From positions 1-35,938 of IMG/VR virus record IMGVR_UViG_3300043395_000917: DNA of 35,938 bases; one strand, 5' to 3'. Source of the DNA: a virus. The position numbers and the translations under genes were made by a program. Every line of letters begins with the position of its first letter. Position 1 is the stretch's first letter. Under the pieces are notes generated by a model. That model saw only the letters and a list, made by a program, of their open reading frames with translations. It did no database searches and was not told the origin of the DNA. Of the stretch, positions 1-35,938 are shown piece after piece.

Positions 1-44
1 GGTTGAGGCCAGCAATCTAGCCACTTTCTCCCCCACTGCTGCCG

Positions 45-956
45 ATGGGCCTACCGGCCACCTCTGTGGATTGGATCATCAAACAATCCCATCGTTATCC
101 CCTGCTCACTCCGGCTGAAGAGATCACGCTGGCCCGTCAGGTGCAGAACTGGCTGGCCATTGCCGATCTCCCCAAGCCCACCAAACGCCAGAAGGCGATC
201 ATCGCCAAGGGTCGCCGTGCCCGCGAGCGCTTCTTCCTCTCCAATATCCGCCTGGCGGTCAATGTCGCCGGCAAGTATCAGAACTTCAGCGGCACGCTCT
301 CGCTTGAGGATCTGATCCAAGAAGGTCTGATCGGCTTGGATTCAGCCATTGCCAAGTTCGATCCAGCCCTTGGCTACAAGTTCTCCACCTACTGCTACTG
401 GTGGATTCGCCAAGGCATCACCCGCGCGATCAACCGCTACAGCCGCATCATTCACCTGCCGATGCAGGCCAATGACGCGATCCGCAAGGCGATGGACTAC
501 ATGTCCGAGCAGCTGCGGCTGACCGGCAAGCTGCCGCCCCTAGGCGATGTAGCGGAGGTGGCCAAGGTGCAACGCCACACCTTGATTGGCTACCTGAACC
601 ATCACGCGCATGTGTTGAGCCTGGATCAGCGCATGAGCAACAACGAATCGCACAACGACTTCATTGATGTGGTGGCTGATCCCAGCAGCCTCAACCCGCA
701 GGCGGCGAACCTAGAAGACTTCAGCGACGTGCTGCAGGAAGCGATTGAAGAGCTGAGCGAACCGCATCAGCACATCATCCGCGAGCGCTACTTCCAAGAG
801 CAGCGGCCTGCCACCTTCGTCAAGATCAGCCGTGATCTCAAGGTGAGCCGTCAGGCGACGCAGCAGATGCACGACCGTGCCATGAACTGCCTCCGCCTCA
901 GGCTTGGCGGTCTACAAGGGCAAGAGTGCATTCAAGCTCTGCGATCCGCCGCGTAG
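45..956 (+). CDS. sigma-70 family RNA polymerase sigma factor, cyanobacterial type
   Basis: A 303-residue primary-like sigma factor that would direct RNA polymerase to promoters. Region 1.2 is near residues 18-40 (LTPAEEITLARQVQ). Region 2 spans about 60-135, with the core-binding stretch EDLIQEGLIGLDSAIAKFD and the -10 recognition helix FSTYCYWWIRQGITRAI. Region 3 is about 140-200. Region 4 is about 230-290, with an HTH around KISRDLKVSRQATQQ. The long acidic region 1.1 of a housekeeping factor is absent, which fits the group 2/3 sigma factors that cyanobacteria carry in several copies. It reads plus, against the phage genes, and its 3' end overlaps the convergent gene 898-1119. It is probably host flank; phage ownership cannot be excluded because the window begins 44 bases upstream. 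Confidence 0.9.
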   Translation: MGLPATSVDWIIKQSHRYPLLTPAEEITLARQVQNWLAIADLPKPTKRQKAIIAKGRRARERFFLSNIRLAVNVAGKYQNFSGTLSLEDLIQEGLIGLDSAIAKFDPALGYKFSTYCYWWIRQGITRAINRYSRIIHLPMQANDAIRKAMDYMSEQLRLTGKLPPLGDVAEVAKVQRHTLIGYLNHHAHVLSLDQRMSNNESHNDFIDVVADPSSLNPQAANLEDFSDVLQEAIEELSEPHQHIIRERYFQEQRPATFVKISRDLKVSRQATQQMHDRAMNCLRLRLGGLQGQECIQALRSAA

Positions 957-1119
957 CGCCTCGGATGATCAGATCCTGCTGCATCGACAGCTGAGCGAGC
1001 TTGATCAGCATGTCTTTGGCCTGCGGCAGGGTGTAGTCCTCCACCGTTCGCCGTTGCCGCTCCAACGTGAGCCAATGCTCAGGGCCGGGCTGGGGCACCA
1101 TCCACTCACCCCAAGCCAT
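898..1119 (-). CDS. small NblA-like protein (tentative)
   Basis: A 73-residue protein starting MAWGEWMVPQPGPEH. The stretch LTLERQRRTVEDYT followed by QAKDMLIKLAQLSM resembles the single helical hairpin of NblA, the small adaptor that targets phycobilisomes for degradation (family pattern: an E-x-Q-F opening, then QA-(K/E)-D/E-xL-(V/I) and a methionine/arginine-rich helix). The aromatic residue after the first glutamine and the usual C-terminal KxxWG-type end are not obvious, so this may be a separate picocyanobacterial family of similar shape. Its last 59 bases overlap the end of the sigma factor gene on the other strand. Coding is supported by a compact, plausible protein; the function is only a resemblance. 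Confidence 0.6.
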   Translation of the reverse strand: MAWGEWMVPQPGPEHWLTLERQRRTVEDYTLPQAKDMLIKLAQLSMQQDLIIRGATRRIAELECTLALVDRQA

Positions 1120-1122
1120 AAG

Positions 1123-1133
1123 GGCAACCTAGG
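1123..1133 (+). repeat. junction motif copy, plus orientation
   Basis: GGCAACCTAGG. It lies 26 bases upstream of the ATG at 1154 and directly abuts an AGGAGG Shine-Dalgarno-like hexamer at 1131-1136. It is the only copy on the plus strand and the only one outside the phage block. Confidence 0.45.
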
Positions 1134-1153
1134 AGGTCAAGGTAAGGTGCCCG

Positions 1154-1318
1154 ATGTCTGTCCCCACCGTTGAATTGGTGGAGACCAGCAACGGACCGGT
1201 GTGGCGAGTCTGTGGGTTGGGCTACTGCACCGAGCACCGTCAGCGCTGGCAGGCTGAGGTGATGTACGAATGCCTGCTGGCCGCTAAGGGTGTGCAGCGT
1301 GATGACCTGAAGCGCTAG
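1154..1318 (+). CDS. hypothetical protein, 54 residues
   Basis: A short open frame from ATG at 1154 to TAG at 1316-1318, encoding a protein that begins MSVPTVELVETSNGPVWRV and continues with GLGYCTEHRQRWQAEVMYE. It has a mixed, folded-looking composition with two cysteines in the middle (CGLGYC) and ends in a charged tail. An AGGAGG lies 17 bases before the start and an AAGGTG 6 bases before it, so ribosome binding is plausible. It reads codirectionally with the sigma factor and is followed 25 bases later by an intrinsic terminator, which supports a real transcription unit. I do not recognise the family; it looks like a flank gene rather than phage. Confidence 0.6.
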   Translation: MSVPTVELVETSNGPVWRVCGLGYCTEHRQRWQAEVMYECLLAAKGVQRDDLKR

Positions 1319-1343
1319 GCAAGTTCACTCGGATGTTCACTCT

Positions 1344-1373
1344 GCCCCCTGTGGTCATGCCGGGGGCTTTTTT
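1344..1373 (+). terminator. rho-independent terminator
   Basis: GCCCCC (1344-1349) pairs with GGGGGC (1362-1367) around a 12-base loop and is followed by six T. It closes the plus-strand unit ending at 1318 and marks the boundary with the minus-strand phage genes. Confidence 0.75.
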
Positions 1374-1557
1374 ATGCCGCCTCCAGCGGTTCGGGATCAT
1401 CCAGTTCACGGCTCAGCCACAAGCGCGTCTGATCCTCTGAATAGGACAGGTAGGTGATGCCTTTGGCCATGGCCATCCACACCACCACGCCAGTGTCTTT
1501 GCGGTGGACCTTCCACAGGCCGGGCTGGATGCGCTGGGAGATGTTGATGTTGTGCAT
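1372..1557 (-). CDS. hypothetical small phage protein
   Basis: 61 residues, starting MHNINISQRIQPGLWKV. It has alternating beta-type segments (GVVVWMAMAKGITYLSYS) and ends EPLEAA. The start is 3 bases below the endolysin stop, so it is the last cistron of the lysis operon. The fold looks like a small single domain of the type that takes a WKVHRKDTG-like strand-turn opening; I cannot assign a function. Its stop codon touches the terminator of the converging plus-strand unit. Confidence 0.6.
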   Translation of the reverse strand: MHNINISQRIQPGLWKVHRKDTGVVVWMAMAKGITYLSYSEDQTRLWLSRELDDPEPLEAA

Positions 1558-1560
1558 GAC

Positions 1561-2628
1561 TCAGTAGTCCCAGCGGCGGCGTTGCCCATCAGCACGGCGG
1601 CCGAGATGCACAAAGCCCTTCGGGGCGCCATAGCCCACCGAATAGGGCCAGTGCTGATCGCAGTAGGCCTGCACCTGCAGGATCGGCACCCCTTCCACGT
1701 AGAAATCAACAGCGCCTTCTTTGGGGCAGCTGTAGAGGTGCTCAGAGTTCTTGGCACCACCGACCGCATCGTTCACGGCCTTGGGGCGGTAGCCGCTGGT
1801 GATGATCAGCGGCAGGCCTTTGAACTCACGCCGCACCTTCTCCATGAAGTTGGCCAGCGCCGTGGCGGTTTCGATCTGGTGCTGCTGGGTGAAGCGCCGC
1901 TCCGGTTGATCCAGTGCAAACTCGCCCAGGCGAATGTTGGGTGTGACCTTGACGCTGAAGGGGGACTGGGGCGTCAAGCGTGGACTGCTTTGCTGCGCTG
2001 CCGGTTGCAGGCGCTGCGCACCGCAGAACAACGCCACCTCCGCTGCTCGCCGACGCTCTAGGCCAGCCAGCACCGCTTCTCCGGCATGAACCCAACGGGG
2101 CAGCTCTTGCTGCACCACCGTGCAGGGATCCTCTCCCGCGAGGAGCCGTTTGCGCAGCGTTGACTCCTCCAGTGCCCCGAGGCCGAGGTTGTAGGCAAAG
2201 CTGATCAGTGCTCCAACCTGTTCAGGCTTCCACTGCTTGGCCAGCGGCAGCAGGTGCAGTACCCCAGGGCCAAAGAGGTTCTCCACCTCGTTTTGCAGCA
2301 GCTCATCGGCCAGCGCTTGGCTGATCTTGTCGCCCATCCGCACCGGTGCATCCATCAACCGCGTGGTGCCCCAACCGATGGTGGGCACACCAGCCGGGCA
2401 GCGGTAAGCCTCCAGATGGCAGCCTTCAAACTCGCGGATGATCCTGAGGCTTGGCCCCAGCCAACTCGGCGGCAGCGGTTGCTTGGCTAGTGGATCAGCG
2501 CGATACAGCTCTGCAAATTGCTTGAGCGTCTCAGCGCTCAGCTGCTCCTGCAACCAGTCCCACGCCGCCAGCTGATGCGGCAGCTGCTTGAAATGCTTGG
2601 CCGCCTCGCGCAGTTGGATGATGCTCAT
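1561..2628 (-). CDS. endolysin: GH24 lysozyme fused to M15-type peptidase
   Basis: 355 residues that would degrade peptidoglycan at lysis. Residues 1-57 form a helical lead domain (KHFKQLPHQLAAWDWLQEQL). Residues 58-200 are a T4-type GH24 lysozyme: the catalytic Glu is E68 (FEG) and the Thr is T83 (TIGWG), but the position of the T4 aspartate is C77 in the CPAG motif, a variant I recall from related cyanophage lysozymes. Residues 230-355 match the M15/VanY-like D,D-peptidase pattern: TSGYRP, then GGAKNSEH with zinc ligands H297, D308 (GAVDF) and H341 (FVHLG). It therefore attacks both glycan and peptide bonds. The ATG overlaps the stop of the upstream holin-like gene (ATGA). There is no signal peptide, so release depends on a holin. 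Confidence 0.9.
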   Translation of the reverse strand: MSIIQLREAAKHFKQLPHQLAAWDWLQEQLSAETLKQFAELYRADPLAKQPLPPSWLGPSLRIIREFEGCHLEAYRCPAGVPTIGWGTTRLMDAPVRMGDKISQALADELLQNEVENLFGPGVLHLLPLAKQWKPEQVGALISFAYNLGLGALEESTLRKRLLAGEDPCTVVQQELPRWVHAGEAVLAGLERRRAAEVALFCGAQRLQPAAQQSSPRLTPQSPFSVKVTPNIRLGEFALDQPERRFTQQHQIETATALANFMEKVRREFKGLPLIITSGYRPKAVNDAVGGAKNSEHLYSCPKEGAVDFYVEGVPILQVQAYCDQHWPYSVGYGAPKGFVHLGRRADGQRRRWDY

Positions 2629-2858
2629 GCCTCAGGCTCCTGGCGTTTGCGGGTTTGCGCCGGGCTGTCGATGAAGTAAGCCAGCAGCGTCCCAGCTGTG
2701 CTGCCGGCCACCGTGAAGGCCTGGGTCCATTGCTGACCGCAGGCCATTGGTTTGCGCACCTCGCAGTTGACGACGTTGCCAGTGGCCATCAGCAAGCTGT
2801 AGCCGTAGCAAACGCCAAGGAAGCGCAGCACCCAGGTCGCCACCGCTGCATTGCTCAC
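2625..2858 (-). CDS. holin-like membrane protein
   Basis: 77 residues from GTG at 2858. Two hydrophobic segments are visible: about residues 5-25 (VATWVLRFLGVCYGYSLLMA) and about 43-62 (AFTVAGSTAGTLLAYFI). The two are separated by a short loop with two cysteines (VNCEV and MACGQ). The C-terminal tail is charged (RKRQEPEA), as in small class II holins. The start overlaps the stop of the upstream membrane gene as GTGA, and its own stop overlaps the endolysin start as ATGA, which is classic lysis-cassette coupling. A longer upstream extension of the same frame is out-of-frame read-through of the neighbouring gene and was not used. Holin function is inferred from topology and position. Confidence 0.7.
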   Translation of the reverse strand: MSNAAVATWVLRFLGVCYGYSLLMATGNVVNCEVRKPMACGQQWTQAFTVAGSTAGTLLAYFIDSPAQTRKRQEPEA

Positions 2859-3094
2859 TTGCTGCCCATCTCCAACTTGCGCACCCGCGTCTCCAGATCG
2901 CTCAGCCGCTCTTTGCTGTCGTTCTTGAGTTCCGTGATGTCGCTCTGCAGGGTCTGCAGCGCTTGGTCGATCTTGGTCACCTGCATGAAGAGGCCACCAA
3001 GACCGAGCACGGCGGCGACCATCAGGGCGGGAATGGTTTGAGCGACCCATGCCGGGGCAATCACCTCAACGTCGTGATGCTGTTGCTCGGCCAC
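2855..3094 (-). CDS. small membrane protein with coiled coil, lysis cassette
   Basis: 79 residues from GTG at 3094. One transmembrane helix (residues about 18-38, IPALMVAAVLGLGGLFMQV) is followed by a heptad-rich helix (IDQALQTLQSDITELKNDS, then LSDLETRVRKLE). This layout, an anchor followed by a coiled coil, recalls XhlA-type holin partners, although XhlA has the reverse order. It sits 3 bases below the stop of the 55-residue gene at 3098 and overlaps the next holin-like gene by 4 bases. It may be a second holin, an antiholin or a spanin-like factor; the sequence alone does not decide. Confidence 0.65.
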   Translation of the reverse strand: MAEQQHHDVEVIAPAWVAQTIPALMVAAVLGLGGLFMQVTKIDQALQTLQSDITELKNDSKERLSDLETRVRKLEMGSK

Positions 3095-3097
3095 GGC

Positions 3098-3265
3098 TCA
3101 ACCCTTACGCCGTCCCTTGTTGCCCTGGCGGCCGTTTGCCACCACCCGCAGCACCTGAAGGCCCAGTTGCACCCAGCCGTTGGCTTTCAGGGCTGGGCTG
3201 AGGCTGAGCAGTTCGCTGCCGGCTAACGCAACTCCTGCCACCTCGGCCACGGTTTTGTAGTCCAT
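3098..3265 (-). CDS. hypothetical protein, first gene of the lysis cassette
   Basis: 55 residues from ATG at 3265, reading MDYKTVAEVAGVALAGSEL and then SPALKANGWVQLGLQVLRVV before a basic tail (RQGNKGRRKG). Weakly hydrophobic helices and the strongly basic C-terminus fit a small membrane-associated or nucleic-acid-binding protein. A longer overlapping frame starting at 3299 encodes a low-complexity peptide and looks like a shadow. The gene follows a terminator (3301-3325) and a copy of the junction motif 23 bases upstream of its start, so it is probably the first cistron of a separately transcribed lysis unit. No clear Shine-Dalgarno sequence is present. Confidence 0.65.
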   Translation of the reverse strand: MDYKTVAEVAGVALAGSELLSLSPALKANGWVQLGLQVLRVVANGRQGNKGRRKG

Positions 3266-3282
3266 CAGGCAGAAGCGTTTCT

Positions 3283-3293
3283 CTAAGGTTGCC
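3283..3293 (-). repeat. junction motif copy behind terminator
   Basis: GGCAACCTTAG, 23 bases upstream of the ATG at 3265. It follows the T-tract of the 3301-3325 terminator by 7 bases, joined by CATGGCC. Confidence 0.6.
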
Positions 3294-3300
3294 GGCCATG

Positions 3301-3325
3301 AAAAAGCCCCCGCCGTAGCGAGGGC
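3301..3325 (-). terminator. rho-independent terminator upstream of lysis genes
   Basis: On the minus strand GCCCTCGC pairs with GCGGGGGC around a TACG loop (one G-T pair) and is followed by five T. It lies 24 bases below the stop of 3350-3541 and ends the capsid-gene transcript. Confidence 0.8.
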
Positions 3326-3349
3326 CCTTGGCGATCCCCAGCTCGCAGC

Positions 3350-3541
3350 TCAGCCGTCCAACTCAGCTGCTTGCTCAGAACTTGCCTTCTTCTTGCCGCT
3401 GGTCTTGGCCACCACCGCCTTGCGCTCGTCAGCGCTCAGGGTCCAGCCATTGCGCAGGGCATCCATCATCTCCAACCGGGTGGAGGCCACATACGTGGCC
3501 CCCGATTCCGGGTGGGTGAGGGTGACCGGATAGGCCGACAT
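3350..3541 (-). CDS. small virion-region protein
   Basis: 63 residues starting MSAYPVTLTHPESGATYVA and ending in a lysine/alanine-rich tail (TSGKKKASSEQAAELDG). The first half looks like a compact beta domain (VTLTHPESGATYVASTRLEM) followed by a helix (MMDALRNGWTLSADERK). The ATG at 3541 overlaps the stop of the upstream gene (TGATG); a GTG one codon earlier is possible. Position directly after the capsid genes suggests a small head protein, for example a head-tail joining or decoration factor, but no family is recognised. Confidence 0.65.
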   Translation of the reverse strand: MSAYPVTLTHPESGATYVASTRLEMMDALRNGWTLSADERKAVVAKTSGKKKASSEQAAELDG

Positions 3542-3948
3542 CACTTAGCGATGTACAGCACAGCGGTGGCAGCACCAGGGCTGCCGGTCTTGGTGAGCAC
3601 ACCCTTGACCACAGCGGCACGGCCGCCGAGGCGTTGGGTCACTTCAGGACCAGAGAAGGGCAGCTCCACGGTCTTGGCGGTAGCCGGCAGGGTGATGGAC
3701 TCGATGGTGACAAAGGTGCCACCGGCTGCAGTTGCAGCTTTAAAGTCCACGGTCCACTCAGCAGTGCCAGCGGTGTAGGAGCTGTAACCCTCAGAAGCCA
3801 CCACCACCTTGGCGGTGTCCAAGGAGGAAGCGTCAAAGGTCACCTCAGAACCGGTCTGGGTAGAGGTAACAGCAGCTGCATCAAGCAGCTCCAGAGCGGA
3901 ATCGCGCAGGTATCCCCGGCGATCACTCATTCCAGTTGCAACAGGCAT
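3541..3948 (-). CDS. putative head decoration/structural protein
   Basis: 135 residues starting MPVATGMSDRRGYLRDSAL. The body is rich in Ala, Thr, Val and Ser with alternating strands (TSTQTGSEVTFDASSLDTA, KVVVASEGYSSYTAGTAEW), which is the composition of small virion beta proteins. It follows the major capsid gene by 32 bases, and a GAGG lies 8 bases before the ATG, one of the few clear Shine-Dalgarno sites here. Decoration or cement function is inferred from its place beside the capsid gene. Confidence 0.65.
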   Translation of the reverse strand: MPVATGMSDRRGYLRDSALELLDAAAVTSTQTGSEVTFDASSLDTAKVVVASEGYSSYTAGTAEWTVDFKAATAAGGTFVTIESITLPATAKTVELPFSGPEVTQRLGGRAAVVKGVLTKTGSPGAATAVLYIAK

Positions 3949-3980
3949 GGGTCAATCCTCAGTGAGGTAAAGAACAGAGA

Positions 3981-4910
3981 TCAGGCAGCCACGGCGGCGT
4001 TGGTGATGCCAGCCAGACGTGCAATGGCACGGGGGTGGAACACGGCCATACCCAGGTAGGCCTCCACGCGGATGCGACGCACAGGCTTAGTGGGGATCTC
4101 GCCCAGATCGCGCACGCCGATGCCACCGTTGGTGATCAAGGTGGCGCCATTGACGCCAGCGGCCACGCAGTACACCGAGCTGCAGACGCTGCTGGAACCC
4201 TGGGTCTCGTTAAAGGCCAGGATTTCAGAGCCAGCCTCGTCGTGGTCGATGTCGATGATCGGCACGCCGTTGTAGGAGAGCTGCTGACGGCCCAGGGCGT
4301 CCTGGCCGTACTGCAGGTTGCCCACCGCAGCAGCCACGCGAGCAGCAGCCGAGAGGCGGCGGCGCAGGGTGCGGTTCATGATCAGCACCGGGTTGCCCAC
4401 GGTTTCATCCACCGCGTCGATCAGCTCATCGAGAGCAGCAAGGCTCAGGCCACCGCCGTTGGCGGCGTTGGCGATCAGCTGCGAGGAACCGCTGGGGATG
4501 CGGGCCTGCAGACCGTCGAACTCGTTGACGTTGCTGGTGGAATCACCCTTGATCAGGGTCTTCTCCAGCTTGAGGCGTGCAGCCTTGACCTTCATCGCCA
4601 CCTGGGCGGTGCGGATCTCAGGGCCTTGCATGGCCTCAAGAGCCAGGTCGATGTCCACATCACCACCGAAGATCTTGAGCGCTTCGGACTGGGGGTTGAT
4701 GATGCCGGTGGACTCGGAGTAGGCCTCGTTGACACCACGGAAGCCGATGCCGGGGAGAGTCTGCTCTTGGTTGTAGTGAATGCCGGTGCCAGTCACCGAC
4801 AGCTGAGGCATGGCTGCGTACAGCTTGCCTTCGCGGAAGATTTCAACGATCCCCTGCTTGAGGGAATCCTGCCGGCCCAGTTTGCCGGCCTCGATGGTGG
4901 TAAGTGCCAC
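3981..4910 (-). CDS. major capsid protein (HK97-fold type)
   Basis: 309 residues that would form the icosahedral shell. The N-terminus MALTTIEAGKLGRQDSLKQG is followed by GFRGVNEAYSESTGIINPQ, GDVDIDLALEAMQG and EFDGLQARIP, a series I associate with a family of phage major capsid proteins. The C-terminal half has the expected mixed domain (VLIMNRTLRRRLSAAARVA; YNGVPIIDIDHDE; LGEIPTKPVRRIRVEAYLG). No protease or delta domain is evident. The start is a GTG at 4910 with no good Shine-Dalgarno sequence. The gene sits alone between a terminator (5049-5071) and small virion genes, about 20 kb downstream of terminase and portal, which is unusual for head genes. Confidence 0.88.
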   Translation of the reverse strand: MALTTIEAGKLGRQDSLKQGIVEIFREGKLYAAMPQLSVTGTGIHYNQEQTLPGIGFRGVNEAYSESTGIINPQSEALKIFGGDVDIDLALEAMQGPEIRTAQVAMKVKAARLKLEKTLIKGDSTSNVNEFDGLQARIPSGSSQLIANAANGGGLSLAALDELIDAVDETVGNPVLIMNRTLRRRLSAAARVAAAVGNLQYGQDALGRQQLSYNGVPIIDIDHDEAGSEILAFNETQGSSSVCSSVYCVAAGVNGATLITNGGIGVRDLGEIPTKPVRRIRVEAYLGMAVFHPRAIARLAGITNAAVAA

Positions 4911-4939
4911 GGTTTAGAGGTGGTGGGGGTGAACAGGAG

Positions 4940-5001
4940 TCAGCGGCATCGCACCGGCTGAGCACAGAAGTTGTGGTGATCAGTGGCGTCGCACCAACTG
5001 A
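4940..5001 (-). promoter_or_regulatory. two similar hairpins in the capsid gene leader
   Basis: Two 22-base units lie 40 bases apart. On the minus strand they read TCAGT-12-ACTGA (4980-5001) and TCAGC-12-GCTGA (4940-4961), with loops of consensus YGGTGCGAYGCC whose GG and CC can extend the stem past a bulge. The T-A pair at the stem base is replaced by C-G in the other copy, so pairing is kept. They fall in the 125-base stretch between the junction motif at 5030-5040 and the capsid GTG at 4910. They could be an RNA structure controlling capsid expression, or paired operator sites. Confidence 0.5.
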
Positions 5002-5029
5002 CACAGCCCCACATCGCGTGCAGGCATGA

Positions 5030-5040
5030 GTTGAGTTGCC
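5030..5040 (-). repeat. junction motif copy behind terminator
   Basis: GGCAACTCAAC, 8 bases below the T-tract of the terminator at 5049-5071. The next start codon (4910) is unusually far, 119 bases beyond the motif's last base. Confidence 0.5.
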
Positions 5041-5048
5041 AACCATGC

Positions 5049-5071
5049 AAAAGCCCCGCCGAAGCGGGGCT
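5049..5071 (-). terminator. rho-independent terminator between fibre and capsid genes
   Basis: AGCCCCGC pairs perfectly with GCGGGGCT around a TTCG tetraloop, followed by TTTT on the minus strand. It lies 55 bases below the stop of 5126-5614, so the capsid gene needs its own promoter or read-through. Confidence 0.85.
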
Positions 5072-5125
5072 CGATCAGCCCGATGCCACAGCAGAGCGGG
5101 AACAATGAAAGATTAGGCGGCGAGA

Positions 5126-5614
5126 CTAATCCTGCGCGGGGGCGTCTTCTTCAGCCGGGGCCTCTGGTTCAGACCAGGCGCTGTATTCAGCGCCGGTGAT
5201 GTAAGCCGCCAGATCCTCGGTGCTGTTGGTGGCTTTGATGGCTGCCACCTTCTCGCCGCACTTCTCGCGCACCAGTTGACGCTCTGCTTTGACTTCTGCA
5301 GGCACTTCAGCGCCGTTGTCGGCTTCGCGGATCACCATCCAGTCGCTCGGCTGTAGCTGCGTGTTGGCGGTGGTGCGGGTTTGCTCCACCCATTGCGTCA
5401 CTAGCTCGGTGTGGTCTTTGGGGATCAGGTTGCCGTCAGCGTCGTAACCCCAGTAGAAGCGCTGGTCGTACACCGCAGGGTCGGGTGCTTCGGTGATGCC
5501 GATGGCTTCGCGTTCTGCAGGGCTTGCCAGACGCAACCAGTTGGCGGGGTATTGGATGCCGTCGTGGGTGAACGCCCGATCTAAGGCGAGGGGGTTGCCG
5601 TCAAGAATGAACAT
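5126..5614 (-). CDS. tail fibre accessory/assembly-like protein
   Basis: 162 residues starting MFILDGNPLALDRAFTHDG. The N-terminal half (YPANWLRLASPAEREAIGI, then DQRFYWGYDADGNLIPKDH) is typical of phage proteins encoded directly after receptor-binding fibres; the C-terminal half is a charged helix (VKAERQLVREKCGEKVAAI) ending in a Glu/Pro/Ala-rich tail. Such proteins often serve as fibre chaperones or cap proteins (DUF4376-like architecture). It follows the fibre gene by 20 bases and is the last gene before a strong terminator. No catalytic motif is visible. Confidence 0.7.
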   Translation of the reverse strand: MFILDGNPLALDRAFTHDGIQYPANWLRLASPAEREAIGITEAPDPAVYDQRFYWGYDADGNLIPKDHTELVTQWVEQTRTTANTQLQPSDWMVIREADNGAEVPAEVKAERQLVREKCGEKVAAIKATNSTEDLAAYITGAEYSAWSEPEAPAEEDAPAQD

Positions 5615-5634
5615 GGCTCGCTAGTGGGCAGTGG

Positions 5635-8028
5635 TTACCTGGCACGAGCCAGGGAGAAGGGCGATTCGGCGAAGGCTGCCCATACAAAAGTGTCATTTGT
5701 GTTCAGGCCATATGTAGTGCTGTCAACACGAATTGCAAAACCATTTGAAAGTATATCTATGCGGTTGTAAATGTCCCCTGTGTTATCCGCTGAAGAGTTG
5801 TTAGGTACAAGAGTCGTCACGGCTCGATTGTACGGATCCCTGGCTGAATCAAATATCTTCCAATCGTCCCCGCTGCTGCTCTTTTTAATCAGAATGAATC
5901 GAGGTCTAAATCCGCAATAGATGAACGGACCTGATGTCCCTGTTTGCCCGTTGCCGGTGTAGGAACCGAAGGCGCTGTAGCCCGCGACAGGTGCGAAGCA
6001 GTAGGCGACAAACCCGACAGCACCTGCAGAAGTCCACCCCGATCCAATGTTGACTATCGAACTTGTAGGGGAAGCTGAAAAGACAGTCGAGTCGTTAACT
6101 TGAGCAGCAGTTGAATTTAACAACACATAGTGAGTGCCGCTTGATAGTGAGGTATGCCAGACTCCCCAGTTTGTGACTGCTCCACTAACCTTATAAATAA
6201 AGAATGAAGGAGCAACTCCTAAGCCGTGACCTATCGAAAAAGATCCAGAACTTGGTTGAGTTCCGGTAACAATCGAGAACCCCGCACTGGGATTAGCCCT
6301 CACACTCGAAGTGATGGAGCCTTGTGTGTTCGTGACGGTAGAGCTGCCGGCGTCCCAAAGCCACGCTGCATAGGTTGCACTGCTGGTATTAACCTGCGCC
6401 AAAGTGCCAACCGAAAAGCCCGCAGAGTTAAACGCCGTCACGCCACCATCGCTAGTAACTTCTGCGTCGGTAGTGTTTGACTCCAGTCGCTTTTCAACGC
6501 CTCGTACAGCGTCATAGAGCGCGTGATCAGTAGCGCCGGAGCGACCTTTGACCCACACCAGATCTGGATTGAATCCGAGCGTGCTGGTAGGTGTCAGCGC
6601 GGAGCCGGTGCCTGTGTAAAGCACCACGTCCATCACCGTGGAAGGCTTGACGATGGTGGGTGTGGGCAGGTTTGCCGTGCAGAGCGCCTTGAAGCCGCTG
6701 GGGGCGGTGTAGGCGAAGGGACGTTGGCCGAAGTTAAAGACCGCCGTTCCAGTTGATCCGTAATCATGAATTGCAACAAACGAAGCAAGGTTTAGTCCTG
6801 TCAAACCCGAATATGCAGTTCCTTGGCTAGCGTTGTTCTTATAAAAAACGAGCGTGCCGGCATCCATATCAAGAGCGACACCAATTACATCGTTGGCAGA
6901 ATAAGCGGCTCCGTATGCTGAATTATTGCTTGTTGGACCAAACTTGTTGCCGCTATAACTATAGTATGTGTAGCAGTTTGCGTAGTCAATGTTGGCAGCA
7001 TCAACAGCTATAGAAGCTGTCGGAGTGGCAACACCAATCTGCGACAGTCCCAAAGCTGTTGGTGTTACCTCCCAATACCACTTGCCGCTAGAGACGTGAA
7101 TGGTTCCAACTACCGGATACCAATTCGATGCAGCCGCATCGGCTTGCAAGTTTCCGTTTGAAAGAGTTGCGCTGCTTTTGAGCGCATTCAACGTCGCATA
7201 ATTCCCCCTTACCTGCCCACCAGCGCCGGTATCAACCTCGCTGCCATTAGTGGGAACGTCTACGAGGCTGTCGTTGCCTGCACCAGTGGTGACGCTGAGG
7301 TTGTTCGGCGTCCAGTTGTTGCCGTTGCCGGAGCTGTCTTTGCCCAGCGTGGTAGCAGTGGCGGCGGAGTTATCGCTAAAGTCGAGTTTGAAACCGTTGG
7401 TGCCGTATGTGCCCGCATAGCGCTTGGGCATCCACACGCCGGTGGTAGCAGAGAACTCACCGAAGCTGGTGGGGTCTAACGCTTGGCCGTCGATGAAGTG
7501 GATGTCGGCTAGGTAGCCGTTGAAAAAATGACCAATGCCCGAAAAACCAAACGAACCAACTCTGTGCTCTTTGCCTGACTGGTTGACATAAAGATCAGTA
7601 TTCTGAGCTGGCCCCCCGGATACGTTAAGGCTCAGCCTTGCCCCATTTACATACAAGCGTAGTCTGTCATCAGCGACGGCATTGGTTGTGTCAGCTACGG
7701 CGACAACATGCAGCCACGCTGAATAATCCCTAAACACAGCGAGAGAATCTACACTCCATATGCCAAAGTTATGAAAGGACAGCGTATCACCTGCAAACCA
7801 TATAAGTGTATAGTTTTGATCAGGTGCCCCACTAAATAAGACCTGAGAGCCTGTCGCATTGCTCCTCTTAACCCACCCCGCCCAGGTCCACGTCTTGCGG
7901 TTGCCGGCGGATGCAGGGGTGCGGCTCAGGTATGCCGAGTCTGCTGCGTTGAAACGAGCTGATCTAGAGATGGTGTAGCCACCTGCGGCGCTGCCGAGCA
8001 GCAGGGCATTAGCGCTTCCGGGAATCAT
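5635..8028 (-). CDS. large tail fibre / receptor-binding protein (LamG and SPRY-like domains)
   Basis: 797 residues from ATG at 8028 (MIPGSANALLLGSAAGGYT), overlapping the previous stop as TGATG. Residues about 25-210 look like a LamG/concanavalin-type jelly roll (KTWTWAGWVKRSN; RLRLYVNGARLSL; YLADIHFIDGQ). About 300-450 resembles a SPRY domain (SSGKWYWEVTP; NDVIGVALDMDAGTLVFYKN). The C-terminal 330 residues contain cyanophage fibre repeats (GFNPDLVWVKGRSGATDHAL; NSAGFSVGT; TYAAWLWDAGSS). It would bind cell-surface glycans. The middle of the gene is visibly richer in A/T than its neighbours and uses different codons, a sign of fibre exchange. An in-frame 22-residue upstream extension was discarded as read-through. 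Confidence 0.85.
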   Translation of the reverse strand: MIPGSANALLLGSAAGGYTISRSARFNAADSAYLSRTPASAGNRKTWTWAGWVKRSNATGSQVLFSGAPDQNYTLIWFAGDTLSFHNFGIWSVDSLAVFRDYSAWLHVVAVADTTNAVADDRLRLYVNGARLSLNVSGGPAQNTDLYVNQSGKEHRVGSFGFSGIGHFFNGYLADIHFIDGQALDPTSFGEFSATTGVWMPKRYAGTYGTNGFKLDFSDNSAATATTLGKDSSGNGNNWTPNNLSVTTGAGNDSLVDVPTNGSEVDTGAGGQVRGNYATLNALKSSATLSNGNLQADAAASNWYPVVGTIHVSSGKWYWEVTPTALGLSQIGVATPTASIAVDAANIDYANCYTYYSYSGNKFGPTSNNSAYGAAYSANDVIGVALDMDAGTLVFYKNNASQGTAYSGLTGLNLASFVAIHDYGSTGTAVFNFGQRPFAYTAPSGFKALCTANLPTPTIVKPSTVMDVVLYTGTGSALTPTSTLGFNPDLVWVKGRSGATDHALYDAVRGVEKRLESNTTDAEVTSDGGVTAFNSAGFSVGTLAQVNTSSATYAAWLWDAGSSTVTNTQGSITSSVRANPSAGFSIVTGTQPSSGSFSIGHGLGVAPSFFIYKVSGAVTNWGVWHTSLSSGTHYVLLNSTAAQVNDSTVFSASPTSSIVNIGSGWTSAGAVGFVAYCFAPVAGYSAFGSYTGNGQTGTSGPFIYCGFRPRFILIKKSSSGDDWKIFDSARDPYNRAVTTLVPNNSSADNTGDIYNRIDILSNGFAIRVDSTTYGLNTNDTFVWAAFAESPFSLARAR

Positions 8029-8480
8029 CAGCTCAGGTTGGTGATCAAGGTGGCGGTGATCTGCGTGGTGGACTGCACGGAATACACCAAGCAATCACGC
8101 GCTGAGGCAGTGGTGGTCAGCGTTGGGGCGGTGCCGCCGGTGAAATCCCAGTAGCTGCCGTAAGCCAAGGTGCGGGAGCCGGTGCCGTCCTGCGTGATCC
8201 AGATGCAGCCCGACTGCCCAGCCGTCAGGTTGCTGGGGTTGGCGAGGGTGCGATTGCCAGCCGTGAGCGTCACGCTGAAGTTGTTGCTATCCGCGAAGTC
8301 GGGCGTGATCGTGGCGCCATCAGTCAGGGCGGTGATTTCACCGCGCTGGCCTTTGGTCCACGTTTGCGCAGTGTCCTTGGCGCCATAGGCGCTCAGGGCG
8401 CTGTTGGTAGCGAGGTTGTCCACCGTCACCGTTTGGGTGCTGGTGACAATCGAGTCAACCTTGACGGATCCGTAAGCCAT
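8028..8480 (-). CDS. tail fibre/appendage protein
   Basis: 150 residues starting MAYGSVKVDSIVTSTQTVTV. The N-terminus (SVKVDSIVTST) is the short adaptor that begins many cyanophage fibre subunits. The rest is a Thr/Ala-rich beta domain with the sequence LTAGNRTLANPSNLTAGQSG and GSYWDFTGGTAPTLTTTASA, a fold often found at the tips of fibres. It is 6 bases below the 8487-8801 gene and overlaps the large fibre start. It probably connects or trimerises with the large fibre. Confidence 0.7.
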   Translation of the reverse strand: MAYGSVKVDSIVTSTQTVTVDNLATNSALSAYGAKDTAQTWTKGQRGEITALTDGATITPDFADSNNFSVTLTAGNRTLANPSNLTAGQSGCIWITQDGTGSRTLAYGSYWDFTGGTAPTLTTTASARDCLVYSVQSTTQITATLITNLS

Positions 8481-8486
8481 GGCGAG

Positions 8487-8801
8487 TTAGATGGCGATGA
8501 GCCAGGTGGCGTTTGCAGGGACGGTCACCGCATAACTGGCGGCGACTTCAACGGGGCCCACAGAGAAGCCATTGCTGCCGGCGCTCAGCTCTAGGTTCTG
8601 GCTGATGACTTGCGCGGTTTCAGCAATCGGCCCACCACCACCACCGCCGGACAACTCCACGATGCTCGCGGTGCCGTTGTCCTTTTTGGTGTAGAGCTTG
8701 CCGTCGTAGGTATTGAGTGCAAGCTCACCCAATTCCAAGTCAGTTGTTGCTGGCGCCTTGCCCGCAACCGCTGAGCGTTTGAGCTTAATTAAGTTGGCCA
8801 T
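8487..8801 (-). CDS. short fibre-base protein
   Basis: 104 residues starting MANLIKLKRSAVAGKAPATT. The opening (M-A-N-x-I-K-x-K-R-S, then ELGELALNTYDGKLYTKK) is the fibre N-terminal module that attaches appendages to the virion and is also seen in the next gene upstream. A glycine run (SGGGGGGP) separates it from a beta-rich tail (SYAVTVPANATWLIAI). Its short length suggests an adaptor or a truncated fibre paralog. The start lies 33 bases beyond a junction motif. Confidence 0.7.
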   Translation of the reverse strand: MANLIKLKRSAVAGKAPATTDLELGELALNTYDGKLYTKKDNGTASIVELSGGGGGGPIAETAQVISQNLELSAGSNGFSVGPVEVAASYAVTVPANATWLIAI

Positions 8802-8834
8802 CTGGCGTCCGTTGGTGGCTATTTAGCCGGACGC

Positions 8835-8845
8835 TTGAACTTGCC
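8835..8845 (-). repeat. junction motif copy
   Basis: GGCAAGTTCAA, just after the TGA at 8850; GGCAA ends 39 bases before the ATG at 8801. Confidence 0.5.
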
Positions 8846-8849
8846 GAGA

Positions 8850-9740
8850 TCAGCAGGAAACACCAGCACCAAGAACTGCGTTCAGCACCAGCGAGGTGAT
8901 GCCAACGATCCAAAGGAACGTGCCTCCATCAATCGTGGCACTGGGGCTGAGGTAGTCCGTGCCGTCTACCGCTGCGCTGTAGCCGCTGCCATTGCCCTTG
9001 AGCAACCCGGTGACAGCGCTGGTGAGACCGGTGCCGCCGTAGCCCACCGCAATCGCGGTGCCCTGCCAGGTGCCGGTGCCGATGGTGCCGACCGTGGTGA
9101 GGCTGGAGCTGGTGACACCAGAGCCCAGAGCGCTGCTGCTGAGAACAGCGGTGCCGTTGATGTAGAAGCTCTTGCCGCTGGCGAGGTTGATGTGCTCGCT
9201 GCTGGTCCAGGCATCAGTGCTGTCGATCCAAAGCCAGGTCTTATCCGTGGCCCCCTTGAGCATCAAGCCGCCACCATCGGCGGTGGAATCATCGGGACTG
9301 GCAACAGCGCCCAGCTCAAAGGTCTTGTCATCCACCGAGACCACGGTGGAGTTGATCGTGGTGGTGGTGCCGTTGACCGTCAGGTTCCCCGAGACGGTGA
9401 GGTTCCCCGAGAGGGTGCCACCTGAGAGCGCGAGGTAGACGCTGCTCAGGTCCGGGATGTCCGCACTGACCAGGCTGCGGAACGTGGGCGCTGCCGCAGA
9501 ACCGGTCGCCGGACCCGCCAGCACCAGATTGGCGTTCCGGGTGGTGGCTGCACTGATGAATGCGCCAGGGCCGCCAATGGCCAGCGCGCTGGTGGCCGTC
9601 CCACCGGCGCCACCGGTGCCGAGGCCGTAATAGAGAACCTGGCTGTCTTCGTTAAAGGCCAGCTCGGCATTGGCCAGGCTGCTGGGCGCACCCGATCCGC
9701 CACCAATGGCGCGCCGTTTGATTCGGATCGTGTTGGCCAC
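8850..9740 (-). CDS. tail fibre protein
   Basis: 296 residues from GTG at 9740, reading MANTIRIKRRAIGGGSGAPS. The same attachment module as the next gene (ANAELAFNEDSQVLYYGLG) is followed by repetitive fibre sequence: GGTLSGNLTVSGNLTVNGTT, INSTVVSVDDKTFELGAV, and GTGTWQGTAIAVGYGGTGLT, all widely found in phage tail fibres. It ends oddly with a hydrophobic tail (FLWIVGITSLVLNAVLGAG) before the stop, unlike a normal fibre tip, so it may have been truncated and its tip exchanged for the downstream genes. Confidence 0.75.
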   Translation of the reverse strand: MANTIRIKRRAIGGGSGAPSSLANAELAFNEDSQVLYYGLGTGGAGGTATSALAIGGPGAFISAATTRNANLVLAGPATGSAAAPTFRSLVSADIPDLSSVYLALSGGTLSGNLTVSGNLTVNGTTTTINSTVVSVDDKTFELGAVASPDDSTADGGGLMLKGATDKTWLWIDSTDAWTSSEHINLASGKSFYINGTAVLSSSALGSGVTSSSLTTVGTIGTGTWQGTAIAVGYGGTGLTSAVTGLLKGNGSGYSAAVDGTDYLSPSATIDGGTFLWIVGITSLVLNAVLGAGVSC

Positions 9741-9760
9741 GGGCTAGCTAGGTCTTTGCG

Positions 9761-9771
9761 CTGAAGTTGCC
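9761..9771 (-). repeat. junction motif copy
   Basis: GGCAACTTCAG, immediately after TAG at 9773; GGCAA ends 26 bases before the GTG at 9740. With flanking bases (TAGGGGCAACTTCAGC) it is identical over 16 bases to the copy at 14792. Confidence 0.65.
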
Positions 9772-9772
9772 C

Positions 9773-10366
9773 CTACCAATGGCCACCATCGGTCAACGTC
9801 AACGTGGTGTGGATGTTGACCTTCCAGCTGCTGCTGCTGGCATCCCAGACCAGCACCGCGTCATCCACCAGGCCGGTGTCATCCACATCGTCGAGATCCG
9901 CGAGGCCAAGGGAGACATGGCCGATGGCACCGTTGACGCTCTTGACCAGCGTGGTCGGCTCAGAGGTGGCCGGCAGCTGGTTGCTGTTGCGATTGGACGG
10001 CAGCCGCAGCTGCGCCTGACGTTTAGGGCCTTGATCTTCCAAGACCGCCAGCAGCACGGCACTAGAGCCCGGAAAGGCGCTCTGCAGCGTGGCGACGGCT
10101 TCCTCTAGATCACCTCCGCCCCAGTCCTGCACAAAGACATTCCACACCTGCAGAAAGGGTGCATAGCGGTATTGCGCCTGCTCTTCCAGCTCCGGCACGC
10201 TGGAGATCACCACCTCCAAGCCGCTCACCGTGGTGCCAGCCGCCAGACCTTGGCCTGGATCCCGCACCACCAGCGCATCAGTGGTGGCGCCATTGGCGAG
10301 GGTGTAGGTGCCCAGAAGTGGAGCGAGCACCGTGGCAATCGCTCCCCGGATCGCCAGAACGTCCAC
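9773..10366 (-). CDS. tail protein with fibre-like C-terminus
   Basis: 197 residues from GTG at 10366 (MDVLAIRGAIATVLAPLLG). Residues 1-125 form a compact domain (GLEVVISSVPELEEQAQYRY; WNVFVQDWGGGDLEEAVATL; SSAVLLAVLEDQG) reminiscent of tail completion/terminator proteins. Residues about 140-197 (VKSVNGAIGHVSLGLADLDD; DDAVLVWDASSSSWKV) are a linker type common in fibre proteins. The combination suggests a virion protein that carries an appendage. The assignment is by composition and position only. Confidence 0.65.
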   Translation of the reverse strand: MDVLAIRGAIATVLAPLLGTYTLANGATTDALVVRDPGQGLAAGTTVSGLEVVISSVPELEEQAQYRYAPFLQVWNVFVQDWGGGDLEEAVATLQSAFPGSSAVLLAVLEDQGPKRQAQLRLPSNRNSNQLPATSEPTTLVKSVNGAIGHVSLGLADLDDVDDTGLVDDAVLVWDASSSSWKVNIHTTLTLTDGGHW

Positions 10367-10375
10367 GGAAGGCCT

Positions 10376-11032
10376 TTAGGTTGAACTTGCCGGCAGCAAC
10401 CGCTCCACCGCTGCCTGCTCGGCATTGACCAGCAGCACACCGGCCTGGAAATGCACCGGCATGATCCCGGCTGGCAGGCGGAACTGATAGCGCAGCAGCG
10501 GGCGATCCAGATCGTGTAGCTGGATCACCTCACCGCTGTGGTGCCCCTTGGCCGCCAAGAAGGCGCGCACGTTGCGGCCTTCCCAACTCGGGGCCACCAA
10601 CGCCACGCTCTGATCGTCACTGACCAGCAGCCGCACCGCAGGGGTGTCGGCGCGGTGTTGGCTGGCCTTGATCACCTCACGCCAGATGGCCACCAGCAAC
10701 GGCGGTAGGCGTTCTTCATGGCGCAGCGCAATGCAAATGTGCGCCACCACCGGCGGTAGTTGATCCTCTTCATCCTCAGCCTGCGGGGCAAACAGCGCCC
10801 AGTCCTCAACACTGGTGGCTTTGCCCTTCTTGGTATCGCGGTTGATGTTGTACGTGAGGCTGGTGAGCTGCGCCACCGCTAAGCCGCCGAGGTAGTGCTC
10901 TTGGCGCTGCTGCTCATGCAGCTCCCGCACCGCTGCCAGCACCACGCTGAGCGGTTCAGCAGCAAAGGTTTCGCGCCGGAACTGGCCGGGGAAGGCACGG
11001 CACAACGCCCAAAACAGGGCGGTCCAATTCAC
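10376..11032 (-). CDS. hypothetical phage tail-region protein
   Basis: 218 residues from GTG at 11032, overlapping the upstream stop as GTGA. It starts MNWTALFWALCRAFPGQFRR, continues with a helical domain (VVLAAVRELHEQQRQEHYLG), an acidic linker (PQAEDEEDQLPP), then a mixed domain with LPPLLVAIWREVIKASQ and a beta-rich C-terminus. The tight overlap with 11029-11592 suggests the two are made together. I do not recognise the family. Position among structural genes argues for a virion or assembly role. Confidence 0.65.
   Translation of the reverse strand: MNWTALFWALCRAFPGQFRRETFAAEPLSVVLAAVRELHEQQRQEHYLGGLAVAQLTSLTYNINRDTKKGKATSVEDWALFAPQAEDEEDQLPPVVAHICIALRHEERLPPLLVAIWREVIKASQHRADTPAVRLLVSDDQSVALVAPSWEGRNVRAFLAAKGHHSGEVIQLHDLDRPLLRYQFRLPAGIMPVHFQAGVLLVNAEQAAVERLLPASST
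10381..10391 (-). repeat. junction motif copy
   Basis: GGCAAGTTCAA, inside the last codons of 10376-11032; GGCAA ends 20 bases before the GTG at 10366. Confidence 0.5.
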
Positions 11033-11592
11033 CGCGCGGCGTTGGTAGTCCCCGGCGGCTGCTTTTTTATCGCCTCCTCAGAGGCCGGTTCGCCGCTATC
11101 AGGATCAGCGGCCTGACGCTCGCGCTCGTAGAACTCAAACAGCTGCTCGAACAACAACGTCGGTAGCTGGGTGGTGGCCTGTAGGGGCCACTCGGGGCGC
11201 TCAGCGCGGTGGCGGAGCAAAGCAGTGACCGCCGCCTGCTTGCGCCGCGTGCCGTTGTCGATGAACGCCTTGGTCAGCTCCACCAACTCCTGCAGGTAGG
11301 CAATCCTGATGCGCTCTTGATCGGCGCTCAGCTCACCGCCACCGATGGCGAGGTTGATCAGGTCAAAGGCTTCCACCAAGCTCACCTCTTGCTCACCGGC
11401 GATGCGCTGGGCCAGGCGAGCGGAGGCCACAATCGGCGCCTCGCTATCACCGAGCAGATCGGTGACCGTGATCGTTTCACCCACCAGCAGGCTGCCGTAG
11501 CTGGGCAGCTTGAGGATGCCGGTTTGCTTGGTGCCGATCTCCACCAGCTTGGTCTTGGCTGGGGCAACGGCAAAGGGCAGATCCAGTGTCAT
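11029..11592 (-). CDS. hypothetical tail assembly-type protein
   Basis: 187 residues starting MTLDLPFAVAPAKTKLVEIG. The N-terminal part is beta-rich (KLPSYGSLLVGETITVTDLL); the rest is helical (ARLAQRIAGEQEVSLVEAFD; YLQELVELTKAFIDNGTRRK; FEQLFEFYERERQAADPD), a layout seen in tail assembly chaperones. It overlaps 11589-12299 by ATGA and the next gene by GTGA. A chaperone role would be inference: the usual slippery-sequence arrangement beside the tape measure is not present here. Confidence 0.6.
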   Translation of the reverse strand: MTLDLPFAVAPAKTKLVEIGTKQTGILKLPSYGSLLVGETITVTDLLGDSEAPIVASARLAQRIAGEQEVSLVEAFDLINLAIGGGELSADQERIRIAYLQELVELTKAFIDNGTRRKQAAVTALLRHRAERPEWPLQATTQLPTLLFEQLFEFYERERQAADPDSGEPASEEAIKKQPPGTTNAAR

Positions 11593-12299
11593 GCGCCCAA
11601 ACCAAAGCTGATTTTGTCCATGGCGCTCATGCCTTGCAGGTTGCCGGCGGTGAGGTTGCCGCTGCCACGCATCCCGCCACCGTGGCCATTGCTCACCGGT
11701 GCAAAGAAGTGGCCGTAGACCGGGTGGGTCTTGAGCTGCTCTAGGTAGGCGACGGGGGTGAGCGGATCGCCGTTGTCGGTGAGCATCGCTTCGCCGTTGG
11801 CATTGGTGACCACCACATCACCGGCCTCGTTGAATTTGAACCGGCCGCCCACGGCACCCATCAGCGCATCGAAGTAGGTGATGCCATCGTCGGCGCCGCC
11901 ATTGCGGCCGCCAGCGGCTTGGAAGGCATTGGCCAGAGCTTGCTTGCGATACAGCTCTGATTTCTCCGCCAGCGCCTCGGCGAGCTTCTGGTCTTTGATC
12001 TTGACCTGCTGCAACGCTTCAGCCTTAGCGGCTTCGGCCGCTTCTTTGATGCGTTGCTCCATCTCCGAGCGCAGGCGCTCCTCGCGCTCTTGCCCTTCTT
12101 TGATGTTGCGCAGCTGATCAGGATCCAAGCCTTGCAGCTGCTGCTGCAGTGCTTTCAAGCTGCGTTCTGCTGCACGGCGGGCTTCGCGTTCGGCTTGCAG
12201 TGCGGTGAGACCGTCTTGCCCGAGCGGTTCGGTTGTGGTCGTGGGTTGACTATCGCTGAGCGCTGCTTGGTTCTCTTGTGTGTCCGTGCTGTCGGACAT
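11589..12299 (-). CDS. scaffolding-like coiled-coil protein
   Basis: 236 residues starting MSDSTDTQENQAALSDSQPT. A long charged coiled coil covers about residues 30-120 (LQAEREARRAAERSLKALQQ; LRSEMEQRIKEAAEAAKAEA). The C-terminal part (TYFDALMGAVGGRFKFNEAG; DPLTPVAYLEQLKTHPVYGH) and the Gly-rich end resemble capsid scaffolding proteins of the minor-structural GP20 type. If it is the scaffold, its place among tail genes, about 7 kb from the capsid gene, is unusual. A coiled-coil tail protein is the alternative. Confidence 0.65.
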   Translation of the reverse strand: MSDSTDTQENQAALSDSQPTTTTEPLGQDGLTALQAEREARRAAERSLKALQQQLQGLDPDQLRNIKEGQEREERLRSEMEQRIKEAAEAAKAEALQQVKIKDQKLAEALAEKSELYRKQALANAFQAAGGRNGGADDGITYFDALMGAVGGRFKFNEAGDVVVTNANGEAMLTDNGDPLTPVAYLEQLKTHPVYGHFFAPVSNGHGGGMRGSGNLTAGNLQGMSAMDKISFGLGA

Positions 12300-12324
12300 A
12301 AAAGCAGTTCAATGTGCTTGCAGG

Positions 12325-13938
12325 TTAGCTGTCTTCTGGCGCGATCAAATAACCGGCGAAGTAGGGATCCCCTGCATAGGCGATGAACAGGGTGTCAATC
12401 ACCGCTTCGTTTTCGGGTGTGGCCATGAAATAGATGCTGTTGCCATCCGCTTGGGATGGGGTGCCGGAAACGCTGATCGGCGTGATGCTGCTTGGCGGTG
12501 CCGCCCCTCCCTCAAACAGAGTCAAGGCCTGCTCGCTGATGTTCTCGGTGTAGAAGGCGCCGTCAAAGTCCTCCACGCCAGCTGCGGTGTAATCCTCAAA
12601 GCTGCGGCTGTAGCGGCCAAAGGCCAGCCGCAGATCACTGCAGGTCTGTAGCCCAAGGTCAATGCTGCCTAGCTCACCCACGCCGGAGGCATCGGTGGTC
12701 ACCTTGAGGCCTTCGGACGTGTTGGCGCTGGTGATCTGCGTGGGGAACTGCTGAATGCCAGCGATGTAGTCATCGGGCTGCCATGGAGGCCCATAGAGCA
12801 GCTCGTAATAGAGGCTGCCGAATTGATTGAGTTCAGGCGTGACCCCACCGCTGCTACTGATCGGCAGCAGTTCAAAGCCGCCTGCAATCTCCCAGAAGTC
12901 TTGAGCGCAGTTGCGGGCTGGATGCACATCACCCAGCGTTTCCGCCAAAGCCTCCGATGGCTTGCGTTGCGTGACGCTGCGGGCGTAGGTCAGCTCTACC
13001 CAGCCGCCAAGAGTAGTAGCAACACCAGATGTTGGGGTGTAGTCAACCGTGCGAGCTGAGACGCTGTTGATTTGATATTGGAGAAAGGGCGCTGCGGCTC
13101 CCTGCACGCCACCGCCAATCAGATCCACTTCGTAGGTAACGAAATCAAAGTAGACATAAGAAGGGCCAAGAGATGGTGACGTCAGCTGAGGCTCGGCACG
13201 GCCAGATAGAGAAAGGGGCCAGTCCGGCTTTCTCCAGCTCATCGTGCCGCCCTTGTCAAACACGCGCACACCACGGCAGTAGGTGATGATCAACCGTTGA
13301 TCTACCACCATGTAGTCGTTGACCTTGAAGCTGAACCATTGGTCAAACTCTGGCTGGATCGTTTGAGTGGTAACAACACCACCAGCGCTAGTGATCGCAT
13401 TCACCGCGTTGGCGTAAGCGTTGCTGCTATAGGTCGCGTAGGCCAGGTCAAATGGGGCAGTACTTATCGGCTGCACCGCGCTGATTAAGGTATCACCGCG
13501 AAAAACAAAAAGGGTCTGATCAGGCTTAACTCTTATGTAATTCGCTGGGTTGTCGTAACTGGCGAGCGTGTCGTCGCCGTACTGCACCACATAGATCGGC
13601 TCCAGCAGACCATCAGTGTCCCGCCGAAAGCTCAGCTCACGCTTGGCATCACGCAGCCGCGCCACACCGCCTTTCTTGAACGCCGCCTCTAGCGCTTGGC
13701 GTTGACTGACCTGCACCCGCTCCACACCACCAGCTCTTGGGGCACTGCTCTGCGCTTTGGCCGGTTGCTCACCGGCGCCGGGCTTGGCTGTCGTGCCGCG
13801 TTGCGCTTGAGCTGTTTGCGGTTGCTGTTGCCTGCTGGCCGTGATCTCCGCTTTGGTGCGCCGCTCTTCGCCGCGTGAATTGAGCACCTCGCGGTTGGCA
13901 TCCACCGCCTCCTGCAGGCGGCATTGCAGATCAGCCAC
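12325..13938 (-). CDS. large structural protein of the tail tip region
   Basis: 537 residues from GTG at 13938, overlapping the stop of 13931-14080. Residues 1-75 form a basic, Gln/Ala-rich helix (RREVLNS-type, with SRQQQPQTAQAQRG). Residues about 80-537 are a long beta-rich region with many aromatic residues (LEPIYVVQYGDDTLASYDNP; QWFSFKVNDYMVVDQRLIIT; YSRSFEDYTAAGVEDFDGAF). This resembles a virion surface or tail-tip protein. No enzyme motif is seen. Base composition in its middle (13000-13560) is somewhat richer in A/T than its flanks. Confidence 0.65.
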   Translation of the reverse strand: MADLQCRLQEAVDANREVLNSRGEERRTKAEITASRQQQPQTAQAQRGTTAKPGAGEQPAKAQSSAPRAGGVERVQVSQRQALEAAFKKGGVARLRDAKRELSFRRDTDGLLEPIYVVQYGDDTLASYDNPANYIRVKPDQTLFVFRGDTLISAVQPISTAPFDLAYATYSSNAYANAVNAITSAGGVVTTQTIQPEFDQWFSFKVNDYMVVDQRLIITYCRGVRVFDKGGTMSWRKPDWPLSLSGRAEPQLTSPSLGPSYVYFDFVTYEVDLIGGGVQGAAAPFLQYQINSVSARTVDYTPTSGVATTLGGWVELTYARSVTQRKPSEALAETLGDVHPARNCAQDFWEIAGGFELLPISSSGGVTPELNQFGSLYYELLYGPPWQPDDYIAGIQQFPTQITSANTSEGLKVTTDASGVGELGSIDLGLQTCSDLRLAFGRYSRSFEDYTAAGVEDFDGAFYTENISEQALTLFEGGAAPPSSITPISVSGTPSQADGNSIYFMATPENEAVIDTLFIAYAGDPYFAGYLIAPEDS

Positions 13939-14080
13939 CGAGTTCCCGCTTCAGCCGCTCTTGGCGGCGCTTGAGGTTCATCGCAATGCGCTTCACCGCC
14001 ACCTCTTGCTCCAGCAGCTCCCGCACTTGGCTCAGACCAGAGGCCTGCTGCACGGTGACATTGACGACCGGCTGCGCCAT
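13931..14080 (-). CDS. hypothetical 49-residue protein
   Basis: A short frame from ATG at 14080, overlapping the previous stop as TGATG, and ending at TGA 13931-13933 inside the start of the next gene. It reads MAQPVVNVTVQQASGLSQV and continues as a basic amphipathic helix (RELLEQEVAVKRIAMNLKRR). The overlaps at both ends and the good helical periodicity support real coding. It may be an oligomerisation peptide of the tail-tip complex; no family is recognised. Confidence 0.6.
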   Translation of the reverse strand: MAQPVVNVTVQQASGLSQVRELLEQEVAVKRIAMNLKRRQERLKRELGG

Positions 14081-14775
14081 CAGTCGTTCACCGCCAGCGT
14101 CACGGTGTAGGCAATCGTCTGGCCATCAGCGATGGTCACTGCCGAGCTTTCCGTCAGCACGCCGTAGACACTGCCGGCGCACTTGCGCAGCCGCAACGTG
14201 CCACTGCCAGTGGAGGTGAGATCCACCTTGTTGCCAGCACCCACCGGGGTGGCGGTGTGCAAGGTCACCGTGTTGGTGCCGGTGCTGTCCACGTAGTAGA
14301 GGGTGCCGGCGGTGAGGCCACCGGGCAGGCTGCCGCCGGTGTCAGCGGTGACCGTGACGGCATCGCCATCGGTGAGGCCATGGCCGGTGACGGTCAAGGT
14401 GTCGGTGCTGGTGTTGACGCCACTGCTGGCAGTGATGCTGGCGCCGGCCTGGCCATCGGCTGCGGCATCCAGCAACAGCAGCACATGGCTGTAGGTGAGG
14501 CTGCCGCCGGAGGCGCTGAACTCCACATCGACCGCATCCTGTTCGTAGCGGCCATCCACTGCGTCGTAGCTGCCGCCGGTCAGGGCTGCACTCTGAAAGC
14601 GGGCGTAGCCGTTGGTGCCTTCGGTCAGCTCGTAGCGCACCCACGCCGCAATGCTGTCATTCAAGCCCGGTGCTGTGCCGGCATTGATCAGCACGGCCGT
14701 CAGCACTTTGCCGCTGTAAGCGGCAGACATGATGCGGCCTAATTCAGCCTGAGTGATTGCGCTGGTAACGGCCAT
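14080..14775 (-). CDS. tail-associated protein
   Basis: 231 residues starting MAVTSAITQAELGRIMSAAY. Residues 1-110 form an alpha/beta head (GKVLTAVLINAGTAPGLNDS; VRYELTEGTNGYARFQSAAL). Residues about 115-200 contain a sequence of beta strands with the repeating DGDAVTVTADTGGSLPGGLT and YYVDSTGTNTVTLHTATPVG, a carbohydrate- or surface-binding module common in virion proteins. The C-terminus is again beta (VTIADGQTIAYTVTLAVND). The role is inferred to be an appendage. Confidence 0.65.
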   Translation of the reverse strand: MAVTSAITQAELGRIMSAAYSGKVLTAVLINAGTAPGLNDSIAAWVRYELTEGTNGYARFQSAALTGGSYDAVDGRYEQDAVDVEFSASGGSLTYSHVLLLLDAAADGQAGASITASSGVNTSTDTLTVTGHGLTDGDAVTVTADTGGSLPGGLTAGTLYYVDSTGTNTVTLHTATPVGAGNKVDLTSTGSGTLRLRKCAGSVYGVLTESSAVTIADGQTIAYTVTLAVND

Positions 14776-14791
14776 GGATCACACGCTATGG

Positions 14792-14802
14792 CTGAAGTTG
14801 CC
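14792..14802 (-). repeat. junction motif copy
   Basis: GGCAACTTCAG, immediately after TAG at 14804; GGCAA ends 22 bases before the ATG at 14775. Confidence 0.65.
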
Positions 14803-14803
14803 C

Positions 14804-15253
14804 CTAGAGCCACTCGGCGAAGAGATCCACGTTGTAGGTCTTGCTTTGCGTGGACAGCAGCGTGATCGGGCTGGATTCATGGATCACGCCCACAAGAGGA
14901 AAGGCATAGTCAGGCGCACCTGCTCCAGGATTGATAGCTGGTACGCAAATGATCACCAAATCGGTATAGGTCACCGTGGTGGCGTAATCCAAGGTGATCA
15001 CCAACTGCGGCAGCTTGGCGCGATCCGCGATGCTGGCGTCATACGCAACCGTGCCTCCGGTCAAATAAAGATCAAACTGATCAGCCAAGGTGTAATCAGT
15101 AGGCGCAAACCAATTCATTACGTCGCCATCTAAAGCAGGTGGCGTAGCGGCTGCGGATGTATTAGCGAGCAAGACAAAAAAGGTCGCGTCTTCGTACAAC
15201 CACCACAGCGCCGACAACACCGCCTGGCGATTCGGAGTCAGGCTTGCTGTCAC
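14804..15253 (-). CDS. hypothetical tail-region protein
   Basis: 149 residues from GTG at 15253 (MTASLTPNRQAVLSALWWLY). The rest is beta-rich (YLTGGTVAYDASIADRAKLP; LVITLDYATTVTYTDLVIIC; SSPITLLSTQSKTYNVDLFA). It resembles in style the following gene at 14080-14775, and both may form one appendage. No family is recognised. Confidence 0.6.
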   Translation of the reverse strand: MTASLTPNRQAVLSALWWLYEDATFFVLLANTSAAATPPALDGDVMNWFAPTDYTLADQFDLYLTGGTVAYDASIADRAKLPQLVITLDYATTVTYTDLVIICVPAINPGAGAPDYAFPLVGVIHESSPITLLSTQSKTYNVDLFAEWL

Positions 15254-15267
15254 TGCAATACAAGGCG

Positions 15268-17781
15268 CTAGCTAAGGTTGCCGCCCATGCCCATCCCAGC
15301 GCTGAACGTCTCCGCCAAGGTTTGCTTCTCGCTGCTGATCAGCTGCAGACGCACCTGCAAACGCGCCGCAGCCACAACCCGGACCTGCGCCTTGACCACA
15401 CCAGCCACGGCGCCCATGGCTTTGTAGACGCCACCGGGCACGTACTTGATCGCCAACTGCGCCACCGCCTGAAAGGTGATCGGTACCTTCAGCCGATACG
15501 GCAGCAGCACCGCCTCTGGTGAAGCGGTGTAGCGGTAGCTCTGCTCCTCATCATCCGGCAGGCTCTCCAATAGCGCCGCAATGCTGGCGGTGTCGCTCAC
15601 ATCCGGTAGCTCTTCAATCACCACCGCATTGGCCAAGGGTTGCGCACCGTTGTCGCTGGTGGCCGGCATGGTCGGCAGTTGCGAGGCACCTGGCGGCAGC
15701 GGCATCCAGCGCTCACCGTTGACATCACCGCCGGCGGCACCCACATACAGCGCATCGGTGGAAACCAAGCAGCTGGTGGCATCAAAGGCCCAAGAGGTGC
15801 CATTGACGCGGTAGGTGGCCATCACATCGGCATTGCGCAGGTGGAACACAGCCAGCGGTTGATTAGGCAGCACACCCAAAGGCGCCGTCACTTGCAGGCC
15901 GTCCTTGTGGCCGATGCGCAGCGCGTTCTGGGTCTTGGCGTACTCCTCAGCCTGCTCCTCCGGTACGGCCGGCACGATGGCACCGGTGTCTTCATCCACC
16001 ACGTCATCAGGCAGGAACGGCACCACGTACTTCTCGGCTTCCGGCAGCTCCGCTTCGGGCAGCGTCGGTGCTTTGAACTCCTGCACCACGTTCTTCTGCA
16101 CCGGCTTGGGCGTCTTCTCCACGTTCTGCGCCACCTTCTGCGGCGCCGCCTGGATCCCGGACTCCACCTCATCAGCCGTGCGGATGATCACCTGCACGTC
16201 ATCCAGCACCAGATCAAAGAAGCGCCCGACAAAAGGGCCTAGGTCCACCGGTGCGGAGGCCTTCTGCAGCGCTTTGCTGATCGCCTGCTGACCGCTTTGC
16301 GTCAGGCCATAGGCGCGGAAGATGCGGCGGATCTCCTTGGTGAGATTTCCGCTGTAGAGGTATTCGGTGGTGATGTATTCGCTAAAACCCGAGCCCCCCG
16401 GCAGGCCATTGGTGCGGTTGTAGTCCTTAACGCCCAAGCGACCGGCGGCCTCAGCGCTAGAGATCATCGTGGCTTCAGTCTTGGCCTTCAGCCGAAACTT
16501 CGGGTTGTAGACGAGAAACTTCAGCTCCTCTGGGTTGGCGGCATAGGCCGCATTGCGGATCTCATCGGCCAGCTGCGTCTTCTCGGCCTCTGACAACCCC
16601 TCGGGTGCGATCTCTTCGTATTCGTACTGTTCTTCCTTGGCCGTGGTGTAGGCACCGCCTTGAATGTTGCCAGTGGTCCGATAAAGGTCTTCCACAAACT
16701 GCTGGTTGACCTTGGCCAGCCCCGTGATCGTTTTGCTGTAGCGCTTGAGCACCCGGTTGTCAGGCCCAGCGGTCTCCTCGGCCGTGATGTTCGTCTCGGT
16801 GATCTGCAGCGGAATCAAACCACCATTGCTGTTGCTGATGCGCAGCGTGGTGCTGGTCTCGGTTTTGCTGTTGGTCCAGCTGCTGCCCAGATTCAGCTTG
16901 TGACCTTCTGCACCAGGATCCTCGGCAGTGGGCGCCTCCGGCGTAGTGATCGGCAGCGCCTCGGGCCGCGTCGGCACCGTCAGCGTCTCGGGGATTTTCT
17001 CCGCGACACCCACCGCTGGATTGACCGGATCGGCCACGGCGTTTTCAGGCGCCACCAGCTGAGGCACCTCCAGCGGCAGGTCATTGGTCTGCACCAACGC
17101 CTCGCTCTGCCCCACACCGGAGGCCACCGGCGCTGGATCCTCACCGCCTTCCGTTGGGGCGATGTCGATCAGGTCACTGATCAGGATCGAGGGGCCTTCA
17201 AGGTTGGCCGGCTGCAGCTCGATGCTGATGATCGTGCCGTCCTGCTGCTGATAGGCGATGCGGCCTTCGGAGACCATGGCATCGCTGAGGAACTGCACAT
17301 AGCCCTGGCCCATGTCAATGCTGCTGGCCGTCTTGCGCGTGCTCAGCGTTGGCAACGTCGCCTGAAGCCCCAACCGATCAGCGGCCAGCTGCGTGGCTTC
17401 CGCCATGCGGATGCTCAGCCCCGTGCCCGGTGCGCGGCCATTGACCACATCCAGCAGGCCGCTCTGCACCACACCGCCCTTGCGGCTTTTCTTGTAGGCC
17501 AGCTCATCACCCACCTGCACCGTGGTCTGACGGGTCAAGGGGTTGGCAAAGGCTTTGAGCACCCGCAGCCGTGAACGCGGAAAGCGCGCTACCTGCGTCT
17601 GATCTGGCGTGATGTAGCCCAGCTGCACTTCATCACCGGGCCGAGCGGTGATCAGTCCTGCCAGCACCAGCTCACCGGTGGTAGTGATCACGCCATTGCC
17701 TTGCGCGTGATCGTCGCTCAGTGACCCGGAGATGACCGGGCCAAGGTTGCAGAGCACCTGTGCGCGTGCATCCAACACCAT
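15268..17781 (-). CDS. large tail tip / baseplate-like protein
   Basis: 837 residues from ATG at 17781 (MVLDARAQVLCNLGPVISGS), overlapping the previous stop as TGATG. Residues 1-200 are a beta-rich domain of the hub type (LVLAGLITARPGDEVQLGYI; RLRVLKAFANPLTRQTTVQV). The middle is a long Pro/Ala/Glu-rich helical stretch with repeated PEAP/TPEA motifs (TVPTRPEALPITTPEAPTAE) and a section that looks like a stalk. The C-terminal 200 residues return to a globular fold (YRVNGTSWAFDATSCLVSTD) and end GMGMGGNLS. Location just after the tape measure and a tail protein fits a baseplate hub or tail-tip attachment protein. Function is inferred from order. Confidence 0.7.
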   Translation of the reverse strand: MVLDARAQVLCNLGPVISGSLSDDHAQGNGVITTTGELVLAGLITARPGDEVQLGYITPDQTQVARFPRSRLRVLKAFANPLTRQTTVQVGDELAYKKSRKGGVVQSGLLDVVNGRAPGTGLSIRMAEATQLAADRLGLQATLPTLSTRKTASSIDMGQGYVQFLSDAMVSEGRIAYQQQDGTIISIELQPANLEGPSILISDLIDIAPTEGGEDPAPVASGVGQSEALVQTNDLPLEVPQLVAPENAVADPVNPAVGVAEKIPETLTVPTRPEALPITTPEAPTAEDPGAEGHKLNLGSSWTNSKTETSTTLRISNSNGGLIPLQITETNITAEETAGPDNRVLKRYSKTITGLAKVNQQFVEDLYRTTGNIQGGAYTTAKEEQYEYEEIAPEGLSEAEKTQLADEIRNAAYAANPEELKFLVYNPKFRLKAKTEATMISSAEAAGRLGVKDYNRTNGLPGGSGFSEYITTEYLYSGNLTKEIRRIFRAYGLTQSGQQAISKALQKASAPVDLGPFVGRFFDLVLDDVQVIIRTADEVESGIQAAPQKVAQNVEKTPKPVQKNVVQEFKAPTLPEAELPEAEKYVVPFLPDDVVDEDTGAIVPAVPEEQAEEYAKTQNALRIGHKDGLQVTAPLGVLPNQPLAVFHLRNADVMATYRVNGTSWAFDATSCLVSTDALYVGAAGGDVNGERWMPLPPGASQLPTMPATSDNGAQPLANAVVIEELPDVSDTASIAALLESLPDDEEQSYRYTASPEAVLLPYRLKVPITFQAVAQLAIKYVPGGVYKAMGAVAGVVKAQVRVVAAARLQVRLQLISSEKQTLAETFSAGMGMGGNLS
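15272..15282 (-). repeat. junction motif copy
   Basis: GGCAACCTTAG, forming the last codons of 15268-17781; GGCAA ends 24 bases before the GTG at 15253. Confidence 0.5.
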
Positions 17782-18530
17782 CAGACCTGCTCCACCGTCA
17801 GGGTCACGGTCCACTGGTTGACCTTCAGGCCGCCGACAATGCGCGCCTCAACCGAGGCTGTAGGTGGTGCCGTTGGAAACCAATCCCCTACTGCTGGTGT
17901 GCTCTGCACCGTGGTGCTCACCCAGTTGCGCAGGGTGTTGTAGGCCGCCTCATTGGCGACGGTGCCGGTGATGGTGCGCACAGCCGAAGCGCGCAGCGGA
18001 CCGGTCAGGTAGGCCGTGCCGCCAGCGGTGCGCTCCAAGGTGGGCAGATCATCCAAGGTCTCCATCGGCTCGGTGAGCGTGATGGTCACCCCGCCCAAGG
18101 TGACGGTGCCAAGGTTCGGCAGCAGCGCGTCATCGGCTGCCGCGCTTTTCTCCAGCGCTTTCTTGGCCACCGCCAAGGCCTGCGTGGCATCCACCAACGT
18201 GGCCGTGAGCTGCACATAGGCACCCACCTGCTCAAAGCTCGGCGCTTCGCTGAACCAGCAGGACACACCGCTGACCGTGAGGCCATTGGCACTGGCCGAG
18301 AGGCTCACCGTGCTGCCGACGCTGTTGGTGGCAATGCTGTCGCCATCGGCTTGGCGATTGCTCAGCCAGGTGTCAAAGATGCTTTTGAACTGCCCCAGCT
18401 GCGTGCTGTTCAGTAGCCCCGCCACGGTCCACTGCCGCGCGGCGAGGCCATTGCGCACGTCTTCAGCTTCGTAGCCAAAGGGCTGAGCGGTGAGCGTGCT
18501 GATGGTGAGGCCGTTGATCGTGACACTCAT
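17781..18530 (-). CDS. tail protein downstream of tape measure
   Basis: 249 residues starting MSVTINGLTISTLTAQPFGY. Two similar halves are visible: each has strands ending in a turn with GLTVSGVSCWFSEAPSFEQV or GGVTITLTEPMETLDDLP and a helix of type NTLRNWVSTTVQ. It lies 1 base below the tape measure stop and overlaps the next gene, which is the usual location of a distal tail protein. Assignment rests on order. Confidence 0.65.
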   Translation of the reverse strand: MSVTINGLTISTLTAQPFGYEAEDVRNGLAARQWTVAGLLNSTQLGQFKSIFDTWLSNRQADGDSIATNSVGSTVSLSASANGLTVSGVSCWFSEAPSFEQVGAYVQLTATLVDATQALAVAKKALEKSAAADDALLPNLGTVTLGGVTITLTEPMETLDDLPTLERTAGGTAYLTGPLRASAVRTITGTVANEAAYNTLRNWVSTTVQSTPAVGDWFPTAPPTASVEARIVGGLKVNQWTVTLTVEQV

Positions 18531-18531
18531 C

Positions 18532-21459
18532 TCAGCTGCGTCCGCTCGCCTTCACGCTTGCACTTGAGTTGCCACCGCAACCGCCGCCTGAAGCATTCAT
18601 AGTCACGTTGACAATGTTTGCTTCTGCTGTGTTCTTTGCGATTGATTCCAACAAGCTATTCATCCTTGCAAAAACTTGGCTGCCGTCGATGGTGGTGTTC
18701 ACCTGCGCCTGGAACGCGTTGGCCAGATCACCGCGCGCCTGCGAGGCACCCTGCAGCTCCTGCTTGAACTGCCCAGCCGCGACAGAGGCCGCAGAGGAGT
18801 ATTGGACGGTGTTCTGCAGCTGGCGGTTGACATCGGCCTGGATCTGGGCGCGCTGCTGATCGGTGCCGTAGGCCTCTAAGGCGTTGAGGGCAACGAGGCG
18901 CTCATTGGAGAGGCGCTCAGCGGCGGCGGCCTTTTGCTCTTGGAAGAGTTGGGAGCGCAGCCCACCAAGCCGCACCTCATCGGCGTAGGACTGCTTTGTG
19001 AGATCCAGCAGCTGGTTTGCAATCTCCAGTTCCTTTTGGGCGGCAGGGTCACCGCTGGCCGCAGCCTGCTGCGCCTTGAGCTGGTTGATCTCCGCCTCCA
19101 AGATGGCGCGCTTGGCAGCCGCCTCGGATTTCTGCACTTCAAACTGCAGGCTGGCCTCTTGGCTGGCCAGTTCGGAGCGCAGGCCATCGCCTTTGATGCG
19201 GAACTCGGTGATGGTCTGATCGAGCTTGGCCTTGCCGTAGACCTCCTGCAGCCGTGCCCGCTCTTCATCGCTGCCGGCCAGCGCCTGCGCCTGCTGCAGC
19301 TCCTGATCCAGCAGGCTTTTGACCGTGTTGGAGCGGTTCAAGGTGGCATCGCTGCGCACCTTCTCGATCTGCCCAACGAGGTTGTATTCCTGGGCATAGA
19401 GCCCAAGGCGCTGCTCGGATGCCTTGAGCTGCTGCACCTGCGCTTCAAGGGAGCTGTTCCACTGCCCTGTCAGCGCACCGACAGCGGCGCTTTGCTGCTG
19501 CACTTGGGCAGTGCCTTGCGCAGTGGCCGCCAACTGCTGCGTGCTGTTCTGCACGCCTTGCGCACCGATCTGCTGCAGGATTTGCTTCTGCGCTTCAAGG
19601 CTGGAGAGGGTTTCCGTCAGGTCTTTGCGCACCTGCGGGCCGACCAAAGACAGGCTGAGGCGTGGGTCATTGAGCTGGCCCTTGATGCGGTTGATTTCGC
19701 TATCAACGGCCTGCGACTGAGCCGTGATCTTGATCCGGGCCTGCAGTGACTCAATGTTGGCCTTGACCTTGGCAATGTCGCCATCCAGCTGAGTGGTATC
19801 AATGCCAGGAGGCTTGAGCTTTTTCTCTAACTCCAGCTGCCCCAACTCTTTCTGCGAGTTCTTCAGTTCATCGTTGAACTTCTTGATCTCCGGCGTCACT
19901 TTGGTCGCCACCGTGTTGGCCAGCAGGCCAAGGCCTGGCAGCTGGAAGGCTGTGTCGCGGCCTTCAATACTAGAGATTTCCAAGCCAAGGGCAATGATCT
20001 CTGATTTCAGCCCTTCAGCATTAACACCAGCTTTTTGCAGCGCCTCAGCCTGCTGCTGAATCGCAGCGGCCTCACTCTTGAGCTGCTCAACGCGGGTTTG
20101 CTCGCCGATCACTTGCCGCACCACGTTGGCGCGCTGCTCCAGTTGCTTCAGGCGGTTCTCAGCGTTCGTGGTGTCGAGGCCGTATTCCTTCTGCCGCTGG
20201 ATCTCAGAGGTGACCAGCTCAATGGCGGTGGTAATGCCAGCAAGCTGCTGCTCCGCTGGCGTGAGGCTGATGCTGTTGATCGTCTCGGCGATCTCAACAA
20301 ACGCATCGCCAATCCCCGAGAGGTTGCTGCTGGTGAGCAGATTGCTGAAGGCGTTGCCTATGGCAGCGATGCCGCTACTGATCGTCTGACTGGAGATGTT
20401 GGCGGCCTGCGCGGCAGCACCGGCGCTATTGCGCTGGTTGTCCAGAAATTGGTTGTACTTCTGCAGCTGGTCGTTAAGCAGCGGCTGCACCGCCGCCAAG
20501 GCTTCAATCGAGCCGAACAGCACATTGTTCTGCGCTGCATTGCCCTTGGTCTTGACCGCCACGTCCTGCAGGAAGGCACCCAAGCCTTTGGCCTGCAAGG
20601 CCTGAGCGTTGAACTCCAGCCCCAAGCTGTTGGCCAGCTGCGACGCTTCTGCTGTGGGCTTGAGGATGCTGCTGATCGCCTGCCGCAGGCCAGCAAAGGT
20701 GGATTCCACCGGCACACCCTGAGCCGTGGCAGCTGAGATCGCAGCATTCAGCTCATCAATGCCAACACCAGCGGCTGCCGCGATGGGTGCCACGCGACCG
20801 ATCTGATCGGCGTATTGACCCACCACAATCTTGCCGTCGTTCTGCGTGGTGATGAAGCCATCGACGATCTTGGTGGCGTTCTCTGCCGAAAGCCCATAGG
20901 CATTGAGCACCGAGGTGGTGGCATCGGCCACCGTGTTCAGATCGGAGAAGCCGCCTTTAGCGCCTTGAGCTGAGGCCTTGAGGATTGCGGTGGCATCAGC
21001 AGCCTTGGCAAAGCCAGCCGAAGCCACGTCATAGGCAGCCTTGGAGAGCTGCAGCGTGCTGGTGTTGGCCTTCAGCTCAGCGCTCACCACGCGCAGGTTG
21101 CTGCCCAGCTCAACGGTGTCTACGCCCAGCGTGCGCAGAGCTGCAGAGGCTTCATCGGCTTGAGCCAGCTGTTGAAAAGCCTTGGCAGCCGTGGCCACCA
21201 AGCCCAGCTGCAACGCGATGTTCTTGATCTCATCGCCCAACGCACGAAACACTTGGCTCTTGCCAGCAGTGCCAGCGAAATCGGCCAGGCCCTGCGCTGC
21301 GAGCTGCTGCTTGGGGATGAAGCGCCCAAACTCATCGCGCAACCGACCGGTGGAATCGGTGAAGCCCTTGACGGACTGATCGGCTTGGCGCAGCCCGGCC
21401 TGAAACGCTTGGTCGTTCAGCTTCAGGTCAAAGACCGCTTCACCAAGCGACTGGGCCAT
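18532..21459 (-). CDS. tail tape measure protein
   Basis: 975 residues starting MAQSLGEAVFDLKLNDQAFQ. Residues about 110-330 match the TP901-type tape measure domain (AYDVASAGFAKAADATAILK; SVLNAYGLSAENATKIVDGF; QIGRVAPIAAAAGVGIDELN; GVPVESTFAGLRQAISSILK). The remainder is mostly long coiled coil (KQILQQIGAQGVQNSTQQLA; EAEINQLKAQQAAASGDPAA) and a Gly/Ser-rich C-terminus. It fixes tail length: by the usual 0.15 nm per residue the tail would be near 145 nm, so a long-tailed phage. The longest gene here, it follows a neck gene by 27 bases and a junction motif. Confidence 0.92.
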   Translation of the reverse strand: MAQSLGEAVFDLKLNDQAFQAGLRQADQSVKGFTDSTGRLRDEFGRFIPKQQLAAQGLADFAGTAGKSQVFRALGDEIKNIALQLGLVATAAKAFQQLAQADEASAALRTLGVDTVELGSNLRVVSAELKANTSTLQLSKAAYDVASAGFAKAADATAILKASAQGAKGGFSDLNTVADATTSVLNAYGLSAENATKIVDGFITTQNDGKIVVGQYADQIGRVAPIAAAAGVGIDELNAAISAATAQGVPVESTFAGLRQAISSILKPTAEASQLANSLGLEFNAQALQAKGLGAFLQDVAVKTKGNAAQNNVLFGSIEALAAVQPLLNDQLQKYNQFLDNQRNSAGAAAQAANISSQTISSGIAAIGNAFSNLLTSSNLSGIGDAFVEIAETINSISLTPAEQQLAGITTAIELVTSEIQRQKEYGLDTTNAENRLKQLEQRANVVRQVIGEQTRVEQLKSEAAAIQQQAEALQKAGVNAEGLKSEIIALGLEISSIEGRDTAFQLPGLGLLANTVATKVTPEIKKFNDELKNSQKELGQLELEKKLKPPGIDTTQLDGDIAKVKANIESLQARIKITAQSQAVDSEINRIKGQLNDPRLSLSLVGPQVRKDLTETLSSLEAQKQILQQIGAQGVQNSTQQLAATAQGTAQVQQQSAAVGALTGQWNSSLEAQVQQLKASEQRLGLYAQEYNLVGQIEKVRSDATLNRSNTVKSLLDQELQQAQALAGSDEERARLQEVYGKAKLDQTITEFRIKGDGLRSELASQEASLQFEVQKSEAAAKRAILEAEINQLKAQQAAASGDPAAQKELEIANQLLDLTKQSYADEVRLGGLRSQLFQEQKAAAAERLSNERLVALNALEAYGTDQQRAQIQADVNRQLQNTVQYSSAASVAAGQFKQELQGASQARGDLANAFQAQVNTTIDGSQVFARMNSLLESIAKNTAEANIVNVTMNASGGGCGGNSSASVKASGRS
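18563..18573 (-). repeat. junction motif copy
   Basis: GGCAACTCAAG, inside the Ser/Gly-rich end of the tape measure gene; GGCAA ends 38 bases before the ATG at 18530. Confidence 0.4.
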
Positions 21460-21476
21460 GATTCACACTTTCCTAG

Positions 21477-21487
21477 GCAAAGTTGCC
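21477..21487 (-). repeat. junction motif copy, palindromic variant
   Basis: GGCAACTTTGC, which extends to the perfect inverted repeat TAGGCAA-CT-TTGCCTA; GGCAA ends 23 bases before the ATG at 21459 and directly follows the upstream stop. Confidence 0.5.
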
Positions 21488-21894
21488 TAACTGTCTAAAT
21501 ACTTCTGCATGAAGACACTGATCGGAAACTTGCCCAGAGCCGGGCGAATCCAGTCTCTTGGCGGCATCCGATTGCCCGCCTTGGTGCTATAGCCAAAGTA
21601 GATCGGTGCGCCGTAGCCGATCCAGCTGTAGCGGTATTGCAGCGGGCTGATCTGGGTGCGCAGCTGGCTTTGCCGGAAGGCACCGCTATCTACGATGTCG
21701 CGGGGACTGCGGACCTTCTCACGGCCGCCACCTTTGCGGTTGTAACTGCCCCGTTGCGTTTCCGTGGGCCAGTTGAACTGCTTGGTGGTGATCTCTTTGG
21801 TGAACTGCGCCTCTAGCAGCTGGCTGTAGGAGGCAAAGGCCTGCCGCACCTTGGCTTCTAACTCTTTGCTGTTGAAGTTGACGCGGACATCCAT
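21487..21894 (-). CDS. neck/tail completion protein (HK97 gp10-like)
   Basis: 135 residues starting MDVRVNFNSKELEAKVRQAF. A helical opening is followed by a basic, Gly-rich loop (GSYNRKGGGREKVRSPRDIV) and a strand-rich region (YRYSWIGYGAPIYFGYSTKA; NRMPPRDWIRPALGKFPISV). The pattern matches HK97 gp10-type tail completion proteins that seal the head-tail joint. It lies 3 bases from 21898-22293 and just upstream of the tape measure, which is consistent. Confidence 0.65.
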   Translation of the reverse strand: MDVRVNFNSKELEAKVRQAFASYSQLLEAQFTKEITTKQFNWPTETQRGSYNRKGGGREKVRSPRDIVDSGAFRQSQLRTQISPLQYRYSWIGYGAPIYFGYSTKAGNRMPPRDWIRPALGKFPISVFMQKYLDS

Positions 21895-21897
21895 GGC

Positions 21898-22293
21898 TCA
21901 CTCCTGGCGCACCGCGTCGAGGATCACAGCGTGGCCGAGAGGAGCTTCTAACAGCGCACCGATGCCTTGGCGGCCGTAGGCGCTCCGAGCTGCCACCAGC
22001 GTCACCTCAAAGGTGCTGCCGTCGTCGATCTCCAGCGTGCCGGTCATGCCTTCCAGCACCGCGTCATCCAACAGCTGCGGATCGGTGGCATACCCCTCAA
22101 AGCGTGAGGTACGCACATCCACGCCAGCGAAGTTCTGGCCGATGGTGGCGCCAATTTCCTTGAGGAAGACCCGGTAACCCTGCGCAGTGGTGTTGGCGAC
22201 CACGTTGCCGGTTGCCGGGTCTGTTGTGGTGCCCGCTGCAGGGAGGTGAAAGGTCACCTCCCCATTGCTGTAGGCATTAAGCGGGCTGGCCAT
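21898..22293 (-). CDS. head-tail connector/neck protein
   Basis: 131 residues starting MASPLNAYSNGEVTFHLPAA. It has a beta-barrel-like sequence (GYRVFLKEIGATIGQNFAGV; GTLEIDDGSTFEVTLVAARS) and a C-terminal strand (GHAVILDAVRQE). It sits between the tail tube gene and the gp10-like gene, separated by 8 and 3 bases, so a neck or stopper role is likely. The exact family is not recognised. Confidence 0.6.
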   Translation of the reverse strand: MASPLNAYSNGEVTFHLPAAGTTTDPATGNVVANTTAQGYRVFLKEIGATIGQNFAGVDVRTSRFEGYATDPQLLDDAVLEGMTGTLEIDDGSTFEVTLVAARSAYGRQGIGALLEAPLGHAVILDAVRQE

Positions 22294-22301
22294 CAGTTAG
22301 C

Positions 22302-22784
22302 TCAGGGGCTAGGTGCAGTTGCAGCGGTATAGGAATAGCTCCCATAACCCTGGAGCGAAAATGAGACAGTCGCTATACCGCCAGCCTCAATCGACTCAGA
22401 GAAATCGGTGATGATGCCGATACCGGCGTGCTTCTCCACGGTGCTCACGGATGCACCAGGATCAGGCGATTCCCGATACCACTTCACGTATTGACCGGTG
22501 GGGGCATCCATGGCTGCATCTTTGATGAGCTGGTAGCCCGCATCCACGGTGTCTAGGTTCATCACCATCTGCATGGAATAACCCTGCGAGGTGGCCACAG
22601 CCTTCTGGAAACCACCAGAGGTCGAGTAGTCGGTCACCGTCTGAGTTTCAGTGGTGCCTTCAATACCGGCGTTGGTGAGATTCAGAATCTCCGTAAGGCC
22701 GGTGCTGCTGGTGGGGTGGGCGGCATCAGCAGAGGTGGCGTCGGCCATCCAGAGCCGATACCCGATGGCGGACATGAAGGCCAA
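22302..22784 (-). CDS. major tail tube protein
   Basis: 160 residues starting MAFMSAIGYRLWMADATSAD. The text LTEILNLTNAGIEGTTETQT, VTDYSTSGGFQKAVATSQGY and ASVSTVEKHAGIGIITDFSE is typical of tail tube proteins of long-tailed phages, with a two-layer beta sandwich ending TVSFSLQGYGSYSYTA. It would polymerise into the tail tube around the tape measure. The start is a TTG at 22784, supported by AGGAG placed 8 bases before it; an ATG three codons later has poor spacing. Confidence 0.75.
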   Translation of the reverse strand: MAFMSAIGYRLWMADATSADAAHPTSSTGLTEILNLTNAGIEGTTETQTVTDYSTSGGFQKAVATSQGYSMQMVMNLDTVDAGYQLIKDAAMDAPTGQYVKWYRESPDPGASVSTVEKHAGIGIITDFSESIEAGGIATVSFSLQGYGSYSYTAATAPSP

Positions 22785-22809
22785 GGTGGGCGCTCCTAAA
22801 GCGGTCTGC

Positions 22810-22820
22810 CTGAAATTGCC
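22810..22820 (-). repeat. junction motif copy
   Basis: GGCAATTTCAG, 2 bases after the TGA at 22823; GGCAA ends 31 bases before the TTG at 22784. Identical to the copy at 25744, with a shared GCA extension. Confidence 0.6.
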
Positions 22821-22822
22821 AA

Positions 22823-23194
22823 TCAGGAACGCAGCAGCTCTGCCTGGCCGCCTTGCTTGGCGTAGAGGTTGGAGAAGCGCCAGTCGTAGCCGATGGCGAG
22901 CGATAGCTGCTCACGCCAGTACGCCTGTTGGGTGCGGATGCCGGCGAGCTTGGCTTCGGGGTTGCCGGGCTGCCATTCGAGAACGTCGGCGCGGATCAGG
23001 CCGAGGTCTTCTGAGGCCTTGCTCTCGAAGCTGGTTTCAAGGGTGTTGAGCTTGCCGATGGCGGTCTGGCTGGTGGTGATGGATGCCGCTGAGGCTTCAC
23101 CCATGAGCACATCGAGGTGATCGAGGGCGATGTTGGTGGCCGGGATGGCCAGATGCCGGCGGATTGCTTCGCGGTCAGTGGAAACCCAGGCCAT
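22823..23194 (-). CDS. head-tail joining region protein
   Basis: 123 residues starting MAWVSTDREAIRRHLAIPAT. It is mostly helical (NIALDHLDVLMGEASAASIT; KLNTLETSFESKASEDLGLI) with an aromatic C-terminal part (YWREQLSLAIGYDWRFSNLY). It lies between the MuF-like gene and the tail tube gene, the usual place of a head-completion or adaptor protein, which is often helical. The family is not recognised by eye. Confidence 0.65.
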   Translation of the reverse strand: MAWVSTDREAIRRHLAIPATNIALDHLDVLMGEASAASITTSQTAIGKLNTLETSFESKASEDLGLIRADVLEWQPGNPEAKLAGIRTQQAYWREQLSLAIGYDWRFSNLYAKQGGQAELLRS

Positions 23195-23208
23195 GGCGGG
23201 TGCTTTTG

Positions 23209-23219
23209 CTTAGGTTGCC
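23209..23219 (-). repeat. junction motif copy
   Basis: GGCAACCTAAG, overlapping the stop codon TAA of 23210-24247; GGCAA ends 20 bases before the ATG at 23194. Confidence 0.6.
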
Positions 23220-24247
23220 CCTTCCTTGAGGCGTGGCGGGATCCACAGCGCCTCCGGTGCCTGCTCCATGCCGAGCGCCTTCTCAAAGGGCGATGGGCCG
23301 CTGATCGGTTTCTTACCTGCGGCCTCCAGATCAGCCAGCACATCAGCGCGGCTCTTGGCTTCCGCCTGCGGATCCACCAGGCCTAGCTCCACCCATTTCG
23401 GATCCCATGGCGTGACGGTGCAGCGGCAATTCGGGTGCGCTGGCGCCACCACATCACCGAGCTGGTAGACCTTGCCGTGCCGTGGGGCGCAGTAACCGCA
23501 GGTGCGGCTGCTGCCGACCGCCTGCCATTGCACCTGCTTGATGCCTTCGGCCTCATAGCGCAGCTTGGTGCCTTCCACCATCGCGGCGGCCATCTCCGTG
23601 CGGGCGACGGTTTGCGCGCGGCTCTTGGTCAGTTCGACGCTGTTCTGCAGGGTCTTGCGCAGCTGCCGCCAGCTGTCCCCTTGCGCCAAGTGAAACTCCA
23701 CACCGCCGATGATGCGGCCGCGTAGATCCACCTCCACCAAGCGATTTAGGGCGGCAAAGGCTTGCGTACCTTTCCCGCCTGCGGCGTAGTTAGCCAGAGC
23801 GTTCTGCCGTTGGGCCGCAGCAATCATGGCGCTGGGGTTTTGCTGCACCATCGCTGGGGTCAAGATCGCCGTGGGATCGGCAATGGCATCAGCGAAGACC
23901 GCAGCGGCTTGCTCTGGGTTGAGGCGCATTGCCTCTTGCTTGACCTTGTTGAGTTCGGCCAGCGCCCAGAAGTCCGAGGCCTGTTGCCCATCCAGCAGGG
24001 CTTGATTGACCACCTGCTGCAGCTGTGGTGGGAGGCGCATGGTCTGCAGCTCCTGCTCCAGCTGCTGGCGGAGGATCAACAGCTGCCGCAGCGGCATGTC
24101 GTTGCCGCCACTGAGCGCACGCTTGTAGGCGATCTCGATGCGACCTTCAAGGGAGCGGTAGGCATCGGTGAGGCCGTTGATGATGTCGCGCTCAAACGGG
24201 CCGAGCAGCGCATCACTGAGCCGCTCCCAGCTGTCGGCGGCGTTCAT
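23210..24247 (-). CDS. MuF-like head morphogenesis protein
   Basis: 345 residues starting MNAADSWERLSDALLGPFER. Residues 1-210 are helical; residues about 210-280 are the MuF domain, with ARTEMAAAMVEGTKLRYEAE followed by zinc-type ligands C250 and C253 (TCGYCAPRHGKVY), H271, C274 and C276 (HPNCRC). MuF/SPP1 gp7-like proteins are minor head proteins loaded with the portal and may be ejected with DNA. It overlaps the portal stop by ATGA. No toxin domain is fused to its C-terminus, which ends in a short charged tail (RLKEGAT). Confidence 0.88.
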   Translation of the reverse strand: MNAADSWERLSDALLGPFERDIINGLTDAYRSLEGRIEIAYKRALSGGNDMPLRQLLILRQQLEQELQTMRLPPQLQQVVNQALLDGQQASDFWALAELNKVKQEAMRLNPEQAAAVFADAIADPTAILTPAMVQQNPSAMIAAAQRQNALANYAAGGKGTQAFAALNRLVEVDLRGRIIGGVEFHLAQGDSWRQLRKTLQNSVELTKSRAQTVARTEMAAAMVEGTKLRYEAEGIKQVQWQAVGSSRTCGYCAPRHGKVYQLGDVVAPAHPNCRCTVTPWDPKWVELGLVDPQAEAKSRADVLADLEAAGKKPISGPSPFEKALGMEQAPEALWIPPRLKEGAT

Positions 24248-25722
24248 CAGCTACCAGGCTGCAGCGCCTGCGGCGGCGCCATGATGCCCTGCTCCAGCAG
24301 CAGCCGATCCCGCTCCAGCTGCGACTCCAGTTGCCGCTGATCGCTGCCGTCAAGGCCGAGCACTTCGGCTTCTACGTCGAAGTCGATGGGCAGCACACCG
24401 CCGCGTTGCAGCAGCTCCAGCGTGGTCTCCTTGCTGATGTAGCCGCCATCAGCGAGGCTCTGGATCTGCGCCACCTGCTGCGGTTCAAGGCGTGACTCCA
24501 ACGCTTGTGCAGCGATCTGCAACGTGCCGGTGGGTTCGTCGCCGGTGTAGGCGCACCAGAGGAACTGCAGCTGCTCAAACAGGCTGGCCTTCTGCATCCC
24601 AGCCAAGGCCAGACCGCTTTGCACCTGCCCGGCCTGCAAGCGGGCCTGAGTAGCAGTGACGGCTTCTTGGCCGCTCATGAACGCCAGCGTCTCGTTGTTG
24701 ATCAGCTCTTCGATGTGGCGCAGGTGTTCCTGCTGCTGCTGCAGGCTGCTGCCGGAGGGTTCCGCGAAGCGGAAGTCGCCATCCACCGGCACATCGACGA
24801 CGCTGTTCGGGCCGATCACCAACGGTGGCGGGGTTTGACCGTCCATCAGCAGCGCACCACGACGCACCGGCACCGGCAAGGCGCAGCGATGCAGCAGCTC
24901 GTTGAGATCAGAGCGGCTGCGGTAGTGCTGCAGGGTGAGCAGGGCTAGCTCACGGAACGGCGGCAGACCATGCCCCCAACGCTGCGGCTGCGGTGAATAC
25001 CAGACCAGCGGCACCTCGGTCAGGCTGGTGAAGCCTTCCTCCACCAGCTGCAGCTTGGTGGTGGCACCGAGCTGTTTGTTCAGCGCATAGACCTGAAAGG
25101 CACCAGGGGTGAGCACGCGGAAGTAGGGCTCCACGGTGAAGCCGAAGCTGCCGGCATCCACCTCACGCCATTCGAGCAGCGTGGCCTGCACCAGCTGCTC
25201 TTGACCGGCGATGTATTCGGTCTTCCAGTTGAGGATGTTGCGGCGCTCCAGCAGCACCAGGTAGGGCTGCCGGCCGAGGGCAAGGCGGTCGGCTTCGGAG
25301 GGAACGGCGACCTGCTGCGGCATTTCCACCATGACGGCGCAGCCGCCATCGCGCATGGCGAGGCTGTCGGCCATGGCCATGAAGGCCGTCAGGTTGTTGC
25401 CCAGCTGGTCCACATCCTCCAGCTGTTGCTCCAGTGAGCCGGGCAGATCGCTGAGGGTGAACTGCGACAGGATCCCGCTCATGGCCTCAATGGCCTTGCG
25501 GAAGCTGGGCACGTAGGTGGCGCGCGCTAAGCGGTTGCGATAGGCGCGGTCGGGCTCCTTGGTTTCCTGCGGCAGGTAGGTGGCTTCACTACCGCGCAAA
25601 CCGAGCCAGCAGTCGGCTAGCAGCTGCAGATCGGGCTCAATGTCCCGCAGGACCGGATGCTTCCAGGTCGGCAGGTTGGGCGCATCGAAGAGATCGCCGT
25701 CAATGGCAGGCCTGCCGTCCAT
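24247..25722 (-). CDS. portal protein (DUF4055-like)
   Basis: 491 residues starting MDGRPAIDGDLFDAPNLPTW. Its opening LLADCWLGLRGSEATYLPQE, then DRAYRNRLARATYVPSFRKA, matches the DUF4055 portal family. The middle carries the wing-clip strands (KQLGATTKLQLVEEGFTSLT) and the C-terminal part the crown helices (LARLQAGQVQSGLALAGMQK-type; LFEQLQFLWCAYTGDEP). It forms the dodecameric ring through which terminase packages DNA. It lies between the membrane-HTH gene and the MuF-like gene, with the latter overlapping by ATGA. Confidence 0.85.
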   Translation of the reverse strand: MDGRPAIDGDLFDAPNLPTWKHPVLRDIEPDLQLLADCWLGLRGSEATYLPQETKEPDRAYRNRLARATYVPSFRKAIEAMSGILSQFTLSDLPGSLEQQLEDVDQLGNNLTAFMAMADSLAMRDGGCAVMVEMPQQVAVPSEADRLALGRQPYLVLLERRNILNWKTEYIAGQEQLVQATLLEWREVDAGSFGFTVEPYFRVLTPGAFQVYALNKQLGATTKLQLVEEGFTSLTEVPLVWYSPQPQRWGHGLPPFRELALLTLQHYRSRSDLNELLHRCALPVPVRRGALLMDGQTPPPLVIGPNSVVDVPVDGDFRFAEPSGSSLQQQQEHLRHIEELINNETLAFMSGQEAVTATQARLQAGQVQSGLALAGMQKASLFEQLQFLWCAYTGDEPTGTLQIAAQALESRLEPQQVAQIQSLADGGYISKETTLELLQRGGVLPIDFDVEAEVLGLDGSDQRQLESQLERDRLLLEQGIMAPPQALQPGS

Positions 25723-25743
25723 CCATGTGGTTTTCTTCCGTGC

Positions 25744-25754
25744 CTGAAATTGCC
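25744..25754 (-). repeat. junction motif copy
   Basis: GGCAATTTCAG, 5 bases after the TAA at 25760; GGCAA ends 27 bases before the ATG at 25722. A GGAAG lies between motif and start. Confidence 0.6.
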
Positions 25755-25759
25755 GGTGA

Positions 25760-25945
25760 TTAAGACAGCGCGAAGCGCACTTGATAGCGAGAGATCTTGA
25801 GGTGAGAGGCGATGCGTTGCTGCGACCAGCCTTGGCGGCGCAGGCGATGGATGCGTTGGCTGCGGGATTCAGTGGCCCAGAGGATCACACCGAGGGCGAT
25901 CACGATGGGGAACACCAGCGCCCACAGCAGGGCGGTGATGGTCAT
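25760..25945 (-). CDS. membrane-anchored helix-turn-helix peptide
   Basis: 61 residues starting MTITALLWALVFPIVIALGV. Residues 4-24 form one transmembrane helix; residues 30-60 form a basic HTH (RLRRQGWSQQRIASHLKISR, then YQVRF) of the resolvase/sigma type. A membrane segment joined to a DNA-binding motif of this size is uncommon in phage. It sits between the sigma-like factor and the portal gene. It could be a membrane-tethered regulator or an anchor bringing DNA to the cytoplasmic face. No known family is assigned. A 95-base gap precedes it. Confidence 0.6.
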   Translation of the reverse strand: MTITALLWALVFPIVIALGVILWATESRSQRIHRLRRQGWSQQRIASHLKISRYQVRFALS

Positions 25946-26040
25946 GGTTGAAAGGCTTGGGGTTCGCGGTGGTGAGCTGCTGCTCAGCGCTGCCGCAACC
26001 CATCAATAGCATCTGCGGCTCGTTAGCGCAAGTCCTTGGG

Positions 26041-26655
26041 CTAGAGCCAGCCAGCATCCATCTGATCGTCGGCGGAGTGCAGCTCAAAGCCGCCCAGCTC
26101 ATGGCCCATGCCAGCGGTGGCGCGTAGGTCCAGCTTCAGCTCCTCGGCCGTGATGCCGAGCTTCTCGCACACCTGCGCCATGGTTTCACCGCGTTCCAAC
26201 AGGCGTCTGGCGTGCATCCCGCGCTGACGGACCGCACCGGGGGCCTTGAGCCAGAAGTTGTGATCGCGGATGTAGTGACGCCACTCACCCAGGATGAAGG
26301 GCAAGGCGATGGTGGAGAACTTGAAGCCGGTGGCGGCGTCGTATTTGCGCACCGCCTTGAGCAGGCCGATCAGGCCCAGGCTGTAGAGATCCTCGATCTC
26401 AATGCACTTGTACTTGTGGTGCTGCTGCTTGATGATCAGCTTGAGCAGGGGGATGTGCTGCTGCACCATGCGCTCCTCAAGGCGGCGCTGGCGCGGGCAG
26501 TGCTCGCGGTAGAGGAGGGTCTTCGGGCGGGTGCTCTTGGGCTTGGGCGGCGGCAGCTTGCCGGTGGGCAGCGGTGCGGGCTGCCAGGGGCCATCGGAGA
26601 GGAGCTGAAAGCTCAGCTGGCCATCGCAAGGTCTGTGGCGCTGGGGTTTGGTCAT
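26041..26655 (-). CDS. phage sigma factor with regions 2-3 only
   Basis: 204 residues from ATG at 26655 (MTKPQRHRP), overlapping the terminase stop as TGATG; an ATG two codons earlier is possible. Residues 1-55 are Pro-rich and basic. Residues about 60-135 are sigma region 2: LLKLIIKQQHH, EDLYSLGLIGLLKAVRKYD, then FKFSTIALPFILGEWRHYIR, close to the SigB/SigF subgroup. Residues about 145-182 fit region 3 (GETMAQVCEKLGITAEELKL). The protein then ends (HSADDQMDAGWL) with no region 4, which would bind the -35 element and the beta flap. T4 gp55, a late sigma, likewise lacks a canonical region 4. Its place between terminase and portal suggests control of late genes. Confidence 0.85.
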   Translation of the reverse strand: MTKPQRHRPCDGQLSFQLLSDGPWQPAPLPTGKLPPPKPKSTRPKTLLYREHCPRQRRLEERMVQQHIPLLKLIIKQQHHKYKCIEIEDLYSLGLIGLLKAVRKYDAATGFKFSTIALPFILGEWRHYIRDHNFWLKAPGAVRQRGMHARRLLERGETMAQVCEKLGITAEELKLDLRATAGMGHELGGFELHSADDQMDAGWL

Positions 26656-29039
26656 CACCATGCGGCGGCCTGCCCGTAGGAGACAGCGGCAGCGGTGCTG
26701 ATCGCTGGGCGTGAACGGAGCCAGGAGAGGCCTTGGCTGAGCGCGTCCACTTGGTCGTCGTGGGCGGCATTGGGGAAGGCAGCGGCCTCTTCAATGAGAG
26801 CCGAGGCCCAGCTGCTGCGCTCCGGCAGGTAGACGTTGCCGGCCTCGATCATGGGGGAGATCGCTGAGGCGCGCGAGAACTTCCCGCCTTGCGGGTTGAC
26901 CGCGATCAGGCCGGGCACCTTGGTGCGGAGCATGGCGATCACAGCCGGGCCGTTCGCCTTGTCTTCCACCACCGTGGCGACAGGCTTGTAGCGGTTGAAG
27001 GTGTTGACGATGGCGGGGATCGTCTCGGTGATGTCGAGGCGGTCGCGGATGCAGTCGAGCAGGTAGAAGCTGGCGCCTTTCTGACCGATGACTAGGCCCA
27101 CCACGTAGTCGGTGTTGGGGCCGTCTTTGAAGGTGAGATCCCAGCTGGTGATGATCCGGTCGAGTTGGGGCAGTTCGCGGTAGGTCTGCCACCAAGAGCG
27201 CTTGAACAGACCACCGGCGGGTGGGGAGGGCCGCTGCTGAAACAGGGCATTGAAGCCGTATTCACCCAAGACGCGGCGGCGATCTTGCAGGGCGGTGAGG
27301 TCGTAGCGCTCAGGGCAGAGCGCAGCACCAGGTGTGCGGCCGAGGGGATCGTTGTCTTCTGCGATGGCGGGCAGGTTGACGACGGTCCAGCTGTCGGCGT
27401 CGTCGGAGTTCAGGATGCGGCCGGCCAGGTCGTCTTCATGCCAGCGCGTCATGGTGAGCACGACGGCACCACCGGGTTCGAGGCGGGTGTAGAGGTCGTC
27501 TCGATACCAGTTCCAGACGCGCTCGCGGTAGGCCTCGGATTCAGCCTCCTCGCGGGATTTCACCGGGTCGTCGATGATGATGCAGTTGTGACAGAGCAAT
27601 CCGTTGGCAAAGAAGTTGTGGTTGTCTTTGACTTGGATGTCGTAAACAGTGGCCTGTCTGCGTAGTCGCTCAACCATGGCAATGGGTTCGTAGATCGCTT
27701 GGAATCCAAAGCCCTGTGCAACCTGAAGTGACACGTTCGGCAGAGCGTTACCAAGTTGGTTGCGCGGTTGTTCATGGGCCAGTTGTCGATGTGATGAACA
27801 TGCAGATAGTCGGTGGCCTTGCAGTTCACGCAGGCAAACCCGTCTCTTTTTTTGACCAACTCGCGCATGATCCTGAACGCCTTGGCCGAATGAGGCTGCG
27901 CACGCAATGGCGTTGCCCCATGCTTCCATTTGGGGTTTTGCTTGCCACTCATCAGCCTTGAGTGCCCCCTGTTCTTGCAGTCCATGCTGCAATAGGTTGC
28001 GAAACCGTTTCCTACGCCCCTCCAGAATGCTTTGAACTCGCAGTTGCACTCTGGACAGCGCTTGATCACAGGCGGATGCACTGGCTGGCGTCTTTGCCTC
28101 AACACGGGCAGGCAAGCATCGCAAAACTTGCGATTGTGCTTCTTGCGAGCCCCGCAGACACAGACTGGACAGTTCTTGATCGCGTGGTGAGCTTCGGAGC
28201 AAGGCCGGCTGCAATAGATGTCCTTGTGACCTTTTGCCTCCCACTTCCTGAAGTCGTAGGCCGCCTTGACTCCGGTCTTCTGGCACCAAGAGCATGAGAA
28301 GCTCACCGGCGGAAAGTGAAGACGCTTCCCGATAGTCTCCGGCCACGTAGAAGCGATGGTTTCCCGTAGCTTCAACCACTCGTCCAGAGGCAGTGGTGAT
28401 TCGGTAAAGCCAAGCTCCCTGACGTACCTGGATAGCTTGGGCTTCTTTGTACTCAAGGCGGCCGTTTTTATAGCTCAGTATTTTATCGGGCTTGGCGCCA
28501 ACATTGATCTGTTCAATGGGTACAGATCCGCGTCTTGTTTGCACCATGGTTCCTGCAGGTAAGCAGTTGGCACCAAGGCCGGTAATACCACCACCCACAC
28601 CAACAGCCCGCAAGCCGCCGCCTGATGCGGTTTCCCATTGCTCAACGGCCTTGCGGTCGGAAGCGATGTTCATCCGCTCTGAAGCAATCCGCCGAGCCTG
28701 CCGGCTGAAGGTATTAGCCAGCGTCTGCGAATAGGCCGCGATCACCACGCGCTGCGTGGGGTCTTGCTCTAGGCGATACACCGGGTAGCGGATGGTGCCT
28801 TGGTGGCTTTTGCCATGACGGGGCGGCACGGTGACGATCAGCCGCTTGAGATCACCAGCGGTGATGGCGTCGAGGTAGGTGCGGATGTAAGCGAGGTGCG
28901 GCCAGTCCCAGTTGTCGTTGGGGGAGACCTGCTTGAGCCAGTCGTAGAAGGAGAGGCGCTCTACGGGCTGGGTGGAGCGGTCGTTGAGAAAGGCCGTGAT
29001 GGGCTCGGGCTTGCAGATACCAGCAAGAAGCGATGCCAT
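26655..29039 (-). CDS. terminase large subunit, interrupted by an intein
   Basis: 794 residues from ATG at 29039, overlapping the small terminase stop (TGATG). The packaging ATPase and nuclease is in two parts. Residues 1-158 hold the Walker A motif PPRHGKS (72-78). Residues 159-485 are the intein. Residues 486-794 open with Walker B (CIIIDDP, D490-D491), the coupling motif (LTMTRWHEDDLAGRIL) and the RNase H-like nuclease (ITSWDLTFKDGPNTDYVVG; NAAHDDQVDALSQGLSW). Excision would leave 467 residues, a normal terminase length. A 42-residue in-frame extension to 29165 overlaps the small subunit gene and lacks similarity to terminase, so I did not use it. The gene is in one open frame through the intein. 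Confidence 0.93.
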   Translation of the reverse strand: MASLLAGICKPEPITAFLNDRSTQPVERLSFYDWLKQVSPNDNWDWPHLAYIRTYLDAITAGDLKRLIVTVPPRHGKSHQGTIRYPVYRLEQDPTQRVVIAAYSQTLANTFSRQARRIASERMNIASDRKAVEQWETASGGGLRAVGVGGGITGLGANCLPAGTMVQTRRGSVPIEQINVGAKPDKILSYKNGRLEYKEAQAIQVRQGAWLYRITTASGRVVEATGNHRFYVAGDYREASSLSAGELLMLLVPEDRSQGGLRLQEVGGKRSQGHLLQPALLRSSPRDQELSSLCLRGSQEAQSQVLRCLPARVEAKTPASASACDQALSRVQLRVQSILEGRRKRFRNLLQHGLQEQGALKADEWQAKPQMEAWGNAIACAASFGQGVQDHARVGQKKRRVCLRELQGHRLSACSSHRQLAHEQPRNQLGNALPNVSLQVAQGFGFQAIYEPIAMVERLRRQATVYDIQVKDNHNFFANGLLCHNCIIIDDPVKSREEAESEAYRERVWNWYRDDLYTRLEPGGAVVLTMTRWHEDDLAGRILNSDDADSWTVVNLPAIAEDNDPLGRTPGAALCPERYDLTALQDRRRVLGEYGFNALFQQRPSPPAGGLFKRSWWQTYRELPQLDRIITSWDLTFKDGPNTDYVVGLVIGQKGASFYLLDCIRDRLDITETIPAIVNTFNRYKPVATVVEDKANGPAVIAMLRTKVPGLIAVNPQGGKFSRASAISPMIEAGNVYLPERSSWASALIEEAAAFPNAAHDDQVDALSQGLSWLRSRPAISTAAAVSYGQAAAW
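27560..28456 (-). CDS. HNH homing endonuclease nested out of frame in the intein
   Basis: 298 codons from TTG at 28456, +1 relative to terminase; a GTG at 28306 would give 248 residues. Residues about 55-86 are a zinc ribbon (FSCSWC to YCSRPC), 96-115 a second (NCPVCVCGARKKHNRKFCDA), 134-160 a third (KRCPECNCEF to FATYCSMDC). Residues 199-248 are a clear HNH domain: KKRDGFACVNCKATDYLHVH, then H221, H222, NLVTLCRTCHFRLH with C209, C212, C239, C242, N234 and H243. Residues after 250 and before 50 overlap the intein splicing blocks and read as their out-of-frame shadow. No Shine-Dalgarno site is clear at either start. It would cut an intein-less terminase gene to spread the element. Confidence 0.85.
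   Translation of the reverse strand: MSTKKPKLSRYVRELGFTESPLPLDEWLKLRETIASTWPETIGKRLHFPPVSFSCSWCQKTGVKAAYDFRKWEAKGHKDIYCSRPCSEAHHAIKNCPVCVCGARKKHNRKFCDACLPVLRQRRQPVHPPVIKRCPECNCEFKAFWRGVGNGFATYCSMDCKNRGHSRLMSGKQNPKWKHGATPLRAQPHSAKAFRIMRELVKKRDGFACVNCKATDYLHVHHIDNWPMNNRATNLVTLCRTCHFRLHRALDSKRSTNPLPWLSDYADRPLFTTSKSKTTTTSLPTDCSVTTASSSTTR
27585..28565 (-). mobile_element. intein in the terminase large subunit
   Basis: 327 codons in frame with terminase, inserted between GLGAN and CIIIDDP. Block A begins with Cys1 (CLPAGTMVQTRRGSVPIEQI). Block B is TTASGRVVEATGNHRFYV, with the conserved histidine in GNHR. Block F is TVYDIQVKDNHNFFANG and block G is LLCHN, with the terminal Asn followed by C+1 of the extein; all residues for splicing are present. 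Between the blocks about 200 in-frame residues look like no known endonuclease; this part carries the HNH gene in the other frame. It is a class 1-type intein judged by Cys1, His-Asn and Cys+1. Confidence 0.88.
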
Positions 29040-29362
29040 CAGGACATCTCGAAGCGGAGCAGCTTCGCTTGGTCTTCCAAGGCCTTGAGGGCGACACCGA
29101 GCTGATTGGACTCGGAAGCGCGGCGTTCGTATTCCTGCAGGCGCGCGATAGCGGCTGCGAGCCATTGGGGGCGCTCTAGCTCAGCGTCAAGCTGCATGAG
29201 CTGACGAGCGCGGGCCATGTAGTTTTCGGCCTGACGGTCACCAACACCCCAGGATTCCGAAGCGAATCGAATGATTTGGGTGCGACTGTAAGCGCGCAGA
29301 AGGAGGTCGTAGACCGTATTGATGCGGTCGTCTATTTCGGTATTGGTTGACTTTTTTGCCAT
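29039..29362 (-). CDS. terminase small subunit
   Basis: 107 residues starting MAKKSTNTEIDDRINTVYDL. A short N-terminal HTH (SRTQIIRFASESWGVGDRQA, then ENYMARARQLM) recalls the DNA-recognition domain of small terminases. A helical oligomerisation region follows (WLAAAIARLQEYERRASESN; LGVALKALEDQAKLLRFEM). It lies directly before the large subunit, overlapping by one base. It would recognise the packaging site and load the motor. Confidence 0.85.
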   Translation of the reverse strand: MAKKSTNTEIDDRINTVYDLLLRAYSRTQIIRFASESWGVGDRQAENYMARARQLMQLDAELERPQWLAAAIARLQEYERRASESNQLGVALKALEDQAKLLRFEMS

Positions 29363-29371
29363 GGCCTGAGT

Positions 29372-29686
29372 TTAACCGGAGGCCGGCATGAAGAGTGTGC
29401 CATCAGAGGACAAGACAGTGAGGCGAAGCTCAGCATCTTGTGCATTGAGCGCCCAGATGGTGCCCATACGGGGGAGGGTTTCTGGGGAGACGGTAAAGGT
29501 GAAGAGGTAGCTGCCTTCGGTGTTGTCTTGCGAGGAGGTGGGGATGTAGAGGCCGGTGAGGCGGAAGGTGGCGAGGAGCTGGCGAGCGATGTATTCAGCT
29601 TCAGTGAAGGTGGAGTCGTCATTGAAGACGAGACCAAAGGGTTCACCGGTGTAGGGGTATTCAGCGACGACGGACCAAGGCTCCAT
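29372..29686 (-). CDS. hypothetical protein upstream of terminase
   Basis: 104 residues from ATG at 29686 (MEPWSVVAEYPYTGEPFGLV). Strand-rich text (SYLFTFTVSPETLPRMGTIW; LRLTVLSSDGTLFMPASG) suggests a small beta domain. An in-frame 53-residue upstream extension is low-complexity and overlaps the RusA-like gene, so it was rejected. The start lies 18 bases beyond the end of a junction motif. I cannot assign a function; it might be a regulator of packaging or an early protein. Confidence 0.6.
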   Translation of the reverse strand: MEPWSVVAEYPYTGEPFGLVFNDDSTFTEAEYIARQLLATFRLTGLYIPTSSQDNTEGSYLFTFTVSPETLPRMGTIWALNAQDAELRLTVLSSDGTLFMPASG

Positions 29687-29704
29687 GGTGCCAAGGCTGA
29701 GTGG

Positions 29705-29715
29705 TTTAGGTTGCC
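29705..29715 (-). repeat. junction motif copy
   Basis: GGCAACCTAAA, overlapping the TAA at 29706; GGCAA ends 24 bases before the ATG at 29686. It is the first copy met when reading the phage from the early end. Confidence 0.55.
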
Positions 29716-30239
29716 GCGAGGGGAATGATGGTGATGAGGGCACCGGGTCGTTCTTCTGTGGTGGTGTAGCGCTTGTGGGCGGATAGTTGAACCACTTGAG
29801 AATCGTCGTGAAGAAGAGTGCCAGTGAGGGCATCAAGCACGGCACGGGAGAGCTTGTCGATGTCGCCTTTCTGCTTAGAGGTTAGGTGGAGCGGAGCTTT
29901 AGGAGATAGGCCGGATTTGTTGTAGTGGCCTTTGGGGCGCAGGAAGCGAAAGGTGATGGAGATGGAGACGGGTGCGGTGGTGAGGGGGTAGTTGGTGGCG
30001 AGGGCAGCGTCGGTGATGTGTGATCGCCAGGGGCGCAGGCGCTTGTTGGTTTCGAGCATGACGCCATTGGGCATGGCGCGCTTGGAGCCTTGTGTGGCGG
30101 CCTCCATGCCGATCACATCGAAGGTGATGGCGCTAGGCGCGGAGGATGATGGTGGCGGTGTTGATACGCCTTTGTTCGCGCTCGATGTACCAGCGCTCTG
30201 CTGTGAGGGCGCGGGCAGGGTCTGCGGAGAAGGTGCCAT
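29706..30239 (-). CDS. RusA-like Holliday junction resolvase
   Basis: Up to 177 residues. The conserved part starts near ITFDVIGMEAATQGSKRAM and runs through SISITFRFLRPKGHYNKSG, KQKGDIDKLSRAVLDALTG and LLHDDSQVVQLSAHKRYT. The DIDKLSRAVLDALTG motif and the later DDSQV supply the acidic residues of RusA-type resolvases, which resolve branched DNA before packaging. The start is uncertain: ATG at 30239 overlaps the previous gene by about 105 bases and its first 35 residues are low-complexity; ATG at 30107 would cut off the first strand; a rare start near the ITF segment is possible. Confidence 0.8.
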   Translation of the reverse strand: MAPSPQTLPAPSQQSAGTSSANKGVSTPPPSSSAPSAITFDVIGMEAATQGSKRAMPNGVMLETNKRLRPWRSHITDAALATNYPLTTAPVSISITFRFLRPKGHYNKSGLSPKAPLHLTSKQKGDIDKLSRAVLDALTGTLLHDDSQVVQLSAHKRYTTTEERPGALITIIPLAAT

Positions 30240-30309
30240 TGACGGTGAGGAACTGACCGCAGAGGGAGACCAGGCGACAGGGTTGGTTTTCAGGCCGCTT
30301 GGTTGTCAT
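30133..30309 (-). CDS. hypothetical 58-residue protein
   Basis: From ATG at 30309 to TAG at 30133, reading MTTKRPENQPCRLVSLCGQF and then LTVNGTFSADPARALTAERW, ending as a basic helix (YIEREQRRINTATIILRA). It overlaps the preceding gene by 20 bases and the RusA-like frame at its 3' end. A small beta-hairpin plus helix fits; no family recognised. The codon use and overlap with both neighbours support coding. Confidence 0.55.
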   Translation of the reverse strand: MTTKRPENQPCRLVSLCGQFLTVNGTFSADPARALTAERWYIEREQRRINTATIILRA

Positions 30310-30463
30310 CCGTTGGTTTGCCAATGGCGGTGATGGCGGCAGCGACGATGGCTTCAAGTTGACAGCGCGGGATACCGGAGACGGTGCGAGCAGCGGCTTC
30401 GATAGCGCGCTGATAGGCGGTGAGGTTGACGGGGAGAGTGGAGGCTTTGAGCTTGGTGGGCAT
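30290..30463 (-). CDS. hypothetical 57-residue protein
   Basis: From ATG at 30463 to TGA at 30290. It reads MPTKLKASTLPVNLTAYQRA, then IEAAARTVSGIPRCQLEAIV and AAAITAIGKPTDDNQAA: two amphipathic helices after a short basic arm, the shape of a small DNA-binding or oligomerisation domain. It is the first of a run of tightly packed small genes leading to RusA. No function assigned. Confidence 0.55.
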   Translation of the reverse strand: MPTKLKASTLPVNLTAYQRAIEAAARTVSGIPRCQLEAIVAAAITAIGKPTDDNQAA

Positions 30464-30490
30464 GGGTTGGCGTGATTAGTGAAGGTGACT

Positions 30491-30685
30491 TCAACGCCTG
30501 GCGCCGTTATACCCGCACTCAGGGCAATGGATAGCCCACTGCGGCGGCCAACTTGCAAGACAAACTGATGGGTTGGAATCCATCAGCTCAGACCCACAAT
30601 CCGGGCAGGCAATGCCGTTCTTGACGGGTCCGGTGGTGAAAGTCCACGCGTGCCGGTTGTGATCTTCTAGAGATTTCAGGGTCAT
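30491..30685 (-). CDS. small zinc-ribbon protein
   Basis: 64 residues starting MTLKSLEDHNRHAWTFTTGP. A typical four-cysteine zinc ribbon is formed by CPDC (ACPDCGSELMDS) and CPEC (IHCPECGYNGARR), 27 residues apart. Small zinc ribbons of this type in phages are often host-polymerase or nucleic-acid binding. The protein is encoded in the early gene block between two hypothetical genes. The exact partner cannot be told from the sequence. Confidence 0.6.
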   Translation of the reverse strand: MTLKSLEDHNRHAWTFTTGPVKNGIACPDCGSELMDSNPSVCLASWPPQWAIHCPECGYNGARR

Positions 30686-30697
30686 AAGTGGGTCTGA

Positions 30698-30928
30698 CTA
30701 CTGGGTTTCAAGTTCAATAGCAATAGCCAGAAGTTCGGCTCGTATTGCTGCTGCGTTTACATCACAGCAAGAATCATACGGAAGACGTGGCGCTGGCACC
30801 ACCTGATCCGCAGCAGCTCGCAGGGCGGCAGCGGCCAGTGGTCGAGCCCTAATGATCTCGCCCTGTAGTTGAATGCAGATTGCCAGCTCGGCATCAACGG
30901 CCTGTGCGGCGGGTGAAAGTTCAGGCAT
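30698..30928 (-). CDS. hypothetical helical protein, 76 residues
   Basis: From ATG at 30928: MPELSPAAQAVDAELAICIQ, then RARPLAAAALRAAADQVVPA and CCDVNAAAIRAELLAIAIEL. It is almost entirely helical and Ala-rich. The longer frame from 31084 was discarded because its first 52 residues lie across a likely regulatory region. An imperfect palindrome at 30981-30999 lies upstream of the start. Function is unknown. Confidence 0.55.
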   Translation of the reverse strand: MPELSPAAQAVDAELAICIQLQGEIIRARPLAAAALRAAADQVVPAPRLPYDSCCDVNAAAIRAELLAIAIELETQ

Positions 30929-30980
30929 AGAAGGGGAAGCTGTTCGTAAACGGGCAAGTATTAGCCGATTCCTGTTTTCA

Positions 30981-30999
30981 GGTAATACATGGTGATACC
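30981..30999 (-). promoter_or_regulatory. palindromic operator-like site
   Basis: GGTAATACATGGTGATACC is a 19-base near-palindrome (GGTAWYAC-ATG-GTRWTACC). It sits 53 bases upstream of the ATG at 30928, in the gap between 30928 and 31105 that also holds a plus-strand terminator. It could be bound by a dimeric regulator; no protein is tied to it. Confidence 0.35.
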
Positions 31000-31067
31000 T
31001 GCCATGTGCTACAGTGCTGGAGCTGACAGAAACCAGCAACGCGGCTGGAGTGAGATCCAGTTGCAAG

Positions 31068-31097
31068 AGCGGCGGGTGTGACATCCTGCCGCTTTTT
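31068..31097 (+). terminator. intrinsic terminator in antisense orientation
   Basis: AGCGGCGGG pairs with the later CCTGCCGCT (one G-T pair) around a 7-8 base loop, followed by TTTTT on the plus strand. All genes here read minus, and the minus-strand side of the hairpin is followed by CTCTTG rather than a T run, so the structure stops a plus-strand transcript. No plus-strand gene or clear promoter was found; a small antisense RNA is the simplest reading. Confidence 0.5.
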
Positions 31098-31104
31098 AAT
31101 GCTT

Positions 31105-31485
31105 TTAACAGTGAGAAGGAAATACGACAATGCTGTCGGGAAGTTGTTCAAGGGCGCGGCGGATGGTAGCCAGGGCGTTGTCGTCCAGATAGTCACCTTC
31201 AGGATCAGTGCATTCGTCGATCAGAGCCAACGCCTGCTCCTTCAAGCTCGGTGGCTTGGGGCGGCGGGCAGCGCGGAGTTTGTAAGTGTCCACATTCAGA
31301 TCAGGATCCTGTAGCCACTCACAGCACGCCTCAAGCTCTTGGTCTGCGCCCCATTGGGCGGCGCGGATGGTAAGAAAATGCTCTAAATCGCTGAGTTCGC
31401 CGCCAGCAGTGCAATCAAAGTGCTCACCAATCCACTGCAGGACAAGCTCCGATGGCGGTGGGGTGATGGGATGTTGTTGTGTCAT
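31105..31485 (-). CDS. hypothetical acidic protein
   Basis: 126 residues starting MTQQHPITPPPSELVLQWIG. It is acidic and helical (DQELEACCEWLQDPDLNVDT; KEQALALIDECTDPEGDYLD), ending ATIRRALEQLPDSIVVFP. The opening PPPSELVLQWIGEHFD followed by FLTIRAAQWGADQELEACCE looks like a family of small cyanophage proteins with an unknown role. It lies downstream of the 31505-31861 gene, with 19 bases between. Confidence 0.6.
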   Translation of the reverse strand: MTQQHPITPPPSELVLQWIGEHFDCTAGGELSDLEHFLTIRAAQWGADQELEACCEWLQDPDLNVDTYKLRAARRPKPPSLKEQALALIDECTDPEGDYLDDNALATIRRALEQLPDSIVVFPSHC

Positions 31486-31504
31486 GGGTGATTAGTGGTA
31501 ATGA

Positions 31505-31861
31505 CTACGCGGTGCGGACTTCCCAGAAGTGTTTGATGGTTACCGAGGCCTCGCCCAAGGCGAGTGATAGTCGTTCAGATGCCTTGAGCTGCTCGCGTTG
31601 CTCAAGGATGTGCTGCGGGTAGGTGACGGACTTGCGAGAGCGGCGCGTGATCTTGCAGTCGTTCCAGGTGAGTTGCTCCTCTGCTTCACCCGCTTCCACC
31701 AGCTGATCAAGTTCATCGCAGATAGCATCTATCTCCGCTTGCGTTTCTTTGAGAAGGTTCTTGAGAAAAACCAAGCGGTCTAGCTTGCCGTCAAGAGAAG
31801 GCGGTGTAGACGAGAGCAGCGATGAGGATGCAGGTCCAGAGGAAGGTGATGAGATCGCCAT
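31505..31861 (-). CDS. coiled-coil protein, Gp157-like shape
   Basis: About 118 residues from ATG at 31861; a second ATG lies three codons upstream. After a Ser/Pro-rich leader, residues 25-70 form a coiled coil (LVFLKNLLKETQAEIDAICD; ELDQLVEAGEAEEQL), then a short beta region (WNDCKITRRSRKSVTYPQHI) and a final helix. This recalls siphovirus Gp157-like proteins, a poorly understood early family. The N-terminal 24 codons overlap the upstream membrane gene in another frame. Confidence 0.6.
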   Translation of the reverse strand: MAISSPSSGPASSSLLSSTPPSLDGKLDRLVFLKNLLKETQAEIDAICDELDQLVEAGEAEEQLTWNDCKITRRSRKSVTYPQHILEQREQLKASERLSLALGEASVTIKHFWEVRTA

Positions 31862-31994
31862 GACGCTCAAAGAAAGATTGCGGTTTGGAAGGTTTGCGGT
31901 GCGGACGGGCAGGCACTGAGCTGAGGGGTGCGGTGCGGGAATAGGTGCGGCGGTTGCTGCGGGTGATGAAGGGAGGCAGAGAGGGAGAGGTCAT
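31791..31994 (-). CDS. single-pass small membrane protein
   Basis: 67 residues starting MTSPSLPPFITRSNRRTYSR. The basic N-terminal half (PARPHRKPSKPQSFFERHGD) precedes one transmembrane helix (LITFLWTCILIAALVYTAF), giving an expected N-in topology with a very short C-terminal tail. Starts overlap the previous stop as ATGA. It belongs to the small early genes; an immunity, superinfection or anti-host role is possible but not shown. Confidence 0.6.
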   Translation of the reverse strand: MTSPSLPPFITRSNRRTYSRTAPLSSVPARPHRKPSKPQSFFERHGDLITFLWTCILIAALVYTAFS

Positions 31995-32167
31995 GAGGTG
32001 GGTCTCCAGCCGTTGCGGTAGGCGAGGGTGATGAGGGTTTGACGGTTGTGGGAGAAGCAGGGGATGCCGTGGTCGTTGAGGAAGTCGGCGGCGTCTTCTT
32101 CGTGGATGTCGTTGGTGACGGCCTGCTCCAGCAGAAAGGCGAGCTGCTGCTCGTTAGCGCTAGTCAT
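31991..32167 (-). CDS. hypothetical 58-residue protein
   Basis: From ATG at 32167, overlapping the previous stop as ATGA. It reads MTSANEQQLAFLLEQAVTND, then IHEEDAADFLNDHGIPCFSH and ends NRQTLITLAYRNGWRPTS. It appears to be a compact alpha-helical domain with an acidic middle. A longer frame starting at 32209 includes codons overlapped by the previous gene. The tight overlap at both ends supports coding; no family recognised. Confidence 0.6.
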   Translation of the reverse strand: MTSANEQQLAFLLEQAVTNDIHEEDAADFLNDHGIPCFSHNRQTLITLAYRNGWRPTS

Positions 32168-32418
32168 TGGAAGCAAGCGAAGGAGTTGCGATCTGCTGCG
32201 CTGAGGCACTCATCGGCCCAGTCGTAGGGCTCAGGCTCTGGAGCGCCGGGGCGAAACTGGACGGTGTAGGGAATGCCGGCCGCCATGAAGGTGGCGTGCA
32301 TGTCGTCAAGTTCTTCCTCTTGGCAGTAGTCCGACAGGATGGCGCTGCTGAAGAGATAGCGCTCAGCCCAGTCCGTGGAGGAAGGGAGATCTGGAAGAAC
32401 CGTGCAGAGAGGGTTCAT
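32164..32418 (-). CDS. hypothetical acidic protein, first gene after an early promoter
   Basis: 84 residues starting MNPLCTVLPDLPSSTDWAER. The sequence is acidic (LSDYCQEEELDDMHATFMAA; EPEPYDWADECLSAADR) and mostly helical. It lies 36 bases below a well-formed sigma-70 promoter (32455-32483), so it is probably the first translated gene of that transcript. Small acidic first genes in phage operons are often anti-host or DNA-mimic proteins, but nothing here proves that. Confidence 0.65.
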   Translation of the reverse strand: MNPLCTVLPDLPSSTDWAERYLFSSAILSDYCQEEELDDMHATFMAAGIPYTVQFRPGAPEPEPYDWADECLSAADRNSFACFQ

Positions 32419-32454
32419 GGGTGGTTGTGCGGTGGGGTCGCCCCCTTGATGCAG

Positions 32455-32483
32455 ACAATAGGCTAGCCAACGCTAGGCGTCAA
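32455..32483 (-). promoter_or_regulatory. sigma-70 promoter with CTAGC operator in the spacer
   Basis: On the minus strand TTGACG (32478-32483) and TATTGT (32455-32460) are separated by exactly 17 bases. The spacer contains CTAGCGTTGGCTAG, and a second CGCTAGCCAAGG lies just upstream, so GCTAGCCAA and TTGGCTAGC form a perfect 9-base inverted repeat across the promoter. A protein bound there would block polymerase. It serves the small early genes from 32418 down. Confidence 0.75.
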
Positions 32484-32564
32484 GCCTTGGCTAGCGATTG
32501 GGTGCCGGGATTCCGATGGAGCCGCATGCTCCTGCCCTAATTCCCCTTGCGGGTCTTGTATTCG

Positions 32565-32603
32565 GGCCATCCCGGCAGCTCTAAGAGTGCCACGGGATGG
32601 GCC
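32565..32603 (-). other. long hairpin downstream of the nuclease gene
   Basis: A 39-base imperfect hairpin with about 16 pairs: GGCCCATCCC and GGGATGGCC, then GGCA with TGCC, then CTC-TTA-GAG at the tip. No T run follows on the minus strand, so it is not an intrinsic terminator. It lies 32 bases below the stop of 32635-33342. It might be an RNase processing site or a mRNA stabiliser. A second arm pair TGCCGGGAT/ATCCCGGCA (32503-32511 and 32569-32577) offers a competing fold. Confidence 0.45.
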
Positions 32604-32634
32604 TGCAGTGGACTAGCGGCGGCTGATTAGCGGC

Positions 32635-33342
32635 CTAGAAGGGGCGGAACCGTGCGGCGTATTCCTCGCAGACATCCAGCCAGGCCTGCAGGCACTCATC
32701 CGCGCTGTGGGTTTGGATCACCAGGCTGCCGGGCCGTGACCAGAGCGTGAGGCAGCGGGAGATGAGAAGCTTGTAGTGGTCGCCGATCATCTCCACGCCA
32801 GCGCCGAGTTGCGGGCGGGTGTCGTAGGGGGTGGAGCGCTCAGAGCTTTGGGTTTTGAGGTCAGCGATGCCGTAGGTGCCATCGGCAAAGCGGATCACCA
32901 GATCGGCAGTGCCAGCGACGTTGCGGCGCAGGCTGTAGGCCATCACCTCAGCGCCGATCACGGTCACCTCATCCCATAGCTCATTGCTCAGCAACGGCTC
33001 AATCCAGGCGCCGTAGTCACCATGGGGCGCTGGAGACAGGTTCGTCGGTGGGTTGGGGTTGAAGCGCTGGTGCGCCATCACCTCCAGGGCCTTGTGGATC
33101 GTGTTTCCCCGTGGCTCCCAGATGTGACGGCTGGCCATGATCGCCTCCATTTGTTGAGGCGTCTTGGTCACCGCTGAGATCAGGCTCGTCACGGACACGG
33201 GGAACTGGTGGCCATTGGAGAGGCGGTAGGTCCACGTGGCTGGGTCCCTTGTTAGCCCTAGTGGCTGCAGCCACGTCGAAATCGCGGGGGCTGATCGGTT
33301 GGACGGCTTCGCCGGTGTTGGCGGCGCGGAGCGGGTTGGCAT
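32635..33342 (-). CDS. PD-(D/E)XK exonuclease-like protein
   Basis: Up to 235 residues. From about residue 45 the text VTSLISAVTKTPQQMEAIMA, then RGNTIHKALEVMAHQRF, and later AGTADLVIRFADGTYGIADL followed by KTQSSERS fits a RecB/Cas4-type PD-(D/E)XK fold: H in the IHKALE helix, D of GTADL, D of GIADLKTQ with K. It may process DNA ends in phage recombination. The ATG at 33342 lies inside the overlapping upstream gene in another frame. Residues 1-22 are Pro/Ser-rich and may not be needed; the domain could also be reached by a +1 shift from the upstream frame. Confidence 0.78.
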   Translation of the reverse strand: MPTRSAPPTPAKPSNRSAPAISTWLQPLGLTRDPATWTYRLSNGHQFPVSVTSLISAVTKTPQQMEAIMASRHIWEPRGNTIHKALEVMAHQRFNPNPPTNLSPAPHGDYGAWIEPLLSNELWDEVTVIGAEVMAYSLRRNVAGTADLVIRFADGTYGIADLKTQSSERSTPYDTRPQLGAGVEMIGDHYKLLISRCLTLWSRPGSLVIQTHSADECLQAWLDVCEEYAARFRPF

Positions 33343-33514
33343 AGGGAGTGGGTGGTTCGTAGGTGGGAGAGAAGAACCTGGAGCGGCGGGCTTCGATCAG
33401 GTTGCGCTCGTAATCCGGCGATGGGAAGTCGAGCTGCTCAACGGTCCAATGGCCGGCATTGATGCCGCGCTGCAGCAGGGCCTGCACGCTGCTGAGATCA
33501 AAGGCTGGCTGCAT
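33017..33514 (-). CDS. small conserved-looking protein overlapping the nuclease gene
   Basis: Frame from ATG at 33514 to 33017 (165 codons), starting one base before the previous stop ends. The first about 60 residues look real: MQPAFDLSSVQALLQRGINA, GHWTVEQLDFPSPDYERNLI, EARRSRFFSPTYEPPTPYAN. The tail after about residue 90 becomes low-complexity and is probably the shadow of the nuclease gene, which occupies the +1 frame from 33342. So the gene may be partly overprinted, or translation may shift frame into the nuclease. The extent of the real 3' end is uncertain. Confidence 0.55.
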   Translation of the reverse strand: MQPAFDLSSVQALLQRGINAGHWTVEQLDFPSPDYERNLIEARRSRFFSPTYEPPTPYANPLRAANTGEAVQPISPRDFDVAAATRANKGPSHVDLPPLQWPPVPRVRDEPDLSGDQDASTNGGDHGQPSHLGATGKHDPQGPGGDGAPALQPQPTDEPVSSAPW

Positions 33515-33846
33515 CAGCGCACCCTCCAGATCGGTTGACGGCGGGCGTGGCTGCGAAGGCTGGTGCTCTTGCCGAGGCGGCCGGTGTCGATCAGGATCCC
33601 GGCCTTGACCAGCTGATTGGTCAAGCTGCCCCAAGCGTTGTGGTGATGGGGGCGGATGCCGGCCTCTTCGCAGACGCGGCGGAACTCCTCAGCCAGGCAT
33701 TCGGTGCCTGAGAGGCGCTGCTGGATGACGGCCTTGGCCTGCTCCATGAACTCAGGGCCGGCATGGGCGCCGACCGCGGCGATGGCGTGATCCCTGGCAG
33801 CCTCGCTAGCGCTAGCAGAGAAGTCAAACAAGGGGCCGAGGCTCAT
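33514..33846 (-). CDS. winged-helix-like phage protein
   Basis: 110 residues starting MSLGPLFDFSASASEAARDH. The stretch AIAAVGAHAGPEFMEQAKAV followed by EEFRRVCEEAGIRPHHHNAW and GSLTNQLVKAGILIDTGRLG matches a common small phage family with a winged-helix pattern ending in a Lys/Arg-rich strand (HARRQPIWRVR). Its role in those phages is usually unassigned, but it lies in replication/recombination modules. Coupled by ATGA to the gene before and TGATG to the gene after. Confidence 0.65.
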   Translation of the reverse strand: MSLGPLFDFSASASEAARDHAIAAVGAHAGPEFMEQAKAVIQQRLSGTECLAEEFRRVCEEAGIRPHHHNAWGSLTNQLVKAGILIDTGRLGKSTSLRSHARRQPIWRVR

Positions 33847-34016
33847 AGCTCACCCCTCTGCAGTTTCCGATCCTTTGCCGCATCAAAGCGTTCTTGCTCG
33901 CGGTCCTTGCCCCGCTGCCAAGCCTCAACCGACTGGCCTGGCTTCGGGCCATTGGCCTTCAGCTTGATGGTTTTGAAGGTGGTGGCTGGCACCCAGTCCT
34001 GCTTGCGCTTCACCAT
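33843..34016 (-). CDS. hypothetical basic 57-residue protein
   Basis: From ATG at 34016: MVKRKQDWVPATTFKTIKLK, then ANGPKPGQSVEAWQRGKDRE, ending in a charged helix (ERFDAAKDRKLQRGEL). It overlaps its upstream gene by 7 bases and the next by 4. A longer frame of 139 codons reaching 34262 is a shadow of the neighbouring gene. Basic, helical, likely nucleic-acid-binding; no family recognised. Confidence 0.6.
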   Translation of the reverse strand: MVKRKQDWVPATTFKTIKLKANGPKPGQSVEAWQRGKDREQERFDAAKDRKLQRGEL

Positions 34017-34405
34017 GCCACCTCCTGCAGCAGTGGGTTGGTCACGGGCGGCTCGGGCGGCAGCACCACCTGGCCCGGCACCGGCTGCGGGTGGAACAGA
34101 TGCGGCCGTTGCATCCGCTCCGGTAGGTCGGCTTTGAGGCCCCACTCCACGTTGGCGCGGCCGTTCTCGTTGCGGAACACGTAGTTGAGCAGCTGCAGGT
34201 CGAGCGGCACGTCTTCTGGTGGGTTTGGATCTAGGCGGCGCTGGCCGGCGGCATAGAGCCACACCTCACGGGTCAGCTGCTGCTTGGCCGGCTCAGGGAA
34301 GGTCATCCACGCGAGCGCCATGGCGGTTTCATCCCAGGGCTTGAAACGCGGCAGCGTGCGGCTAAGGGCCTGCAACACCTTGCCGAAGTCTTCCTGCGTG
34401 ATCAT
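34010..34405 (-). CDS. helicase-loader-like protein (tentative)
   Basis: 131 residues starting MITQEDFGKVLQALSRTLPR. The opening resembles the small G39P-type replicative helicase loaders (a helix with Q-x-F-x-x-L followed by DETAMALAWMTFPEPAKQQL), and the rest is Pro-rich (PNPPEDVPLDLQLLNYVFRN). Its position directly after the putative initiator gene (ATGA overlap) fits a loader that recruits host DnaB. The similarity is only partial. Confidence 0.5.
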   Translation of the reverse strand: MITQEDFGKVLQALSRTLPRFKPWDETAMALAWMTFPEPAKQQLTREVWLYAAGQRRLDPNPPEDVPLDLQLLNYVFRNENGRANVEWGLKADLPERMQRPHLFHPQPVPGQVVLPPEPPVTNPLLQEVAW

Positions 34406-34992
34406 GCGGCCTCCGGCTCGGTGGGGAACATGGCGAGGAAGGAATCCATCACCTGGCGGTCGCGGGTGATCGAGTCCACGTAGCCGCTCGGCTGCCCCGA
34501 GTTAGCCCTAGCCGCAGGTGGCTCGAAAACATCGCCCCAGCCGCTCGCTATGGACCGCTCAAGGGCCTCCCGCCGCTGCTCAGGGGTCCAACCACGCAAC
34601 TTGGTGCAAACGCGCCTCCAGACGCCTTCTGAGCGCACCCCCTTCTTGACCGCCCACCATTCGGGCAGCAGCTGCTGGCAATCGAGCAGGTCAGCGGGCA
34701 CCAGATCGGCGCTGATCGCCTTGGCCTTGTAGGGATCGGCCTCGCACGCGCGCGCACGCGTCTTGGTTTTATTGGTTTTGGCTGTTAATTCTTCTTCTAT
34801 AGAAGAAGAATAAGAAATAGAGGGAGACCCGGCTGCGCTCGGTTCTCCCAGAGTAATGGGCCTGTCAAGGGAATCCGAGGCCGACTGCTCAATCAGCAGA
34901 CTGCAGAACGCAGGCACTGACAGGGCTTTGGGCTTGTGTTTCAAGATGTAGTCGTACAGCTCAGGCTGCACTGTGAGGTTGATCCGGGGCAT
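34402..34992 (-). CDS. putative replication initiator/regulator with ribbon-helix-helix N-terminus
   Basis: 196 residues from ATG at 34992. Residues 1-40 (MPRINLTVQPELYDYILKHK, then SVPAFCSLLIEQ) look like a ribbon-helix-helix DNA-binding domain. A low-complexity charged linker (SSSIEEELTAKTNKTKTRAR) leads to a C-terminal domain whose motif TPEQRREALERSIASGWGDV is typical of phage replication initiators that contact helicase. Six 10-base repeats lie directly upstream (34998-35057), between its promoter and start; together these suggest an iteron-binding initiator that regulates itself. A 25-residue in-frame extension reads through the repeats and was not used. Confidence 0.6.
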   Translation of the reverse strand: MPRINLTVQPELYDYILKHKPKALSVPAFCSLLIEQSASDSLDRPITLGEPSAAGSPSISYSSSIEEELTAKTNKTKTRARACEADPYKAKAISADLVPADLLDCQQLLPEWWAVKKGVRSEGVWRRVCTKLRGWTPEQRREALERSIASGWGDVFEPPAARANSGQPSGYVDSITRDRQVMDSFLAMFPTEPEAA

Positions 34993-34997
34993 CACCG

Positions 34998-35057
34998 ATT
35001 GGCACTGATTTGAACCGATCTGAACCGATCTGCACCGTTTTGCACGGATTTGAACGG
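34998..35057 (-). repeat. six tandem 10-bp iterons, candidate origin or operator
   Basis: Six perfect 10-base periods with consensus ATYTGMACCG (plus strand): attggcactg, atttgaaccg, atctgaaccg, atctgcaccg, ttttgcacgg and atttgaacgg. A seventh weaker unit follows at 35058 (atcggtgcaa) and a partial atcaccg precedes. The helical-turn spacing puts all sites on one face of DNA. They lie between a promoter (35068-35096) and the ATG at 34992, so binding by the encoded protein would also control its own leader. Confidence 0.75.
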
Positions 35058-35067
35058 ATCGGTGCAA

Positions 35068-35096
35068 AAGCTAGCCAGCGCTAGCCACGGTGACAA
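35068..35096 (-). promoter_or_regulatory. candidate promoter with CTAGC repeats
   Basis: On the minus strand TTGTCA (35091-35096) and TAGCTT (35068-35073) are 17 bases apart; the spacer and -10 contain GGCTAGCGCTGGCTAGC, the same GCTAGCCA(A/G)CGCTAG operator word as in the 32455-32483 promoter. The -10 match is modest. It would drive 34992 and downstream genes. Confidence 0.5.
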
Positions 35097-35160
35097 GACA
35101 TCTCAGCGCTAGTCGATTAGTCCCTTGCGACCCGCTGCGGGACTGCTGCATTCGCGCATG

Positions 35161-35180
35161 AAAAAAGCCCCTTGCGGGGC
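35161..35180 (-). terminator. rho-independent terminator
   Basis: GCCCC-GCAA-GGGGC with a perfect 5-base stem followed by six T on the minus strand, 6 bases below the stop of 35187-35393. Confidence 0.85.
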
Positions 35181-35186
35181 CGTGCA

Positions 35187-35393
35187 TCAGGCGGCCTGGC
35201 CAGGCCAGCGCTTCGGGATCGGGGGGCTGTTGTCTGGGTCCGTGAGCGCCCGCTCCAGCAGGTAGGCCGCCAGGTTGCTGATGGAGCGCCCTTGGTCGTT
35301 GCTCTGCTGGATCAGGTTTTCAGCGACGTGATGGGAGACGGTGATGGTGAGGCGCTGCGGTCGGCGCGAGAGGTAGGCAAGGCTTGCGGTCAT
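35187..35393 (-). CDS. ribbon-helix-helix (CopG-like) regulator
   Basis: 68 residues from ATG at 35393 (MTASLAYLSRRP). The strand RLTITVSHHVAENLIQQSND followed by GRSISNLAAYLLERAL is a full RHH fold. Such proteins bind operators as dimers; the CTAGC words near 35071-35465 are candidate targets. It ends in a Pro-rich tail (DPDNSPPIPKRWPGQAA). Its own terminator (35161-35180) makes it a single-gene unit. It may control lysogeny. A 19-residue upstream extension lies across the repeat region and was rejected. Confidence 0.75.
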   Translation of the reverse strand: MTASLAYLSRRPQRLTITVSHHVAENLIQQSNDQGRSISNLAAYLLERALTDPDNSPPIPKRWPGQAA

Positions 35394-35509
35394 GATCGGA
35401 TGTGCAAGGGCTAGCCGTCGCATTGCGGGACTAGCGCGAAGCACAACCATAGACTGCGCTAGCGAGAAGCAATGAAGATGGTGCAGATCTGCAGCGCGTC
35501 AACCACGAC

Positions 35510-35540
35510 AAAACGCCCCAAGGGCACAAGCCCCTGAGGC
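35510..35540 (-). terminator. rho-independent terminator
   Basis: GCCTCAGGGGC pairs with GCCCTTGGGGC (11 positions, two G-T pairs) around TTGT and is followed by GTTTTG on the minus strand; it closes the gene at 35577-35828. Confidence 0.8.
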
Positions 35541-35576
35541 GGTGGAGCGTGCTGGCTGCAGGGGCAGCAGCAGGGC

Positions 35577-35828
35577 TCAGGAGGCGATCAGCTCCCGCGC
35601 ATCCTCCAGCGCCACGAAGGCCTGATCGAGGTGCCAGCGAAAGCGGCTCAAGGGGTCGCTCAACACCGCAGGGAGGTCGTAGAAGGCTTGGGCGTCCTGC
35701 AGGCAGAGGCAGGCTTCGCGGACACCAGCACCGAGGTTCTCGTGGGACTGGCCGGTGCTGCTGAGCAGGTCCAGCAGAGTGCTGCGGCTGATGGGCTGAG
35801 CAGTCAGTGCGGAGGATGCAGTGTTCAT
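35577..35828 (-). CDS. hypothetical helical protein, 83 residues
   Basis: From ATG at 35828: MNTASSALTAQPISRSTLLD, then STGQSHENLGAGVREACLCL, QDAQAFYDLPAVLSDPLSR and FRWHLDQAFVALEDARELIA. It is helical with conserved-looking aromatic turns. It is a single-gene unit with its own terminator at 35510-35540. It sits next to the putative recombinase and may be a lysogeny or excision factor, which is only inferred from its position. A 20-codon upstream extension was not used. Confidence 0.6.
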   Translation of the reverse strand: MNTASSALTAQPISRSTLLDLLSSTGQSHENLGAGVREACLCLQDAQAFYDLPAVLSDPLSRFRWHLDQAFVALEDARELIAS

Positions 35829-35914
35829 GCGGCTTTTCGGCTGTGGACACAGGCCAAGCAGCTCTGGCGCGACTAGGCCTGTAACCACACAATAGCCCGG
35901 AGCGAAGCCTAAGA

Positions 35915-35938
35915 ATGACGACGGCGATCTACGCCCGC
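35915..35938 (+). CDS. partial serine recombinase (start only)
   Basis: The window ends inside a frame whose first eight codons read MTTAIYAR. This is the start of large serine recombinases/resolvases (the strand A-I-Y-A-R-V-S leading to the catalytic serine). It reads plus, divergently from the phage genes, as integrase genes often do at the prophage edge. Only eight codons are visible, so the call is a reading of the motif and not a domain match. Confidence 0.45.

Follow-up and report, generated by a model that had tools for sequence, protein, structure and literature searches.

A terL intein overlapped by a +1-frame HNH reading frame in a virus genome and its relatives in phages and plasmids

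The terL locus and its two reading frames

The window, i.e. the whole stretch of 35,938 nucleotides that was analysed, is a virus record and includes genes for portal, head and tape-measure proteins and for an endolysin. On its minus strand, terL forms an unbroken frame from an ATG at 29039 to a stop at 26655 (Table 1), with the terminase ATPase and RNase H-like domains flanking an insert, one on each side. Judged from its residues, its Hint fold and the existence of intein-free alleles, this insert is a class 1 intein that is predicted to splice. The TerL product matched Pfam Intein_splicing (1.7e-16), as well as intein_Nterm (4.7e-8) and intein_Cterm (1.7e-8), and Intein_splicing was also matched by all 12 family members tested. 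An earlier note, made from the letters of this DNA alone, had described terL as open across a complete intein, and we found that Cys1, T67 and H70 of block B, H326-N327 and Cys+1 are indeed all present and conserved. In alignments A3 and A5 the class 1 residues (Cys/Ser1, block B TxxH, the C-terminal (H)N and the +1 nucleophile) were invariant, the His being replaced in members of the S-EIVl type. Excision is predicted to leave a TerL of 467 residues (158 + 309), the length given in the note. In an AlphaFold (AF2) model of the TerL-frame intein, the two Hint halves fold with confidence, nearly all of their residues having a pLDDT over 90, and the linker between them is disordered (pLDDT under 50); Foldseek matched this model to mini-inteins (Ssp DnaB, Npu DnaB and Mtu RecA).

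In the +1 frame, where the note had placed an HNH protein, family searches found an ORF for a multi-zinc-ribbon protein that matched Pfam HNH (9.4e-5, above the cut-off) and phrog_1271 (7e-26). Pfam HNH was matched by 11 of the 12 family members tested, and the zinc CxxC residues and the catalytic H, N and H residues are intact and invariant in the family. Downstream of TTG 28456 there are later candidate starts at TTG 28375 and GTG 28306. The model of the HNH protein had a mean pLDDT of 71.5; residues 11-50, encoded over block B, had mean values per block of 74-85 and include a helix (residues 24-37), a finding that fits an upstream start near 28456. Foldseek searches of the PDB with this model returned only weak HNH folds (best E 0.025). 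From the intact motif and the mobility of the element described below, we infer that the ORF encodes a homing endonuclease.

Directly upstream of terL, and joined to it by an ATGA-type overlap, is a small ORF (29039-29362, minus strand) that lacks a Pfam match and whose position suggests a terminase small subunit. Two sigma-70-like genes (phrog_351) were also found in this 36-kb record, at 45-956 on the plus strand and at 26041-26661 on the minus strand, the latter overlapping the end of terL.

Table 1. Features of the terL element in the window, and of the second terL intein in two related loci
Feature	Coordinates	Strand	Remarks
terL precursor, 794 aa including the intein	26655..29039	-	Terminase_6C/6N; phrog_38 2e-111; single open frame
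N-extein, 158 aa, with Walker A	28566..29039	-	
Class 1 intein, TerL frame, 327 aa	27585..28565	-	Directly before Walker B (GLGAN/C-IIIDDP)
N-terminal Hint half, residues 1-98	28272..28565	-	pLDDT >90 nearly throughout
TerL-frame linker, residues 99-282	27720..28271	-	pLDDT <50; no recognised domain; only kept open
C-terminal Hint half, residues 283-327, His-Asn at end	27585..27719	-	
C-extein, 309 aa, Walker B and RNase H nuclease, Cys+1 first	26658..27584	-	
Zinc-ribbon HNH nuclease ORF, +1 frame, 298 aa from TTG 28456	27560..28456	-	
HNH catalytic domain (HHID...N...CHxxxH, two CxxC pairs), +1 frame	27713..27832	-	
Dual-coded stretch: block B (TerL frame) and HNH N-terminus (+1)	28296..28456	-	Family-wide constraint from ~28415
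Second terL intein, TRWHEDDL site, in locus L005	2846-3646 (nuclease 3067-3543)		
Second terL intein, TRWHEDDL site, in locus L007	2043-2846 (nuclease 2240-2755)		

Conservation of the offset and selection on both frames

A first scan with the HNH query found nine IMG/VR loci, all with the HNH at +1 and TerL open, and in a second record both ORFs, TerL and HNH, were present in full and identical (100%). Named holders, again all at +1, were Gordonia phage Clown, Synechococcus phage S-EIVl and the Streptomyces plasmids pCQ3 and NBC_01353. With further scans, one whose query was the C-terminus of the intein with its extein, leaving the nuclease out, and one using divergent HNHs, the total reached at least 122 loci in at least 79 clusters at 90% nucleotide identity, the locus counts being lower bounds drawn from the best 80 matches per query. 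Among the matches listed, the HNH was exactly at +1 in all 71 clusters with a full-length intein at the same Walker B site, and the shortened inteins retained an HNH remnant at +1 in six cases and no HNH in two, one of which (L106) lies in a different gene. No HNH in frame or at +2 was found among the 77 listed clusters with a detectable HNH; the offset that the earlier note had read from a single locus is thus conserved in its homologues. A blastn search against phages gave no match.

Four of the short inteins (L043, L046, L051 and L072) occupy the same terL site and have lost most of the HNH, of which a tail, out of frame, remains; the two Hint halves are still present. In the two plasmids (L030, NZ_CP108353.1; L031, NC_013449.1), the feature table, which is incomplete, lists one CDS for the nested HNH ORF and another for a C-terminal piece of TerL, and none that spans TerL as a whole; our analysis corrects this annotation. 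The loci L092-L111 from the C-terminal scan were rejected as relatives, those inspected being mostly split or mini inteins of ribonucleotide reductase. In four of them (L092, L093, L100 and L109), a ribonucleotide reductase gene contains a split intein, with a nuclease-like ORF standing on its own between the two halves, which is the layout of fractured genes.

The number of stops expected in the TerL frame was obtained by shuffling synonymous HNH codons. In the 15,695 codons of the 71 clusters, which, like the pairs compared below, share ancestry and so give counts that are not fully independent, the TerL frame had no stops against 642 expected, an effect that is large and repeated in separate lineages, whereas the third forward frame had 736 against 674 expected. 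At the window locus alone there were 0 against 7.0 expected (P<0.0005), and chance can be excluded as the cause of the open TerL frame. Because the GC content of the clusters ranges from 35 to 69%, this depletion is not an artefact of high GC. The HNH frame had two stops, in L009 and L053. In L009 it is interrupted by a TGA at intein nt 277 with the TerL frame open, and the HNH frame of L053 is likewise broken, indicating that some copies are inactive; the nuclease has apparently decayed in both without harm to the intein.

For 14 disjoint pairs we compared changes that are silent in one frame only, per opportunity. TerL-silent changes exceeded HNH-silent changes over intein nt 0-90 (0.48 vs 0.24), whereas both classes were low over nt 150-270 (0.22-0.29), indicating that this stretch, which includes block B, is dual-coded. 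In the intein core the rates were 0.56-0.65 for HNH-silent changes and 0.13-0.20 for TerL-silent changes, from which it appears that the HNH alone is constrained there and the TerL linker is merely kept open; over the last 45 nt they were 0.09 and 0.39, respectively. Taken together, the silent changes show selection on both frames, with constraint on the HNH only in the middle, on the Hint domain only at both ends and on both proteins across block B. Stops in the HNH frame followed the same course, being at the expected level at first, dropping to 10 over nt 150-270, where 66 were expected, and reappearing about 50-60 nt before the end of the intein (near 27640); the onset of HNH-frame constraint lies about 150 nt after Cys1 (near 28415). 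Contrary to what the earlier note had supposed, the borders of the HNH therefore do not coincide with those of the splicing domains, since the HNH overlaps both halves (near 28415 to near 27640). The larger proposal of that note, in which the intein splices, its linker is not a nuclease and the nuclease is produced as a protein of its own, agrees with the comparative data on constraint and offset.

Mobility and expression of the element

The TerL proteins of Gordonia phages KimmyK and Twister6 are 81% identical to that of Clown and have an empty site, reading PMD/FGIIDDP in place of PMD/intein/CGIIDDP, and the terL sites of ZL12 and Pam1 are empty too. When 180 flanking extein residues were compared, L004 and L019 shared 34% identity in the extein, 64% in the Hint domain and 82% in the HNH, and L012 and L047 shared 84%, 27% and 35%, respectively. 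This discordance between extein and intein suggests that the Hint domain and the nested HNH gene move together, and the terL element thus appears to be horizontally mobile as a unit. The terL of L019 contains a second intein as well. Conservation of the splice domains suggests that the short nuclease-less forms are still functional; such forms, and the stops in L009, are predicted by a homing cycle in which decay of the nuclease is uncoupled from the intein.

We consider it highly probable that the terL insert is a mobile, cis-splicing class 1 intein with a separately translated, antiphase (+1) homing HNH nuclease. Ribosomes starting at terL would produce TerL-N/intein/TerL-C with a disordered linker of about 184 residues, itself a mere stop-free shadow of the nuclease gene, and the Hint halves would fold and splice to yield mature TerL. 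Other ribosomes, probably a minority, would read the +1 frame from a start within the N-terminal splicing domain, for which TTG 28456 is the best candidate in the window, to give a free zinc-ribbon HNH. This protein would cut the intein-less terL of co-infecting phages, and repair would copy the intein and the nested gene together.

Searches for a conserved HNH start codon or Shine-Dalgarno site found none, and start codons were not clearly enriched in the HNH frame; the one signal, TTG at nt 240-270 (35 vs 15), probably reflects conservation of a Leu codon. GTG 28306, which falls on the conserved Gly-Asp codons, was rejected as a universal start, since loci such as L010 and S-EIVl lack it and the dual constraint reaches upstream of it. 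The last upstream stop of the HNH frame lies anywhere between -248 and +262 nt relative to Cys1, and in 69 of 69 loci a start codon comes after it. This pattern, which many local starts would be expected to produce, favours internal initiation over +1 ribosomal frameshifting from the TerL frame. Frameshifting, which would yield a TerL-N/Hint-N/HNH fusion, is unlikely, though it accords with the lack of a conserved start or Shine-Dalgarno site and with the finding that, of the first 15 loci, 14 have no HNH-frame stop across block B; no common slip site was seen when the printed sequences were inspected by eye.

A role for the HNH as a packaging partner of the terminase rather than as a homing enzyme is quite improbable. 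Its gene lies in terL, and HNH enzymes are known to help some terminases (cited in PMC11855218), but close relatives without the whole element have an intact TerL, the intein and extein histories are discordant, and relatives of this HNH are found both inside a methylase gene and as genes of their own. Still less credible is the idea that the intein alone matters and that the HNH ORF is a dead relic: the HNH is lost from the short forms and broken in L009 and L053, but the scarcity of stops elsewhere, the invariant HNH and zinc residues and the strong constraint on HNH-nonsynonymous changes all speak against it. Group I introns often contain HNH genes, but removal at the RNA level by a group I or group II intron carrying the HNH gene is very hard to reconcile with a TerL frame that is fully open and under selection and encodes a complete, conserved Hint fold, and there was no Rfam match at E<=1. 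Finally, two indels arising in assembly or sequencing could displace a normal in-frame HNH in a single contig, but this explanation, which the earlier note had said would need two compensating indels at exactly both domain borders, is refuted by an offset that does not vary among 71 independent clusters, some of them from isolate phages and plasmids, by the purging of TerL-frame stops at this locus and across the family, and by the second, identical record.

A second terL intein and comparison with known systems

Loci L005 and L007 have another intein further down terL, in which Pfam Endonuclease_7 (1e-15 and 1e-18, respectively) is hidden at +2 (Table 1). Scans keyed on the C-terminus and extein of this intein and on its nuclease found it in at least 89 loci in at least 66 clusters, with the nuclease at +2 in 89 of 89. 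In 60 clusters the TerL frame had no stops against 80 expected, and the nuclease frame had none. Gordonia phages Angelicage and Vivi2 are among the named holders, as are Mycobacterium phages Chandler, Phlyer and AlanGrant, the +2 offset being verified from coordinates in Chandler, AlanGrant and Vivi2. Three loci (L198, L216 and L254) carry both inteins in one terL, the HNH (+1) upstream and the endonuclease VII (+2) downstream.

Inteins are commonly taught to be either single polypeptides with splicing and homing functions or nuclease-less mini-inteins. With confidence only slightly below that placed in the terL element itself, we regard antiphase nuclease genes within continuous splicing inteins as a recurrent and stably inherited architecture, with at least two origins in terL (HNH at +1 and endonuclease VII at +2) and true dual coding that includes block B, in phages of 35-69% GC. 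Where splicing and homing are performed by separate proteins from the same DNA, loss of the nuclease cannot break splicing, and the dose of nuclease can be set apart from that of TerL. Genes of this kind may lie concealed in many long-linker inteins that seem to lack an endonuclease, and annotation should allow for inteins scored as nuclease-less that encode a nuclease in another frame. The terL element also offers a long-lived and deeply sampled case of dual coding with the third frame as a built-in control, and the model of invasion by a mobile element can be tested in isolate phages (the pair Clown/KimmyK; Chandler).

The earlier note knew of no precedent. For an antiphase nuclease within a continuous intein this still stands, as no such paper was found in a search of the literature outside subscription journals and preprints; on out-of-frame nucleases in inteins the search turned up the ShiLan papers alone, and these supply a partial precedent without a splicing domain. 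The ShiLan domain, or hidden HNH, of mycobacteriophage methylases (Arsenault et al. 2025, PMC11855218), in which its authors found no intein, is likewise a zinc-finger HNH whose frame differs from that of the phage gene in which it lies, within an insert that has no stops; it is homologous to the HNH of Clown (Clown vs Mantra, 35%, 3e-7). However, the ShiLan HNH is at +2, as computed here, and its insert has no splicing domain, stays in the protein and resides in a dispensable methylase, whereas the terL HNH is at +1 within a full splicing intein of an essential packaging enzyme.

The intein of the second family has been studied under another name. Chandler gp6 contains the TerL6-f C-motif intein, which splices in a reporter assay (Kelley et al. 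2016, PMC5050341), so that, by inference from the published construct, splicing of a hidden-nuclease intein has already been demonstrated for this sister family. That study linked nuclease activity to recognisable domains at sites b and c, and the passages of it that we examined make no mention of a hidden nuclease in TerL6-f. According to the present analysis, TerL6-f resembles the Walker B-site intein in having its nuclease out of frame, but differs in terL site, nuclease family and offset, as well as in having been shown to splice.

Canonical inteins with an in-frame homing endonuclease, such as TerL1-b and TerL1-c (Kelley et al. 2016, PMC5050341), share with the terL intein the class 1 motifs, an insertion site at an ATPase motif, presence or absence among relatives and a nuclease situated where the Hint fold normally accommodates one; in the terL intein, however, the nuclease is in another frame and another polypeptide, and the linker is non-functional shadow sequence. 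Fractured genes, in which split inteins are accompanied by a separate nuclease gene (Dassa et al. 2009, as cited in PMC3229294), resemble the terL element in having that gene between the intein halves. According to the same citation, their host gene is in two pieces, joined by trans-splicing, and there is no overlap, whereas in the terL element the host gene is continuous in a single frame, splicing is predicted to occur in cis and the nuclease gene is fully overlapped.
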